NCBI RefSeq assembly: GCF_000021965.1
Contig: NC_011832.1
Span: 2,769,242 to 2,833,241, forward strand
DNA from: Methanosphaerula palustris E1-9c
GTDB taxonomy: Archaea; Halobacteriota; Methanomicrobia; Methanomicrobiales; Methanospirillaceae
Direction of reading: 5' to 3'
DNA length: 64,000 nt
The notes beneath the pieces are model-generated. The model ran no database searches. It was not told where the DNA came from and worked only from the letters and a program-made list of their open reading frames with translations. Within the stretch, counting starts at the first letter, position 1. Each line of letters opens with the position of its first letter. The translations under genes were made by a program, and so were the position numbers. Below, piece after piece: positions 1-64,000 of the stretch.

Positions 1-108
1 GAGATATAATTGCCGTATCAATAAAAGACTCCACTTGTCCCCGATCAGGATAATTGTTCTTTCTATAGGACAGGGTATGCCCATTAAGTTTTCCGGAAAA
101 TTGACCAT
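1..108 (-). CDS. HxlR-family transcriptional regulator, N-terminal part (cut by window edge)
   Basis: An open frame runs leftward from an ATG at 108 and leaves the window without a stop after 36 codons. The peptide has the HxlR (DUF24/MarR-like winged helix) N-terminal signature: a Cys in PCPIERT followed by IGDKWSLLLIRQL, matching the family pattern C-P-[IV]-E..L..IG.KW.LLIL. A Shine-Dalgarno-like GAGGT lies about nine bases before the ATG. HxlR proteins bind DNA as dimers and several (YodB, QorR, HypR) sense quinones or electrophiles through this N-terminal Cys. It is divergent from the peptide/radical SAM/quinone-oxidoreductase genes, so it is a candidate regulator of them; that link is inferred from position. 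Only the N-terminus is visible. Confidence 0.75.
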   Translation of the reverse strand, partial: MVNFPENLMGIPCPIERTIILIGDKWSLLLIRQLYL

Positions 109-270
109 GGTAGATTACCTCAAGGTTATCTGATACCGCTCGTGAAACTTTTGTTATTTATTCTTTCTTTTTCAAACTAGATGTACTTAGTAAAGCAGGT
201 GAAATGTTGAATGCGGAATCCTGAAAATGTTTTGGTTTTTGCATCTCTACTTCCATTTACTCTAAGTACT

Positions 271-285
271 GAGGTACAGATCATG
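271..285 (+). promoter_or_regulatory. Ribosome binding site fixing the precursor start
   Basis: GAGGT at 271-275 is followed by a 7-base spacer and ATG at 283. The frame is open from an earlier ATG at 211, but no comparable site precedes that one, so the start at 283 is preferred. A weak AT-rich TTATTTATT at 154-162 could be the TATA element; that is uncertain. Confidence 0.6.
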
Positions 286-546
286 CAAAATCTCGGAAAA
301 ATCAATGATTGGTCTCAAAAGAACTGTGGTTATTTTGCCAAGAGAAGTGCTCAGAGTTACATGAACGGCGTGCAGGGCGCATTGAATTCTCCCAGCCAAT
401 GCGGATCCTCATGCGGGTCGGGTGAAGGGGGAAAATCTGTGCCTAAAAATTCCACCTGCGGATCTTCATGTGGTTCAGGAGGCGGGAACGAGTCAGTTCC
501 TAGACTATCACCCTGTGGTTCTTCCTGCGGTGCAGGTGACCAGTAA
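283..546 (+). CDS. Candidate RiPP precursor peptide with three CGSSCG core repeats
   Basis: An 87-residue protein with a leader-like N-terminal half (residues 1-37) and a repetitive C-terminal half. Cysteines fall in exact pairs, 40/44, 59/63 and 78/82, each in Cys-Gly-Ser-Ser-Cys-Gly, with a 19-residue period. The two spacers end in SVPK and SVPR, which may be processing sites. One further Cys (15) lies in the leader. All six codons of CGSSCG vary at the third base among the three copies while the residues are identical, so the peptide and not the DNA is conserved. It lies 101 bases upstream of a radical SAM/SPASM gene on the same strand. A leader followed by a Cys-rich repeated core beside a SPASM maturase is the usual arrangement for thioether RiPPs (sactipeptides, ranthipeptides). 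The product is inferred; a small metal-binding protein is the alternative. Confidence 0.72.
   Translation: MQNLGKINDWSQKNCGYFAKRSAQSYMNGVQGALNSPSQCGSSCGSGEGGKSVPKNSTCGSSCGSGGGNESVPRLSPCGSSCGAGDQ
394..546 (+). repeat. Tandem 57-bp coding repeat (2.7 copies) in the precursor core
   Basis: Copies lie at 394-450 and 451-507, with a truncated third at 508-546 ending in the stop codon. The consensus unit reads S-x-CGSSCG-S/A-G-x-G-x-x-SVP-K/R-x. Identity is much higher in protein than in DNA, and spacer residues diverge more than core residues. Confidence 0.9.
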
Positions 547-647
547 ACAATTACCGGCCAATAATTCCAGCTCTGGAACCGATGTAACAGAGCCCGGACC
601 TTTCTTATTTGCATATGAGTCGTGCCAAGGTACGACTAAAAGAACAG

Positions 648-1691
648 ATGAAAAAAACCATGGAACAATATTTTGCATTTCAATTGCATATCACTGACCG
701 GTGCGATCAGTGTTGCCAGCATTGTTATATCTATTCAGAAAATAGTTCTGCCCCGGTCAGGGAACTGACATATGAGCAGATTGTAGACATCATAGATAAT
801 TGTACGGATATGTGCCGGAAAATCCAGCGCATCCCGTATTATTATATAACGGGCGGAGATCCGATCTTACACAAAGACTTCTGGAAAGTCCTTGAACTGC
901 TGAAATCGAAAAACATCCCATTCGGCATTCTAGGCAACCCATTTCATCTCAACGCAGAAATCTGTACAAAACTGAAACACCTTGGTTGTGAGCGATACCA
1001 GCTCTCCATTGACGGCCTCCGAAAGACACATGACGCAATCCGCAAACCCGGTTCTTTCGATACGACAATAGAAAAAATTGCGTATATCCGTGATGCTGGT
1101 ATCATCTGTGCTGTTATGACAACAGTCTCTCATTCAAATTTACTGGAGATACCTGGAATCATTGACCTTGTTGTGAAAAACCACGTTGATGTTTTTGCCT
1201 TTGCCCGGTATTGCCCGACCAGTTTTGAAAGATGCACCCATGTTTCACCGATGCAGTATAAGGCATTGTTGAAAAAATGCTGGGAAAAATTCGAGGAGTA
1301 CAAAGACAGAGGGACTACCTTTAATCTCAAGGATCACTTGTGGACGCTATATCTCTATGAAAAGGGTCTCTTCTCCATTCCCAAAGGACTTGACGCAACT
1401 ACCATCTATGATGGGTGCAACTGTGGTAACTGCCACCTGACAATCCTATCGAACGGAGAAATATACGCCTGCCGCAGATTTGAAAGCAATATCGGCAATA
1501 TTTTCAAAGACCGGTTATATGATGTGTTTTTCGGCAGCGAAATGGATAAAAAATACCGGGAATCCAAAAAGTTTGAAAAATGTTCAACCTGTGAACTTCT
1601 CCGTTTCTGCCGTGGCTGTCCTGCTGTCGCGTATGGATACACACATGATTTTTATGCAGCAGATCCGCAGTGCTGGAAAGGTGTGATATGA
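648..1691 (+). CDS. Radical SAM/SPASM peptide-modifying enzyme (putative RiPP maturase)
   Basis: The protein has a radical SAM CX3CX2C motif (Cys codons at 702, 714 and 723, in TDRCDQCCQHCY) for the SAM-binding 4Fe-4S cluster. It has a GGDP-type motif (YITGGDPILH) and a C-terminal SPASM region with many Cys (GCNCGNC, YACRRF, CSTCELLRFCRGC, a final Cys in PQCW) for auxiliary clusters. At about 347 residues it fits peptide-modifying SPASM enzymes, which form thioether or C-C bonds on Cys-rich precursors. The frame is open from TTG 609; ATGs at 615, 648 and 660 are possible starts, and 648 is chosen because it leaves a usual short N-terminus. The stop overlaps the next gene's ATG. The likely substrate is the upstream CGSSCG-repeat peptide, by proximity. 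From memory, methanogen-specific putative peptide-modifying rSAM families exist; membership was not checked. Confidence 0.88.
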   Translation: MKKTMEQYFAFQLHITDRCDQCCQHCYIYSENSSAPVRELTYEQIVDIIDNCTDMCRKIQRIPYYYITGGDPILHKDFWKVLELLKSKNIPFGILGNPFHLNAEICTKLKHLGCERYQLSIDGLRKTHDAIRKPGSFDTTIEKIAYIRDAGIICAVMTTVSHSNLLEIPGIIDLVVKNHVDVFAFARYCPTSFERCTHVSPMQYKALLKKCWEKFEEYKDRGTTFNLKDHLWTLYLYEKGLFSIPKGLDATTIYDGCNCGNCHLTILSNGEIYACRRFESNIGNIFKDRLYDVFFGSEMDKKYRESKKFEKCSTCELLRFCRGCPAVAYGYTHDFYAADPQCWKGVI

Positions 1692-2666
1692 TGAAAGCGG
1701 TAGTTCTTACAAAAATGTGTAAAGCCGAAGACCTGTATATCAGTGAAATTCCCGTTCCTGCCGTGAAGCCAGGATGGGTACTGGTCAGGGTAAAGGCATT
1801 CGGCCTCAACCGTTCTGAATTGATGTTACGGAGCTATGAAGCGGATGCTCCGTATATCCGATTACCACGGATACCAGGCATAGAATGTGCCGGGGGAAAT
1901 TGCAGATCCTTCAGATAGTAATTTCAGAAAGGGACAGCACGTGATAGCACTCATGGGCGGCATGGGACGAAGCTTCGATGGAGGGTACGCCCAATATGCG
2001 TTACTTCCAGTCAGTCATGTATTCACGGTTGATACAGATTTCACCTGGACAGAACTCGCAGCCGTTCCCGAGACCTACTTTACTGCATACGGCTCGTTAT
2101 TTGATTGCCTGCAGCTTGTTCCATCAGATACGCTGTTCATCCGGAGGGCTACCAGTGCACTTGGCCTTGCCTCCCTGCAGCTGGCCAAGAGTATAGGTTG
2201 CATTGTCTTCGCATCGACCCGGAACAAAGAAAAATATGATCTCCTGAAAATCTGCGGTGCTGATGGTGTATTGCTAGATGACGGCACAATAACACAGCAA
2301 TTCCGGACCGTTTGCCCTGAAGGTATCACGAAAGTCCTCGAACTGGTCGGCCCAAATACGCTGGAGGAATCAATGACCTTCCTGACCTATCACGGCATTG
2401 TCTGCATGACCGGTATATTGGGGGATAAAGGAGTACTGGAAAATTTTGATCCGATCAAAGATATTCCCAATAGTGTTTACCTGTCTTCCTTTTTCAGTAA
2501 CTATCCAACACAGGAATCTATAGACAGGATATTTGCACATCTCCGGCACTATAACCTGAAACCCATCATCGGAAAGGTGTTCCCCCTTGAAAAAATCGCA
2601 AACGCCCATCTTCTGATGGAGCAGAACGCAGCAAACGGAAAAGTTGTTGTTGTCATTGAAGAATGA
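1688..2666 (+). pseudogene. Quinone oxidoreductase-like MDR dehydrogenase, disrupted by a +1 frameshift
   Basis: Two frames together give one medium-chain dehydrogenase/reductase. The first (1688 to about 1895) has the GroES-like start MKAVVLTK...AFGLNRSELMLR...PGIECAG. The second continues EIADPSDSNFRKGQHVIALMGG, with an NADPH-binding ATSALGLASLQLAKSIG region and the C-terminal helper helix. The break is in five Gs at 1892-1896: removing one G restores A-G-E-I-A-D, the expected family sequence. The catalytic-zinc ligands of alcohol dehydrogenases are absent, as in zeta-crystallin/quinone oxidoreductases. Translation begins in the overlap with the radical SAM stop (ATGATGA). Either this is a recent single-base lesion or a homopolymer sequencing error. 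It might act on the modified peptide or on quinones/electrophiles; the latter would fit the HxlR regulator. Confidence 0.8.
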
Positions 2667-2791
2667 TTGTTGTAGGAACCATTAAGAACTGCGCGTTCAG
2701 ATTTGATCAGTTCAAGCTGTTGGTCAGGGAATCTGTGCGATCAAAATTAAAGGTAGTACAGAAAATTCTTGCACTCCGAAACCTGGGATAA
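2663..2791 (+). CDS. Possible 42-residue peptide coupled to the dehydrogenase
   Basis: An ATG at 2663 overlaps the dehydrogenase stop (ATGA), the coupling arrangement common in this genome, and opens a 42-codon frame ending TAA at 2791. The peptide starts MIVVGTIKNC and continues as a basic helix-prone tail. No family is recognised. It may be a real fourth cistron, the remnant of a gene cut short near the insertion sequence, or chance. Confidence 0.3.
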   Translation: MIVVGTIKNCAFRFDQFKLLVRESVRSKLKVVQKILALRNLG

Positions 2792-2863
2792 CCGAAGGAG
2801 ACAAGAAGCGTGGTGAATGAAAAACGATGGGGAAGGAAATTAATTAAGCACTGAAACCTGCTG

Positions 2864-3926
2864 TGTTGCATAATCCCGTCATGAGATCCACTCACCCCTA
2901 TCCCCGATATTCCCCATTCACTGAGCCAATGCCAGAAGGATATTGTATCCCCTGAATTTCATCTATGCTTCGCGGAACATGCCTTCTCTTGATGATGCTC
3001 TGACCGATTCACCGAATATTCGTTTGATACTCGAAAAGAGACCTTCCACCTTCCATCTCATCCCATAGTTGACTATCTCTGCCCATGGCTTATACTCGTC
3101 CAAGTCATCCCGTTTTCGAAAATATTCTGCTCGATTTGGAGATCCACTTGATCGTCGTGATGCATTGATCCTGGTCATGATACCCGACCAAATTTCTCGT
3201 TTTTCAAGTTCATTAAAACAATGGTTCCGGTCACAGGCTCCATCTCCCAGCATACTTTTCACCGACGTTCCACCATAGTTCTGCTCACCCCGATCGAGAA
3301 ACATCTCAAAGACCTGATCATCCTGTGTTGTTTTTCATCGGTCACCTCCAGACTCAGGATCTTGTTGGTCCCGACATCGATCATGGCATGAACCTTGATC
3401 CAGCCTCGGCGGACCTTCCACTTCTCACGCATCCATTCTCCGCGATTGGTTACTTTCAGACCGGTACTGTCTACAGCCACAACGAGATACCCAGAGAGCA
3501 TCGCGGTATTCACTGGGACGGCAATATCCATGCGTTGAATACGTCGAAAGAGTGTCGTGTAATCTGCACTATTAAGTGCAGGAAGGAGAGTCGCACGTCG
3601 ACCGATGAATCCTTCCATCTGGCGATAGAGGCATCTGCAGAAAGATATGGATACAAGCCATCCACTCGATAATCAGAGAAGGATACTGAATGGGACGACC
3701 CTGCTTTCCTCTATTCAATGCAGCGAGATCCCGATCCCAGTACTTGATGAAAGCAAAGGAGAGATAAAACTCACCACGCTTAACCAGGCGTTCATTATAG
3801 GCTTACTCCAATCGCGAGTATCGATATGCGGCTGTCCCCATCTTTTGTTCGTAGGCAGGAGTGGATGAAGGAGACGCCGCGATTTTTTAGTCTTTGAGAT
3901 GAGGACATAACTTGAGTTATGCAACA
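2864..3926 (-). mobile_element. Degenerate IS5-family insertion sequence
   Basis: A decayed transposase lies between a perfect 10-base inverted repeat, TGTTGCATAA at 2864-2873 and its complement at 3917-3926. The spacing of about 1.06 kb fits IS5-type elements. Similarity does not extend clearly beyond the 10 bases, and no target duplication was identified, so the exact ends are tentative. It separates the peptide island from the core genome. Confidence 0.65.
2963..3867 (-). pseudogene. IS5-family DDE transposase pseudogene
   Basis: Read leftward, the reading frame must change at least three times. RWGQPHIDTRDWSK (near 3810-3840) is followed in another frame by YNERLVKRGEFYLSF and GRPIQYPSLIIEW. 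The frame shifts again near 3630 to YRQMEGFIGRRATLLP...FRRIQR and VAVDSTGLKVTNRGEW, and again near 3310 to FLDRGEQNYGG. The DDE residues can be placed: Asp in AVDSTG, Asp in LGDGACD, Glu in KVEGLFSSIKRIFGE. The sequence matches the DWxxYNExLVxRGE / GRPxxYP layout of archaeal IS5 transposases. It cannot encode an active enzyme without recoding. Confidence 0.85.
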
Positions 3927-4038
3927 ATGCACAGCACATTCTCGAATATCCTGATGCTTCCCCCTGATGGTGACCAGATCAACTTATCAAGTACCCGCCA
4001 TAGAGGGAGAGAGATCACAAAACTCAAAAAAAATGATC

Positions 4039-4060
4039 GGTCGGGAAACCATCTCCGACC
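4039..4060 (-). terminator. Hairpin plus T-tract terminator
   Basis: GGTCGG (4039-4044) pairs with CCGACC (4055-4060). Reading leftward, the hairpin is followed by a run of eight Ts, shortly downstream of the stop of the acidic hypothetical gene at 4077. Confidence 0.6.
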
Positions 4061-4076
4061 ATCTATGGATCCAGGG

Positions 4077-4619
4077 TTAAAGATCGTGTTTCGGTTGTTT
4101 TTTCAGATCATCCTCAGCATGATGACGGCCCTGCTCGCTCTTATGAGAGACGATCCGCCAGTCATCGGGATTCCTACCGTCGTCCCCTTTTCGCACCCTG
4201 GTGGTGAAATCCATATCACCTGAAGACTTCCGACCCCCCATCTCCCCGGCGCCAGGGTCAGGGGTTCTCGCCGCCCCCCCAGGGAGGACAATCTCTTCAG
4301 ATCCATGAAGTTCATGACCGATCTGTTCCATCTTCTCCGTAACCTCCTGAGCCGATCGGGGAGATATTTCAGATTTTTTTATTGATGCCGATGAGATCGT
4401 CTCCTCACCCATCTCCCCATCTGGCCAGACGGCGAACCTGCTCTTGTTCATATCGGTATCACTCGAATCCTCAGGGTTCATCCCGATCCAGTACCCAAAC
4501 TCTTCATCCGGGGGTTTCTCACCAGTCGACTGCTTGTCTGTGTCGGTTAAGGGATCCCGCTCCATGCCACGGAACGGGATCTCTTCAGCCTCCTTCTCCA
4601 CTCCTTTCTTCTCTGTCAT
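4077..4619 (-). CDS. Hypothetical acidic, low-complexity protein
   Basis: A protein of about 180 residues of no recognised family. It is rich in Glu, Asp, Lys, Gly and Pro, has no obvious hydrophobic segment and looks largely disordered (EEFGYWIGMNPEDSSDTD is the most ordered stretch). The ATG at 4619 is chosen because GGTGAG lies a few bases upstream, and a TATA-like CTTTTATATCC (4652-4661) sits about 35-40 bases before it. A hairpin/T-tract follows the stop. It lies between the decayed insertion sequence and the tRNA methyltransferase gene. Promoter, ribosome site and terminator together argue for a real transcription unit, though the opposite strand also carries open frames here. Confidence 0.55.
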   Translation of the reverse strand: MTEKKGVEKEAEEIPFRGMERDPLTDTDKQSTGEKPPDEEFGYWIGMNPEDSSDTDMNKSRFAVWPDGEMGEETISSASIKKSEISPRSAQEVTEKMEQIGHELHGSEEIVLPGGAARTPDPGAGEMGGRKSSGDMDFTTRVRKGDDGRNPDDWRIVSHKSEQGRHHAEDDLKKQPKHDL

Positions 4620-4651
4620 ACATCTCACCAACCCCTGAGAAGTCACTATTG

Positions 4652-4661
4652 GATATAAAAG
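4652..4661 (-). promoter_or_regulatory. TATA box of the acidic hypothetical gene
   Basis: CTTTTATATCC reading leftward, about 35-40 bases before the ATG at 4619, which leaves a short leader carrying GGTGAG. Confidence 0.5.
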
Positions 4662-4693
4662 TATCTTAAAGGATAAACGAGGATTTAAAAAGA

Positions 4694-5641
4694 TTATTCT
4701 ATAGATCCAGAGACGGCAATATCATAGACCGCATGCCACTGCCCTGGGGAGTACGACCGGACCCTCCGCTCTCGGACCCCTGCAACGGGTAGATCCTTGA
4801 GTAGGGGCAGCGCCTCGCCCTCGGTTGATTCGAGCATGTACAGGTGGACCATGCCGCTGGGCCGGCAGAGGAAGATGGCGTCTGCAACGAAAGCCCCCTT
4901 GGAGAGCGGGAGGTTCATCACCACCCGATCGAACTGTCCGGGCAGGAAGATACCCTTCAGGTGGCCGGCATCGGCCAGGACCGGCAGCAGGTTCCGGCAT
5001 CGGTTCAACCGGGCATTGACCTGCATCTGCAGCACCGCGGCGGGATTCAGGTCACAGGCGACGACCTGCGAGGCCCTGCCGGCCAGGGTGATCGCGAACG
5101 GACCGGCCCCGGCAAACATATCGAGCACCGCCTCACCCTCCTCCATCAAGGAGAGGAGACGTTGCCGCTCGTTGGCCAGGCGGGCAGAGAAGTAGACGGT
5201 CGAAAGGTCGAACTCGAAGTGAAGCCCGTACTCCAGGTAGACAGTCCGGGTCGTCTCCTCCCCGGCCAGCACCTCGAACTGCCGGGTCCGGTACTCTCCC
5301 TCCACCGGTGAGACCGGGTACAACACGGTATGGAGCGAGGGGCGGGAGGCCAGCAGGGTGGCCGCTCCAGCCATGTCCCGCTCCTGCAGGATCGCAATCC
5401 CCCCAATCTGTTCATGACGGGGAAGGATCGGGTGACCAGGTTGCGGAATGAACTCTGACCTGACCGCCCCGCTGATCGGCTCAGTCACTGGAAAGAGGAG
5501 ATGATCCCCCTCTGCTCTGACCCGGAGGGAGAGGTCCAGCACCCCCTCATGAATCAGCCGCTGCCTGACAACTTCCCCCTCCTTCTTCACTGCCTGCAGA
5601 CACCACTGGCTCACCGGCAGCACCTCATCACGATCCATCAT
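4694..5641 (-). CDS. Trm5/Taw2-type class I tRNA methyltransferase
   Basis: A 315-residue SAM-dependent methyltransferase of the Met-10+/Trm5 family, which makes m1G37 next to the tRNA anticodon (Taw2 relatives transfer aminocarboxypropyl groups in wyosine synthesis). Visible features are the beta-hairpin region GLHFEFDLSTVYFSARLANER, SAM motif I VLDMFAGAGPFAI, acidic motif VVACDLNPAAV, and the Trm5 N-L-P motif in VVMNLPLSKGAF. Length and the FDLSTVYFS block favour Trm5 over Taw2, but the two are hard to separate by eye. The start may be either of two adjacent ATGs (5641 or 5638). It is divergent from hmgA with only 25 bases between starts. Confidence 0.85.
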   Translation of the reverse strand: MMDRDEVLPVSQWCLQAVKKEGEVVRQRLIHEGVLDLSLRVRAEGDHLLFPVTEPISGAVRSEFIPQPGHPILPRHEQIGGIAILQERDMAGAATLLASRPSLHTVLYPVSPVEGEYRTRQFEVLAGEETTRTVYLEYGLHFEFDLSTVYFSARLANERQRLLSLMEEGEAVLDMFAGAGPFAITLAGRASQVVACDLNPAAVLQMQVNARLNRCRNLLPVLADAGHLKGIFLPGQFDRVVMNLPLSKGAFVADAIFLCRPSGMVHLYMLESTEGEALPLLKDLPVAGVRERRVRSYSPGQWHAVYDIAVSGSIE

Positions 5642-5650
5642 TTATCTATA
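5641..5650 (+). promoter_or_regulatory. TATA element for a leaderless hmgA transcript
   Basis: TTTATCTATA ends 16 bases before the hmgA ATG, so transcription would begin at or just before the start codon. No Shine-Dalgarno sequence is present. The element overlaps the first codon of the divergent methyltransferase gene. Confidence 0.5.
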
Positions 5651-5666
5651 CGCCCTAACACTATTC

Positions 5667-6890
5667 ATGGATGAGTACCTCGCTGCGCTTCGGAACAGAA
5701 CGCAGAAACTGTATGCCCTTGAGAAGGTCCTCCCGCCGGCAGAGGCCGTCAAGGTCAGGCGGACCTTCATCGAAGAGGAGACCGGAACCACCCTTGAACA
5801 CGTCGGCGCCTACACGATGGCGATCGACCAGGCGGTCAAAAAGAATATCGAGAATATGATCGGAGCCGTGCAGATTCCAGTCGGGGTGGCCGGCCCGCTG
5901 CGGGTTCACGGCGAGTACGCAGATGGGGAGTATTACCTCCCGCTGGCCACCACTGAAGGGGCGCTCGTCGCCTCGGTGAACCGCGGATGCAGCGCGATCA
6001 CTGCGGCCGGCGGGGCCGAGGTGAGGATCATCCGTGACGGAATGACCAGAGCTCCAGTCTTCGCCACTGACTCGGTGATTCATGCCCGGTCGGTCGTCGA
6101 CTGGGTAGAAGCCAATCAGGACCGGATCCGGGCCGTGGCAGAGTCGACCACCTCACATGGCAGGTTGATCGGGACCATGACCAGCGTGGCCGGGACCAGT
6201 GTCTATCTCCGACTCGAGTTCGATACCAAGGACGCGATGGGGATGAATATGGCCACGATCGCCGGGACAGCGGTCAGCACCATGGTGGCCGAGGAGACCG
6301 GAGCACGCCTGATCTCGGTCAGCGGCAACCTCTGCACCGACAAGAAGCCGGCGGCCATCAATGTGGTCCTCGGCAGGGGTAAAACCGTCGTTGCCGGGGT
6401 CCATCTGACCGAAGACCTCTGCCGGACGATCTTCAAGACCTCGGCAGCCATCATCTCCGAGGTGAACATGCGCAAGAACCTGGTCGGATCGGCCCGGGCT
6501 GGTGCGCTCGGGTTCAATGCCCAAGCTGCCAATGTGATCGCGGCGACGTTCATCGCCTGCGGTCAGGACCCGGCCCATGTGGTCGAAGGGTCCTCCTGTA
6601 TCACCACCGTCGACCCGGTTGAAGATGGAATCTATGTGGCGGTGACGATTCCGGCCCTCCAGGTCGGCACCGTCGGCGGCGGAACCGGCCTCGCCACCCA
6701 GAGGGAATGCCTCGCCCTGCTCGGGGCCAACGGAGGCGGCGAACCGGCCGGCAGCCATGCAAAGAAGCTGGCCGAGATCATCGCCGCTGGGGTGCTGGCT
6801 GGGGAACTCTCACTGCTCGGGGCTCTCGGGGCCGGTCACCTGGCCAAGGCCCATCAGCAGCTCGGACGGGGAGAGGTCCCTAGAACCTGA
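5667..6890 (+). CDS. hmgA: Hydroxymethylglutaryl-CoA reductase (class I)
   Basis: A 407-residue enzyme that reduces HMG-CoA to mevalonate with NADPH, the committed step of archaeal isoprenoid lipid synthesis. Signatures are ENMIGAVQIPVGVAGPL, the catalytic Glu in LATTEGALVAS, Lys in CTDKKPAAIN, Asp in GQDPAHVVEGSS and His in GSHAKKLAEI. The glycine-rich GTVGGGTGLATQ is also present. All catalytic residues are intact and the length is normal for the soluble archaeal form. The 3' end overlaps the convergent rimI gene by 11 bases. Confidence 0.97.
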   Translation: MDEYLAALRNRTQKLYALEKVLPPAEAVKVRRTFIEEETGTTLEHVGAYTMAIDQAVKKNIENMIGAVQIPVGVAGPLRVHGEYADGEYYLPLATTEGALVASVNRGCSAITAAGGAEVRIIRDGMTRAPVFATDSVIHARSVVDWVEANQDRIRAVAESTTSHGRLIGTMTSVAGTSVYLRLEFDTKDAMGMNMATIAGTAVSTMVAEETGARLISVSGNLCTDKKPAAINVVLGRGKTVVAGVHLTEDLCRTIFKTSAAIISEVNMRKNLVGSARAGALGFNAQAANVIAATFIACGQDPAHVVEGSSCITTVDPVEDGIYVAVTIPALQVGTVGGGTGLATQRECLALLGANGGGEPAGSHAKKLAEIIAAGVLAGELSLLGALGAGHLAKAHQQLGRGEVPRT

Positions 6891-7344
6891 ACCAGCGCAT
6901 CATCACCAGGGCGTCTTCACCGTTGGCATAATACTCCGGGATCAGAAAGACATCCTGATAACCATTTTTCTCATAGAAACGCTGCGCAGTGAGGTTGGAG
7001 ACCCTGACCTCGAGCTGGACCCCAGAGGCCCCCTCGACAGCGAACTGGTGCTCGGCTCTCGCCACCAGTTTCCGACCGATCCCCATCCTCCGAAACGCTC
7101 CAGTGACCGCGAAGTTACAGATGTGGCCATACCGCTCCTCTCCAGTATCCTCAAGTGCACCCGCAATGAACCCTGCCACCTGCTGCCGGTAATGGGCGAC
7201 AAAGAAGTGATCCCCACAGGTCTCAAGAACCCACTCAAGGGTCGGCAGGTCCCAGGGATCGGCGAACGATTCCTCCTCGATCGCAGAGATGTGGGGGAGA
7301 TCAAACGGACGTGCACGGTGTATCAACAACTGCTCGTCTGTCAT
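6880..7344 (-). CDS. rimI: RimI-type protein N-acetyltransferase (GNAT)
   Basis: A 154-residue GNAT-fold enzyme. It has the acetyl-CoA pyrophosphate loop motif RRMGIGRKL, the HICNFAVTGAFR strand, and the ARAEHQFAVEGASGVQLEVRVSN / AQRFYEKNGY block typical of RimI/archaeal Ard1, which acetylates protein N-termini. The start ATG has upstream TCTGTC-like sequence and no strong ribosome site. It is convergent with hmgA, with an 11-base overlap. Confidence 0.88.
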   Translation of the reverse strand: MTDEQLLIHRARPFDLPHISAIEEESFADPWDLPTLEWVLETCGDHFFVAHYRQQVAGFIAGALEDTGEERYGHICNFAVTGAFRRMGIGRKLVARAEHQFAVEGASGVQLEVRVSNLTAQRFYEKNGYQDVFLIPEYYANGEDALVMMRWFRF

Positions 7345-7442
7345 GGAATATGTGGGGTAGAGATTGGTAGAGCCATCATATATGTGATTGCTATAAGTGG
7401 CCTTCGATCAAAAATATACAGAACCGACCCTGGCTGATATCT

Positions 7443-8699
7443 ATGGTGATCCTCTATCCGTTCCCGGCAATTCGTCCCGACCCAGTACTGGCCCAACAGA
7501 TCGCCTCTGTTCCCTATGATGTGGTGAGTGCAGACGAGGCGCGGGCCTGTATCCGGAAGAATGAACTCAGTTTTCTCCGCGTGATCAGATCCGATGCGGA
7601 GCTTCCCGACCTCCCCCCCAATAACGACCAGGTCTACCTGGCCGCACAACAGCGATACGACCAGATGTACGCCGCAGGCCAGATCAGGGCTGACGACAAA
7701 CCCGGTCTGTACCTGTACCGCGTCGTCCAGGGAGACCAGATCTTTCTTGGCCTCGTCTGCTGCCTGGACGTCGAGGACTATATCAACGGGACGATCCGAA
7801 GGCATGAACTGACCCGCTATGACAAGGAGGAGGACCGGACCCGGCACATCGGGGCTGTCAACGCCAACACCGGCCTTGTCTTCATCCTCTATCGCGACCA
7901 GGCATCACTCGCCGACCGCCTCGCCTCGCTCGTCCCTGCACGGGCACCGGATACCGAAGTGACCAACAAGCAGGGCGAACGTCATCAGATCTACCAGATC
8001 ACTGATGAAGCGACCATGGCCACAATCCGGGACCTCTTTGCAACCGTGCCGGCCCTGTATATCGCTGACGGCCACCACCGGGCCAAGTCAGCTGTGAACG
8101 TGGCGCTGAAACGACGGCAGGAAAAGACCGCCACCAAGGAGTCAGAACGGTTCATGGCTGTCCTCTTCGCCGACGACCGGGTCAAACTCCATGGCTACAG
8201 CCGGCTGGTCACCGATCTCGGCTCATATACCACCGGTACATTTATCGAAAAACTGAGGTCCCTCGGCACCGTCACCGAGTACGGCCTCGTGGAGACCAGC
8301 CGGTTCCACATTCCTCCGGCCGGTGAGACCTGCGGAAGGCACCTGCTCCACATGTACCTGGACTCGACCTGGTATGAACTCTCATTCCCTGCTGACCCGG
8401 CAGAGGATCAGATCCAGGCACTGGACGTCCAGTTCTTGCAGACCCATGTCCTCGAAACGCTGCTCGACATCAACGACCCCCGTGGGGATCCCCGTCTCTC
8501 GTACATGGGTGGAGCCAGACCGCTCTCTCATCTCACCGCAGCGGTCGACTCGGGAAAATATGCGGTCGCCTTCTCTGTCCAGCCGCTCTCGACCGGGACG
8601 GTGCTGTCGATCGCAGACAACGGCCAGGTGATGCCGCCCAAGTCCACCTGGTTCGAGCCGAAACTGCTCAGCGGCTACGTGATGCATCAACTCTCCTGA
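7443..8699 (+). CDS. DUF1015 family protein
   Basis: A 418-residue protein of the DUF1015 family (PF06245), widespread in methanogens and other anaerobes and without an established reaction. Family hallmarks are the N-terminal YPFPAIRPDP and SVPYDVVSADEAR, an RHELTRYDKEEDRTRH block near residue 120, and the conserved IADGHHRAKSA motif near residue 210 with adjacent His. These polar motifs suggest an enzyme active site. It stands alone between rimI and the arginine operon. The ATG follows a short AT-rich stretch. Confidence 0.9.
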   Translation: MVILYPFPAIRPDPVLAQQIASVPYDVVSADEARACIRKNELSFLRVIRSDAELPDLPPNNDQVYLAAQQRYDQMYAAGQIRADDKPGLYLYRVVQGDQIFLGLVCCLDVEDYINGTIRRHELTRYDKEEDRTRHIGAVNANTGLVFILYRDQASLADRLASLVPARAPDTEVTNKQGERHQIYQITDEATMATIRDLFATVPALYIADGHHRAKSAVNVALKRRQEKTATKESERFMAVLFADDRVKLHGYSRLVTDLGSYTTGTFIEKLRSLGTVTEYGLVETSRFHIPPAGETCGRHLLHMYLDSTWYELSFPADPAEDQIQALDVQFLQTHVLETLLDINDPRGDPRLSYMGGARPLSHLTAAVDSGKYAVAFSVQPLSTGTVLSIADNGQVMPPKSTWFEPKLLSGYVMHQLS

Positions 8700-8755
8700 A
8701 ATCGCCGGGGATCGTGCGCTGATCAGCCCGATCTCCGCATTCCCATCTAAAAACC

Positions 8756-8772
8756 ATTATATTTTTATAAAG
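8756..8772 (+). promoter_or_regulatory. AT-rich promoter element before argC
   Basis: ATTATATTTTTATAAAG lies 12-28 bases before the argC ATG. With no Shine-Dalgarno sequence, this suggests a leaderless or very short-leader transcript. Confidence 0.5.
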
Positions 8773-8784
8773 GCATAGTTCCTC

Positions 8785-9771
8785 ATGGATATTGCTATCA
8801 TCGGCGCCACAGGGTATGCCGGCGGGGAGTTGATCAGACTCCTGGGCATGCACTCTGCTGCAGAGGTGGTCTGTGCCACCTCACGAAGGGTAGAAGGCAC
8901 CCGGGTCAGCGCGGTTCACCCCCAGCTGAACGGTTTTACGGATCTCTCCTTCACCAATCCATCCGTGGATGAGATCGAGGCAGACGTCGCGTTCCTTGCC
9001 GTCCCCCATACCGCCGGGATGCAGTACGTGCGGGCGCTGCTGGAACGGGGGATCCGGGTCGTCGACCTCTCCGCCGACTACCGCCTCCCACAAGAGATCT
9101 TCGAGAAGGTCTACGGGGTCACGCACACCGACTACTTTGCGGCACCATATGGACTGCCCGAACTGCACCGGGAGGAGATCCGGGGAAAACACTTCATCGC
9201 CAACCCCGGCTGCTTCCCGACAGGGGCGACACTGGCAGCAGCGCCGCTCGCGGCCTTCGCCGATACGATCATCTACGACTCGAAGAGCGGAGTCTCCGGA
9301 GCAGGGGACAACCCATCCGCGACCACCCATTTCCCCAACGTCGCCGACGCGATAACCCCATACAAGATGACCACCCACCGCCACCTCGCCGAGATGAAGA
9401 TGGAACTGGAACGGCTCCATGCGAAGGCTGCCTGCTACTTCACCCCGCACCTGCTGCCAGTGAACCGGGGGATCCTGACGACCGCCCATATCCTCCTCCG
9501 CGACCCCCTGAACCAGGATCAGGTCGAAAGGATCTATAAGGACTACTACAAGGACGAATCCTTTGTCAGGTACCAGAAGCCCTCGATCGCAGCGGTCAGG
9601 GGCTCCAACTTCTGCGACCTGATCGTCGAAAGCGAGGGGAAACGGGTGGTCGCGGTATCGGCGATCGATAACCTGGTCAAAGGGGCCAGCGGACAGGCGA
9701 TCCAGAACATGAATCTGATGTGCGGGTTTAAAGAGAACGACGGACTCGCCAGTGCAGGGCTCTTTCCCTAG
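8785..9771 (+). CDS. argC: N-acetyl-gamma-glutamyl-phosphate reductase
   Basis: A 328-residue enzyme of the third step of arginine synthesis, reducing N-acetylglutamyl phosphate to the semialdehyde with NADPH. The N-terminal Rossmann motif is [16 protein letters not shown], and the catalytic Cys is in [24 protein letters not shown] and [12 protein letters not shown] are family blocks. First gene of an argC-CBS-argJ-argB operon. Confidence 0.97.
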
Positions 9772-9776
9772 GTGTT

Positions 9777-10265
9777 ATGATGAAAGTATCTGAGATAATG
9801 ACGACCAACCCCCTGGTGATCCAGGCTGATGCAATGGTCAGTGAAGCGGCAAGGACTATGCGCGAGAAGCACGTCGGCGGACTGCCGGTGCTGGATGGGA
9901 CCAGGCTGGTCGGGATGGTCACCGACTCAGATCTGCTCTCGCTTTTGAAGACAGGTGACCTATCAGATGACCTCTGGCTCCCGTCACCGCTGGAGATCAT
10001 CGAGGTTCCGATCAGGGAGTTCATCAACTGGGAGAAGACCAGGGGGGCCCTCCGTGATATCAGCGGGATGAAGGTGCGCGAGGTGATGAGCGTTCCAGCG
10101 ATCACCATCGACCAGGAGGCCGAGATCAGCGAGGCGGCGGCGGTGATGCTCCGCGAGAAGATTGTCAGACTTCCGGTGATGGATAAGAGAACCCTGGTCG
10201 GGATCGTGACCAGGTCGGACATCGTCCAGGGCATCGGCATCGCTGGAAAGGAGGAGATCGTATGA
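9777..10265 (+). CDS. Two-CBS-domain protein inside the arginine operon
   Basis: A 162-residue protein composed of two CBS motifs (about residues 1-60 and 98-160), recognisable from VSEIMTTNPLVI...GGLPVLDGTRLVGMVTDSDLL and VREVMSVPAITI...RLPVMDKRTLVGIVTRSDIV. CBS pairs bind adenine nucleotides or SAM and act as energy sensors. It starts 5 bases after argC and overlaps argJ by ATGA, so it is translated with the arginine enzymes; a role in adjusting the pathway to energy state is inferred. Start is ATG 9777 or the next codon. Confidence 0.9.
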   Translation: MMKVSEIMTTNPLVIQADAMVSEAARTMREKHVGGLPVLDGTRLVGMVTDSDLLSLLKTGDLSDDLWLPSPLEIIEVPIREFINWEKTRGALRDISGMKVREVMSVPAITIDQEAEISEAAAVMLREKIVRLPVMDKRTLVGIVTRSDIVQGIGIAGKEEIV

Positions 10266-11413
10266 AGTCAATCTGTGCAATCGATGGGGTCAGGGCCTGG
10301 GGTATCAAAGAAGGGAAGTACGGTCTCTCCCTGATCGCGGCCGAAGGGACCGTCGCCGGGGTGCTGACCAGAAACCTCGTCCGCGCCGGCCCGATCGAGG
10401 CGATGGTAAAGCGTATCGAGAACGGTCGGCTGGCCGGGGTGATCGTCAACAGCGGGTGTGCAAACGCCTATACCGGGGAACTCGGGTACCAGAACGCAGA
10501 GGCGATGGCTGTGATCGGAGCGGAGGTGCTCGGCACCACCCCCGACCTGATCGGGGTCGCCAGCACCGGCGTGATCGGCCGGCATCTGGACCTAGACCTG
10601 ATCCGGCGGCAGGCTGCAACGGTGGCCCCACACCTCACCTCCAGTGAGGAGGCCGAGGGACGGGCAGCCAGAGGGATGATGACCACCGATCTGGCCGAGA
10701 AACATGCACTGATCAGAGGGGACGGGTTCTCCGTCGCCGGGCTCTGCAAGGGAAGCGGGATGATCGCCCCGAATATGGGGACAATGCTGGCGTTCCTGTA
10801 CACCGATGCGACGGTCGAGGCACCGGCCCTGCAGCAGATGCTCCAACAGGCCGTGAACCGGTCGTTCAACCGGGTCGTCGTAGACGGAGACACCAGCACC
10901 AACGACATCGTCCTCTGCACCGCCACCAACCAGCGGGGAACCGTCGACCCGGCGTCGTTCAGTGCTGCCCTGGAGACCTGCTGCCGGTCGCTCGCGATTC
11001 AGATCGCCGCAGATGGGGAGGGGGCGACCAAGTTGATCGAGATGATCGTCTCAAAAGCCCCCTCTGAGGAGGAAGCCGCGACGGTGGCGAAGACGATCAT
11101 CGAGTCACCGCTCGTCAAGACCGCGGTCTATGGCGAAGACCCGAACTGGGGACGGATCATCGCCGCGGCAGGCAGGGCAGGGGTCGTCTTCAACCCGAAC
11201 CGGGTCTCCCTGTTCTCAGGAGAGGGGACAAAACGGGTCCCGCTGGTCAGGGACGGCACGATCGTCGTCGACCTGGCCGCAGCCAAGGCGAGCATGCAGG
11301 GGAAGAAGGTCGTCTTTGAACTGGAACTGAACGCCGGCACGGCTTCAGCGACCGCATGGGGCTGCGACCTGACCGAGAAGTATATCGATATCAACGGGCG
11401 GTACACCACATGA
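10262..11413 (+). CDS. argJ: Bifunctional ornithine acetyltransferase / N-acetylglutamate synthase
   Basis: A 383-residue Ntn-fold enzyme that moves the acetyl group from N-acetylornithine to glutamate. The self-cleavage region is [16 protein letters not shown]; the Thr in MGTML would be the nucleophile of the beta subunit. The N-terminal [14 protein letters not shown] and C-terminal [17 protein letters not shown] blocks are classic. Whether it is mono- or bifunctional cannot be told from sequence. Overlaps both neighbours by 4 bases. Confidence 0.96.
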
Positions 11414-12279
11414 AGCGCGAGGATGTGCTGATGGAGGCACTCCCCTACATCCAGCAGTTCCATGGTCAGATCTTTGTCATCAAACTCGGCGGGCATGCGA
11501 TGGTCGATCAACTGGTGCTTGAGGCCGCGATAAGGGACGTGGTGCTGCTCAGTTACATCGGGATCAGCGTGGTGCTGGTCCACGGGGGGGGCCCTGAGAT
11601 CACCGACAAGATGAAGGCCATGGGCAAGGAGCCCAAGTTCGTCGGCGGCCTCCGGATCACCGATCAGGAGACCCTCGAGATCGCCCAGATGGTGCTGGTC
11701 GGCAAGATCAACGACGGGATTGTATCGCTCATCGCCAAGTGCGGGGCACGCGGCGTCGGGATATCAGGCAACGACGGTTCCCTGCTGATAGCCAAAAGAA
11801 AGGAACTACAGGTCGTCACGATCGAAGACCGGACCGAACGGGTGGACCTCGGGCATGTCGGAGAGATCGTAGAGGTCGACCCAGCGATTCTCCAGATGCT
11901 CCTTTCGAACGAATATATCCCGGTGGTTGCCCCAATAGCCATCGACCGTGAGAGCAACAGTCTAAACATCAATGCCGACACGGCTGCGGCCAAGATCGCC
12001 GTCGCCCTTCACGCCGCAAAGTTGATCAACCTGACCGATGTGGACGGGGTGATGGACGCTGAGCGGACCCATGTCTATCGACGGCTGAAGGTCGACGAGA
12101 CCAACGAGATGATCAACTCAGGGGTGATCAGCGAGGGGATGATCCCTAAGGTGGAGGGGATGGTCTATGCACTGGACCGTGGCGTCGGCTCTGCTCATAT
12201 CATCAACGGGAACACCGAACACAACCTCCTCCTCGAACTCTTCACCAGGGACGGGGTCGGAACGATGATTCATCCCTAA
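11410..12279 (+). CDS. argB: Acetylglutamate kinase
   Basis: A 289-residue kinase that phosphorylates N-acetylglutamate, the second step of arginine synthesis. Motifs are KLGGHAMVD (phosphate-binding Lys), [11 protein letters not shown] and [11 protein letters not shown]. The frame extends upstream, but ATG 11410, which overlaps the argJ stop (ATGA), gives the usual N-terminus [17 protein letters not shown]. It ends the arginine operon and faces a convergent gene across 22 bases containing an A/T-rich stretch. Confidence 0.96.
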
Positions 12280-12301
12280 AAAAATTATTTTTTGCGATTC
12301 G

Positions 12302-13147
12302 TCAGAGCCGTGCCACGCAGACGAACCGGTCATAGATCGGATCGCGCTCGTTCTCAAATGCCTCGACCGTTCGACCCTGTTCTTCGCACCATTCCCGAAC
12401 CAGGTGCTGTTCAGGTTCCGTGCCGACCGTAATCACGGTCTCCCTGGTCAGATTAAGAAGTTCGTCGACGATCTGGTGCCAGAGATCTGCGGTGAACGGA
12501 TAGACCGCACCGAGCATGCTCCCGATTCCCCGCTCCGCAGGGGAGAGGAAGACGCTGGCCTCAGTACCGTCGATACAGAGAGTCTCTACCGGCACAAGCC
12601 GGCCGGATGCGAGGCCGAGAGCGAGCAGATGGGGATCGTTATCATAGGCGAGCGGGTGCATCCCCATCTCCCGGAGCACCGCAGACCCGACCCCTGAGCC
12701 GCAGCAGCAGTCGAGACAGGTGACTCCCTGCCCTGGCTGCCAGATCTCGGCGAGCAGGTTCTTCAACTGTAACGTTCGGGCGTCGGTCAGGTCGACAGCG
12801 GAGGGGACGACCATGGCCAGCATCTCGTCCGCATAGTACTCCCTGACTGCGGCCGCCCAGGCGTCACGACTCTCCTGATAGAGATCACCGTCCGTCTCTT
12901 CGAAGAGTTCCAACACCTCGACCGAGACGGGCCGATACAGGAAGGAGGTGCAGGTCCACCCGTCTTCGCCACAGAACGCCGCTGCGAGCGGCTGGTCCTG
13001 CTCATCGATCAGGAGTCGCCCATCTGATATTGGGCCTTCACCGATAATCTCTGAGAAGACCGGGTCGGTCATCTCTGAAAGGGTCGGCTCGATGAACCGT
13101 ACCTCTGCAAGGTCAAGGATCCTGGCTGCGTTTTGAAGTGTCTTCAT
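12302..13147 (-). CDS. SAM-methyltransferase-like conserved protein
   Basis: A 281-residue protein with a Rossmann methyltransferase core in its second half: TCLDCCCGSGVGSAVL resembles SAM motif I and PLAYDNDPHLLALGL supplies the acidic residue after strand 2. The N-terminal 130 residues are not recognised. The DCCCG variant of motif I with three consecutive Cys is unusual. The start overlaps the stop of the upstream bactofilin-like gene (ATGA), so the two are coupled. Substrate unknown; a non-catalytic Rossmann protein is possible. Confidence 0.6.
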   Translation of the reverse strand: MKTLQNAARILDLAEVRFIEPTLSEMTDPVFSEIIGEGPISDGRLLIDEQDQPLAAAFCGEDGWTCTSFLYRPVSVEVLELFEETDGDLYQESRDAWAAAVREYYADEMLAMVVPSAVDLTDARTLQLKNLLAEIWQPGQGVTCLDCCCGSGVGSAVLREMGMHPLAYDNDPHLLALGLASGRLVPVETLCIDGTEASVFLSPAERGIGSMLGAVYPFTADLWHQIVDELLNLTRETVITVGTEPEQHLVREWCEEQGRTVEAFENERDPIYDRFVCVARL

Positions 13148-14139
13148 TCCTTCACCTGCTCCTCTGCCGGATCTGCTGCATACGCCACTGATTTCGGCTC
13201 TGGTTGTTCTTCAGATATCTCATCAGGTTCCACTTCATCTTCCTCTACCGCTTCCCCAACCGGCTCTTCATCTGATTCCTCCTCCACAATGACCGGATGC
13301 GGCACCATCCTGAGCCCGTCTACGGCCGTCATCGTGCCATCGATGCGTGCCCCTTCGTGGACAGTCAGATCCCCAGCCATGATATTTCCGAGGACATGGG
13401 CACCGGGATAGATCTCGACAGCACCCTCGGAGGAGACGAGACCATGGATCGTGACCCCTTCGTGCAGGACGATCCCGCCAGCCGCCCGCAGCGACCCAAA
13501 GATGGTAGTGTCCTGACCGACGGTGACCGAGTGGGCACGGATGTTGCCGTGCAGCCGGCATTCCTCGCCGATCTGCATCGTATCGGGCACCGAGAAGTAC
13601 TCCATATCCAGCACCGCACCAGAGGGGATCACCAGCGGGTTCTCATCCATCTCCTCAGAGAAGAGATCGGCAAAGACGGTATCGGCGTCCTCGCCCCGGT
13701 CGATCCGGAGCACTGCCATCAGGTACATCAGGAAGTAGACGATCACCGGGAGCGGGTTTCTGATCGTGATCATCCCCTTCGCCTCGAACCCATGCTCGAT
13801 CTGAACCTTATCCCCGATCTCCAGGTCCCCGGTCACCGAGAGCCGGCCGTGGACCTTCACCCCTTCACCGAGGAAGGCATGCTCGGTCGCAGAGAGGTTT
13901 CCGTTCACCTCCGACCAGTTCCCGATATGCACATCCCCACTCGCAGAGATTGCACCGTTGATGGTGCAGAACTCGCTGATCATCACATCGGCCCCGTGCA
14001 GTCCGTAGTCAATGGTGCTCCGGTCCCCGACGACGATCGTCTGATCGGTCATCAGCATGTGCTCCTGCAGTTCCGTCCGATCCGGGATGATACAGCAGAA
14101 GATCTGCTCGTCCCCCTGTTCACTGGTCTTGGTGGTCAT
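13144..14139 (-). CDS. Bactofilin-like / polymer-forming beta-helix protein
   Basis: A 331-residue protein built of hexapeptide-like beta-helix repeats in two blocks (about residues 30-125 and 185-275), for example ISEFCTINGAISASGDVHIGNWSEVNGN. This is the pattern of bactofilins and related polymer-forming cytoskeletal proteins. Between the blocks is a hydrophobic stretch (LPVIVYFLMYLMAVL, about residues 128-145) that could anchor it to the membrane. The last 60 residues are acidic and probably disordered. Followed by the methyltransferase-like gene with a 4-base overlap. An acetyltransferase-type left-handed helix without catalytic residues is the alternative. Confidence 0.7.
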   Translation of the reverse strand: MTTKTSEQGDEQIFCCIIPDRTELQEHMLMTDQTIVVGDRSTIDYGLHGADVMISEFCTINGAISASGDVHIGNWSEVNGNLSATEHAFLGEGVKVHGRLSVTGDLEIGDKVQIEHGFEAKGMITIRNPLPVIVYFLMYLMAVLRIDRGEDADTVFADLFSEEMDENPLVIPSGAVLDMEYFSVPDTMQIGEECRLHGNIRAHSVTVGQDTTIFGSLRAAGGIVLHEGVTIHGLVSSEGAVEIYPGAHVLGNIMAGDLTVHEGARIDGTMTAVDGLRMVPHPVIVEEESDEEPVGEAVEEDEVEPDEISEEQPEPKSVAYAADPAEEQVKE

Positions 14140-14157
14140 TCTCTGGTTATGCCCCGT

Positions 14158-15393
14158 TTATGTCCCGTACTTGTGCGTCTTATCGATCAGATCCAGCAGG
14201 ATCCAGAGTATGTCAGCCCCCCGGATCCGGTTCAGTCCTCCAGCGGCACAGGCTATCTCGTCATAGGCCTGCACCAGGTCAACCCTGACCCCATCTCCCC
14301 TGATCAGCACCGGCACCGGGTCTGCGCTGTGTTCTTTGATCGGGCAGGGGGTGCTATGGTCACCCATCACCGCGATGATACAGTCGTTCCGCTCGAGGAG
14401 GAGAGCCAGCGCAGCGTCGATCCGCTCGATAAAATCACGCTTCTCGATGGCATGGCCGTCATGGCCAGCCTCGTCAGCTCCCTTGATGTTCAGGAGCACG
14501 AAATCATGGGTGTCGAGAGTAGCCATCAACGTCTGGACCTTACCGGTGAGGTTGGTGGTGGTCGAGCCGGTGACGCCCTCCACCGGAATATATTCGAGAC
14601 CGACGGCCTTGCCGATCCCAGTGACCAGGGTGGCGGCGGCGATCACAGCGCCTGACAGATCGTACCGCTGCTGGAACGGCTCGAACCCGCCCATCTCGCC
14701 TGCCCCGCGGATCAGCACCACCGAAGCCGGCGATTCCCCGTTCAGGACCCGTGCCCTGTTCATCGGGTGATCGGCCAGGATAGCGGTAGACTGCCGGATG
14801 AACTCGTTACAGACCGCGGCAGTCTTCTGGTCCTCCGGATTCGCCGAGACCGGCATCACCTGATGCGGAGCGACACCATCCTCTTTCGGGTCGTTCGAGG
14901 TGACGCCGGCACCAAGCCCCTCCCCGGAGAGGGCGAGGGCTGCCCGATGGCCAGCACCTGAGGCGAACGAGAAGGTGACGCCGAACGCCGAGAGGTCCAC
15001 CTGATCGGTAATAGCCGCGGAGAGGAGACGGGTGTCATGGATCCGTCCGGCGCGCCGGTCGGTCACAAGACCGTGATCGTTCTGGGTCGCAAAATTGGCT
15101 CGAAATCCGATCATTCCGTGCTCCATGTGGATTCCACAGCCTTCGGCCTCGAGCGGCCCGCGGCCGGTGTAGTAACTCTCCGGGGGATACCCGAGCAGAC
15201 TCAGGTGCGAGGTGTCTGAGCCGGGTCTGATTCCAGGACCGATCGTGTCCATGATCCCGGTGATCCCCTCGGCTGCAAGCTGGTCGAGGATCGGGGTCTT
15301 TGCTGCCTGCAGGGGAGTCATCCCGGCGAGTTCACCGCAGGGACGGTCCCCTATACCGTCCAGCACAAGCATGACGATCTTGTGTGCAGTCAT
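14158..15393 (-). CDS. apgM: 2,3-bisphosphoglycerate-independent phosphoglycerate mutase, archaeal type
   Basis: A 411-residue enzyme of the alkaline phosphatase superfamily that interconverts 3- and 2-phosphoglycerate. Metal-binding and catalytic motifs are VMLVLDGIGDRP, RPGSDTSHLSLLGY (nucleophile Ser/Thr region), NIKGADEAGHDG and VMGDHSTPCP. The frame extends upstream, but ATG 15393 (MTAHKIVMLVLDG) gives the normal N-terminus of this family. It lies 18 bases upstream of the bactofilin-like gene. Confidence 0.95.
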   Translation of the reverse strand: MTAHKIVMLVLDGIGDRPCGELAGMTPLQAAKTPILDQLAAEGITGIMDTIGPGIRPGSDTSHLSLLGYPPESYYTGRGPLEAEGCGIHMEHGMIGFRANFATQNDHGLVTDRRAGRIHDTRLLSAAITDQVDLSAFGVTFSFASGAGHRAALALSGEGLGAGVTSNDPKEDGVAPHQVMPVSANPEDQKTAAVCNEFIRQSTAILADHPMNRARVLNGESPASVVLIRGAGEMGGFEPFQQRYDLSGAVIAAATLVTGIGKAVGLEYIPVEGVTGSTTTNLTGKVQTLMATLDTHDFVLLNIKGADEAGHDGHAIEKRDFIERIDAALALLLERNDCIIAVMGDHSTPCPIKEHSADPVPVLIRGDGVRVDLVQAYDEIACAAGGLNRIRGADILWILLDLIDKTHKYGT

Positions 15394-15531
15394 CAGAGAA
15401 GGTTGGATGCAGAGGGAGTTATTGTTGGCGATCGGATCAGGAAGAAGAGGCAATGGAAAAGAGCGGTACTGCATGCAGCAACAGAGCAGGGGTAATCCCC
15501 CTGCTCATCGGCTGCGATCGATCACCCAGGG

Positions 15532-16128
15532 TTATGCGATGATAACCTTGGACTCGATCTTTGACTTGATCACTTCAATTCTGCGGATCGGGAAGATTCC
15601 CTTCACCTGTGCGAGCATATCGCGGGAGATCGAGCCGGTGACGATCCCGTCGACAACCGTTGCCCAGTCGTTCTGAGCGACAAAGGTGGCCATCTGGGCG
15701 CTGATCACGTTTCTGATCGCATGAATCTGGCTCGAGTTCGCTCCGATCAGAGTGTAGCAGGTCACGGTCAGATGAATCCGCTTGCCATCCTTGGTCGAAC
15801 CCATGATATGGGAGTCGATCCGGGAGGTCCGCCGCTTGACGAGCGAGCGGAGGTAGTCCTTGGTCAGTTCATGTCCGATGAACTCGGTGTAGGCTGCATC
15901 GCCGGCGACCCGGGAGATCTTGAACTTCATCTTGATGTGCTGCTTGGCAAAGTCCTGAGCGATCTCACCGAGGGTGGTGCTCATGACCCTGCCGACAAGG
16001 TTCGCTGAGTCTGCAGCGATCGTCTCGCCGATCGGGGTGCTCCCGAATGCCTCAGGCACATATACCTTGTACCAGCTCTTTGCTTTCCAGCCTTCTACAC
16101 GACGTCCAATCTGTTTCTTCTTTGCCAT
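15532..16128 (-). CDS. rps3ae: 30S ribosomal protein S3Ae (eS1)
   Basis: A 198-residue archaeal/eukaryotic-type small-subunit protein, recognisable by the basic MAKKKQIGRRVEGWKAKSWYKVYVPEAFG start and the FAKQHIKMKFKI, GHELTKDYLRSLVKRRTSRID and RRIEVIKSKIE blocks. Last gene of the rps15-recJ-pcc1-serS-rps3ae group. In archaea S3Ae is often found beside pcc1. Confidence 0.97.
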   Translation of the reverse strand: MAKKKQIGRRVEGWKAKSWYKVYVPEAFGSTPIGETIAADSANLVGRVMSTTLGEIAQDFAKQHIKMKFKISRVAGDAAYTEFIGHELTKDYLRSLVKRRTSRIDSHIMGSTKDGKRIHLTVTCYTLIGANSSQIHAIRNVISAQMATFVAQNDWATVVDGIVTGSISRDMLAQVKGIFPIRRIEVIKSKIESKVIIA

Positions 16129-16146
16129 TCTATCACCATCTTATTT

Positions 16147-17667
16147 TTAGAGGAACTTGAAGAGTTCCTTCTGCTCACCAACCAGGGCAGTTACACGCTC
16201 TGGCCAGTTGTTCATATCAAACCCTTTCTGTGCAAGGAAGGCCGCAGTCCAGCGCTCAAGCCCGATGCCTGAACACCCTGACCAGCAGTCCTTTCCGGTC
16301 TGCACCTTGACGTTGAAGCCTTTCGGGTACTTGTCCCCGTTCACCGAGACGTTCTGGAACTCCAGCCATGAGTCACTGTACGGGAGAATGGCCTCGTAGT
16401 CGGTGGTTCCGATCCGCTCGTTCACTCCTTCGCCATCGAGCATCCCTTCCTGTGCCATAAACCAGGGGGTGACCTTCGCTGAACGCCACTCCAGGTTCAG
16501 GACCTCATCGAAGAGGTGCTTATACGCGGCATGGAGTTTATCGGCCGTCTCGACGACCTGCTCGGGGGTCCCGAGCCAGAGGATCTCGATCCGATGGAAC
16601 TCGTCGACACGCTCAATCCCGTGGATCCCGCCGCTCTCATACCGATGGGAGGTTCCGCTCCGATCGAATATTCTGATCGGGAGGCAGTCGCTGGCCAGGG
16701 TCTGGCCCTGGACAAACGGCCAGAAGGATGGGCACTGCGCATAGCAGAGACCCCCGATCGGACCGTCGACCTTCTCCCGGATCATATCGATCGGCACCTT
16801 GCCGGTCACCTTGAAGTAATCGCCGACCTCTTCCCAGTACGCTGGATCACGGGTCTTGGGGGTGCAGACGTAGTAGATCTCTGGGTACACACCTTTGGCG
16901 TGCCCGGACTTCTCCCAGACCTCCCAGGGAACCAGCTTTGGGAAGATCATCTCAGTGAACCCGAGGGTTGTGATGATCTCCTCCATCACGATCTGCTCGA
17001 AGGCCCGGAAGAGCTGCACCGACTGGGGACCATGGATCCACTGACCACGTGACAGAGCATGCTTGATCCAGCCACGTTCGATCATCTCAGCGGTCGGATC
17101 ACCATTGAAGAAGCGTTCCTTCTTCTCGCTCTCGTACAGCAGTTCCCAGTGCTCGCCCTTGCCGCCATAGGTCAGCGCCTCCATCTTCTCCTCGATCAGT
17201 TTCACGATCCGGTCTGGGATCTTCTGTTCGAGGTCGGTGGCACTGACCTGCAGCGAGAGTTCGATCTTCTCTGCGGTCACCTCGGCGCTGCTGATGAACG
17301 GTAGCGTCGGGACTTTCAGCCCCTCCGGCACCGGACCAGTGAGCGTGATCTCATACCCGGTCACCTGAATATCCCGGAGACCGAGCCGGAACCTGCCGAG
17401 GGTGGCCGTGATCTGTTTTCTAAACCGGAAGAGGGCGTCATGAACACGGGTGTACGGCCCGCTCTCAATGGTCAGCGAGAGGGTGTTCCCCTCGATCTTC
17501 CAGTCGGTGATTCTCCCGATCTCATCATCAGTCGCCCCTTTAGGTACCCCCCGCCGGAACATCACTGTGTTTGAGTCGGTGACTGTCTTCTCTACCGCCT
17601 CGGCTGCTTCCCCGGGTATCTCCCCGCTGAAGGAAAGATCAGCCGTCAATGCGAATCGTACAAACAT
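16147..17667 (-). CDS. serS: Seryl-tRNA synthetase, type 2 (methanogen form)
   Basis: A 506-residue class II synthetase of the rare SerRS form found almost only in methanogens, which binds a catalytic zinc. The long N-terminal domain (about 170 residues) differs from the coiled-coil of common SerRS. Cys-bearing blocks CYAQCPSFWPFVQG and DCWSGCSGIGLERWTAAFLA hold the metal site and motif 3. GGAGGAG lies just before the ATG, which sits inside the end of pcc1 (22-base overlap). This gene is the strongest taxonomic marker for a methanogen. Confidence 0.96.
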   Translation of the reverse strand: MFVRFALTADLSFSGEIPGEAAEAVEKTVTDSNTVMFRRGVPKGATDDEIGRITDWKIEGNTLSLTIESGPYTRVHDALFRFRKQITATLGRFRLGLRDIQVTGYEITLTGPVPEGLKVPTLPFISSAEVTAEKIELSLQVSATDLEQKIPDRIVKLIEEKMEALTYGGKGEHWELLYESEKKERFFNGDPTAEMIERGWIKHALSRGQWIHGPQSVQLFRAFEQIVMEEIITTLGFTEMIFPKLVPWEVWEKSGHAKGVYPEIYYVCTPKTRDPAYWEEVGDYFKVTGKVPIDMIREKVDGPIGGLCYAQCPSFWPFVQGQTLASDCLPIRIFDRSGTSHRYESGGIHGIERVDEFHRIEILWLGTPEQVVETADKLHAAYKHLFDEVLNLEWRSAKVTPWFMAQEGMLDGEGVNERIGTTDYEAILPYSDSWLEFQNVSVNGDKYPKGFNVKVQTGKDCWSGCSGIGLERWTAAFLAQKGFDMNNWPERVTALVGEQKELFKFL

Positions 17668-17870
17668 GTCTCCTCCGCAACTCCTAGATTCATCAGATAA
17701 TCGTCCACCGTCGCAATGATCGATCGCAGGTTGGTGCCGCTGACCGTACTCTCAAGGCCCCGCTCTGTGAGTGTGGTCAGGATCATCCCATGATTATCGG
17801 GGGTGACCGCAGCACCACAGCAGGCAGCATCGGGATGAACGGTCAGGATTATACCTCCGATATGAATCAT
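17646..17870 (-). CDS. pcc1: KEOPS complex subunit Pcc1
   Basis: A 74-residue protein resembling Pcc1, the dimerising small subunit of KEOPS, which makes the universal tRNA modification t6A37. The C-terminal SGTNLRSIIATVDDYLMNLGVAEE matches the Pcc1 pattern of one long helix after short strands (usually N-x-x-S-x-x-A-x-x-x-x-Y). The start overlaps the recJ-like stop (ATGA). Location between a RecJ-like gene and S3Ae is a known archaeal context for pcc1. Three closely spaced Cys in its first half (CC and a C-terminal C) are unusual. Confidence 0.75.
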   Translation of the reverse strand: MIHIGGIILTVHPDAACCGAAVTPDNHGMILTTLTERGLESTVSGTNLRSIIATVDDYLMNLGVAEETCLYDSH

Positions 17871-19075
17871 ACCAGGGCCTCCGTCAACTGTTCGAGAAAG
17901 CCGGGAACAGCTGCAGACCTGATGGTCGCACCCCCGCGGTGGCGGTGACCGCCGCCCGTGCCCCCATAATCGAGGGCAAGGTCAGCGAGCAGCCGGCCGA
18001 GGTCTATCTCCCTCGTCTGTGGTGTTCTGACTGACAGACGACTGGTAGGCCCTTCTGCTGCCACGACGACGACCAGGTCACCTGAGGGCAGATCACACTG
18101 GAGGGCGTCGGCCACATCTCCGACGAGCGCCGAATCAGGCACCATATAACAGCCGGCCCAGTCGCCGATCTGTTCGCGTCCGTTGATCGCTGCGATCACC
18201 TGTTGTCGGAAGCGGGCAGTGACAGCCCATGCCTCGGCGATCGAAACGGCGGACCTGAGGCAGAGGGAGGCTGCGAGCCCCCCCATCCCGGCCTTGCCGC
18301 ACCCGTCGATCACAGCCGCCAGGGTGTGACCGTCCTCGATCACCTCCCGCTGGAGACCATACTGATCCCCATAGACCCGATCAAGGGCTGCGGGAGATGC
18401 CTGTTCTGCAGCCGCAAAGACGATCGCCGAGAGGAGGGGTTCCTCTGACCCCTGCTCTCCCTCATCTGCGATGATCTGTTTGACCGTCTCCTCATCGCCG
18501 CTGATCCCGGCCAGGTACGGCGAGGTGGCCAGTAGCAACTGCTCTTCCCGGGTCCGACCCGGGAGGAGGAGGCCACGCTCCGGCGAGACCACGCTGTTGC
18601 CAACCCCTTCATTGAAGATATCCCGGTTCGGTCCTTCCATCTGCTGATGATCACCGATCATCCCGAGCAGTGCAAGTCCCGCCAGGTCGCGGTTGTCCCC
18701 GAGGGCGGAGGCGACCAGATACGCACACCCTGACGCCGGGAGGACCTGCTCACCATCGAGCCCGAAGAGGTTCGGGTTCAGGTGATAGGCCCCCGGGAAC
18801 CCGGGTGTGTGATGGTCGATCACGATCGTCTGGTCGGGGAGGCCTGCGCTGCCGGATCCCATATCACAGAGGATGACCGGCTGCTCCGGATCCTCAGCGA
18901 GTGCAGGGAGGCTGCCAGCTATCCTGAGCCGGAACCCGATGCCGAGCCGGTAGAGCCCATGGCAGAGGATCGCCGCTGCGGCTATCCCATCCGCATCATG
19001 GTGCCCGTACACCTCGACATACTCCTGTTTCCGCAGATGATCGGCGATCAGCGCTGCCCTCTCCCCCAGTGACAT
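17867..19075 (-). CDS. DHH-family RecJ-like phosphoesterase/exonuclease
   Basis: A 402-residue protein with DHH motifs EVYGHHDADGIAAAAIL, ILCDMGSG and VIDHHTPGFPG, and a C-terminal DHHA1 domain with the glycine-rich GGTGGGHRHRGGATIR. These are archaeal RecJ/GAN-like metal-dependent nucleases; some take part in replication (Cdc45 relatives), others degrade nano-RNA. The metal ligands are present, so it is probably active. It sits between rps15 and pcc1 with a 4-base overlap to the latter. Confidence 0.88.
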   Translation of the reverse strand: MSLGERAALIADHLRKQEYVEVYGHHDADGIAAAAILCHGLYRLGIGFRLRIAGSLPALAEDPEQPVILCDMGSGSAGLPDQTIVIDHHTPGFPGAYHLNPNLFGLDGEQVLPASGCAYLVASALGDNRDLAGLALLGMIGDHQQMEGPNRDIFNEGVGNSVVSPERGLLLPGRTREEQLLLATSPYLAGISGDEETVKQIIADEGEQGSEEPLLSAIVFAAAEQASPAALDRVYGDQYGLQREVIEDGHTLAAVIDGCGKAGMGGLAASLCLRSAVSIAEAWAVTARFRQQVIAAINGREQIGDWAGCYMVPDSALVGDVADALQCDLPSGDLVVVVAAEGPTSRLSVRTPQTREIDLGRLLADLALDYGGTGGGHRHRGGATIRSAAVPGFLEQLTEALV

Positions 19076-19090
19076 GACGACGCCTGTGGT

Positions 19091-19549
19091 CTACCGTGAG
19101 AGCAGAATCTCAGCGGTATCAGGTTTGTAGACCCAGCCTGCGGGGAGCTTCTTGGAGCCCACGTAGTACTTGACCAGCCGCCGAACCTTGGACTCAGTCA
19201 GCTGGAGCTGCCGCTTGTTCAGCAGGTCCTTCTTATTCTCCCCCATGTGCTTTCGCATCCGGAGTGCCTTGACTATCAGGTTCCGGAGATCCTCAGGGAT
19301 CTCAGAAGCGAGCCCGTTCTCTTTTAAGACCGCGTTGATCCGCTTTCCGGTCGCCAGCTTCACATCAGGGACGCTGTACCGGTCACGGAGGATCAACCCG
19401 ATCTCACTGGTCGACTTCTCGTTCTTCTTGAGTTCGACGATCAGTTTCTCAATCTCTGTGCTGTCAGTCGTGGACCAGACAGGCGCTTCTGTCCTGTGCG
19501 GCCTCACTGAGCCGGATTTACCCCTGCATCGGGCATGCATTCGTGCCAT
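19091..19549 (-). CDS. rps15: 30S ribosomal protein S15 (uS15, archaeal form)
   Basis: A 152-residue archaeal S15 with the N-terminal extension MARMHARCRGKSGSVRP seen in archaea and eukaryotes and the RLVKYYVGSKKLPAGW C-terminus. The ATG follows GGAGGTGAATT, a strong ribosome site. First gene of a five-gene translation/tRNA-modification operon, preceded by a 300-base region with several hairpins. Confidence 0.97.
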   Translation of the reverse strand: MARMHARCRGKSGSVRPHRTEAPVWSTTDSTEIEKLIVELKKNEKSTSEIGLILRDRYSVPDVKLATGKRINAVLKENGLASEIPEDLRNLIVKALRMRKHMGENKKDLLNKRQLQLTESKVRRLVKYYVGSKKLPAGWVYKPDTAEILLSR

Positions 19550-19853
19550 AATTCACCTCCAAATCTATCAGAGTAAGTCCAGAAAAGAGCATGTACGTAT
19601 TTGTGCGTACGTCTGTTGCATCAGCTCTGTAATCCCTGAGCCCAGATCTCTGGGCAGTGCCATCCCCTGATTGTTCAGGAATCTGCAGAAAAACTGCAAT
19701 CCGGCACGTCGGACTTACGTATGATTACACCGTTCACACAGTGCTACCCTACCTATTGGTGACCTGACGATAATAAGGATACTGGTGGATAGACCCTTTC
19801 CCAGCTGGTCAATCCACCGCCAGGAACGTAAGCGGGGAAGAAATATTAAAAAA
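19550..19853 (-). other. 304-bp intergenic region with a chain of hairpins upstream of rps15
   Basis: No gene was found. It contains consecutive inverted repeats: GCCCAGA/TCTGGGC (19640-19655), CCTGA/TCAGG (19666-19679), TGCAG/CTGCA (19684-19698) and CCG/CGG (19702-19713). A GTACG/CGTAC hairpin lies nearer the gene. It must carry the rps15 promoter. It could be a structured leader or a small RNA gene. Confidence 0.4.
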
Positions 19854-20273
19854 TTATTTTTTATCTTTTTTCTTGGACTTGCCCATCGATAGGATATCCA
19901 CCGCGTACTGCCCCTCTTTTCCCAGCCCGAGCACAAGTCCCCCGTTCTGAGCGAGTTTCTCGATATTGATCTCGTACGAACCGGGTCCATTGATGCTGAT
20001 GCTCTCGAGCCGATCGAATATATCCTTCTCTCGCTCTTTATGGGCCGGTCTCACCTGGACAGTCTCCTGATCGCCACCCAGTTCCTCGATCGTTCCTACA
20101 GGGCTCTTGTCTGCTTCGATCGCTGGGGCTGGCATCCCCTCCACCTGATCGACAGGGTGGTCCTCCTCCCTGACATAGAGGAACTTCTTTCCACCACAGG
20201 CCGGGCAGCCCTTGAGGATCTCAGGGGAACCATCCTCAAAGATCTTCTCACAGTGTGTGCATTTGTGGGGCAT
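19854..20273 (-). CDS. OapC/ArvC-like zinc-ribbon protein (DUF2072)
   Basis: A 139-residue protein with an N-terminal zinc ribbon (CTHCEKIF...CPACGG), an acidic middle, and a conserved C-terminal block SINGPGSYEINIEKLAQNGGLVLGLGKEGQY. This matches the archaeal zinc-ribbon protein encoded with an Era-like GTPase and a DUF2073 protein. The trio was first noticed near replication origins in some archaea (Oap, origin-associated proteins). Role unknown. It follows oapB by 15 bases. Confidence 0.85.
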   Translation of the reverse strand: MPHKCTHCEKIFEDGSPEILKGCPACGGKKFLYVREEDHPVDQVEGMPAPAIEADKSPVGTIEELGGDQETVQVRPAHKEREKDIFDRLESISINGPGSYEINIEKLAQNGGLVLGLGKEGQYAVDILSMGKSKKKDKK

Positions 20274-20288
20274 AGGGGTGTACCGTCT

Positions 20289-20654
20289 CTACCGTGACGA
20301 AATCCACGCACTCAACAGATCTTTCTCTTTGCGCAGCATCTTCAACTGGTTCGCCGGGCCGATCACCGTCAACTTGGCCGGGGCCTGTTGCTTGCCAAAT
20401 ATCCGTGAGAAGAGCCCCCCTGACGTGTTCTTCCCAGGATAGGTCTCCATCTCGATCCCCGAGAACCCATCTGGAGTGATCTCCATCATGGTCATCTCGA
20501 TCAGTTTGCTCGACTCCTCTGGTGCGAGCCCCCGTTCCAGCACCACGATATTCCCTTCCATCACCTCATCAAGGATCAGGCGTATCTTCTCCATTGAGGT
20601 CATCCGTGATAGACGTTCCTCAGATATCAGATCCAACTGTACACCCTGTATCAT
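20289..20654 (-). CDS. OapB/ArvB-like protein (DUF2073)
   Basis: A 121-residue protein of the DUF2073 family, always found with an Era-like GTPase and zinc-ribbon partner. Conserved blocks are QGVQLDLISEERLSRMTSMEKIRLILDEV and ERGLAPEESSKLIEMTMMEI. ATG 20654 is preferred because AGGTGAT precedes it; an in-frame GTG at 20663 directly follows the oapA stop. Function undefined. Confidence 0.85.
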   Translation of the reverse strand: MIQGVQLDLISEERLSRMTSMEKIRLILDEVMEGNIVVLERGLAPEESSKLIEMTMMEITPDGFSGIEMETYPGKNTSGGLFSRIFGKQQAPAKLTVIGPANQLKMLRKEKDLLSAWISSR

Positions 20655-20663
20655 CCTTATCAC

Positions 20664-21302
20664 CTAGAAGAAATTGGTCATCTTTTCGTACAGCTCATCG
20701 ATATTCTTGCCTTCCAGACCGGATATCATGACCACAGGGTGCTGGGGAAAGGCGCTCTTGATCCGGGCAGGGGCCGCGTCCGGGAGATCGATCTTGTTGG
20801 CGACGATCAGCACAGGCAGGTTCCGAGACTCGATAATCCCAACCATCATAATGTTCACCTGCATGAACGGGTCGAGTGTCGAGTCAAGCATATAGATGAC
20901 CCCGTCGATGTCCTCGCGGAGCCAGTGCATCGCCTCGGCTACACCCTCGGTGGCCTCGCGAGCCCGCTTGATGGCCTCATCCTTCTCGATCCCGTATTCA
21001 GTGAACTCGTGGTAGTCGATCTTGGTGGTCACACCTGGGGTATCGACGATATCGATGGCGATCGAGTTGCCGTTCGCAGAGGTGATCGTAATATCCTCTC
21101 TGCGCCGTGCTCGCCGGGTCTCATGAGGCACTTCACTGACCGGGCCAAGGGCATCGCCAGTCCAGTCCCGGACGATCCGGTTGGCCAGTGTAGTCTTTCC
21201 TGCATTTGGAGGACCATAAATCCCTATCCGGGACCGCCTTCTCTTTAAAAATACCCGTAAGAACTTTGAGAGCCGCTTTCTTGCCTGTGTAAAAATATCC
21301 AT
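20664..21302 (-). CDS. Era-like GTPase (OapA/ArvA-like)
   Basis: A 212-residue TRAFAC-class GTPase. G1 is GPPNAGKTTL, G3 DTPG in IVDTPGVTTKIDYH, G4 NKID in LIVANKIDLPDA, and G5 SGLEGKN. A basic N-terminus (KRLSKFLRVFLKRRRSR) may contact membrane or RNA. No KH domain follows, unlike bacterial Era. First gene of the oapA-oapB-oapC operon, divergent from the CBS operon. Cellular target unknown. Confidence 0.9.
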   Translation of the reverse strand: MDIFTQARKRLSKFLRVFLKRRRSRIGIYGPPNAGKTTLANRIVRDWTGDALGPVSEVPHETRRARRREDITITSANGNSIAIDIVDTPGVTTKIDYHEFTEYGIEKDEAIKRAREATEGVAEAMHWLREDIDGVIYMLDSTLDPFMQVNIMMVGIIESRNLPVLIVANKIDLPDAAPARIKSAFPQHPVVMISGLEGKNIDELYEKMTNFF

Positions 21303-21469
21303 TCAGCACCCCATGTACACAATCAACAACCTTGCAGATCTACTATGGTACTTCGGGATAGTTATCTCTTTTTGAACAGATCTGGAACAAAAGAATGCTC
21401 TTCCTTCCTGTAGCAAACCTTAATGAATCATAATGACTATCATTGAACGTTGACAAAGGGGGAGAATCC

Positions 21470-22033
21470 ATGAAACAATCTTCTGATTCCATCCACCTGG
21501 AGACCCACGTGCAGTTGAAGGAGATGATGCGTCGTCATCCCGCAACAATAGACTACAACGCAACGGTAGCCAGAGCTGCAATGACCATGTGCAGTGCCGA
21601 CGTCGGCAGTTGCATAGTGCTGGAGAATAACCTCCCGATAGGGATTGTAACCGAGCAGGACATCAACTGCAAGGTAGTCGCAAAGAATCATAGGCCAGGG
21701 GAGGTCAGAGTCAGTGAGATAATGAGCACCCCCCTGATCACAATAAATGCAGAGCGGACCGTCAGTGAGGCTGCCAGTATGATGGTGAAGCACCGGGTCA
21801 GGCGACTGCCGGTCGTCGACGAAATGAACAGGGTGATCGGGATCGTTACCGTTCGAGACCTGCTGTCCGTGACCAGCGAGATCAATGAGATCATGAATGA
21901 TCTGATCGAGATCAATAGGCCTGACCGATATGATGGAGGGATCTGTGAGCGATGCGGAATCATGGCCACAGACCTGCTGCGTGTCGACTCTATGATGCTC
22001 TGCGGCAACTGCCGTGAGGAGGAACACCTGTGA
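21470..22033 (+). CDS. Two-CBS protein with C-terminal zinc ribbon
   Basis: A 187-residue protein with two CBS motifs (about residues 20-80 and 88-140), for example VSEIMSTPLITI...RLPVVDEMNRVIGIVTVRDLL. These are followed by a CX2C-X14-CX2C zinc ribbon (CERCG...CGNC). GGGGGAG precedes the ATG at 21470, so the in-frame codons from 21443 are probably untranslated. First of five coupled CBS genes. The zinc ribbon, the only non-CBS element in the cluster, may contact nucleic acid or a partner. Confidence 0.9.
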   Translation: MKQSSDSIHLETHVQLKEMMRRHPATIDYNATVARAAMTMCSADVGSCIVLENNLPIGIVTEQDINCKVVAKNHRPGEVRVSEIMSTPLITINAERTVSEAASMMVKHRVRRLPVVDEMNRVIGIVTVRDLLSVTSEINEIMNDLIEINRPDRYDGGICERCGIMATDLLRVDSMMLCGNCREEEHL

Positions 22034-22800
22034 AAGTGGCGATGGATATTGTATCAGCGGTTCCGGTATTGGGCGATCACGATCACATCACACGGGCCAG
22101 GCAGGTCCTGCGCGATGATGCGTTCCGTGAGATCTATATCGTTGATGCAAAGGGGCGGTGTACCGGGTATATCGATATCTCCGATGCACTACGGGTGAAC
22201 GCGACCAGATCGAACGTGACGCTGGAAGGGTTCGTCAAGACAGCAGCGATGGTGACCCCCGAGGACACGCTGGAGAAGGTCGCAGCGACGGTGATACAAT
22301 CACGGACCGACAGCACAGCAGTGGTGGATTCCAATGGAAAACTGATCGGTGGGATCCTGGTCTCCGACCTCTTCCCCATCGTGCTCTCGCGGCATGAACC
22401 AAAGGGAAAGGTCGCTGACTGCATGTCGAAGAAGGTTGTGACCGCAGAGGCGAACGATCCGCTTCAGCGGGTCCACACCCTGATCATCGAGAGCGGGTAT
22501 ACGGCCTTTCCTGTGTTGAAGAAGCATCTGCTGATCGGAATGATATCAAGGCGCGATCTCCTCGATGCAGGTCATTTCAGGCGTTCGCTGATGCAGTCTG
22601 GGAATGCGATGGTCGAGGAATTGATGACCACTCCAGTCATCTCGATCTCCCCTGAACAGGAGATCAGAACCGCTGCAGAACTGCTGATCAAGCATGACAT
22701 CAGCAGGTTGCCTGTCGAAGAGGATGGAAAGGTGGTCGGGATCCTTGACCGGCACGATGTGTTGAACGGGCTGAAGATCCAGGCAGAGAGGACGCTGTGA
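22030..22800 (+). CDS. Four-CBS-motif protein
   Basis: A 256-residue protein made entirely of four CBS motifs (two Bateman modules), beginning at a GTG that overlaps the previous stop by 4 bases. The last two are clearest: VADCMSKKVVTA...LLIGMISRRDLL and VEELMTTPVISI...GKVVGILDRHDVL. The first two are more diverged. No catalytic domain is attached, so it is presumably a nucleotide- or SAM-binding sensor acting on a partner protein. Confidence 0.88.
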   Translation: MKVAMDIVSAVPVLGDHDHITRARQVLRDDAFREIYIVDAKGRCTGYIDISDALRVNATRSNVTLEGFVKTAAMVTPEDTLEKVAATVIQSRTDSTAVVDSNGKLIGGILVSDLFPIVLSRHEPKGKVADCMSKKVVTAEANDPLQRVHTLIIESGYTAFPVLKKHLLIGMISRRDLLDAGHFRRSLMQSGNAMVEELMTTPVISISPEQEIRTAAELLIKHDISRLPVEEDGKVVGILDRHDVLNGLKIQAERTL

Positions 22801-22801
22801 T

Positions 22802-23743
22802 ATGAACCAGAATGGACGTACCAACAAACAGGGGGACAAACTATTGAAGATGCCAGGGAAGTTTGATCGTGGTCCTGTAGAATTCGAGTCCAGAATCGTC
22901 GAACAGCAGGGACAGGTGATGGGGATCGCAACCAGGGATGTGATTGCAGTTGCCCAGACCGCGACGATCATCAATGCGGTCGAGACGATGACCACCTGTG
23001 GGTTCCGCAGGTTGCCGATCGTCGACCCCGGCACCAGGAAGATGCGGGGGATCGTGACCGCGAGCGACATCATCAGCCTGATGGGTGGGGGGGATCGGTA
23101 TAGTCTTGTCACGGTGAAGAACGAGGGAAACCTGATCGCGGCTCTCAACGAGAGTGTTCGGGAGGTTATGAGTCAGCAGTTCATCTCGCTGACGCCAATG
23201 GCCTCAATTCAAGATGCTATCAACCTGATCGTCGAGAAGAAGATCGGCGGAGTGCCGATCCTCGACGATCAGGGGGTCCTTCAGGGGATCGTGACCGAAC
23301 GAGATCTGATGCGCCTCTTTGAGACAGAACGGAGTATGCTGACAGTGGAGGAGATCATGTCCTCCCCGCTGCGGGTGATCGGGCCTGATAGTCCGATCAG
23401 TGCAGTCACCAGAGAGATGGTGAAGCATACATTCCGACGTCTGCCGGTGGTCAGTGATGAGGTTCTCTTTGGGATTATCACCTCGACCGACATCGTCAAG
23501 TATCTGGGCACTGGCCGGGTCTTTGACCAGTTGGTGACCGGGGATGTCAGCGAGGTGATGGCACTGCCAGTCAGGGATCTGATGTCAGGGGATCTGATCA
23601 CCACGACCCCGAACACCGGCATCACCCAGGCATCCAAGGAGATGCTCGATAAGGGCATCGGGGCACTCCCGGTGATCGAAAACTCCCGGTTGATCGGCCT
23701 GGTCACTGAATTCGACCTGGTTAAAGCATTTGCAGGGCGGTGA
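22802..23743 (+). CDS. Four-CBS-motif protein
   Basis: A 313-residue protein with about 35 polar N-terminal residues and four CBS motifs. Examples are VREVMSQQFISLTPMASIQ, VEEIMSSPLRVIGPDSPIS and VRDLMSGDLITTTPNTGIT, each followed by the GIVT-x-x-D/E-L pattern. Starts one base after the previous stop. Likely a paralogue of its neighbours by tandem duplication. Confidence 0.9.
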   Translation: MNQNGRTNKQGDKLLKMPGKFDRGPVEFESRIVEQQGQVMGIATRDVIAVAQTATIINAVETMTTCGFRRLPIVDPGTRKMRGIVTASDIISLMGGGDRYSLVTVKNEGNLIAALNESVREVMSQQFISLTPMASIQDAINLIVEKKIGGVPILDDQGVLQGIVTERDLMRLFETERSMLTVEEIMSSPLRVIGPDSPISAVTREMVKHTFRRLPVVSDEVLFGIITSTDIVKYLGTGRVFDQLVTGDVSEVMALPVRDLMSGDLITTTPNTGITQASKEMLDKGIGALPVIENSRLIGLVTEFDLVKAFAGR

Positions 23744-24582
23744 AATGCATGCATGCATCAGAAATTATGTCTGCGCCGGTCTATGTGATCGAGCCTTCAG
23801 AGAATGTGGCGAGGGCTCGGAACCTGATGTTCCGGCACAGGATCTCACGACTGCTGGTCGTTTCGAACGACATACTGATCGGGATCATCACAAAGAAGGA
23901 TATAGCATACCGGCTGCGACAGTCTGAGCCATCGTGGCGGCGGCGCCCGATCGATCAGATCCCGGTCAGTGTCCTGATGATCGCAGACCCGATCACCATT
24001 GCCCCTGATACGACGATCCGGGATGTGGCCCGTCTGATGGTCAATGAAGGGATCAGCAGCCTGCCAGTGGTTGAGGACGGCACCCTGATCGGGATCGTGA
24101 CCAAGTCGGACCTGATGAGGTCGGCATTGGTGGGACGGATCCACGGGGCCGTCGGGGATCTGATGGAGGACGCAACAACAGTCAGCAGGTATCACTCACT
24201 TGACCATGTGGTGAACCTGATCAGCGAACGGAACGACAAGGTGGTAGTGGTCAACAACGACGGGTCACTGGCCGGGATCATCACCGAGAGCAATCTGGCC
24301 TTCTTCGAATATCCAGCAGGTGACGTCCTGGATAAGGATGTAACGATGCTCCGCAGGGAGGAGCCGGCTGGAAGGAAGGCTTATCGGCATGTCAGGGATG
24401 TCACCTTCATCGCAGAGGACGTGATGTCAAGCCCGGTGGAGACGATCAGAGCCGACAATCTGGTAGGGGAGGCGGTAGCCTGGATGAGAGAGAGAGCGAT
24501 CAACAGTCTTGTAGTGACAGATAATAATGAACTCAGAGGAATTCTCAAGAGAGACGACATTATACAGGAAGTAGCACGATGA
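23740..24582 (+). CDS. Four-CBS-motif protein
   Basis: A 280-residue protein with four CBS motifs: ASEIMSAPVYVI, VSVLMIADPITI, VGDLMEDATTVS and AEDVMSSPVETI, each with its paired GIIT/GIVT-x-x-D-L strand. The preferred start is the GTG at 23740, which overlaps the previous stop; an ATG three codons later is also possible. It overlaps the next gene by ATGA. Confidence 0.9.
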   Translation: MKCMHASEIMSAPVYVIEPSENVARARNLMFRHRISRLLVVSNDILIGIITKKDIAYRLRQSEPSWRRRPIDQIPVSVLMIADPITIAPDTTIRDVARLMVNEGISSLPVVEDGTLIGIVTKSDLMRSALVGRIHGAVGDLMEDATTVSRYHSLDHVVNLISERNDKVVVVNNDGSLAGIITESNLAFFEYPAGDVLDKDVTMLRREEPAGRKAYRHVRDVTFIAEDVMSSPVETIRADNLVGEAVAWMRERAINSLVVTDNNELRGILKRDDIIQEVAR

Positions 24583-25355
24583 ACGGAGAGTTTTCAATTC
24601 AGGATATCATGGCAAAGCCAATCACCATCGCAAAGTCCGCAGTGATCACCGAAGCCCTCGACAAGATGCTGAACGAGGGAACTGACCCTCTGATCGTCAC
24701 CCAGGGGAACGTAGTCGCCGGCACAGTCTCACGGAAGGCGATTGCCGAGGCACTCGGGTCCAAGAAGAACGCCACCATCTCACCATCCAAGATCCATGTC
24801 GCCAATGTGATCGAGGAGGAGTTCACCTCGGCGTACCCTGACCAGGGACTCGAAGTACTGATCCCACTGCTCCAGCACTACAAACTGATCGTGGTGCTGG
24901 ACAAGGACCACCGGCTGATCGGGCAGGTGACCGCGGCCAACCTGCTCAAGGTGATGGTTCCGCAGGTGCCGCTCACAGGGGTGATCGAGAAGGTGAACTC
25001 GATCAATGCCGATGAACGAGTCGTCCACCTCCGCCGGCGGATCATCGACGACAACGAGAGCCGGTATGTGGTGACTGACAGCGAGGGGCTCATCGGGATG
25101 GTCACCGAGACCGACGTGGCCCGTTCAATGCGGGAGTTTCGCGAGGAGATCCCTGACAAGCACCAAGACCACCGGATCAGGAATCTGATCGTTCGGGATA
25201 TCATGTCCTCACCTCTGATATCAGTGGACGCCGGTGTCGACACGGCCACGGTGGCGCAGTTGCTGTTGGCACGCTCGATCAGCGCAGTGCCGGTGGTCGA
25301 GGGAGGTAGAATTGCCGGAGTTGTAACCCGGCGTTCACTGGTCAATGCCCTCTGA
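24579..25355 (+). CDS. Four-CBS-motif protein, last of the CBS operon
   Basis: A 258-residue protein of four CBS-like motifs. The first (IQDIMAKPITIA) and fourth (VRDIMSSPLISV...GRIAGVVTRRSLV) are clear and the middle two more divergent. Starts in the overlap with the preceding stop (ATGA). A T-rich stretch directly after the stop (25365-25371) may end the transcript. Confidence 0.88.
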   Translation: MNGEFSIQDIMAKPITIAKSAVITEALDKMLNEGTDPLIVTQGNVVAGTVSRKAIAEALGSKKNATISPSKIHVANVIEEEFTSAYPDQGLEVLIPLLQHYKLIVVLDKDHRLIGQVTAANLLKVMVPQVPLTGVIEKVNSINADERVVHLRRRIIDDNESRYVVTDSEGLIGMVTETDVARSMREFREEIPDKHQDHRIRNLIVRDIMSSPLISVDAGVDTATVAQLLLARSISAVPVVEGGRIAGVVTRRSLVNAL

Positions 25356-25781
25356 TCTCATTCTCTTTTTTAATGAACGACACCAGTCAATGACTCACGA
25401 ATCACGGATTCTAGTCTATTTTTTATTGAACTCTATTGTTCTCAGATGATACTCCATATCCTCCATTTTTTACCTTCCAGGAGAATCGGAAAATTGTCGA
25501 CACTCGATCAGAAGAAAGGGATCTCTGGCAGGTCGCCTTCGATACAGGTCTCTGACAATCTCTACTGAAATAAGTGAAAAAGATCTATGACCGGCAGGGA
25601 GGATCAGAGAGACTATTTTGAATAGGAAGACTCTCTGGTTTCTGTGATGTGTTCAGGGTGTATCAAGATCTGATTTGCGGGATAACTCTCTACTGATTAC
25701 AAACTTGGAGAGATCGGACTGGAAAAGAACTGGTTGAGAAAAGCGCGAAAATAAAAAAAATGGTCCCTGGTGAGCAGATGC
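25356..25781. other. 426-bp convergent intergenic region
   Basis: Lies between the ends of the CBS operon and the PKD surface-protein gene. T-rich runs near 25365-25371 and 25420-25430 and an A-rich run near 25750-25760 could serve as terminators. No reading frame, RNA gene or repeat was recognised. Confidence 0.5.
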
Positions 25782-28700
25782 TCACGAGACTGTGACAGTG
25801 TGCGTTGCGGTCCTTGTTGAACCGTTCGCATCAGTCACCGTCAGGGTGATGGTGTACGTCCCTGCGTTGTTGTACCAGATTCTGTTCAGGCCGATGTTCT
25901 GGCCTGAGAAGGTCTGGCCGTTCCCACAGTTCCACTTCCAGGAGACGGGGTTGCCGCCAGTGGTGGTGTCTGTGAGTGCAACGGAGAGTGAGTGTTTTCC
26001 GGAGGTTGGGCTAACGGTGAAGCTAGCCGCCCCAGTGGTTGGCTGTGTGGTTACGGTTGTGGTTGGCTGTGTGGTCACGGTCGTGGTTGGCGTTACACCA
26101 GACCCGATCGTGATGTAGTCAAGGTTCATCCTTGAGGCACTGAAGGCAACCTTGACAACATTCCTACCCTGTTCGAGGTGAAGTGTACCTGCAGAGGTGA
26201 AGGAGTTGTAGGTGTCGAACGAGCCGGTGGATGCAACACTGACAGGGGTCGAAGAGCTACCTGCTGAGACAGTCACCGTCTTTGTGGTTCCGTCTGGGTT
26301 GGCTGCTCTGAGGGTAACTGGGTAGTCGCCGTCTGCTGCTGCTTCGACTGAGTAGGTGAGGTATTCGCCGCCGATGACGTAGGCAACAGCGTAGCCGCTT
26401 GCGCCTGCTTCGATGTCAACATCGTCAGTGCGGTATGCCCCGCCTGCGTTGCCGGAGGTGGTGTCATAGTAGGCGACGTTCTGTCCACCGAGGTCATAGT
26501 CCTCGGCCTGGACAGTGCCAGGTACGTTGTGTGGCCCGTTGTAGGGCTGACCCTGGGTTGCCGTTGTTGTAACAGTGGTCGTTGGTGCAGCGGAGACGTT
26601 GATCGTCTTGCTGGCAGTGCTGGTCTGGGTTCCGTTCGTGACGGTCAGACTCAGGGTGTAGGTGCCAACAGCACTGTAGATGTGGTTGATGTTCTGGCTC
26701 GATGCGGTGAATCCGTCACCAAAGTCCCATGACCATGCGGCCGGGTACCCGGTGGATGCATCGGTGCCGGTGACTGCAGTTCCGAGCTGGACAGTCTGTG
26801 CGTTAACATTGAAGGCTGCCTGGAGAGTCTGCGGTGCAGCGGTGACGGTTATCGTCTTCGATGCAGTGTTGGATCTGCTTGAGGTGGAGTTGACTGCCTG
26901 CAGCTGTACCGTGTAGGTGCCTGCTGTTGTGTAGGTATGCGCTGGTGGATTCTGCAGGGTTGATGTAGCCCCATCGCCGAAGGTCCAGACCCATACATCT
27001 GCATTGGTCGACTTGTCAGCGAACTGGACAGAGAGTGGTGCAACGCCGGTTGTCGGGGTTGCGGTGAAGTCCGCGACTGGAGTGATGACTGGTGCTGCGG
27101 AGACGGTGATCGTCTGCAGTTTCATGTCCCCAGCTCCAGCTGCATTCGAGGCGGTCAGAAGAACGCCGTAGGTGCCTGCAGTGGCAAAGGTGTGTGATGG
27201 GTTCTGGACATTGCTGGTCGAGAAGTCATCAGTGAAGGTCCAGCTCCACGAGGATGGAGAGTTCGACGAGGTGTCGGCGAACTGCACGGTCAGGGGCGCC
27301 TGTCCGGCTGCCGGAGCGAACGTGAAGTTGCTGACCGGCTTGCTCAGTGAGATGACCGAGACCACCTTGGACTTGGTGCTGGTTCCGACACTGTTCTGAG
27401 TTGTCAGGGTAACGGTGTAGTTCCCTGCGGTTGTGTAGGTGTGGCTTGGGTTCTGTGCTCCGGAGATAGATCCATCGCCGAAGTTCCATGCCCATGCAAA
27501 TGGATTGTTTCCGGACAGGTCAGTGAACTGAACGTTCAGAGGTGCAGCGCCGGTGCTCGGGGTTGCACTGAAGTCGGTGACCGGTGATGGTGCACTGACG
27601 TTGATCAGAGTCGGGGCGTAGACATAGTCTGATGCACCGAGGCTGTTGGCCACCACGAGGTAGACTGCGTACTTGCCTGGGGTGGTGTAGGTGTGGGTGA
27701 TATTCTGTGAGGTTGAAGTGGTGCCGTCACCGAGGTTCCAGTACCATGCAGTTGGCCGCTCTGAGGAGGTGTCATTGAACACGACGGTGAACGGTGACTG
27801 TCCTGAGACCTGTGCTGATGCAGCACTGGCTTTGGTAACTGCAGTTGTGTTTGCATTGAAGCTGGCAACCGGGTTGCCGAGCGGGGTTATGGTTACATCA
27901 TTGATCTTGTAGTTGGTTCCCTTTGCATTGGTTGTGGTCAGCCTGACCGAGTAGGTTCCGGCGTTCTGGTAGGTGTGCACCGGGTTCATTTCAGTCGAGG
28001 TGGTTCCATCATCAAAGGTCCAGAGGAACTGGGTCGCATTGCCACCAGCGTAGGTGAACTGAACCTGAGATGGTGCTGCAAAGCTGGGTGATGTAAAGGT
28101 GAAGTTTGCATTTGGAATTCCACTAACACCAGAGACCGTAACGGTCTGTGCTGCTGCTGCACTTGAACCACCCGCGTTGGATGCGATCAGTACAACACTG
28201 TAGGTGCCCGGGGTTGCGAACGTGTAGGTCAGGTTCGCATCGGTTCCCTGCTGCACTCCGTTGATCAGCCACTGGAAGGTGGTTGGTGCTCCGGTTGAGG
28301 TGTTGGTGAATAAGACGGTCAGCGGTGCTTCGCCATCTGTTGCGTTCTTAGTGAAGCTCGCAACCGGTGCTGCAGTTACTGGAGCAACCGTGACAGTGAA
28401 GAGGTTCAGCTTAGAGTCCGATCCTGCTGCGTTCGTGACGGTGTGGTAGACCCAGAAGGTCCCTGGCACGCTGAACGAGCGGGAGACATTGGCCTGTGTC
28501 GGCACCGGCTGTCCGTCGCTGAAGATCCAGTTGTAGGAACTTGGTGAACCTGACGAGGTATCATTGAAGTAGACCGGCTGGCCGACGAGAATGGTCACAG
28601 GGTTCTGTGCGTAATTGTCAGCAGTGGATCCATTGATCTTGAAGTTCGCGCTTGGAGTTGTAGGTGAATTAACAGTTATCGTGCCTGTAAACGGAGTGGA

Positions 28701-29945
28701 AACTCCTGCCCCGTTTCTGGTCTGCAGAGTGACGGTGTAGGTGCCTGCAGCGGTAAAGGTGTGAGTCGCGTTCTGGACGGTCGACCCCTGGGTTCCGTCA
28801 CCGAAGTTCCAGAGCCAGCTGGTCGGAGCAGCAAGGCCACCATCTGAGGTGTCGTTGAACTGAACTGACAGTGGTGCGGTTCCGGTTGAGGGTGTTGCAA
28901 CAAAGTGTGCAATCGGTGTTGATGGGCCTGCTACGTTAATCCAGATCGAGGACAGGTTGCTGCCCTGTGCATTGGTTGCATTCAGGATGATCTGGTACTG
29001 CCCCTGGTTTAAGGTGAGGGACGGGTTCTGCTCAGTCGAGAAGACTGTACCGTTTTTGGTCCATGACCAGGACGATGGCACCTTGGTCGACTTGTCGGTG
29101 AATGAAACTGTCATCGGTGCAGTGCCATTCAGATAAGCGGCATTAGCGTAGTCTGGTGTTCCTGCTACTGAACTGTTCTCAACGCCATTATTCGAGGCGG
29201 TGAACGCTGATACAGGGGCAATCCCTCCATTGACAACTATTGTAAGTGAATTTGATGTTTTCTGACCATTGACGTTACCTGCAGTCAGATAGACCACGTA
29301 GGTACCGGCCTGAGTGAAGGTGTGGGTCGCGTTCTGGGTTGTGATCAGATCGCTTGCATCACCAAAGTTCCAGGACCAGGTAGTTGGAACACCGGTAGAG
29401 GCATCGGTGAATGTCAGGGCGTCTCCAACATTGACTGTTGCGTTAGAGAATGTGCTCGCACTCCCGGTCGCTCCGAAGACACCATAGGTGTTTCCGTTCA
29501 GACCGATATTGAACTGCGGTGCTACATCTTGAACAGATGCAACCGTAATGCTTGGAAGCGTGTATCCATTGACAGTCATTCCACTTGTGTTAGATGCGTA
29601 TCCAGTTGCATTCTGCACATTCAGAGCGACGACATAGGTCCCAGCTGCTGTATAGGTGTGCGTTGGATTTGCATCAAGGGAGATCGAGCCATCGCCGAAG
29701 TCCCACGCCTGTGATGTGATGTTGTCATACGAGGTATCGGTGAACTTAACTGAATCACCGGCAGTGATGCTGCTGTGGTCTACCGTGAAGTTCACGATCG
29801 GCCCTATGCCTCCGTATCCTTTATCATTGGTATGGTCTGCTGTTGCCGAGGCGGCGAACGCCCCTGGAATCAACAGGCAGGCCATGATTACCATCAGAGA
29901 GACTAGGAACAGTCTGCCTGATGGATTACTCTTGGGTAATCTCAT
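25782..29945 (-). CDS. Secreted multi-PKD-domain surface protein with CBM6-like module
   Basis: A 1387-residue exported protein. The N-terminus is a Sec signal peptide (basic MRLPKSNPSGR, hydrophobic core, likely cleavage after AFA near residue 31). About twelve PKD-type beta-sandwich domains follow, each with the W-x-W-x-F-G-D-G core and Y-x-x-x-G-x-Y/T-V-x-L ending. A CBM6-like carbohydrate-binding domain (VQAEDYDLGGQNVAYYDTTS...LDYITIG) comes next, then a short Thr-rich repeat (TTTVTTQPTTTVTTQP) and a final PKD domain. No C-terminal anchor is visible. AAAGGAGG precedes the ATG. Such proteins build archaeal cell surfaces and bind polysaccharide; the ligand is unknown. It shares its CBM6-like domain with the neighbouring papain-like protein. 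Confidence 0.93.
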   Translation of the reverse strand: MRLPKSNPSGRLFLVSLMVIMACLLIPGAFAASATADHTNDKGYGGIGPIVNFTVDHSSITAGDSVKFTDTSYDNITSQAWDFGDGSISLDANPTHTYTAAGTYVVALNVQNATGYASNTSGMTVNGYTLPSITVASVQDVAPQFNIGLNGNTYGVFGATGSASTFSNATVNVGDALTFTDASTGVPTTWSWNFGDASDLITTQNATHTFTQAGTYVVYLTAGNVNGQKTSNSLTIVVNGGIAPVSAFTASNNGVENSSVAGTPDYANAAYLNGTAPMTVSFTDKSTKVPSSWSWTKNGTVFSTEQNPSLTLNQGQYQIILNATNAQGSNLSSIWINVAGPSTPIAHFVATPSTGTAPLSVQFNDTSDGGLAAPTSWLWNFGDGTQGSTVQNATHTFTAAGTYTVTLQTRNGAGVSTPFTGTITVNSPTTPSANFKINGSTADNYAQNPVTILVGQPVYFNDTSSGSPSSYNWIFSDGQPVPTQANVSRSFSVPGTFWVYHTVTNAAGSDSKLNLFTVTVAPVTAAPVASFTKNATDGEAPLTVLFTNTSTGAPTTFQWLINGVQQGTDANLTYTFATPGTYSVVLIASNAGGSSAAAAQTVTVSGVSGIPNANFTFTSPSFAAPSQVQFTYAGGNATQFLWTFDDGTTSTEMNPVHTYQNAGTYSVRLTTTNAKGTNYKINDVTITPLGNPVASFNANTTAVTKASAASAQVSGQSPFTVVFNDTSSERPTAWYWNLGDGTTSTSQNITHTYTTPGKYAVYLVVANSLGASDYVYAPTLINVSAPSPVTDFSATPSTGAAPLNVQFTDLSGNNPFAWAWNFGDGSISGAQNPSHTYTTAGNYTVTLTTQNSVGTSTKSKVVSVISLSKPVSNFTFAPAAGQAPLTVQFADTSSNSPSSWSWTFTDDFSTSNVQNPSHTFATAGTYGVLLTASNAAGAGDMKLQTITVSAAPVITPVADFTATPTTGVAPLSVQFADKSTNADVWVWTFGDGATSTLQNPPAHTYTTAGTYTVQLQAVNSTSSRSNTASKTITVTAAPQTLQAAFNVNAQTVQLGTAVTGTDASTGYPAAWSWDFGDGFTASSQNINHIYSAVGTYTLSLTVTNGTQTSTASKTINVSAAPTTTVTTTATQGQPYNGPHNVPGTVQAEDYDLGGQNVAYYDTTSGNAGGAYRTDDVDIEAGASGYAVAYVIGGEYLTYSVEAAADGDYPVTLRAANPDGTTKTVTVSAGSSSTPVSVASTGSFDTYNSFTSAGTLHLEQGRNVVKVAFSASRMNLDYITIGSGVTPTTTVTTQPTTTVTTQPTTGAASFTVSPTSGKHSLSVALTDTTTGGNPVSWKWNCGNGQTFSGQNIGLNRIWYNNAGTYTITLTVTDANGSTRTATHTVTVS

Positions 29946-30019
29946 ATCAATAACCTCCTTTGGTTCATAGTAGATTTAACCATCCCAAACGGTTTAAACG
30001 TTTCCATTTAATCGATTTC

Positions 30020-30030
30020 ATTTATATACA
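30020..30030 (-). promoter_or_regulatory. TATA box of the PKD surface-protein gene
   Basis: TGTATATAAAT reading leftward, about 75-85 bases before the ATG at 29945. This implies a leader of roughly 50 bases that includes the GTTTAAAC palindrome and the GGAGG ribosome site. Confidence 0.6.
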
Positions 30031-30387
30031 TTTCCTGATCCGAACTCTCTCGATTGGTCAAAAAGTACGATTACTCACGTTTTTTGGCCATAATTCACCT
30101 CCGACTCTCCTCAACGAAGGGAGGATCTCTCCTGACACCTCACCTCCCCGCCAAACCCGGATGAAAGCTTTGCAACCCCGATGATTTAGCAGTTCTCTCA
30201 ATCTTCCCTGGCCCAGAGTTCATCTCCATCGGCCCCTGGAGAAGGGGCACGTTGACAGAGGAATTGAAGACTCCAAATAGACCTGAGAGACATTAAGGGA
30301 TATAAGAGTAACTCAGACCAAGCCCCGGTCAGCCGAAAAATCCGGAGAAGAGACGCGCAAATGCGCGATGAGAGAGGGGGAGATCAG

Positions 30388-30401
30388 GGGCGTCGGCCCC
30401 G
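30388..30401 (-). terminator. Hairpin immediately after the papain-dockerin gene
   Basis: GGGGC-gtcg-GCCCC forms a five-pair stem directly after the stop codon at 30403. No long T-run follows, so terminator function is tentative. Confidence 0.4.
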
Positions 30402-30402
30402 G

Positions 30403-32148
30403 TCAGAGCTGGTTGAAGAGGAGGACGATATCATTGAAGTCGATCTGTCCATCCCGATTGAAGTCGAATGTGTTGATAGGCTCATTTTCGGTGATCCAGT
30501 CCATCTGGTTGAAGAAGAGAACCACATCATTGAAGTTCAGTGACCCGTCGCCGTTCAGATCCTCGTACAATCCATCGCTGTTCAGGTCCCGGGGCAGTTC
30601 AGTCGCCCCTGGAACTACCTGAACCGCCTGGCCGGTGGTGAAGCTGACCTGATCCAGATTCAGCCCATCGCCGACGAAGGAGAGATTCAGGTGGCGGAGG
30701 CCGGCCGTGAGCGGGAGGGTCGTGGAGACACTAGTATATTGTTCCGACCCGCCGGTGTTGGGGACCTGCACGGTTCCGACCTCCTGGCCGTCCACCTGGA
30801 TGGTGATCGCCTTCCCGTTGCTCCAGGTTGCTGTCCTGAACGTTGCGGTGTATGAACCGGAACTGGCAACATTCAGTGTGTACTCGAGCCACTCGCCGTC
30901 CCGGATCCAGCCGATGTCGGTGATCCCGCCGGCAGTCTCTATGTCCACGTCATCGCTCCGGTAGGCTCCGCCGGCGTTTCCAGTGGTGGTGTCATGATAA
31001 GCTATACCCTCCCCACCGAGATCGTAGTCCTCGGCCTGGAGCACCCCTGGGACCTGGTGCGAGCCGTTATACGGCGCCAGTGTTGGGATCGGTGTTGGGA
31101 TCTCTCCAAACGTGACACCTTCCGTCTCCCAGGTGGTCATCGGGACCGTAAAGACATATGGACAGATGGCGTTGTAGTCAATGTCCATCTTGATACGGAA
31201 CGTCCCGTCAGGCCGGTTGCCGGATGCACCAGCCCCCATACTGTTCAACGCGATCCAGTAACGGTTGTTCGGATCGGTCATGTTGTAGCCGACGATCGTC
31301 ACGGCATGGCTAGCCCCGTGGGAAGGATCGTACGGTTTCCCTGCGAATGGTGACGGATTCCAGACTGCATCCTCGCCCTGGTAATACCAGAAGTTACTGA
31401 AACTGACGACCGCATCGGCGTTCGGCATTACAAACCCGAGATAGAGTGCTTTACCGCTATCGAGTGTCCCCTTGATATTCGCGATCGCCGCACTATCCCC
31501 AACCCCAGCCGTTGGAATCCTCTGCTCAGTGATCGACGTGATCGGATAGTTCGGTACGGTCTGAATATCGGCCGCTGCAACCGCTGCCTTCATTCTGGCC
31601 TCAGAGTAGGCCGTCCCATCCTGGAAGCTCGCATTGGTGTTGGACCAGGGAACCGCAATCTTCTTCTCCGAATAAAACCCGACAAAATCCCCGAGTGTCC
31701 CGCCCTCACCAGCCCAGTTAGGGCCAGACCCCCCATTATAGTTCGAATCCAGGTACTGGATCGAGAGCCGGTCCTTGATCGATTGTTGCTCGGAGAGAGC
31801 AACTTCCAGCACCCCAGTGCTGGCCCATACCCAGCAGTTCCCGATCGGATTCTGGTTCCGCTCAGTGACATTGTAAGAGATCACAGAGAGCAGGTTCTGC
31901 TCGGTCTGAAACGATGCCATCATCCTTCGTAAGAAACTGGGTTGTGGTGCCTCCGGGGCCATGTTGTATTCATCAATCCACCGCTTCAACACCTCAGGGG
32001 ATGGGTGCATGAACGGATCGGCAGACTGCACCTGATCCCCGGAGACGTTCGTTGCAGACAGAGTCACTGGATCAGCAGCCGAGACCACACCCACGGCGGC
32101 GAGGATCAGCCCGATCACGAGGATATTATATAATGTGTGTCGTTGCAT
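30403..32148 (-). CDS. Secreted papain-like cysteine protease with CBM6-like and dockerin-like domains
   Basis: A 581-residue exported protein starting at ATG 32148, where GGAGGT lies 8 bases upstream. The signal peptide ends near VVSA/AD. A C1-type peptidase domain follows, with oxyanion Gln and nucleophile Cys in NQNPIGNCWVWASTG, His in GASHAVTIVGYN and Asn in YWIALNSMG. Next is a CBM6-like domain (VLQAEDYDLGGEGIAYHDTT...LNLDQVSF). The C-terminal 65 residues hold two EF-hand-like loops of dockerin type (DLNGDGSLNFND and DFNRDGQIDFND). The catalytic triad is intact. Dockerins bind cohesins in cellulosomes, but no cohesin is visible here; archaeal dockerins may have another partner or only bind calcium. 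Confidence 0.88.
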   Translation of the reverse strand: MQRHTLYNILVIGLILAAVGVVSAADPVTLSATNVSGDQVQSADPFMHPSPEVLKRWIDEYNMAPEAPQPSFLRRMMASFQTEQNLLSVISYNVTERNQNPIGNCWVWASTGVLEVALSEQQSIKDRLSIQYLDSNYNGGSGPNWAGEGGTLGDFVGFYSEKKIAVPWSNTNASFQDGTAYSEARMKAAVAAADIQTVPNYPITSITEQRIPTAGVGDSAAIANIKGTLDSGKALYLGFVMPNADAVVSFSNFWYYQGEDAVWNPSPFAGKPYDPSHGASHAVTIVGYNMTDPNNRYWIALNSMGAGASGNRPDGTFRIKMDIDYNAICPYVFTVPMTTWETEGVTFGEIPTPIPTLAPYNGSHQVPGVLQAEDYDLGGEGIAYHDTTTGNAGGAYRSDDVDIETAGGITDIGWIRDGEWLEYTLNVASSGSYTATFRTATWSNGKAITIQVDGQEVGTVQVPNTGGSEQYTSVSTTLPLTAGLRHLNLSFVGDGLNLDQVSFTTGQAVQVVPGATELPRDLNSDGLYEDLNGDGSLNFNDVVLFFNQMDWITENEPINTFDFNRDGQIDFNDIVLLFNQL

Positions 32149-32343
32149 GGACAGGTACCTCGGAGGAGTCCAGACCCGGGTGTCATCTCCCGGAGAATCC
32201 AAGATCTGACCGGCCAGCGGAATCCATAATAATGAACGATCTTTGCCCTTGCAGGATAATCAACTGTTGGGTGGTGACATCCAGCGTAGAACATCGCTGT
32301 TGATGTTATGATCGACCTCGTCATGTGACTACCGCCATTCTGG

Positions 32344-34437
32344 CTACGCTGACCCCGTTGTTGAAAAGATCGTCACCCCGTTTCCGGTATAGATCGGCGT
32401 CAACCCGGTGTGCGGAAGGCTCAAGTTATAGGTATCCCCCTCCAGCGGCCCGACATACAGGTACCGGCACCCATACCAGTCCATCAGCGAAACCGTATCA
32501 TCTGGCGACTCGTAGATCTTCTGTATATCCCCCATCCGCTGGAAGTACCAGTTGTCGGGGTTTCCTCGCCAGAGGTATTCATTGAAGAGCCAGCCGACCT
32601 CTGTCGGGATCCCGGTGAACGAGGAGATCCGCGAATAGTAACTGTGTTCGTTCTTTGCGGCCTCGATGATGCAGGGTATATCGGTCCTGTTCCGAAGAAA
32701 AGCGATCGCAGCAGCATCGGCCGGATGATCATAGGCCAGGTACGCCGAGCCGTCGAGGGTGTACGCCCCCCCTTTATGCGGCTGATAGAAGAGATGACTG
32801 TCGAAGTCGAGCCCGAGTACCGGCGGTGTGATCAACAGTATCATCAGCACCACCGCAATCACACCCCGCCAGCGAGCAGGGGAGAGAAGGGGATGAGACA
32901 GTCGGGAGGCAACGGCAGTGCCGGTGAGGGCGAGCGTCCCCGCCCCGATCAGCAGCCAGGCGGCCCAGTAGAGTTTGAAGACCGTGTTCATCCGAAACGA
33001 AGCGGTCGTGGTGAACGTCGACTCCAAGTATACATACTCGCAGAGGACAACCAGCAGCAGTCCAGTCGCCGCGAAGATGCCAGCGGGTTCGTAGGTTCTG
33101 CGGGTGATCAGATAGATGAGCGGGACCAGCGCCACCGCGGCAGCCGGGTAGCCTGCGAGCGCAACTGGAATGGCTATGAACAGCAGGTACGGGCGTGCCC
33201 GGATATCCCTGGCCAGCACCAGGTAAAGCAATCCAAGGAAGATCCCATGGAAGAGAAGGAATTGAACGACCCCAGAGGGAGGGTGGGCCGCTCCCCCGAT
33301 GAAGAAGAGCCCCATTGTCCCGGCTGTCTTCATCATCAGGTAGAATGGGAGGTAGAGTAGGGCTGCTGCGATGGGAACCCCAACGGCCAGCCAGATTAGC
33401 GGTCCGGGTGAACGTATACCCCTCCGCAGTATATGAGTAATTCTCTCCACAAACGTCCCCTCCTCATTCTGCAGGGCCAGCAGCACCCCAACACCCACCG
33501 TCAGTGGCCCGTAGACCAGAACGTCCCAAGAGTTCATCGGCGCCATCGAACCGAGCGAGAGCGTCAGGAGACCGCAGACAAGAAGTTTGGAGCGGCTGGA
33601 GAGCGTGGACCAGTGGTACCAGCAGAACGCCAACAATAACAGCAGAAACGCCTGGTTGAACTGGGCCATCACATGAGCATGGGCGTCCCCCCAGAGGTAC
33701 GAGAAGAGTGGATACTCGTCGATCGCACCGGAGATAACCCGGCTACTCTCCCAGAAGACATGGTGCAGTTCTTGCCCAGAAACGATCCTGATCAGGAACT
33801 CCGGGTCAGGAAGGGCGAGGAGGAGGAGCGGCAGCCAGGGGAGACGAGGGACAATCAGCCGACCCAGTGCCAGCAGGTTGATCACCGTCAGCGCAAAGAC
33901 CGTCGGCAGGATCAGGTTGAAGACGACCGTCGAGGGGATGCCGGTTACCACTCCAAGCGCCCCCATCATCCAATGGCCAAGATAATAATAGATGTTCATC
34001 GACCCGCCAGCGAACCAGGGGTCGAGCGGCGGTACCACCGGTGTCCTGATGATCGACGCGAGGATCGCATGGTCCATGAACTTCTCGCTGGTACTGATCA
34101 TCGGAGTTTGAAACCGGAACTCCAGCAACAACAGAAAGGCAGCACCACCGGCGACCAGGAACTGAAGATCGACTCCACGAAATCTCCAGGAATACTGCCG
34201 GGTCACTGCTTGCCAGATGACCAGGATGATGAATGGGAGGAGCGCCAGGTGGAGAGGAAGGTGCACCAGCCCACAGTACCAGCTGATCGCGGTGAAGAGG
34301 AGGAGACCTCCGTTCAGAGAGAATGGAACCGCCCATGTGGGGGCGATCTTTCGCATCTGCGGGTACAGCGCGGCAGCGAAGAGGAGGAGGAGGACAAGCC
34401 AGAGGAGGACCTCCAGCCCTTCGACCAGCAGGGCCAT
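32344..34437 (-). CDS. DUF2298 (YYY-family) multi-pass membrane protein
   Basis: A protein of about 697 residues with many hydrophobic segments, matching the DUF2298 / Chlor_Arch_YYY family, which resembles GT-C membrane glycosyltransferases. Visible blocks include IYYYLGHWMMGALGVVTGIPS, FSYLWGDAHAHVMAQFNQAF and TASFRMNTVFKLYWAAWLL. The short C-terminal portion is extracellular-like (RISSFTGIPTEVGWLFNEYLWRG). The start at 34437 shares its first base with the stop of the FtsZ-like gene, so the two are coupled. Likely handles lipid-linked sugars; the reaction is not known. Confidence 0.88.
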   Translation of the reverse strand: MALLVEGLEVLLWLVLLLLFAAALYPQMRKIAPTWAVPFSLNGGLLLFTAISWYCGLVHLPLHLALLPFIILVIWQAVTRQYSWRFRGVDLQFLVAGGAAFLLLLEFRFQTPMISTSEKFMDHAILASIIRTPVVPPLDPWFAGGSMNIYYYLGHWMMGALGVVTGIPSTVVFNLILPTVFALTVINLLALGRLIVPRLPWLPLLLLALPDPEFLIRIVSGQELHHVFWESSRVISGAIDEYPLFSYLWGDAHAHVMAQFNQAFLLLLLAFCWYHWSTLSSRSKLLVCGLLTLSLGSMAPMNSWDVLVYGPLTVGVGVLLALQNEEGTFVERITHILRRGIRSPGPLIWLAVGVPIAAALLYLPFYLMMKTAGTMGLFFIGGAAHPPSGVVQFLLFHGIFLGLLYLVLARDIRARPYLLFIAIPVALAGYPAAAVALVPLIYLITRRTYEPAGIFAATGLLLVVLCEYVYLESTFTTTASFRMNTVFKLYWAAWLLIGAGTLALTGTAVASRLSHPLLSPARWRGVIAVVLMILLITPPVLGLDFDSHLFYQPHKGGAYTLDGSAYLAYDHPADAAAIAFLRNRTDIPCIIEAAKNEHSYYSRISSFTGIPTEVGWLFNEYLWRGNPDNWYFQRMGDIQKIYESPDDTVSLMDWYGCRYLYVGPLEGDTYNLSLPHTGLTPIYTGNGVTIFSTTGSA

Positions 34438-35615
34438 CAGGGTTCGTCGCCCTGTAGATGGGCCATCTCGCACTCCTTTCTGTATCGATCCCGGATCTCC
34501 TTGACCTGCTCAACCCGCGGAATGCTGGAGAGGCCCGAGAGGATCACGATCACCCCGAGGTATGAGGACCGGGAGATCGGATAGTCGCCGGCCCTGACCT
34601 CCAGCCCTCCGATCGACTGGTCCATCCACCGCTGTACGGTCTGGTACCCCTTCAGAGAGATCGCAGAACTGGGTCCAGCCACCAGCACCAGCGCTTTCTC
34701 AGCCCCAGTCAGATCGCAGGGGATGGAGAGCTCCTTGTACACAGCCCTCTTGGCCAGGTCCACCACCCGTGAGGCCTTCTTGTACTGGTCATCACTCTCG
34801 ATGACGGTCGGTTTTGACTTTTGTATAATATTCGATTTGAAGAATCGGGTCAGTTGCTGATCCGGGAGTTTTTCGACCGCATAACCGATCGCACAGATCC
34901 CCATTCCAGTGATCGTATTCAGCACCTCCCCAGCATCGAGCACCGTCTGGGCTGACTCGATCCCCTGCTGATCGAGCTCGCCGGCCCGCAACAGGAGACT
35001 GATCCGACGTGCAATATTTTCGTTCAACTCTGCATAGACCCCACCCGGAGTCTCGGGTTCAAGGATCCTGGATGCGATCTGATCGGGGAGGATCCCCCGG
35101 AGGCCCTGTGAAGAGGAGGGCTGTGACATCCGAGCATGCCAGGTCTCGTTGTCAAAGAGGATCACCCCATCGACCAACCGTTCGAGCATCTCCAGATCAT
35201 CACCGGCCTTGGCCTGGATGCAGGCACCTTCCTCAAGACAGGGGAGGACCGCCAGGGCAAAGACAGGGTCAGAGAACGAACGCCGGCATTCATGGATCAG
35301 GGCGGGAGCGGCGTCCACCATCTTTCCCCCCAAACCGACACAGATCAGGACCGCATCGATCCCAGCCATATCCTCTCGCATCACCTGGGAGAGGACCTCC
35401 TCGGCGTTGACCACCCGTTCAGGCCGGGCACGTCCGACCAGAGGGAAGAACATCCGGGCCTCCTCTGGCAGGGACACCAGGGACCGGAGAAGATTGGGAT
35501 CGATATCGATGACGATCCCCTCAACACAGGGGAGACCACTCTTCCGATCATGCCGGTGAAGGGTGTCCACGATCCGGGAACCAGCCCCTCCAAGTCCGAT
35601 TGCTAATATACGCAC
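34437..35615 (-). CDS. Divergent tubulin/FtsZ-like protein
   Basis: A protein of about 392 residues. The N-terminal VRILAIGLGGAGSRIVDTL resembles the FtsZ/CetZ nucleotide-binding start, and DAVLICVGLGGKMVDAAPALI occupies the place of the tubulin signature. There the canonical GGGTGTG reads GGKMVDA, so GTP binding may be changed or lost. DGVILFDNETW and LNENIARRISLLL follow the FtsZ order of elements. GTG 35615 is chosen because GAGAGGTGG precedes it by a few bases. Coupled to the DUF2298 membrane protein. It may be a cytoskeletal or membrane-associated regulator; assignment is by resemblance only. Confidence 0.65.
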   Translation of the reverse strand: MRILAIGLGGAGSRIVDTLHRHDRKSGLPCVEGIVIDIDPNLLRSLVSLPEEARMFFPLVGRARPERVVNAEEVLSQVMREDMAGIDAVLICVGLGGKMVDAAPALIHECRRSFSDPVFALAVLPCLEEGACIQAKAGDDLEMLERLVDGVILFDNETWHARMSQPSSSQGLRGILPDQIASRILEPETPGGVYAELNENIARRISLLLRAGELDQQGIESAQTVLDAGEVLNTITGMGICAIGYAVEKLPDQQLTRFFKSNIIQKSKPTVIESDDQYKKASRVVDLAKRAVYKELSIPCDLTGAEKALVLVAGPSSAISLKGYQTVQRWMDQSIGGLEVRAGDYPISRSSYLGVIVILSGLSSIPRVEQVKEIRDRYRKECEMAHLQGDEP

Positions 35616-35720
35616 CAGTTGCCACCTCTCGTACTGCAACTGTATGATCGTTGTAAGGCATATGTCCATCGAAAGAAGACCGCATAAGGGGCAGCAAAAA
35701 AGGGGAGGGACCGGAGAATC

Positions 35721-36944
35721 TCAACCAAAGATCTTCTTGGATCCCTGCAGTGCGTCCACTGCCGGGAGCACTTTCCCAGTCAGGAACTCAATACAGGCCC
35801 CGCCACCGGTCGAGATATGAGTGAACTGATGCTCTAGCCCCATCTTCTCGATCACGGCCGCGGTATGCCCTCCACCACAGACCGAGAACTCAACTGACGC
35901 CGCCGCTTTCAGCAGGGCCTGGGTGCCGATGGCGAACTCGGGCTCCTCGAAGACCCCGGCGGGGCCGTTGAAAACGACTGTACCTGCACTGCCGATCTCG
36001 GCGGTCAGGGCGGTGATCGCCTCCAATCCGAGATCCAGGATCGGTGTCTCCTCGGGAATTGCAGAGACCGGATACTCGACACGCTTCCCCTGCTCCCTGA
36101 CCGCTACATGGGTCGGGAGAACGATCCGATCGGCGAACCCGGCGAGCAGTTCCCTGGCGATCTCGATCTGTTTCGTATACTTGAGCTGCTGGATGAGCTG
36201 CAACGACGGGGTGCCGATCGAGAGGCCGGCCGCCGCCAGAAAGACGTTGGCCACAACTCCGATCACGATCACCCTGTCGGCAATTCCGTTTTCAAGCACA
36301 TGCTTGGCAACATCGACTGAGTCATCCACCTTTGTCCCCCCAAGCACCATCACCACTGGGCGCGGGGCTCCGTGAAAGACCCTTGAAAGGGTCGACACCT
36401 CCTTCTCCATCAACAGACCAGCGGCCGATCGCATCATCATCGGAAGACCGACGACCGTCGGCTGGGAGCGGTGAGCAGTCCCAAACGCATCATTGACGAA
36501 GAAGTCCGCCATCCCGGAGAGGTTCTTGACGATATGTGTCTTCGCAGCATCCTCCGCCGGCAGGATAAGGTTCTCCTCAGCATTGAACCGGACATTCTCG
36601 AGCATCAGCACGTCCCCATCCCGCATCGCCGCGATCGCATCCCGGGCACACTGGCCGAAGATATCGTTCACATAGATGACTGGACGGTGAAGCAGATGCT
36701 CCAGTTTTTTGGCATGCATCTCGAGGGTCGTGAAATCCTTCTTCCCCGGCCTTGACTGGTGGGTGATGATCACCACCCGACTCTTTTTGAGCGCCTCGAT
36801 CGTCGGGATATGCTCCCGGAACCGTTTATCGTCGAGGATCTGATTCGAGGTCGGATCGATCGGCGAGTTGAGGTCAAGGCGGAGAAGGACCACCCTCCCT
36901 GAGCAGCCGAGTGAGGCGAGTGTACCGATCTCCGTACTGATCAC
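35721..36944 (-). CDS. pgk: Phosphoglycerate kinase
   Basis: A 407-residue glycolytic/gluconeogenic kinase. Landmarks are LLRLDLNSPID (substrate loop), VIITHQSRPGKKDFTTLE, LENVRFNAEE, VVMVLGGTKVDDS, and the nucleotide-binding VFNGPAGVFE and VCGGGHTAAVIE. The GTG start overlaps the stop of atpD by 4 bases (GTGA), placing pgk at the end of the A-ATPase operon. Confidence 0.97.
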   Translation of the reverse strand: MISTEIGTLASLGCSGRVVLLRLDLNSPIDPTSNQILDDKRFREHIPTIEALKKSRVVIITHQSRPGKKDFTTLEMHAKKLEHLLHRPVIYVNDIFGQCARDAIAAMRDGDVLMLENVRFNAEENLILPAEDAAKTHIVKNLSGMADFFVNDAFGTAHRSQPTVVGLPMMMRSAAGLLMEKEVSTLSRVFHGAPRPVVMVLGGTKVDDSVDVAKHVLENGIADRVIVIGVVANVFLAAAGLSIGTPSLQLIQQLKYTKQIEIARELLAGFADRIVLPTHVAVREQGKRVEYPVSAIPEETPILDLGLEAITALTAEIGSAGTVVFNGPAGVFEEPEFAIGTQALLKAAASVEFSVCGGGHTAAVIEKMGLEHQFTHISTGGGACIEFLTGKVLPAVDALQGSKKIFG

Positions 36945-37582
36945 CCGTTCGCCTTTGCCATGCTCCGGGCCTTGATCTTCTTGAGCCTGAAGAGCTCTTC
37001 GCGCTCCATCTCATCGAGCCGCATCTTGATGAAGTCTCTGGCTGCCTTCTGTTCAGGGATCACCTTGAACTCGAGCGCGTTGACCCGTCGTTTGGTCTTC
37101 TCGATCTCCTCAAGCAGCCGCTTCATCGTCGTCTCGATCTCGGCACTCTTCACGATCGACTCCACCAGATCCTCAAAGGACGTGGCGGTGTCATCGATCG
37201 TCGAATTGGTGCCGAGCACCCCGTATCCGCGGTCGATCATCCGCTTCTTCACCGAGGTGGAGGTGATCTGGGGGACCACGACCCCCATGATATTCTTGCT
37301 CTTCAGCGTGATCATCGGAACCTGCTGGACAGAGAACGCAGCGGCCTTCACCCCAAGAGAACCCTCAACAGTGTTGGCGACCGCCATCATCTCAACGGCC
37401 TTGGCATAGTTCGTATTCAGCTGGCTCCGCGTGGTCTTTGCCTCCTCAAGCACCTTGAAGAACTCGAGGATCAGCCCATCGCGCTTCATCTTCAGGATCT
37501 TATACCCGCGTTCAGAGAGTTTGATCCGCCGTTTCAGGCCGATAAGTTCTGAACGGGTGGGTTTGATATCTCGAAGAGCCAT
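36941..37582 (-). CDS. atpD: A-type ATP synthase subunit D
   Basis: A 213-residue central-stalk subunit, largely coiled-coil, with MALRDIKPTRSELIGLKRRIKLSERGYKILKMKRDGL at the N-terminus and long helices at both ends. It rotates inside the A3B3 head. Last ATPase gene of the operon, 7 bases after atpB. Confidence 0.96.
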   Translation of the reverse strand: MALRDIKPTRSELIGLKRRIKLSERGYKILKMKRDGLILEFFKVLEEAKTTRSQLNTNYAKAVEMMAVANTVEGSLGVKAAAFSVQQVPMITLKSKNIMGVVVPQITSTSVKKRMIDRGYGVLGTNSTIDDTATSFEDLVESIVKSAEIETTMKRLLEEIEKTKRRVNALEFKVIPEQKAARDFIKMRLDEMEREELFRLKKIKARSMAKANG

Positions 37583-37589
37583 GGGCCAT

Positions 37590-38984
37590 TCACCTCTTCT
37601 GCGCAGCGCCTGCGTTCTTGAACTGAGGGTGGTACTTCGCGATCAGGTCACGGTCGATACGGGTCAACTGTTCCACTGGCAACGATGAGAGCAACTCCCA
37701 GCCGAGGTCGAGGGTATCAGCGATCGTCCGGTCCTCGTCAAAGCCCTGCCTGACGAACCGGTTTTCGAAGAGATCCGCGAACTCGAGGAAGGTCCGGTCA
37801 CGCTCAGAGAGCGCATCCTTTCCAACGATGGCCACCAGACCACGGAGATCGTTTCCTTCTGCATAGGCGGCATACATCTGGTCAGAGACCTTCTTGTGAT
37901 CCTCACGGGTATGCCCCTTGCCGATACCAAGGTTCATCAACCGGGAAAGGGATGGCAGCACATTGATAGGCGGATATATCCCCTTCCTGTGCAGTTCACG
38001 AGAGATGACGATCTGACCTTCAGTGATGTACCCGGTCAGGTCAGCGATCGGATGCGTGATATCATCACCCGGCATCGTAAGGATCGGAATCTGAGTGACC
38101 GAGCCCTTCTGTCCCTTGATGATCCCAGCCCGTTCATACAGGGACGCGAGATCGGTGTACATGTACCCCGGATACCCACGTCTGCCTGGCACCTCTTCAC
38201 GAGCTGCCCCGATCTGACGGAGCGCCTCACAGTAGTTGGTCATATCAGTCAGGATCACCAGCACGTGCATACCAAGCTCAAAGGCCAGGTACTCTGCCGT
38301 GGTGAGAGCCAGACGCGGCGTGATGATCCGCTCGACTGCCGGGTCGTCAGCCAGATTGAGGAAGACAACGGCGCGCTCCAGCGCGCCGGTCCGCTCAAAG
38401 TCCTGCATGAAGTAGTTGGCCTCTTCCTGGGTGATACCCATCGCGGCAAAAACAACTGCAAACTCCTCGGTCGAACCGGGAACCTTAGCCTGTCGTGCGA
38501 TCTGCAGCGCCACATTGTTGTGTGGCAGCCCTGCCCCCGAGAAGATCGGGAGCTTCTGACCCCGAACCAGGGTGTTGGTCCCATCGATCGTCGAGATACC
38601 GGTCTCAATGAAATCCGACGGTGATGCCCGTGCATATGGATTGATCGCAGCGCCGGTGATGTCGAGCCGTTTCTCAGGGACGATCTCAGGACCGCCATCG
38701 ATCGGCTTACCGCTGCCGGAGAGGATACGCCCGAGCATATCTCTGCCGACCGGCATCTTGATCGTTTCGCCGGTGAACCGGACCCCAGAGTCCTTGCCGA
38801 TACCGGTGGTCGTCTCAAAGACCTGGACCACGACGAGGTCATCACTGGTGTCCAGCACCTGACCCCGCTTGATCGTTCCGTCGTAGAGCACGATGTTGAC
38901 CAGTTCTTCATAGCCGATCGGCTCTGTCTTTTCGATGAAGACCAGAGGTCCGGCTATCTTGTTAATTGTCCGATACTCCTTCAT
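37590..38984 (-). CDS. atpB: A-type ATP synthase subunit B
   Basis: A 464-residue non-catalytic nucleotide-binding subunit of the A1 head. It has no true Walker A; the P-loop position reads [10 protein letters not shown], as usual for the family. [20 protein letters not shown] and [17 protein letters not shown] are family blocks. Start overlaps atpA by ATGA. Confidence 0.97.
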
Positions 38985-40747
38985 GCTCCAGCCCTCAGTG
39001 CATTGAATTCTGCTTCCATATCCTTGAGGATCTTCTCAAGCAGAGGTTCGTAGTCTGCCGTGAATTTGACCTGTGACAGTTCGTTCTTGGACTTGACTGC
39101 AATGATCTGCTGTGGAGAGACCCCGACGGTCTGTGCTGCGTACGAAAGGTCTGAGAAGGTCTTGATCGACTTCAGCATATCATACTGCTTCTTCATCGAA
39201 CAGAAGGTGTCGACTGCGTCGTAAGCGTTCTGCTGCAGGAAGATCTCCCTGATCATCCTGGCCACCTCGATCGTGATCTGCTCTGCCTCTGGCAGTGCAT
39301 CAGACCCAACCAACTGCACGATCTCCTGAAGCTCAGCCTCCTTCTGCAGGATCTCCATCGCCCACGACCGGATCTTATTCCATTCAGGAGAGACTTCGCG
39401 GTCATACCAGTCATGGAGGGTGTCCAGGTACAGGGAGTACGAATCCAGCCAGTTGATCGCCGGGAAGTGACGCCGCTGCGAGAGCTTGGCATCCAGTGCC
39501 CAGAAGACCTTGACGATACGGAGAGTGTTCTGCGTCACCGGCTCGGAGAAGTCGCCGCCAGGCGGCGAAACCGCACCGATCACAGAGACCGAACCCTCCT
39601 GACCGTTCAGGGTCTTGACCAGCCCTGCACGCTCATAGAACTCTGAAAGGCGGGCTGCAAGGTATGCAGGGTATCCCTCCTCACCAGGCATCTCTTCAAG
39701 TCTGGATGAGATCTCACGCATCGCCTCTGCCCAGCGGGAGGTCGAGTCTGCCATCAGGGAGACATCGTAGCCCATATCCCGGAAGTACTCGGCAATCGTG
39801 ATCCCGGTGTACACCGATGCCTCACGGGCCGCAACTGGCATGTTCGAGGTGTTGGCGATCAAGATCGTCCGCTCCATCAGCGGCTTTCCAGTCTTTGGAT
39901 CCTCAAGTTCTGGGAACTCAGTCAACACCTCGGTCATCTCGTTGCCACGCTCGCCGCAGCCGATGTAGACGACTATCTCTGCGTCACTCCACTTGGCCAG
40001 CTGCTGCTGCGTGACCGTCTTACCGGAACCAAAGGGACCGGGGATGGCTGCAGTGCCACCTTTTGCGATCGGGAAGAGCCCGTCGAGGATTCGCTGACCG
40101 GTGATCAACGGGATCGTCGGGTTCATCTTCTCTGCGACAGGCCGCGGGATCCGGACAGGCCAGCGCTGCATCATCGTCAGTTCGGCACCGTTGTCGAGGA
40201 CACAGACGACCTCTTCGACGGTGAAGGTGCCGGGGGTGATCGTCGTGATCACACCCGCCTTCGTGTTCGGCGGAACCATGATCTTATGGACGATGTTCGT
40301 CTCCTGGACCTCGCCGATGATCGCGCCCGGAGAGACCTGGTCGCCGACCCTGGCCAGTGGTTTGAACTCCCACTTCTTCTCTCTGCTGATACCCGGGGCA
40401 CTGACCCCGCGCTCGATGAAGTTACCCATCTTGTCCATCAGGACTTCGAGGGGGCGCTGAATTCCATCATAGATCGAGGTCAGCAGACCGGGTCCGAGTT
40501 CAACAGCCAGGGAGAGACCGGTGTTGCTGACCGGCTCACCGGGCTTGATCCCTGAGGTGTTCTCGTACACCTGGATGATCGTGTTGTTCCCTTCGATCTT
40601 GATGACCTCGCCCATCAGTTCTTCGTTCCCGACCTTCACCACATCATACATATGTGCATCAAGGTCGACCGCAGTCACCACAGGTCCTGCGATACGCTTG
40701 AGAACGCCTTTTCCTTCGATTTTTCCTTCTTTAGCCTTTACTTCCAC
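38981..40747 (-). CDS. atpA: A-type ATP synthase catalytic subunit A
   Basis: A 588-residue catalytic subunit with Walker [12 protein letters not shown], Walker B region [19 protein letters not shown], and the non-homologous insert typical of A/V-type A subunits. No intein interrupts the P-loop. Overlaps atpF by 10 bases. Confidence 0.98.
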
Positions 40748-41040
40748 AGATCAACACCCACCGATCGTTTTATCTTCTCTCGTAAGGACATGTCACCCTC
40801 GGAGCCGCCGATGGCGATCACCGTGGGCCTGACCGAGTTCTCAAGCGTGCTTTGGAGACGGCGGGGAAGCCGTTCCATATCCGTGCTGTTCAGCACGAGA
40901 ATCCCCACCTCGGGGTCCTGGAGCACACTGGTGATATGTTCATGCAGCCTCTCGTCATCAGTCGCCGCATAGGTCTTTCTGATGCCGGCGAGCCGAAAAC
41001 CGAGGATAAATTCACTGTTCCCTATCACTGCGATTTCCAT
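40738..41040 (-). CDS. atpF: A-type ATP synthase subunit F
   Basis: A 100-residue central-stalk subunit, with the compact alpha/beta start [20 protein letters not shown] and the [16 protein letters not shown] helix. The gene begins at the last base of atpC. Confidence 0.94.
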
Positions 41041-42095
41041 CAGATCACCAGGTACTCCATTATCCGTTCACCCGAAAGGTTCGACTCCTTACCTCGGGCG
41101 AGGGCCCGAAGGTTGAACACCTCGTACTTCTTCTTCTCAAGGTAGACCAGGATCGGTGCAACGGAGAATGGATACCGCTTAGACATCCGGTCCATCTGCT
41201 CAAGTTTGATCCTGGTCAGCACATTCTCGATCTCATGGATCGGCAGTCCCTCACGGAATGTCTCCAGTGCATCGATCAACGACTGAAGATGCGTCCGCTT
41301 CTTCAGCGCATCGATCAATTCATCATTGGAATCCACTGCTCCGAGGCGTGCCAGCTCGTCGAGCGAGAAGTCACCGCCGGGGATCATCAGTTCTCTGACA
41401 TCCTCGGGCATACCACCCGCCCGAAGTCGAAAGAGCGACTGAAAGTTCCGGGTATCGATCTCGAGCTGCAGGTACTGGAGGAACTCCCTTCCTCCTTTAA
41501 TACCACCCCTGGCCACAGCGATCAGGTCGACATAGTACTTCTTGTATAACTCATTTTCAAGCCGTGCAAATGACCCGCTCTCGATGACCCTGCCGTACTC
41601 CTGTTCAAGCACTGGATAGAGACGCCATCCTTTCAGCAATTCCACGATCCGGTCGGGTGACTCTTCGGCCAGCAGCCGGTCGAGGAAGATCTTGTCCAGT
41701 TCGCCAGCAGGGATCACAACCTCCTTGATCTTGTTGACCGAGAAGCCCTGCTGTTTGCCACGGAGGATGATCAGCACGTTTCCGATATCCCAGCTTCGGA
41801 GATAGTTCGCCGTGAACTGCATCAGCGAGCCCTGGGTGATCCCAAGCACACTCTGATTCTCCTTGGCAAGGTTCCAGGAGAGTGCGATCTCGATCAGATC
41901 GATGCCGTGAAACACGCCACCGAGTTCGTCGATCTCAGGCTTGTATTCTGACTCTCCGATAAACCGTGCGATCTCCGGAAGGGACATGTTCTGCATCCTC
42001 AGGTAATCTTCCTTTGGAAGCAGTTTCGCCTTCCGTACACGCAGCCGCGTGGAGGTATAGATATAGGGAGCCGGCCCCGACGTTACCTCTGTCAT
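41040..42095 (-). CDS. atpC: A-type ATP synthase subunit C
   Basis: A 351-residue all-helical socket protein (V-type subunit d homologue) that joins the central stalk to the K ring. Recognisable from [29 protein letters not shown] and the [28 protein letters not shown] ending. Confidence 0.94.
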
Positions 42096-42107
42096 CGGCC
42101 ACTCCCC

Positions 42108-42683
42108 TTATCCGAACAGGATATCAGACGCATTTTTCAGCCCTGATTCCCAGACTCTGTCAAGGAATGTCCTGTAACTATAGTCGACCTGCAACAGACC
42201 GTCCCTGCTCTCTGCGATGATGCCTCCGTCGATATCGACAGGACTGCCCGCCACAAATCCAGGGTACGAACCCTCCTTGAGGAGTGTCTGTACCATAGGG
42301 AGGTCACGTGCGCTGGCATGGATCATACCTTCGCCGATCTCTGCCCGAGCCTGTTGGAGAAGGGACGACAGTGCAGCACGGTGGAAGTCGGGGGATGCAC
42401 CCCGGACCTCCAGAAGAACGGCTGCATAGACCTGATCGAGCAGTGATTTCTCTGCATTCAACTGCGACCGCTTCACAAGAAGATTGGCGGCAGAGACTTC
42501 CTGATTGATAATCCGGGCTTCCTGCCGCGCCACATCCTCGTCGACTGCGGTCTTGATCTGGTCTGATTTGACATTGGCAGCCGCAAGAACCTGGGCCACT
42601 TCAGTCTCTGACTCTTTTCTGATCGCCTCTGCCTCTTTCCGGCCCTTCTCTGTTATCTCATCGATGACCGCTTCGAGTCCCAT
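42108..42683 (-). CDS. atpE: A-type ATP synthase subunit E
   Basis: A 191-residue peripheral-stalk subunit: an N-terminal coiled coil ([25 protein letters not shown]) and a small C-terminal domain ending in [22 protein letters not shown]. Pairs with subunit H. Confidence 0.93.
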
Positions 42684-42694
42684 GATCGATGCTC

Positions 42695-42976
42695 CTACTG
42701 GAATAACAGCAGCAGTGATACCACGAGACCAAAGATAACGATTGTCTCCGGGATGACCGTGAAGAGCAGTGCAAGACCGAACATGTCCTTGTTCTCTGCG
42801 GTCGCGCCCATTGCTGCCGCACCGATACCCATCTCACCGAGACCGGTACCGATACCGGCAAGCCCAACGGCGAGACCGGCACCGACTGCCTTCATTCCCA
42901 ACTGCGATGCCTTGACCATTTCGATAGTCATTACTGCTGTTCCTACTGCTGCTGCTGGATCTGTTGTTACTACCAT
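42695..42976 (-). CDS. atpK: A-type ATP synthase rotor subunit K
   Basis: A 93-residue proteolipid with a Gly/Ala-rich first transmembrane helix ([22 protein letters not shown]) and a second helix holding the ion-binding Glu in [14 protein letters not shown]. One hairpin, as in most methanogens, not the multiplied forms seen in a few. Too few residues can be judged to decide between sodium and proton coupling. Confidence 0.95.
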
Positions 42977-42978
42977 GT

Positions 42979-44946
42979 TTAATCCTCCGTAAATCTTCTT
43001 TTCATCCCGAATGGGTTGTACTTTTTGCCTCCACCTTTATAGAATTTGGTGAAGAATTCGACGTAATGCAAACGAATTGAGTTTAAGCCGCCGCCAAGGA
43101 TACCCAGGGCGATATTCAATATGTGACCCAACAAAAAGACCACAATACCGACGATGATCAGAACCACACCAACTACACTGAGTGACTTTAACTGTGGTTC
43201 GATGATCAGTCCGATTGAAATATAATTGACCACCATTGCGATGGCAACCGATGAGAGCCCGACTGCGGTCAGACGAGTATATGAGAGCACGTGCGAGATG
43301 ATCGTCGGTAACTCCATCAGATCGAGCAGGGACTCCTGTCCGATCGCGACGATACCATAGAGGATCATCAGTGCACCGATGAGCCCTGCCGGATTCAGAC
43401 CCAAAAGAACCTGTCCCAGGCCACTCAGATCGGGCATCAGCGGAATCGGGAACATCGACCAGATCATAAGCACAATGCCCCACATGACCGCAAGCCATCC
43501 TGTCTGGGCGATGATCGCCTTGTTTCTGTGTTTGCCGTGGTCCATGTTCCCATGGTTCACAATAGAGATCCCGCGCCCAAGTGTGATATGAATCAACCCG
43601 ATCCAGACTGCCAGGACCAGCAACGGTACCGCTGCAGGCCCTTCGCCGCCGGTCGTCCCGATCTGGAGAGCACGGCTGAAAGTGATTGAGTGCCATGGGA
43701 GTTCAAACCCTAAGAATTCGCTGTTCAACAGACCAAAACCGATCGATATGACACAGGAATTCCTGAATACATCGAGGAGTTGTCTTCCACCCTCTCCCTT
43801 CAGAACCTTCCGAAGGGCATAACTGATTATCAGCAGGATCAGCCCGTACCCGACATCTCCCAGGATCATACCAAAGAAGAGGGGGAAGACGATCGCCATC
43901 ATCAGCGTCGGATCGATCTCGCGGTAATCCGGGCGTGCGTAGACATCCATCAACAGTTCGGTCGGGTGTGCAAACGATGGATTGTTATACTTCACCGGCA
44001 CGGAGTCCTTCTCAGGGTCCACCGGGAGTTCCTCAATATAGACGCTGCCACGGGTGACCTGCACCAGTCCTGAGGTGAGGGCGTCGACCTTATCAGAAGG
44101 AACCCAGCCCTCCGCCACAAACGTCTTCTCTGTTGTCGCAAACCGCAGCGGTGCCTCTGCACGCTCGACGTCTGCAGAGAGCATCTCGTCACAGGCCTGC
44201 AAGAATGTGGCATGCTGTGCTTTGAGGCTCTCAATCTGATGGTCGATCGTGCTGATCTGACTCTGCAGCGAAGTTATCTCCTGCGTGTACCGCGATGCTG
44301 CCTCAGTGGGGGCTCCTTCATCAGTCGGGATCTTCACCGGCTGGAACCCTGCATCCGCAAGCAGCCGCTCTGTCTCCTCCTTATGGGCTATCTCGACAAA
44401 GACCACAATAAAGTGCTCGCCCTTCTTCCCGGTCAGGTATTTCTCATGGGGAAACGGGATCTCAATATCCTCTCCAATATACCCGGCAATCGGGGCAATC
44501 ACGGTGTAACCGCGGTACAGATCGAGGTCCAGGGGAACATTCGTAAACGGAATCAGTTCAGCGACCCGTTGTTCCCGCTCCTTAAACTGTGCATCCAAGG
44601 AGTTTCGCTTCGCGACCAGCCCTTCTGCCTTCTCCTCGATCGCGGGAAGATCCCGGGCGATCTGGCTTCTGATCGTTGCAGTCGAGACCTTCTGAACCTC
44701 ATCACCCTCGTCGAGGCCAATATGGACCGCGTTCTGCGCTGCCCGAAGTCGGATCAACTCACTTGAGGCCTCGGTCGCACCTGCAAGGGGCATCCCGATC
44801 TTAAATCCCTCATATTCAGGAGCAGCCTGGTCGACAAAGTCCTCGATATGGAAGAGATCATGCCTGTACAGTTCTGCGACGATCGTCCCCATCTGCTCCT
44901 TCGCACCAACGACAAGCAGACGGCTCATCGATCTAGGCCTTAACAT
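42979..44946 (-). CDS. atpI: A-type ATP synthase subunit I (a-subunit)
   Basis: A protein of about 655 residues with a cytoplasmic N-terminal half (peripheral-stalk anchor) and about seven transmembrane helices from residue 370 on, which form the ion half-channels. The start at 44946 (MLRPRSMSRLLVVGAKEQ) matches the family N-terminus ML-x-P-x-x-M-x-R and overlaps the end of atpH; an in-frame ATG at 44928 is an alternative. Confidence 0.94.
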   Translation of the reverse strand: MLRPRSMSRLLVVGAKEQMGTIVAELYRHDLFHIEDFVDQAAPEYEGFKIGMPLAGATEASSELIRLRAAQNAVHIGLDEGDEVQKVSTATIRSQIARDLPAIEEKAEGLVAKRNSLDAQFKEREQRVAELIPFTNVPLDLDLYRGYTVIAPIAGYIGEDIEIPFPHEKYLTGKKGEHFIVVFVEIAHKEETERLLADAGFQPVKIPTDEGAPTEAASRYTQEITSLQSQISTIDHQIESLKAQHATFLQACDEMLSADVERAEAPLRFATTEKTFVAEGWVPSDKVDALTSGLVQVTRGSVYIEELPVDPEKDSVPVKYNNPSFAHPTELLMDVYARPDYREIDPTLMMAIVFPLFFGMILGDVGYGLILLIISYALRKVLKGEGGRQLLDVFRNSCVISIGFGLLNSEFLGFELPWHSITFSRALQIGTTGGEGPAAVPLLVLAVWIGLIHITLGRGISIVNHGNMDHGKHRNKAIIAQTGWLAVMWGIVLMIWSMFPIPLMPDLSGLGQVLLGLNPAGLIGALMILYGIVAIGQESLLDLMELPTIISHVLSYTRLTAVGLSSVAIAMVVNYISIGLIIEPQLKSLSVVGVVLIIVGIVVFLLGHILNIALGILGGGLNSIRLHYVEFFTKFYKGGGKKYNPFGMKRRFTED

Positions 44947-45262
44947 GCACCTGCTCCTTGAACCTCGATACAAGCAATGAAACAGCCTGATCAAGGTTTT
45001 TCTGCCCCTTTGCTGTCAATTGGGCAGCGCGTGCATCACCCTCCCTTATGATCGCGGCATGTCTCTTCTTTGCTTCGGTATGCGCATCGACAAGCCTCTT
45101 CTTCCTGTACTCTTCGGCATTAAGGGTAGCCTTGGTAATCAGATTATCGGCCTCCAGCTCTGCATTGGAGAGATTGCGCTTCCTCTCAGCCTGTGCTTCA
45201 CTTATCAGTGTACGATAGTCATCTTCAGTCTTCTTAATGCTCTTAAGAACATCTATTTTCAT
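44933..45262 (-). CDS. atpH: A-type ATP synthase subunit H
   Basis: A 109-residue, Lys/Glu/Ala-rich coiled-coil peripheral-stalk subunit that pairs with E. First gene of the nine-gene ATPase operon. GAGGAGG lies a few bases before the ATG. Confidence 0.9.
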   Translation of the reverse strand: MKIDVLKSIKKTEDDYRTLISEAQAERKRNLSNAELEADNLITKATLNAEEYRKKRLVDAHTEAKKRHAAIIREGDARAAQLTAKGQKNLDQAVSLLVSRFKEQVHVKA

Positions 45263-45267
45263 CCATC

Positions 45268-45312
45268 CCTCCTCTTATGAGTACTGTATATAGCGAAAAT
45301 TATCTTTATAAT
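45268..45312 (-). promoter_or_regulatory. Promoter and ribosome site of the A-ATPase operon
   Basis: Reading leftward: ATTATAAA at 45305-45312, TATATA at 45287-45292, then GAGGAGG at 45268-45274 before the atpH ATG at 45262. Either AT element could be the TATA box. Confidence 0.5.
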
Positions 45313-45824
45313 TGTTGTTTCCTCTCAGCCGAAAGCGGACCAGTCATAGGGAGATCAACGTCGGTGACCGGCAACCTCTCCAGAATCTCATATGAAACGC
45401 CGGCAGAGAGGCCAGTAAGCTGGACCCCCTGAACCGTGCCGGAGAGGTTGATACCTGATAATTCATCTGATCCGCAGAGCAAGTGCTGGTCAGGATGAGT
45501 CCCTCGCTCTATTGCGCAGGAAAGGCTTACATAGGGACCTGCAGAGACGATGAACCGCAACCGTGCGGAGCCGGGATGACCCCTATTCATCACCATGAGT
45601 GGCATCCGGAAGGTTCTGACCAGTTCTATCAGCATCAACGCGGGTCTGATCAGACCACCCTCCGGGGCAGAGGCCACGATCAGGTCCCCTTGTTCCACCC
45701 CCTGCACCACCTCTTCATGAGAGGTCTCGATACAGAGAGGAAATACTGCGAGCGCCCTTCCAACCACGCAGAAGGAGTGCCCACCACGAATCAACAGATA
45801 TTCATCCCCAAGGGGAACGATCAT
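45306..45824 (-). CDS. Conserved hypothetical protein
   Basis: A 172-residue protein of no recognised family. It has a compact alpha/beta-like first part (MIVPLGDEYLLIRGG, DLIVASAPEGGLIRPALMLIELVRTFRMPLMVMNRG) and a beta-rich remainder with VSAGPYVSLSC and LLCGSDELSGINLSG. No signal peptide. It overlaps an upstream 43-residue zinc-ribbon gene by ATGA, so the pair is probably co-translated. Confidence 0.7.
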   Translation of the reverse strand: MIVPLGDEYLLIRGGHSFCVVGRALAVFPLCIETSHEEVVQGVEQGDLIVASAPEGGLIRPALMLIELVRTFRMPLMVMNRGHPGSARLRFIVSAGPYVSLSCAIERGTHPDQHLLCGSDELSGINLSGTVQGVQLTGLSAGVSYEILERLPVTDVDLPMTGPLSAERKQQL

Positions 45825-45952
45825 GCAGGATCGATCTCTTCAGACTGGCAGCTCGGACACATCGGCTTCTTTCCGATCCCCTTGAACCGCGTTCCGCACT
45901 CCCTGCACTTGTAATCCTTTCCCTTCACCCGATCTTCCAGTTCAACATCCAT
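45821..45952 (-). CDS. Small zinc-ribbon protein (43 residues)
   Basis: A 43-codon frame from ATG 45952 to TGA, whose stop overlaps the next gene's start (ATGA). It encodes CRECGTRF...CPSCQ, two CX2C knuckles separated by 12 residues, after a charged DVELEDRVKGKDYK start. This size and layout are common among archaeal one-domain zinc ribbons that assist RNA- or DNA-binding partners. The coupling and the Cys pattern support a real gene despite its length. Confidence 0.75.
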   Translation of the reverse strand: MDVELEDRVKGKDYKCRECGTRFKGIGKKPMCPSCQSEEIDPA

Positions 45953-46026
45953 TGGTCCGCCCACTGAGCACATTCAAAATACACCATCGAAACGTCTTCA
46001 TCAGAGATGATAAGAGTATCGATACT

Positions 46027-47961
46027 TCAGACGACTGTGTTGAACGCGATCAGGGCGATGATCACCATGATACAGGCATGCTTCACACCGGATCCGATCG
46101 AGGACTCGCCCATCTGCCCTGCGATCAACCCTGAAAAAAAGCCCTGCAGCAAACATGCATGGTAGAGCAACCGGTCGAAGGTCTTGATCGGGATCGAGCC
46201 AAGGCCAGAGAAGGCACCCCCTGCCTGAGAGACGGAACCGGGCTGGATTCCGCCGAGCACCGGCAGAAACTGGCTGGAGAGGACCCCAACAACGAAGATG
46301 AAAACCATGAACGAGAGGTAGACGATAGCCGTATAGATGAACATCTCACCCAGCCGCTCTTTTTTGAGGACATCCGACATCCTGGCATCACTGGCCGCGA
46401 TGTTCAGCACCTCGTTGATCTGCCCGCTCATCTCGCTGGCCTTGGTGATCAGTACCACCATTCTCGCGATGATCGGGGTGGTGATCCGCCGTTCAAACCG
46501 CATCAGCGCCTCAGAGAAGTTAGCCCCCCACTCCATGTCCCGCTTGATCCGCTTGATCTCGTAACCGAGCACCCCGAGGTTCGCGTTGACCATAATGGAG
46601 ATCGCCTGTGCCATCGTCAGTCCGACCTGGTTGATCCCGGCCATCCGATCCAGAAACTCGGGGATCGAGGATTCGATGCCCCCCAACTTCCGATTCCACC
46701 CCTCAAAGAAGACCGAATACGGGACAAGGATGATCAGTACTGCGATGACGATATGGTCGTCGACCAGATCGAGATAAGTCTCCAGGTCAGGAGCGCCCTG
46801 AACCATCAGCAGGTGAACGAGTACATAGATGATCCCGATCGGGACACTGATGTAGAGGATTCTGGACGGTTTCATCACAAATGCCTGCAATGGACTGGAA
46901 AGGAAGGCCTTCACCTGCCGCCACTTGTCGTACCTGGCCAGAGTTGCGAAGAATGGCTCTTCATCGGTCGTCTCCCTGACCCGAACATCAGAGAACTCAT
47001 GGAGGAGTTTTTTCTGGGTGAACCGGGAGACCACCTCGCTCTTGATCGAAACCAGATCTATCATCACCATGAAGAGGGAAGTCCCGACCGGGAGCATCAC
47101 ATAGGTGACCATAGAGAGCTGCAACACTGCAGACCCCCCCATCATCCCCATCACCACCATGATGATGATCAGAAAGAGGGGGCCGGCGACGAAGAGGGTC
47201 ACGTATGACTCTGCAACCAGCGAGAGGAAACCGAGGAACTGTTTCTGTTCAAACCGAGCCTCCTCCTGGAAGAGATGAACCCTTGTCGAGAGGAATGTGG
47301 CCATATCCCCGCCACTCTCGATCACCGAGAGGAGATCCTGAAGAAAGTCCTTCAACTTGGTCGACGGGGTCGTCAGGTTCAGCCGCCGAATCGCCGAGAC
47401 CTCGTCCAGACCGAAGAAGTCTGCGTCCCTGACGATCTGTCTAAACTCAAGTGCCACCTCACCATAGATGTTGGAATGATCGGAGATCGAGCGGAAGATC
47501 ACCATCAGTTCCCCACCACCCTTCCGCATTGCATACATGTAAGCAACCGCGTTGTGGAGGGTCAGGTTTATTTTGGTCGAACGGGTCCCTTTCTGGAGTC
47601 CGGGCCACTGAAGGGCGATAAAATAGGTGATGGCGGCGGCGATCGAGAAGGCCAGGGTCCCGACACCCACCTGCTCGATGATCCCCATTGGGATCGGACC
47701 GATCGAAACCGGCAGGTGAACGCCGGTAATCGGCGTGGTCATCGTGGTTCCGCTGGCCTTCTGCATCGCAATCACCAGGCCGGAGATCACAAACCCGACA
47801 ACCGCAAAGAGGATCCCTACCCCTATCGATCCCCCGATCGCATTGACCAGATAGTGCTCCACCGTCACCCCGGCACGGCTTGAGATCAGATCCGTGTTCA
47901 GTGTCTGCCATTTGATCGGGTCACGCGCCACCCAGTCCTGAACAAACCGCCACGACCTCAT
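46027..47961 (-). CDS. TadC/FlaJ-like secretion platform protein (type II secretion F domains)
   Basis: A 644-residue polytopic membrane protein with two T2SF-type domains, each with long cytoplasmic helices between transmembrane groups: FYGEVALEFRQIVRDADFFGLDEVSAIRR-type in the first half and ISIMVNANLGVLGYEIKRIKRDM in the second. It is the inner-membrane platform of archaeal pili/archaellum-like machines. Overlaps the ATPase gene by ATGA. No pilin gene was seen nearby, so pilus, archaellum or adhesion function cannot be told. Confidence 0.9.
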   Translation of the reverse strand: MRSWRFVQDWVARDPIKWQTLNTDLISSRAGVTVEHYLVNAIGGSIGVGILFAVVGFVISGLVIAMQKASGTTMTTPITGVHLPVSIGPIPMGIIEQVGVGTLAFSIAAAITYFIALQWPGLQKGTRSTKINLTLHNAVAYMYAMRKGGGELMVIFRSISDHSNIYGEVALEFRQIVRDADFFGLDEVSAIRRLNLTTPSTKLKDFLQDLLSVIESGGDMATFLSTRVHLFQEEARFEQKQFLGFLSLVAESYVTLFVAGPLFLIIIMVVMGMMGGSAVLQLSMVTYVMLPVGTSLFMVMIDLVSIKSEVVSRFTQKKLLHEFSDVRVRETTDEEPFFATLARYDKWRQVKAFLSSPLQAFVMKPSRILYISVPIGIIYVLVHLLMVQGAPDLETYLDLVDDHIVIAVLIILVPYSVFFEGWNRKLGGIESSIPEFLDRMAGINQVGLTMAQAISIMVNANLGVLGYEIKRIKRDMEWGANFSEALMRFERRITTPIIARMVVLITKASEMSGQINEVLNIAASDARMSDVLKKERLGEMFIYTAIVYLSFMVFIFVVGVLSSQFLPVLGGIQPGSVSQAGGAFSGLGSIPIKTFDRLLYHACLLQGFFSGLIAGQMGESSIGSGVKHACIMVIIALIAFNTVV

Positions 47962-49607
47962 TCAAGTATCCTGCGAAGATCAGTCTTGACGCGCATCACC
48001 CGCTGTGCATCGATGTAATAGGCCTGGAAGATTCGTGACACAGACCGGTAATCCCGGATATCCTGATCATGCATCGCCATCAACAGTTCCTTTCGAAGGG
48101 CGATCTCCTCATCGAGCTGGTCCCGTGACCATCCCCGCCGCTCGGCGATCGAGGCATAGACCTGTGATCTTCCGGTGTACGCGATCACATCTCTGATCGG
48201 GTCATAGGTGAAGACATTGTTCACCCGGAGGTTTCCGGTCGACGGATCGATCCCGACCACCTCGACGATCTCCTGACACCGGCGCACCCTGGCTGTACCC
48301 TGGTAGATCAGCCCCTGAATCGAGATCACATTCAGCGCCTGCACCATGTTCCGAGGAACATTCAGCGGTTCGCTCTCAAGACGGTGGATGGCCGCATCCA
48401 CACTCCCTGCATGCATCGTCGAGAAGGTGGTATGGCCAGTGTTCATCGCCTGGAAGAGGGTCTGGGCCTCGTTCCCTCGGACCTCCCCCACAATGATGTA
48501 CTCAGGCCGCTGCCGCATCGCAGACTTCAGCAGGGCGAACATATCGATCGTCGATGAACTCTCAGCCACCGACTCCCTGGTCACCGAAGCGATCCAGTTG
48601 TCATGGTACAGCGTAATCTCACGGGTATCCTCGATCGAGACCACCTTTGCAAGCGGGGTGATGAAAAGCGAGACGGCATTTAAAGAGGTGGTCTTCCCTG
48701 ATGCTGTGCCCCCGATGAAGAGGAGACTCTTGTTGTTCTCAATCGCAAGCCAGAAATAGACCAGAGCATCTGCATTGAAAGTATGATACTCCATCAGTTC
48801 AATCGGAGTGAACGGCTCCTCACGGAACTTTCGGATCGTGAACGATGTCCCCCGGGAGGTGACCTCCTTTCCGAGTGCCAGCTGCAACCGTGACCCATCC
48901 GGAAGCGTCGCATCGATTAAGGGACTCCCGATCGAGATATGCTTTCCTGAACGCTGAGCCAGTTTAATGGCGAGGGAGATAAGCGACTCCTCGTCGAACT
49001 TGATGTTGGTCTTGATGTTCCGGTATTTCCGGTGATAGAGGAAGAGAGGAATATTGGTCCCATCACAGGATATATCCTCGATATGGGGGTCCTTCATCAC
49101 CGCATCGATACGGGACCAGCCAAGGAAGTTCCGAATAAGGAAGTACTGGAGTTTGAACATCGTCGACTGTTCGAGTACCAGCCCGTACTCGACCAGAAGA
49201 CCATTCATCTTCTGAAAGAGGAGCTGGTTCTTGTCAAACCCGATCTCATCGTCAGTCAGGATCAGCACATCACGGAGATCCTCAAAGATCCGCTCGATCA
49301 GTTCATACTCAAACGGGGAGAGTTCGGGTTCATAGAGCACATATTCATCCTGCTGGGTCTTTCTGTTATGGACGATATTCACCTGGGAGCACCCTTCGTC
49401 GACCCAGTAGCTCTCGATCAGTTCATACTCATTCGGGAGGGTCCGATCCACCAGAGATCCATGGACAGCCGGGTCATACTCGGCGATCCTCTTATCATCA
49501 GTGACCTTACTCTTCAGGGATGAAAAGAATGATTGCGACTTTTGAGGTCCGGATTCCTTAACCTCTCCGCTTTTGAACCCGCTGATCAGATCGCGTAACC
49601 CTGTCAA
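47958..49607 (-). CDS. TadA/FlaI-like secretion ATPase
   Basis: A 549-residue hexameric VirB11/GspE-type ATPase driving pilus or archaellum assembly. Walker A is FIGGTASGKTTSLNA, the Asp box is VVSIEDTREITLYHDNW, Walker B is EYIIVGEVRGNEA, and the His box is GHTTFSTMHAGS. An N-terminal domain of about 190 residues precedes the core. Transcribed just before its platform partner. Confidence 0.94.
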   Translation of the reverse strand: MTGLRDLISGFKSGEVKESGPQKSQSFFSSLKSKVTDDKRIAEYDPAVHGSLVDRTLPNEYELIESYWVDEGCSQVNIVHNRKTQQDEYVLYEPELSPFEYELIERIFEDLRDVLILTDDEIGFDKNQLLFQKMNGLLVEYGLVLEQSTMFKLQYFLIRNFLGWSRIDAVMKDPHIEDISCDGTNIPLFLYHRKYRNIKTNIKFDEESLISLAIKLAQRSGKHISIGSPLIDATLPDGSRLQLALGKEVTSRGTSFTIRKFREEPFTPIELMEYHTFNADALVYFWLAIENNKSLLFIGGTASGKTTSLNAVSLFITPLAKVVSIEDTREITLYHDNWIASVTRESVAESSSTIDMFALLKSAMRQRPEYIIVGEVRGNEAQTLFQAMNTGHTTFSTMHAGSVDAAIHRLESEPLNVPRNMVQALNVISIQGLIYQGTARVRRCQEIVEVVGIDPSTGNLRVNNVFTYDPIRDVIAYTGRSQVYASIAERRGWSRDQLDEEIALRKELLMAMHDQDIRDYRSVSRIFQAYYIDAQRVMRVKTDLRRILE

Positions 49608-49743
49608 GTGTCCAGCTCCGGAACTGTTACCTCAGGTGTGTGCATTCAGGCTACATCAACCTACCCAATGAGATCATCATTCGTTCATCCTAGCAGCAGA
49701 AGGATCTGAATCTGCAGCGACAGATCAGGGGTGGGGATTGTCG

Positions 49744-50637
49744 ATGACAGAAGATGACAGAACATTAATCCAGACACCCTGCATACTAAAAGAAGAAAAG
49801 TCATGGAGGTCATCAGTGGCTGATAACAAGCGTATGCCCACCGGGATCACATCATTTGATCCGGTGATGGAGGGAGGAGTACCACCAGGGTCTGTGATCC
49901 TGCTACTCGGAGATATCGGGGCCGGTTCCACTGAGTTCGTCTACAGTTCAGTGATAAATCTCTCTGTCATGAAGAAGAGCCCGAGCAACCAGCGGCAGAT
50001 GCTCCCCGAAGAGATCAGGTACATCACGTTCACCAAGATGGAGGAGGACATCCGGCGGGATATCAACCTCTCCTTTGACCCTGAGATCACCGCCGGGCTG
50101 GGTGACGGTGTTCACTTCGATGATCTCTCTGAACAGTACTTCGATGCGAGCACAGTGCCTGGCGACTGGTACACCGAACGAGACCTGATGACCCGTCTGA
50201 AACGCCGTTCAGAACACAAATCCACCCTGGTGCAGCTGGCAACAGTGCTGAGTACGGTGGCAGAGAACAGTCTGGTCATCCTCGATTCGCTAACTGATAT
50301 CGCAACCAGTTACAGTGATACCGAAAACTGGAAGGAACTGACAGCGTACCTTCGTGGTCTGCAGCGGGTCTCAAAACGCTGGAACACGACCATCTATATG
50401 CTACTGACCGAAGGGATCCTGAACCGTTCGCAGATCCAGGAGATCGCCGATATCACCGATGCAGTCATCCTCTTTCGATGGGAGGAGAGCGTTGCCGCCC
50501 GGCGACAGCGGGTGATGTATTTTCAGAAGTTCCGCGGGGTGATGCCTCACCTCGAAGAGAACGACCTGGTGAAGTTTTCGGTCAGAATATCGCCGAAGAT
50601 CGGCTTTGAAGTCTCGAATATCAGGGTGATCATATGA
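49744..50637 (+). CDS. KaiC/RAD55-like ATPase with degenerate P-loop
   Basis: A 297-residue RecA-superfamily protein: GITSFDPVMEGGVPPGSVILLLGDIGAGSTEF carries the KaiC-type start, but the Walker A position reads GDIGAGSTE, lacking the Lys of GxxGxGKT. Walker B-like NSLVILDSLTDIA and the RRQRVMYFQKFRG region are recognisable. It is probably unable to hydrolyse ATP normally. It is divergent from the secretion ATPase and overlaps a second, intact KaiC-like gene by ATGA, suggesting a heteromeric pair. FlaH, a KaiC-like archaellum motor partner, is a possible analogue. Confidence 0.82.
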   Translation: MTEDDRTLIQTPCILKEEKSWRSSVADNKRMPTGITSFDPVMEGGVPPGSVILLLGDIGAGSTEFVYSSVINLSVMKKSPSNQRQMLPEEIRYITFTKMEEDIRRDINLSFDPEITAGLGDGVHFDDLSEQYFDASTVPGDWYTERDLMTRLKRRSEHKSTLVQLATVLSTVAENSLVILDSLTDIATSYSDTENWKELTAYLRGLQRVSKRWNTTIYMLLTEGILNRSQIQEIADITDAVILFRWEESVAARRQRVMYFQKFRGVMPHLEENDLVKFSVRISPKIGFEVSNIRVII

Positions 50638-51338
50638 GCGTGGACGAGGAACGGGTCAGGATGGGGATCGACGGACTCGACGAGATGCTGAGCGGTGGCC
50701 TGATCCCGGGGAGTTTTGCTGCGATCGTCGGGACCTACGGAACAGGAAAGACGACCTTCGCCCTGCAGTTCATCTGGGAGGGACTCATCCGTGGGGAGAC
50801 AGCCATCTACATCACCCTTGAGGAGAGTGAAGAGTCTATCGTCAGGTACATGCAGGTGAAAAGCTGGGATATCGACCAGTACCGGAACACCACGTTTTTT
50901 GTCCTGAAGCTCGACCCGACCAACTTTAACCTCTCAATAAACTCGATCAGAAATGATCTGCCGCCCCTGATCAAGAAGTATAATGCCAAGCGGGTCGTCT
51001 TCGACCCGATCTCTCTCTTTGAAGACCTCTTCGACACTGACTCTGCACGCCGGCATGAACTCTTCAGATTCGTCGATATGCTAAGAAGCGAGGACTGTAC
51101 CGTACTGATGACCAGCGAGGCCGACAAGGACAACCAGTATTCCAGCCGGCATAACCTGATCGAGTACCTGGTCGACACGGTGATTCTACTCAGGTACATC
51201 CGCTCCAATGAGTCATCACAGGTCCACCTGGCCCTGGAGGTCGTGAAGATGCGACTATCAGCCCATTCCCGTGAGATCAAACCCTACGAGATTCTCAGCG
51301 ACAGGGTGAATGTTTACTCTGAGGCGAATGTCTTTTGA
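50634..51338 (+). CDS. KaiC-like RecA-superfamily ATPase
   Basis: A 234-residue single-domain KaiC relative with intact Walker A GTYGTGKTTF and the family blocks GIDGLDEMLSGGLIPGS, AIYITLEESEESIVRYM and VVFDPISLFEDLF (Walker B). The following SARRHELFRFVDMLRSEDCTVLMTSE is typical. Coupled to the degenerate paralogue upstream. Possible roles are a signal-transduction ATPase or a FlaH-like motor regulator; neither is proven. Confidence 0.9.
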   Translation: MSVDEERVRMGIDGLDEMLSGGLIPGSFAAIVGTYGTGKTTFALQFIWEGLIRGETAIYITLEESEESIVRYMQVKSWDIDQYRNTTFFVLKLDPTNFNLSINSIRNDLPPLIKKYNAKRVVFDPISLFEDLFDTDSARRHELFRFVDMLRSEDCTVLMTSEADKDNQYSSRHNLIEYLVDTVILLRYIRSNESSQVHLALEVVKMRLSAHSREIKPYEILSDRVNVYSEANVF

Positions 51339-51341
51339 ACA

Positions 51342-51490
51342 CGAAGCCCCTTCAGGGGAGGGCGAGTGGTTGCTTGCTGCGAACCCTGAAAGGGTGAGGA
51401 AGAAGCAACTTGCGACTCCCTGATAAGGGAGGAACGCTCTTTTCAAATCACAATGTCGTTTCAGTTTACCGCGAACCCCAAAAGAGTGAG
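51342..51490. repeat. Cluster of four related hairpin elements
   Basis: In a 200-bp convergent gap, four elements share a CGA...CCC-loop-GGG...GAG layout: 51342-51366 (CCCC/GGGG), 51379-51398 (ACCCT/AGGGT), 51412-51435 (CTCCCT/AGGGAG) and 51471-51490. The second and fourth are 17/20 identical. GTTGCTT (51369-51375) and AAGCAAC (51403-51409) form an outer stem around the second hairpin. They could be terminators, a structured small RNA or a mobile palindromic repeat. Confidence 0.5.
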
Positions 51491-51539
51491 CATGAGTGCT
51501 TTTTTCAGATACAACAAGTTAAAAAATAGGGGAATAATC

Positions 51540-51785
51540 CTAGAAGGCGATCCCGGTCAGATGAAGCAGAAGAACGACCAACAACCCGGGAATTCCACCG
51601 AATCCAACGACAAGCACGGTGATCAGATTGACTGATACCGGGGGAAAGAGGAAGAGGTTGACCAGCACCAGGACGATCACCCCAACTACCGCATGAACCA
51701 GCAGGTACAGCAGGTTCTTCATAAAATAATAGAGTCCAGCTGCCAGGATGATGGCCAGAACCAGGACGAGCAGTTCCACAAACAT
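51540..51785 (-). CDS. BofA-like small membrane protein
   Basis: An 81-residue protein of almost only hydrophobic residues, with two or three transmembrane helices and the FGGIPGLLVVLLLHLTGIAF ending. It resembles the pro-sigmaK processing inhibitor BofA family, members of which occur in archaea that have no sigmaK, so its function here is unknown. It has a paralogue 40 bases upstream. Confidence 0.75.
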   Translation of the reverse strand: MFVELLVLVLAIILAAGLYYFMKNLLYLLVHAVVGVIVLVLVNLFLFPPVSVNLITVLVVGFGGIPGLLVVLLLHLTGIAF

Positions 51786-51824
51786 GAATGATAAATCGAG
51801 ACCTGACTGTATAATCCCTTCGAA

Positions 51825-52076
51825 TCAGATGGTGATACCAGCCAGGTGCAGAATAACAACGATCAGCAGCCCCGGAAGGCCCCCAAATGCACAGACCAGC
51901 ACCGATGCGACATCGATCGGGATAGCCGGGGTGAAGACATCGAAGTAGTTCAACCCATAGAGCACTATGATACCGACGATCGAGTTGATCAGCAGGGTCA
52001 GTGACTTCTTTAAAAAGTAGTAGATGACAACAGCCACAACAAAGGCGAGCAGCACCGTTAGCACTGATGCTATCAT
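51825..52076 (-). CDS. BofA-like small membrane protein (paralogue)
   Basis: An 83-residue hydrophobic protein aligned end to end with its downstream neighbour: YYFLKKSLTLLINSIVGIIVL and FGGLPGLLIVVILHLAGITI match YYFMKNLLYLLVHAVVGVIVL and the corresponding tail. A tandem duplication is the simplest origin. Immediately follows the tldE-like gene. Confidence 0.75.
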   Translation of the reverse strand: MIASVLTVLLAFVVAVVIYYFLKKSLTLLINSIVGIIVLYGLNYFDVFTPAIPIDVASVLVCAFGGLPGLLIVVILHLAGITI

Positions 52077-52077
52077 T

Positions 52078-53379
52078 CTAGGTACCGATGAGGTGCTGAG
52101 TATTCAACCGAATAGACGGGACGATCATCGATCCGACGGTCCGCACATGCCCTGATACGCCGGCGATCTCATGCAGCATCGAGAAGACGTTCCCCGCCAG
52201 CATCGCCTTGCGAATCGGGGCTCCAAACTCGCCATTCTCCATCCAGCAGGGGTTGGAGATCTCCACCGAGAAGTCACCTGACATCGGATTTGCAGTGTGA
52301 GCGCCAACCACATCTCGGACATAAACCGCCCGTTCCTGCTCGATCGACTGCACCTCGCCCTCGATGATCAGCGAGTGGAACCCTATCGACGGATTGCCAC
52401 CATAGCCGCCCCTGACAGCACTGCCTGTGGAGGTCGCTTTGTACCGGTATGCTGTCCGCAGGTCATAGGCGTACGAACGGAGAATCCCATCCCTGACGAA
52501 GTCGAGCCGGCTGGTCGGCACCCCTTCATCATCCCAAAACGTGGACCCTGGCCCATGGAGGCGGTGCGGGTCGTCATAGATCTGCAACGAGGGGACCCCC
52601 ACCGCCGCGCCGAGTTTATCGGCCAGAAAGGACCTGCCGGCATGGACGCTCCGGCCGGAGAGGGCCGGCAGAAAGACAGTCCCGAGCAGTTCGGCGAAGG
52701 CGGTCTCAGAGAGGATGATGTCGTAGGTGCCGGTGGCGAGATCGTCGCCTCCGACCGAATGAGCTGCGAAGAAGGTGGCCCGTTCCCCGATCGCGGCCGG
52801 GTCGATGTCGAGGAATGCAGAACTCTGCCCCTCGTACCCGGTCGACTGGCCGCTGATCGCCTCACAGGAGAGGGCTATATCTGAATCAGGAACCGTGTAC
52901 TCGACCCCATGGGTGTTGGCCAGCGTCGTCGTCGCATTCGAGAGGACTGCCGAGGCGCTGGTCACCGTAGCCGGATGGGTGCCGGCCCCCTCCAGCACCC
53001 CATCCAGCAGTTCCTGGAGCTGCCTGGCATCGGGGGAGAGGGAGGGATCGTAACAGAGTGGCGTCCGGTCCAGAACTGCAGGGCCGGGAAGGCCGTTCCA
53101 GGCCTGCCCGGTGGCAAGCCGACCACTAGCCAAGGCCGCGGTCAAGCACTCCTTCCATCGGGAGGGATCATTCGTCGAGGAGGTACCGATCCTCCCGCCG
53201 ACGATCGTCCGGATCCCGAGCCCACACTCATGGGAGGCCTCGGCCACTGCGACCATCCCCCGCTTGAAGTCTGCCGATACCATCTCCCCTTCGACGAAGT
53301 AAACCTCGACCTCATCTGCATGACGTGCGCCTTCGCGCAGCACCTCTTCAATCACTGCCACTGCCACCCACCACCGCAT
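52078..53379 (-). CDS. TldE/PmbA-family metalloprotease subunit
   Basis: A protein of up to 433 residues, the inactive partner of the TldD/TldE protease, which degrades unfolded peptides and in some bacteria matures microcins. No HExxxH motif is present, as expected for TldE. Family blocks include TGSAVRGGYGGNPSIGFHS and MSGDFSVEISNPCWMENGEFGAPI. The start may be ATG 53379 (32-base overlap with tldD) or one of several GTG codons shortly after (about 53355). Confidence 0.88.
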   Translation of the reverse strand: MRWWVAVAVIEEVLREGARHADEVEVYFVEGEMVSADFKRGMVAVAEASHECGLGIRTIVGGRIGTSSTNDPSRWKECLTAALASGRLATGQAWNGLPGPAVLDRTPLCYDPSLSPDARQLQELLDGVLEGAGTHPATVTSASAVLSNATTTLANTHGVEYTVPDSDIALSCEAISGQSTGYEGQSSAFLDIDPAAIGERATFFAAHSVGGDDLATGTYDIILSETAFAELLGTVFLPALSGRSVHAGRSFLADKLGAAVGVPSLQIYDDPHRLHGPGSTFWDDEGVPTSRLDFVRDGILRSYAYDLRTAYRYKATSTGSAVRGGYGGNPSIGFHSLIIEGEVQSIEQERAVYVRDVVGAHTANPMSGDFSVEISNPCWMENGEFGAPIRKAMLAGNVFSMLHEIAGVSGHVRTVGSMIVPSIRLNTQHLIGT

Positions 53380-54676
53380 CGATCAGAAGAACATGGGGAG
53401 CCCCATCCGAGACGGGCACGCTCTGCCCGCCCTTTCCACAGTATCCCTGTCCCATCGTCCGGTCGTTACCGATCAGCACGATGTTGTGGAGAGTTGAGAG
53501 GATCTCCCCTGAGAGCGAGACATCCCGGACCATACCAGTCTTCTCTCCATTCTCGATCATATAACCATACTCTGCATTGAACTGGAAGACACCCCGTCCG
53601 GGGTCCACCTGTCCGCCACGGGAACCACAGAGGAGGATCCCGTCCCTGCACTCTGCAAGGAGCTCGTCGTACGAGGAGTCCCCGTTCTCGATGAACGTGT
53701 TGGACATCCTTACCTGCGGGACCTGCCCTGGCATCGCACGGGCATGGCCGGCGATCCCGTCGCCAACCGCCGCGAGCGTCTCCAGGTTATGGAGGTACGC
53801 CGAGACCACGCCGTGGCTGATCATCTCGGTCCGCACAGGCAGCACCCCCTCCGCATCGCATGGTTCAAACCCGAAGAGGTAGAGGGAGGGATCGTCGGCG
53901 ATCGTCAGTGTTTCGTTGCCGATCCGTTCACCGATCCTTCCCTTCAGCACCGAACTCCCCTCATGGATCAGATCCCCTTCGCTGGCATGGCCGACCGCCT
54001 CGTGGGCGAAGACTCCAGCCAATTCCGGGTCGAGAACGGCACGGAGCGACCCACCCTTCGGGACCTTCGCAGTGAGAAGGGCGATCGCCGTCGCTGCAGC
54101 CTTGCTCCCCATCTCCTCGCGGTGACGGAGGTTGAAGCCGCTGATCGTATGTTCCCGCTCGTACCCCATCTGCATCATCCCCTGCGCTGAGGCGACGGCC
54201 AGCACATTGAACCCGGACCGAACCTGTTCAAACTCCAGTTCGGTTCCATGGCAGTCGGTGAACCGGACCCGTTCGTGCCGCTCGATGTAGGTGGCCCGCG
54301 TGTTCACGATCCCAGGAACCCGGGCCGCCTGCTCGATCGCACCGAGCAGGGCCGTCTTCTCCTCAAGATCCACCTGCAGTGGATCCTCGGCTATGGGAGG
54401 GCCGACCTTCACCCCGTGGGGAGCATCCCCAAGGGTCACCTCCTCCCCAGTGATCGCCGCGATCTCCCGGGCCTTCTCGAGCAGTTCAGTGACGCGGGCA
54501 GGGGTAGGACGGAACGAATCGAGTGAGTAAACGCCCCAGCCCTTCGGTCCGAGCACCCGGATCACTGCCTGATCAAAGAACGAGGTCCCTGCCGACTCCA
54601 CGACACTGTTATCGATATCGATGTGGGTGGCCTCGCCACGCACATGCCTGATATCATAGTATCGGATCCCGTCCAT
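53348..54676 (-). CDS. tldD: TldD-family metalloprotease catalytic subunit
   Basis: A 442-residue protein with the zinc-binding motif HEAVGHASEGD (HExxxH) in GVFAHEAVGHASEGDLIHEGSSVLKGRIGE. Other TldD blocks are MISHGVVSAYLHNLETLA and FQFNAEYGYMIENGEKTGMVRDVSLSGEIL. It forms a heterodimer with TldE, encoded next. Its ATG shares one base with the lonB stop, so protease genes are grouped. A role in RiPP processing is possible in principle, but the distance of 50 kb from the peptide island gives no support. Confidence 0.93.
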   Translation of the reverse strand: MDGIRYYDIRHVRGEATHIDIDNSVVESAGTSFFDQAVIRVLGPKGWGVYSLDSFRPTPARVTELLEKAREIAAITGEEVTLGDAPHGVKVGPPIAEDPLQVDLEEKTALLGAIEQAARVPGIVNTRATYIERHERVRFTDCHGTELEFEQVRSGFNVLAVASAQGMMQMGYEREHTISGFNLRHREEMGSKAAATAIALLTAKVPKGGSLRAVLDPELAGVFAHEAVGHASEGDLIHEGSSVLKGRIGERIGNETLTIADDPSLYLFGFEPCDAEGVLPVRTEMISHGVVSAYLHNLETLAAVGDGIAGHARAMPGQVPQVRMSNTFIENGDSSYDELLAECRDGILLCGSRGGQVDPGRGVFQFNAEYGYMIENGEKTGMVRDVSLSGEILSTLHNIVLIGNDRTMGQGYCGKGGQSVPVSDGAPHVLLIDAVVGGSGSD

Positions 54677-56592
54677 CAGATCACCGTTGGACGGATTCCG
54701 GTCTTGTCGAGGAGGTTGGCGGCCGGCCGCGAGGCCATGTTCTTAATCTTGGAAAGGAAACCCGCCTCGTTCTCCGGGACCAGGGCCTCCTTCAGCACGT
54801 CCTCGATATGATAGACCGGAACGATCTCGATCATTGAGCGGTACCGCTCCTCGATCATCACATCGTTCATGTTCGAGGCCGGGATCAGTACCTTCTTGAT
54901 CCCTGCCTTGGCCGCAGCCTCGATCTTGTAGGTGACCCCCCCAATCGGAAGGACGTCCCCACGAACCGAGAGCGACCCGGTCATCGCGAGATCCTGCCTG
55001 ACCGGGATCCCCTCGATAGCACTGATCACAGCCGTGGCCACACTAACCGATGCCGAGTCGCCGTCCACACCACCGTAGGTGCCGATGAACTGGATATGGA
55101 TGTCAAGCTTCTGGATGTCCTGCCCGGTGAACTTCTTGATGATCGCTGAGACATTGGTGATCGACTCCTGGGCGATCTCCTTGAGCAGCCCGGTGGCGAT
55201 CACCTGGCCGAACTGGCTCTGGCTGAGGGTGACCTCGGCCATGATCGGGAGCACCGAGCCCGAGTCGGCCCCGGTCACGGCAAGCCCGTTCACCCGACCG
55301 ATGCTTGTCCCCTTCACCACCGAGAGATCATAGTCCTTCAACCGCCGGCTGTTCTCATCAGAGATCTGATCCTCGATCGAACGAGCGGTCTCCTTGGCTG
55401 CAAGCACGTGGGCAGCGGTCGTCAGTTCGACCCCATCCTGCCTGGCCAGGTCCCCGGCCACCCGGATCAATCCACCCATGTCACGCAGTTTCAAGGTCAG
55501 GTGCCCTTTGCGCCCTGACCGGCGGCGGCCCTCTCTGAGCACCTCTGCCATTGCACCCTGGTCGAAGTGTGGGATCTTGCCGTCGTTCTTGATCTCCTGG
55601 GCAATGAACCTGATGAACTTCTCACGGTTCTCAGGGGTCTCCTCCATCGACTCGGACATGAAAACCTCGTAACCGTACCCCCTGATACGGGACCGGAGGG
55701 CCGGATGCATCCCCTGGACCGCGTCCAGGTTGCCGGCTGCGATCATCACGAATCGGCACGGGACCGGTTCGGTTCTGACCATCGCACCGCTTGAGCGTTC
55801 ACTTTGCCCGGTGATGGGAAATTCACCCTCTTGCAGTGCTGTCAGCAGGTTCTGTTGTGAACCCGGCGAGAGGGTATTGATCTCATCGATGAAGAGCACA
55901 CCTCCGTTAGCACGGTGGATCGCCCCAGACTCCACACGGTCATGGGCAGGGGTCTCAAGCCCGCCGCTCTGGAACGGGTCATGCCGAACATCCCCGAGCA
56001 AGGCGCCGGCCTGGGAACCGGTCGCATCGATGAACGGAGCTGTCGCGGTGGTATCATTGGAGACGAGCAACTTTGGGATCATCGCCTCATCCTTGGGAGT
56101 GCTGTACCGGAGAGCCATGAAGACGAAGGCTGCAGCGATGATCCCCATCAGCCACTGCATCGTGATGAATGAGTAGCCGATGATCCCGACCATCAGCAAC
56201 ATCATCAACGTGTTCCGGAACTGCGCCCGCTTCTTGGCCTCAGCTTTATGAGCACCGACGATCTGCTTTGCCTTTCCTGCAGGGACGGTCCTGATGATAG
56301 GATTGTTTGAGTCCTCGGCATTGGGGTAGACCAGCAGGTCCTGCAGCTCCTCTTTGGGGAGCAGTTCAGCCATTGCTTTTGCAAGCATCGACTTCCCGGT
56401 CCCCGGGCTACCGATCATCATCACATGACGGCGTTGTATCGCCGCCTTCCTGATCACCTCAACCGCATGCTCCTGACCGATCACCTGATCGATCAGATGC
56501 GCCGGTACCTCAATCTCGGATGAGGTCTCCACCTGCACGTTCTCTAAAATGGTATCCTCGTGCGTTGGCTCCTCATTTACAGTACTGTCCAT
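54676..56592 (-). CDS. lonB: Membrane-bound ATP-dependent protease LonB
   Basis: A protein of about 638 residues, archaeal LonB. The AAA+ Walker A is [13 protein letters not shown], followed by an inserted membrane pair ([33 protein letters not shown]), Walker [13 protein letters not shown], and the C-terminal protease domain with Ser in [12 protein letters not shown] and Lys in [14 protein letters not shown]. It degrades membrane and soluble proteins. ATG 56592 is chosen because GAGGG precedes it; the frame is open 16 codons upstream. Confidence 0.96.
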
Positions 56593-56675
56593 TATGATTT
56601 TTCCCTCTTCAATCCTTCTTAATTTATATAATTTATGCATGATTGTTTAAGTACTTTCAGCTAAGGTATGATCAC

Positions 56676-57521
56676 ATGAAGGTAATCAGTACAGAGCGTT
56701 CACAGGTGCTCGGTGCGCGTGTAGCAGCCAGTCTGGGCGTTGAACTGGTAGACGTCAAATTTTCCCAGTTTCCTGACGGGGAATCGTATCTGAACAGAAG
56801 CAGCCTCGACGATCAGACCGTGATTATTGGGAGCGTCACTGACAACAATGCCCTCGTCGAACTGCTGCTGCTGATCGACGCCTGCGATACCTCGGAGAAC
56901 ACCCTGATCCTCCCGTACATGGCATATGCACGTCAGGACCAGCGGTTCAAGGACGGTGAACCGATCTCTGCCCGGGCCGTAGCCCGGGCAGTCAGTAGAG
57001 GGGTCAGCAGGGTGAAAACGATCAACATCCATCAGGAGGAGGCGCTCTCGTACTTTGATGTCCCTGCAGAGGATCTCTCGATGGCACCAGATATCGGAAG
57101 ACACCTGCAGGTGATGGGGTTGACCGATCCGTTGCTGCTGGCCCCTGACGAGGGAGCGGCCAGGTTTGTCGCTGATGTTGCAGCTGCCGACGGGTGGGAC
57201 TGTGATCATCTGCAGAAGACACGACATTCGGGCGATCAGGTCACCATCGCACCCAAGTTGTTGCCGGTGGAAGGAAGGGAGGTCGTTATCATCGATGATA
57301 TTATCTCTACCGGAGGGACGCTGGCCACGGCTGCCGGGATGCTAACTGTCCAGGGGGCATCCCGTGTCGACGCGATCTGCGTCCACGGGGTGCTGACAGG
57401 CGGAGCCTATGCTCACCTCTGTGCATCAGGGGTCGGCCAGGTGATCGCCACAGATACGATCGAACGGGGATGCAGCCGGATCACGGCCGCGGACTGCATC
57501 GTTCGAGCCCTGCAGGACTGA
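56676..57521 (+). CDS. prs: Ribose-phosphate pyrophosphokinase
   Basis: A 281-residue enzyme making PRPP from ribose 5-phosphate and ATP. Blocks are FSQFPDGESYLNRSS, YMAYARQDQRFKDGEPISARAVAR and the PRPP-binding VIIDDIISTGGTLATAA. The ATG at 56676 follows AAGGTATGATC and gives the normal N-terminus. Overlaps rtcA by one base. Confidence 0.97.
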   Translation: MKVISTERSQVLGARVAASLGVELVDVKFSQFPDGESYLNRSSLDDQTVIIGSVTDNNALVELLLLIDACDTSENTLILPYMAYARQDQRFKDGEPISARAVARAVSRGVSRVKTINIHQEEALSYFDVPAEDLSMAPDIGRHLQVMGLTDPLLLAPDEGAARFVADVAAADGWDCDHLQKTRHSGDQVTIAPKLLPVEGREVVIIDDIISTGGTLATAAGMLTVQGASRVDAICVHGVLTGGAYAHLCASGVGQVIATDTIERGCSRITAADCIVRALQD

Positions 57522-58507
57522 TGCTTGCGATCGACGGCGCCTCTCTCGAAGGGGGCGGTCAGATCATCAGAACGGCGGTGGCCTGCGCTGCACTGACCGG
57601 CCAATCGATTGTGGTGGATCATATCCGGGCCAGGCGATCCAACCCGGGGCTGAAGAACCAGCACCTGGCCGCCATCCAGGCAGTGGCCGCCACCTGCGAG
57701 GCAGAGGTCCAGGGGGCGATGATGGGATCCAATCAACTGATCTTCCGGCCGGGATCCCCAAGGAGAGCGGAAGTCACGGTCGACACGGGGACGGCCGGGG
57801 CGATTCCGCTGATCATCCAGGCCTGGCTGCCGGTCGCGATGCTCCATGGGGGATCGCTCACGGTGACCGGCGGAACCGAGGTGCGAGGAGCGCCGACAAT
57901 CGACTATCTGGAGCATCTGCTGTTGCGGGTGCTCAGGCACCACGGGGCGGAGGTCACCCTCGATATTCAGCAGCGGGGGTACTTCCCGGCAGGGGGCGGG
58001 ACGGTGAAGGTCACGGTCGCCCCATCCACCCTCGACCCGATCAGGATCAGCGAATCACTCAGACGATCGACCGGCATCTGCTCCTCGGCCGCTGGCCTCC
58101 CGGGCCATGTTGTCGAGCGACAGATGTCCGCGGCAGAGAGAGCGATGCGAGGGATCCCAGATATCGAAATCCCGAAGCGGTTGAAAGATCTGCGGACTGG
58201 AGGTTGCCCGGGGTCGTCGTGCACAGTATGGGCCGGCACCCACGGGGGGAGCATGCTCGGAAGGCCGGGACTTCCCGCCGAGAAGATTGGGGCTGGAGCG
58301 GTTGCGAACCTACAGGAAGAATGCGCCGTAGGCAGCGATGTGGACCAGTACCTCGCCGACCAATTGCTCGTCTATCTGGCGGTCGCCGGAGGACAGTATA
58401 CCTCCAGCAGGTTTACGCTTCACGCCAAGACGATGCTCTGGCTCCTCAATCTCTTCAGGTATCGAATCCGGTATTCCGGTGATACCATCACGGAGTTCTC
58501 TGCATGA
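57521..58507 (+). CDS. rtcA: RNA 3'-terminal phosphate cyclase
   Basis: A 328-residue enzyme that converts RNA 3'-phosphates to 2',3'-cyclic phosphates using ATP. The N-terminal GASLEGGGQIIRTAVA and RRSNPGLKNQHLAAIQAV, the middle YFPAGGGTVKV and the C-terminal SRFTLHAKTMLWLLN (catalytic His region) are family marks. ATG 57521 begins at the last base of the prs stop. The product may help RNA repair or tRNA splicing. Confidence 0.95.
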   Translation: MLAIDGASLEGGGQIIRTAVACAALTGQSIVVDHIRARRSNPGLKNQHLAAIQAVAATCEAEVQGAMMGSNQLIFRPGSPRRAEVTVDTGTAGAIPLIIQAWLPVAMLHGGSLTVTGGTEVRGAPTIDYLEHLLLRVLRHHGAEVTLDIQQRGYFPAGGGTVKVTVAPSTLDPIRISESLRRSTGICSSAAGLPGHVVERQMSAAERAMRGIPDIEIPKRLKDLRTGGCPGSSCTVWAGTHGGSMLGRPGLPAEKIGAGAVANLQEECAVGSDVDQYLADQLLVYLAVAGGQYTSSRFTLHAKTMLWLLNLFRYRIRYSGDTITEFSA

Positions 58508-58986
58508 AATTTGTGCTGGACGCCTCGTTTTTCTTCGCCGGGGCAGAGACGGATCGGCTCCCCAGGCAGGTCAACCAAGAGATGGAACTGTACACAACGC
58601 CTGAGGTGGTGGACGAGGTGAAAGATCTCTCTTCCCGCTGCAGGCTCGAGGCGCTGACTGAAGTTGGGCTGAAGGTGATGACACCTTCAAAGGAGGCATG
58701 CCATCGGGTCGACCTTGCTGCAGGAGTCAGCGGGGATCGGCCGGTCCTCTCCCCGACCGACATATCTCTGCTCTCCCTCGCACTCGACCTAGTCGCTATC
58801 CTGGTGACCGACGACTTCGCAGTTCAGAACACGGCAAAGGTTGTAGGGGTCGCAACCGCGGCCATCCAGCAACGGAAGGCCAGGTACAGGCGATGGCGGT
58901 TCCGATGCTCAGGGTGTGGCAGATATTACGATGAGATCGGAGAATGCCAGGTCTGCGGAGCAGAGATCAAAAGAAAACTTAAATAG
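58504..58986 (+). CDS. nob1: Nob1-like PIN-domain endonuclease with zinc ribbon
   Basis: A 160-residue protein: a PIN nuclease domain with acidic residues in [30 protein letters not shown] and [10 protein letters not shown], then a zinc ribbon [18 protein letters not shown]. It trims the 3' end of 16S rRNA precursors in archaea. Overlaps rtcA by 4 bases (ATGA). Confidence 0.94.
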
Positions 58987-59008
58987 ATTCCTTTTGTACC
59001 TCTCTCGT

Positions 59009-59629
59009 ATGTCATCCCTCGATGAATTGATACAGAAAGCAAGGATGCTCCTCTCTGAGGGGCACAGTCCCGGCCAGATAGCCGATGAACTGAGCCTCTC
59101 GATGGAGACCGTCACCTGGCTCTTGACCCAGAAGAAAGGGGATACAGCACCGAAAGACGTCCATATTGACTGGACGGTGGTCAGCAGCAATGGGCATCTC
59201 CTCGATGGGATCGCCTCGCTAATGATCGAACGATATTACTGCGCCCACCCCTTTGAATCCGTAGAAGGGCAGTGCCCTTCCCTTGGGAGTAATGCAATTG
59301 TTGGGATTGCACTGTCGGGGGTTCCGCTCGCAACCCTGATCGCCCAGAAAGAGCAGATGAAGCTGGCCATTTACCACCCGGCCAAGCATAGTAGTGGTGA
59401 GAATCCGGTCGGATCGATCAGCGGAAACTTCTCACAGGTAGGCGGAGAGAATGCGATCATCGTCGACGATGTGATCACCTCAGGGAGGACGATGCATGAG
59501 GTGGTCAGGTACCTGCGCAGGCACAAGGCAACGCCGCTCGCCATCTGGGTTCTCTTCGACAAGCTCGGGATCAAGGAGGTCGAGGGCGTTCCAGTCTATT
59601 CGGTCTTCACAATCTCGCGTATAGACTGA
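59009..59629 (+). CDS. gfcR: GfcR-like HTH/phosphoribosyltransferase regulator
   Basis: A 206-residue protein with an N-terminal helix-turn-helix ([26 protein letters not shown]) joined to a type I phosphoribosyltransferase domain with the PRPP motif [16 protein letters not shown]. Resembles GfcR, a haloarchaeal transcription factor controlling sugar metabolism, and PyrE-like annotations. Start 59009 has no ribosome site; an AAACTTAAATAG stretch about 25 bases upstream suggests a leaderless transcript. Target genes are unknown. Confidence 0.85.
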
Positions 59630-59664
59630 GTATTACCATCATTCCTGCAGGATCATACCAATAA

Positions 59665-59705
59665 TTTATATAGAAGTTCAATTCAATTTTTTACCATATT
59701 GGAGG
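59665..59705 (+). promoter_or_regulatory. Promoter and ribosome site of the thermosome gene
   Basis: TTTATATAG at 59665-59673 is a good TATA box, followed by GGAGG at 59701-59705, seven bases before the ATG at 59713. Predicted leader is about 20 bases. Confidence 0.75.
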
Positions 59706-59712
59706 ATTAATA

Positions 59713-61296
59713 ATGCTTGCAGGACAGCCAGTCATCATTCTAAAGGATAATGTTGAGCGAACCAGAGGGCAGGAGGCCCAGCGCTCGAATATTGCAGCAG
59801 CAAAGGCGATAGCCTCGGCAGTGCGGACCACGCTCGGTCCCCGTGGGATGGACAAGATGCTGGTAAGTTCTACCGGCGATGTGGTCATCACCAACGATGG
59901 GGCAACGATCCTGCACGAGATCTCTGTCCAGCACCCCGGTGCCAAGATGGTGATCGAAGTCGCAGAGACACAGGACGACGAAGTCGGCGACGGTACCACC
60001 ACCGCGTGTATCCTCGTTGGTTCCTTGATGGAACAGGCAGAGCAGATGCTCGTCAAACAGATCCACCCGACGATCATCGCCCAGGGGTACAGACTCGGGA
60101 TGCAGAAGGCACTTGAGATCCTGAACACCATGGCACTGAAGATCGACGCGACGGACCGTGATGCACTGCTCAAGATTGCAGACACCTCGATGACCGGCAA
60201 GTCGATCGAGTCGGTCAAGGGAAAACTGAACGGGATCGTCGTCGATGCGGTGATGAGCGTTGGGGAGACCAAAAACGGTAAAGTCGTCGTCGATCGTGAT
60301 GACATCATGATCAAGAAGCAGACCGGCGAGAGCATGGACGATGCTGAACTGATCCGTGGGATTGTCATCGACAAGAGCCGGGTCTCAGAGCAGATGCCGT
60401 CTAAGGTCGTCGAGGCGAAAGTCGCCCTGATTGCATCACCCCTCGAAGTGACCAAGACTCAGGTCAAGTCCAAGATCAAGATCACCGACTCTGCACAGAT
60501 GAATGCATTCGGGGCCTCTGAACGCGAATCCTTGAAGAAACTCGCAGATGCCGTAATCGCCGCTGGCGCAAATGTGCTCCTCTGTCAGAAAGGGATTGCA
60601 GATGCAGTCCAGTTCTACCTAGCCAAGGCCGGAGTTCTCGCCGTCGACGACGTCAAGGAGAAGGATATGAAGTATGCGGCCAAGGCATTGCATGCGACGA
60701 TCGTCAACAAGACCGAAGACCTGACCGCTGCAGACCTTGGGTACGCTGCACTGGTCGCAGAGAAGGAGGATGCAAATCTGATCACCATTTCCGGCTGCAA
60801 GAATCCAAAGGCGATCACCATCCTGCTCCGTGGTTCGACCGACTACCTGATCGATGAACTCGAGCGTGCCGTCGTCGACGGGACCAGCGTGGTCGCCGAT
60901 GCGATGGAGGACGGAACCTTTGTGGTTGGTGGCGGCGCCATCGAGACCGAACTGCTGTTGAAACTCAGAGAGTATGCAGAGTCAGTCGGTGGTAGAGTCC
61001 AAATCCCGCTCGAAGCGTTCGCAAATGTCTTCGAAGCGGTCCCCCTGACCCTCGCCGAGAATTCAGGCTACAACCCCCTCGACAAACTGGTTGCGCTGAA
61101 GTCGGCACACTCCAATGGACAGAAGTTTGCCGGGCTCAATGTCTACACCGGCGAGATCGTCGACATGTTTGAGGCCGGAGTCATCGAACCACTGCGTGTC
61201 AAGAAGCAGGCGATTCAATCAGCCGCAGAGACAGCGAGCATGCTGATCCGTGTGGATGACATGATGATCACCCAGAACCGGGCACCAGGACAGTAA
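59713..61296 (+). CDS. thsA: Thermosome subunit (group II chaperonin)
   Basis: A 527-residue CCT-family chaperonin that folds proteins in a double-ring complex. Motifs are RTTLGPRGMDKMLV, VTNDGATIL-type TNDGATILHE, the catalytic GDGTTTACIL and a C-terminal FVVGGGAIETEL. The protein ends MITQNRAPGQ, so the Gly-Gly-Met-rich tail of many archaeal thermosomes is absent. Strong TATA box and ribosome site imply high expression. Confidence 0.96.
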   Translation: MLAGQPVIILKDNVERTRGQEAQRSNIAAAKAIASAVRTTLGPRGMDKMLVSSTGDVVITNDGATILHEISVQHPGAKMVIEVAETQDDEVGDGTTTACILVGSLMEQAEQMLVKQIHPTIIAQGYRLGMQKALEILNTMALKIDATDRDALLKIADTSMTGKSIESVKGKLNGIVVDAVMSVGETKNGKVVVDRDDIMIKKQTGESMDDAELIRGIVIDKSRVSEQMPSKVVEAKVALIASPLEVTKTQVKSKIKITDSAQMNAFGASERESLKKLADAVIAAGANVLLCQKGIADAVQFYLAKAGVLAVDDVKEKDMKYAAKALHATIVNKTEDLTAADLGYAALVAEKEDANLITISGCKNPKAITILLRGSTDYLIDELERAVVDGTSVVADAMEDGTFVVGGGAIETELLLKLREYAESVGGRVQIPLEAFANVFEAVPLTLAENSGYNPLDKLVALKSAHSNGQKFAGLNVYTGEIVDMFEAGVIEPLRVKKQAIQSAAETASMLIRVDDMMITQNRAPGQ

Positions 61297-61383
61297 GGGT
61301 ACCCGGTGGTATGAGGATGGCCCACACCCTCATCTGGTGTACAGGGATCTGAGTATCATCTCGATCCCTATCCACCACTATCT

Positions 61384-61393
61384 TTTATATAAA
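61384..61393 (+). promoter_or_regulatory. TATA box of tRNA-Ser
   Basis: TTTATATAAA lies 28-37 bases before the first base of the tRNA, the usual archaeal distance. Confidence 0.7.
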
Positions 61394-61420
61394 TCGGAGA
61401 CAAATTTAGTAAGTCGGCGT

Positions 61421-61505
61421 GCCGAGGTAGTCTAGTCCGGTAAGGCGGTGGCCTCGAAAGCCACTGGTGCTTGGCACCTCGGGAGTTCAAATCTCCCCCT
61501 CGGCG
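61421..61505 (+). tRNA. tRNA-Ser (CGA anticodon)
   Basis: An 85-nt class II tRNA. The acceptor stem GCCGAGG pairs with CCTCGGC. The anticodon stem GTGGC/GCCAC encloses the loop CTCGAAA (anticodon CGA, for UCG codons). The long variable arm is TGGTGCTTGGCACC, and the T-stem GGGAG/CTCCC encloses TTCAAAT. The discriminator is G as expected for serine. The CCA end is not encoded. No intron. Confidence 0.95.
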
Positions 61506-61622
61506 TTTGTTCTTTGAGATCTGCTCCGTTCCTGAAGATAAACCAAAATAGGCATATTTTTCTATCAGTATCGTCCAGATCGTACTCAGAACAGGGTACC
61601 TCCCTGCAATTGAAGATGACCC

Positions 61623-63404
61623 ATGATTGCGCTGCTCCTCGTGGATGACGAACCCACCCTGCTCGAAGTGGCCCGTCTCTTTCTTGAACGTTCAGGGATG
61701 ATTACTGTTACTCCCGCTGAATCTCCAGGAGGAGCGTTAGCACTGCTCAAAGAGACCCCATTCGACGTGATCGTCTCAGACTATGAGATGCCCGGGATGA
61801 ATGGAATAGAACTTCTCAAGATCATCAGGTCAACAGGGAACACCATTCCATTCATCATCTTCACAGGAAAAGGGCGGGAGCAGATCGTCATCGAGGCCCT
61901 GAACCAGGGAGCCGATTTCTACCTCCAGAAGGGTGGAGACCCCCGTTCACAGTTCGCCGAGTTGGAGCACAAGGTGAAGAGGGCGGTTGCACAGCAGAAG
62001 AGCGACCTGGCTCTTCGTCAGAGTGAAGAGCGGTTCCGGCTGCTGGCTGAGAACGGGACCGATATGATCTCCTGTCATACCCCAGACGGGACTTACCGAT
62101 ATGCTTCACCGGCCTGCATACATCTCCTTGGGTACCAGCCAGAGGAACTGATTGGCCACGCCGCCTATGAGTTCATCCACCCCGACGATATTCCAAAGAT
62201 CCGCGAGTGTGCAGAGAAGGCCGTTATCGATTCTTCACCATCCCTAACAACCTATCGGATCAGGCGAAAGGACGGGAGGTACTGCTGGGTCGAGTCGACC
62301 CACCGGCTGATCAGGATACCAGGACAGGGGCTGGAGACCCAGGTCTCATCACGGGACATCTCCGCACGGAAGGTTGCAGAGGAGCAGGCATGGTTCCAGA
62401 TGGAACTGCTCAACCATATTAGCCAGGCGGTGGTCGTGACCGATCCAGAGGGGACGATCGTCTCCTGGAATCGAAGTGCCGAGGTGCTCTATGGCTGGAA
62501 GGCAGGAGAGGCCAGAGGGAAGAGGAGAGATGTCCTGATTGCCACGCTGACCGATGAACCCTCAAAAGAACGGATCACCCAGGCCACCCAGGGAGGAGAG
62601 AAGTGGAGTGAGGCGATCGCAGTCAGGCGACGTGATAACCTGGTGGTAAACGTCAGGATGAGCTGGTGTCCCCTCCATAACCAGAATCAGCAGCAGATCG
62701 GAGCGGTCTGTGTCTCTGAAGAAGTGAACCCCCGAACTGACAGGACAAACCTGTACCTCGACATCATGACCCATGATATCAACAATGCAGTTATGTCGGC
62801 CCTCGGGTACGCCGATTGTCTCTCTGGGATGCTCGATGAGAACGAAGCCTCGATGACAACAAAACTCCAGACCTGTATCCGCCATTCAATTGAGATCATC
62901 GATAACATCTCGACAATCAGAAAGATCGCCGAGGAACAGAAAACCCCCCATAATATCGATCTGGATCAGGTGATAAAAACCCAGATCACTCACTTTCCAG
63001 GAACACCGATTCACTATAACGGTCAGAGAACGATTGTCTCTGCAGATGACCTGCTTGGAGGGGTGCTGACCAACCTGATAGGGAACAGCAGAAAGTTCGC
63101 CGGTCCAAAAGGAACGATCACCATCAGGGTCGAACCGACTGATCAGGAGTACCTGGTCTCTGTGGAGGATAACGGCCCGGGTATCCCTGATAACAAGAAA
63201 CAGTTGATCTTCAACCGGTTCCAGAGGGGTGCAGGCGAGGAGAACAGAAAAGGGCTCGGGTTGTACATCGCACAGATGCTGGTCGAACGGTATGGGGGAA
63301 GGATCTGGGCTGATGACCGGGTGGCAGGTGAGCCCGGTGAAGGGGCAGCGATCCGGTTCACCCTACCAGTGGCAAGGGATTTAACCGGCTGTGAAGAGAT
63401 ATGA
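61623..63404 (+). CDS. Hybrid receiver-PAS-PAS-histidine kinase
   Basis: A 593-residue cytosolic signalling protein. Order: an N-terminal receiver domain (residues 1-118) with phosphoacceptor Asp53 in VSDYEMPG, two PAS domains (about 130-250 and 258-365; FRLLAENGTDMISC and ISQAVVVTDPEGTIVSWN), and a dimerisation helix with His384 in IMTHDINNA. The ATPase domain has the N box, VEDNGPGIPDNKKQLIF and GLGLYIAQMLVERYGG. A receiver at the N-terminus makes it probably downstream of another kinase. No transmembrane segment. This layout is common in Methanomicrobiales. Confidence 0.94.
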   Translation: MIALLLVDDEPTLLEVARLFLERSGMITVTPAESPGGALALLKETPFDVIVSDYEMPGMNGIELLKIIRSTGNTIPFIIFTGKGREQIVIEALNQGADFYLQKGGDPRSQFAELEHKVKRAVAQQKSDLALRQSEERFRLLAENGTDMISCHTPDGTYRYASPACIHLLGYQPEELIGHAAYEFIHPDDIPKIRECAEKAVIDSSPSLTTYRIRRKDGRYCWVESTHRLIRIPGQGLETQVSSRDISARKVAEEQAWFQMELLNHISQAVVVTDPEGTIVSWNRSAEVLYGWKAGEARGKRRDVLIATLTDEPSKERITQATQGGEKWSEAIAVRRRDNLVVNVRMSWCPLHNQNQQQIGAVCVSEEVNPRTDRTNLYLDIMTHDINNAVMSALGYADCLSGMLDENEASMTTKLQTCIRHSIEIIDNISTIRKIAEEQKTPHNIDLDQVIKTQITHFPGTPIHYNGQRTIVSADDLLGGVLTNLIGNSRKFAGPKGTITIRVEPTDQEYLVSVEDNGPGIPDNKKQLIFNRFQRGAGEENRKGLGLYIAQMLVERYGGRIWADDRVAGEPGEGAAIRFTLPVARDLTGCEEI

Positions 63405-63408
63405 GCAT

Positions 63409-63978
63409 ATGAAGAGATCGATCGGTGCAGAGACATTCCTCTGTGTGCACCCGGACCTGATCGTGGGCACCTATGACCATCAGGGTAGGCCGAACATGAT
63501 GGCCGCTGCATGGGGGGGAATCTGCAGCTCAGATCCGCCGAGCGTTGGAATCTCGATTCGGCCATCCCGGTATACCCACCAGTCGCTCCTTGCAAAGCGA
63601 GAATTTACGATCAGCATCCCCTCAGAGCACTATGTCGCCGAGGCCGATTATGTGGGGATTGAGTCAGGAAAGACAGTCGATAAGTTTGCGGTGACTGGAC
63701 TGACCCCCAAAAAGAGCGACCTGGTCGACGCCCCGTACGTGGACGAGTTCCCGGTGGTCATCGAGTGCAGGCTATCAAACACCCTCGAACTCGGAGTGCA
63801 TACGCTCTTCATAGGCGAGATCCTGGATGTGAAGGTGGACGAAGCAGGGCTCTCCCCTGAGGGAAAGCCGGACCTGACAAAGATCAGACCGCTCGTCTAT
63901 GACTCGATTGAAATGGGGTACTACGGGCTTGGAGAGTTCCTCGGTAGGGCATTTTCAAAAGGGCGCTCATTCAAGTGA
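63409..63978 (+). CDS. Flavin reductase-like FMN-binding protein
   Basis: A 189-residue protein with a split-barrel flavin-binding fold: NMMAAAWGGICSSDPPSVGISIRPSRYTHQSL and FTISIPSEHYVAEADYVGIESGKTVDKF are hallmarks of the flavin reductase/flavoredoxin family. ATG 63409 is preferred; the frame extends to 63391. Likely an NAD(P)H- or ferredoxin-linked electron carrier; partner unknown. It begins a few bases after the kinase stop. Confidence 0.9.
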   Translation: MKRSIGAETFLCVHPDLIVGTYDHQGRPNMMAAAWGGICSSDPPSVGISIRPSRYTHQSLLAKREFTISIPSEHYVAEADYVGIESGKTVDKFAVTGLTPKKSDLVDAPYVDEFPVVIECRLSNTLELGVHTLFIGEILDVKVDEAGLSPEGKPDLTKIRPLVYDSIEMGYYGLGEFLGRAFSKGRSFK

Positions 63979-64000
63979 TTCTGGCATGAACCGATCAACA

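Follow-up and report, generated by a model that had tools for sequence, protein, structure and literature searches.

Gene content of the locus

The window, the whole stretch of 64,000 nucleotides that we analyzed, comes from the Methanosphaerula palustris E1-9c genome, a single contig of 2,922,917 bases. It contains two KaiC-like genes in tandem, P1 and P2, transcribed divergently from the two genes of a type IV pilus-type motor: the secretion ATPase T2SSE and the platform membrane protein T2SSF (Table 1). P1 and P2 share a strand and overlap by four bases (ATGA), an overlap kept at 54 of 78 loci and replaced by GTGA at one. The initial annotation had described both the overlap and the divergent TadA/TadC-like genes, and the open reading frames and Pfam matches bear this out.

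Table 1. Genes and sequence features at the locus (window coordinates)
Feature	Position	Strand	Detail
h172, conserved protein without Pfam family	45306..45824	-	172 aa
T2SSF, TadC/ArlJ-like platform membrane protein (PF00482)	46027..47961	-	99 bits; 4-base overlap with T2SSE
T2SSE, type IV pilus-type secretion ATPase (PF00437)	47958..49607	-	118 bits
P1, KaiC-fold protein without catalytic residues (pseudo-ATPase)	49744..50637	+	297 aa from ATG
P1 degenerate P-loop GDIGAGSTEFV	49909..49941	+	family form G-x-G-x-x-[ED]-F
P1 T97-K98, replacing KaiC catalytic Glu pair	50032..50037	+	
P1-specific conserved segment DLSEQYFDASTVPGDWY	50122..50172	+	positions 127, 133, 139, 142, 143 invariant
P1 Walker B strand VILDS	50275..50289	+	Asp invariant across order
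P1 KFRG, equivalent of KaiC trans-acting K-x-R	50527..50538	+	
P2, intact single-domain KaiC-like ATPase (predicted), TIGR03880 KaiC_arch_3	50634..51338	+	234 aa
P2 Walker A GTYGTGKT	50730..50753	+	
P2 catalytic Glu pair E63, E64	50820..50825	+	
P2 trans K-M-R	51246..51254	+	K and R invariant in 61/61
Two tandem BofA-like small membrane proteins (PF07441)	51540..52076	-	between P2 and pmbA

P1. Gene P1 has a possible alternative start, a TTG at 49738, and its ~25 initial residues are unconserved. The protein passes the Pfam KaiC model (PF06745) with 39.1 bits (gathering cut-off 26.6) and is not a member of TIGR03880 (16 bits, cut-off 249.45). Its predicted structure (pLDDT 82.6) matches the KaiC CI domain and FlaH at TMt 0.7–0.8. 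The nearest named relatives in public genomes belong to Methanomicrobiales.

The contrast noticed initially between a lysine-less P-loop in P1 and an intact one in P2 (GDIGAGSTEF versus GTYGTGKT) extends across the order. In 59 aligned P1 orthologues, the Walker A lysine position is occupied by N, S, G, H or M and never by K; the Ser/Thr position after it is variable, and the residue after that is E (49/59) or D (10/59). Three Methanospirillum-like sequences in a second set of 60 (L269, L274 and L290) read GSGKxEF, with the Lys present and the Thr/Ser absent.

Two further features had been missed. In P1, other residues stand in for both catalytic Glu of KaiC: T, S or K for the first, and K or R (or T or L) for the second; an E64–K98 salt bridge possibly fills the dead pocket. 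P1 also has an extra loop of its own, DLSxxYFDxSxVPxxWY in family form, which is modeled with partly low confidence and is a candidate contact or binding surface.

The P1 alignments contain 24 to 39 invariant columns, which indicates purifying selection. We ruled out that P1 is a pseudogene, since its frame is intact and constrained in essentially all carrier genomes. Because the motif loss is order-wide and extends through the phylum, with an acidic residue conserved in its place, it is a maintained state. Judged by these alignments, the P-loop defect is ancient and selected, neither chance nor decay.

P2. The second protein belongs to TIGR03880 (315 bits, cut-off 249.45) and passes PF06745 with 177.5 bits (gathering cut-off 26.6). 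P2 has an intact Walker A motif and catalytic Glu where P1 has neither, and core members retain residues K39, T40, E64, D124, K205 and R207 with few or no exceptions. The predicted model (pLDDT 90.2) matches the KaiC CI domain with TM 0.8–0.9. Having both its cis and trans catalytic residues, P2 could be self-sufficient as a ring. In Methanocorpusculum-like genomes (L079–L084), P2 reads GTGRT, has lost the Glu pair and has Asn in place of the Walker B Asp, so that both partners look inactive; the motor genes of these genomes are relocated. (The names Methanocorpusculum-like, Halobacteria-like and Archaeoglobaceae-like were inferred, partly from tree position.)

Motor and flanking genes. The window motor combines a T2SSE-type ATPase with a T2SSF platform. 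The nearest NCBIfam model to T2SSE is FlaI, at 395 bits and under the cut-off of 550. This genome has just one other T2SSE-type ATPase, ArlI, encoded elsewhere. No pilins were noted adjoining the motor in the window; six Pilin_N genes lie elsewhere in the genome, and pilins do adjoin homologous motors at L212 (3' of T2SSF) and L141. With ArlI as the only other T2SSE and six Pilin_N genes to serve, the window motor is, on gene content, likely this genome's pilus assembler.

At least one copy of the BofA-like gene is retained at this site in most of the order, even after loss of the pilus block. On the other side, h172 separates T2SSF from the operon for the A-type ATP synthase. We considered h172 as a fifth member of the unit and rejected it, since it stays when T2SSF, T2SSE, P1 and P2 are lost; for the same reason it perhaps goes with the ATP synthase side.

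Co-occurrence and joint loss

We surveyed 100 genomes of the order, each at least 90% complete. P1 is found in 74, a count that leaves out four genomes with weak matches only (E above 1e-5), and P2 is found in the same 74. All 74 also have an orthologous T2SSE, although at L147 and L148 it sits on a broken or truncated contig. Most genomes of the order encode a second, paralogous pilus-type ATPase. Outside the Methanocorpusculum-like genus the two can be told apart by identity, which is at least 64% for the orthologue versus ~45–50% for the second ATPase.

Among the 26 pair-less genomes, 24 have the paralogous T2SSE only, a call based on score and, in two cases, on a tree. Two Methanocorpusculum-like MAGs (G085 and G088) keep a divergent T2SSE of the orthologous clade without the pair. 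In six Methanocorpusculum-like genomes, T2SSE and T2SSF have been relocated beside pilins and the P1/P2 pair is still there. The relocated T2SSE is not the other paralogue: a tree with ArlI as outgroup places it in the orthologous clade.

A species tree built from five flanking proteins puts the losses of the pair at 13; in 12 of them T2SSE and T2SSF went as well, removing all four genes. The empty loci lack T2SSF, T2SSE, P1 and P2 between h172 and the BofA-like gene or pmbA, with the flanks kept; at some, such as L117, the gap is filled by other sequence. The suggested tie between the pair and the adjoining motor thus holds in this order, in shared presence as in loss. Joint loss of neighboring genes could be partly mechanical, via single deletions.

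A mirror-tree test for contact between P1 and P2 gave a high partial correlation due solely to one fast clade; without the Methanocorpusculum-like clade, the P1–P2 rate correlation was no better than with an unrelated neighbor.

Distribution beyond the order

Of 393 genomes in the phylum, 201 encode a relative of P1. The relatives examined, including the Halobacteria-like and Archaeoglobaceae-like ones, have in common the lysine-less G-x-G-x-x-[ED]-F. Halobacteria-like homologues read GxxGAGAREF or GAGSREF, and Archaeoglobaceae-like sequences keep only remnants of a P-loop (e.g. GAGGREF).

The initial annotation had proposed checking for co-occurrence with secretion genes. Outside the order this held in part: several other families in the phylum have the same divergent T2SSF-T2SSE/P1-P2 block (L212–L216 and L218), and T2SSE also adjoins the pair at L302 and L303. 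It did not hold for Archaeoglobaceae-like genomes, which have the P1-P2 tandem with no T2SSE in the stretches examined (L219 and L308–L321), or for Halobacteria-like genomes, which have P1 alone with P2 and T2SSE absent nearby. The pair is therefore not specific to secretion loci; it either predates its position next to the motor or is not confined to that position.

Several of these loci have further companions. At L309, L311 and L313–L319, all Archaeoglobaceae-like, a third KaiC-like gene (GRxGxGKT) lies ~500 bases upstream of P1-P2. Two P1-P2 pairs are present in genome G121 (L217 and L218), one of them with T2SSE/T2SSF and the other without. At several loci of the haloarchaeal P1 homologue without P2 (L202–L211, L220 and L221), the next genes encode a conserved coiled-coil protein and a small acidic one; at L204 and L210 a zinc-ribbon TFS-like protein comes after these. 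P1 with the coiled-coil and acidic proteins is possibly the haloarchaeal version of the unit.

In a tree of P1, P2 and KaiC sequences, those of P1 form one clade on a long stem, haloarchaeal and Archaeoglobaceae-like members among them, and P2 groups with KaiC CI. The simplest reading of a separate long-stem clade is a single ancient loss followed by constraint. A recent P1-P2 duplication was ruled out by the separate clades and by a P1-P2 profile match of just 88.6% probability.

Proposed mechanism and alternatives

Because the pair is kept and lost together with the motor, we propose that P1 and P2 are a dedicated cytoplasmic control unit of the adjoining type IV pilus motor, with P2 as ring and P1 as adaptor (probability about 0.55). 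By analogy, a ring formed by the pair and controlling the motor is plausible. P2 would most likely assemble into a homohexameric ring whose active sites are complete in themselves. P1 would be an ancient KaiC-derived pseudo-ATPase that kept the fold and lost the use of ATP; it would most likely bind P2 through its conserved extra loop, either as a second ring or as an adaptor, and couple the nucleotide state of P2 to T2SSE. T2SSE and T2SSF would assemble pilins encoded elsewhere in the genome, and control would turn assembly on or off, as proposed for ArlH. We infer the ring architecture, the P1–P2 contact, the T2SSE contact and the direction of control.

The two proteins might instead alternate strictly in a heterohexamer, the K-x-R finger of P1 serving the P2 site so that only every second site works. 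This would explain why P1 keeps K262 (56/60 core sequences) and R264 (58/60) despite its own dead site, and why the Methanocorpusculum-like P1 lacks the Arg where P2 has GTGRT and lacks the Glu pair. Yet P2 would have no use for its own K-x-R opposite a dead P1 site, and that K-x-R is invariant in all 61 sequences even where P1 has drifted, which favors P2–P2 interfaces; in addition, the Archaeoglobaceae-like P1 lacks the Arg although its P2 has retained the P-loop. Strict alternation is for these reasons unlikely, and we prefer a P2 homo-ring with P1 as a dead second ring or adaptor.

Other readings dispense with contact to the motor. The pair could be a signaling or expression switch for pilus genes or some other process. 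Such a role has been proposed for other archaeal KaiC-like proteins, among them haloarchaeal CirA, which affects motility gene expression (PMC13286277), and in haloarchaea and Archaeoglobaceae-like genomes P1 or the pair is indeed encoded away from secretion genes. We find such a switch doubtful, since within the order the pair tracks exactly one of two pilus-type ATPases and not pili generally. Mere synteny, that is, four functionally unlinked genes in a stable region lost together by simple deletion, draws on the gene order from ATP synthase to rtcA, which is conserved in most of the order. Deletion alone is hard to reconcile with loss boundaries that fall between the same genes every time while the flanks remain, and with a pair that persists with T2SSE even when unlinked; we consider it very improbable.

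Returning to a control unit of P2 ring and P1 adaptor, a wider extension is tentative, with odds clearly below even. P1 may found a phylum-wide group of KaiC-derived pseudo-ATPases that serve type IV filament motors as rings or adaptors, fixed and blind to nucleotide. Methanogens and Archaeoglobi would combine such a protein with an active KaiC ring, and haloarchaea would use it by itself or together with a coiled-coil protein; the result would be a two-ring controller distinct from ArlH.

An obligate pair with one catalytically dead member would separate the structural from the catalytic role in motor control. Natural variants, namely the Methanocorpusculum-like P2 without catalytic residues and the lineages that lost all four genes, make the role of ATP in that control directly testable. 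For annotation, many Halobacteriota proteins labeled as ATPases are probable non-ATPases.

Comparison with known systems

A link between KaiC proteins and pili in Methanomicrobia is itself already published: KaiC families there are possibly co-transcribed with VirB11/TadC operons, and a regulatory role was proposed (Makarova et al., 2016, PMC4858521). P2 is a TIGR03880 (KaiC_arch_3) member, and candidate counterparts of the pair are the type IV pilus-linked KaiC families arCOG01172 and arCOG01173 of that work, whose passages on these families mention neither a catalytically dead partner nor four-gene all-or-none inheritance. We found no description of a dead partner or of joint inheritance in the literature covered, which did not extend to most journals behind a subscription or to the KaiC survey of 2017 (Makarova et al.).

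Cyanobacterial KaiC, with its CI and CII domains, shares with P2 the fold, the Walker motifs and the K-x-R, and likewise relies on two cooperating KaiC domains. There the two are fused in one chain, whereas here they are separate polypeptides, one of them without catalytic residues.

The functional parallel drawn here is ArlH (FlaH), which like P1 and P2 is a single-domain KaiC-like protein and whose partner ATPase is of the T2SSE family. ArlH sits as a ring on that ATPase and binds ATP without hydrolyzing it, and its autophosphorylation is proposed to switch contact with ArlI (PMC8978795). However, P1 (35.5 bits) and P2 (42.4 bits) both fall short of the ArlH model NF052589 (cut-off 215), and the archaellum uses one such protein where this locus has two. 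Nor is there an arl operon or ArlI neighbor here, as the adjoining T2SSE scores 395 bits against the ArlI cut-off of 550. A true ArlH (261 bits) is encoded elsewhere in the same genome, beside ArlI (725 bits). P1 and P2 are analogous at most to ArlH, and are not ArlH itself.
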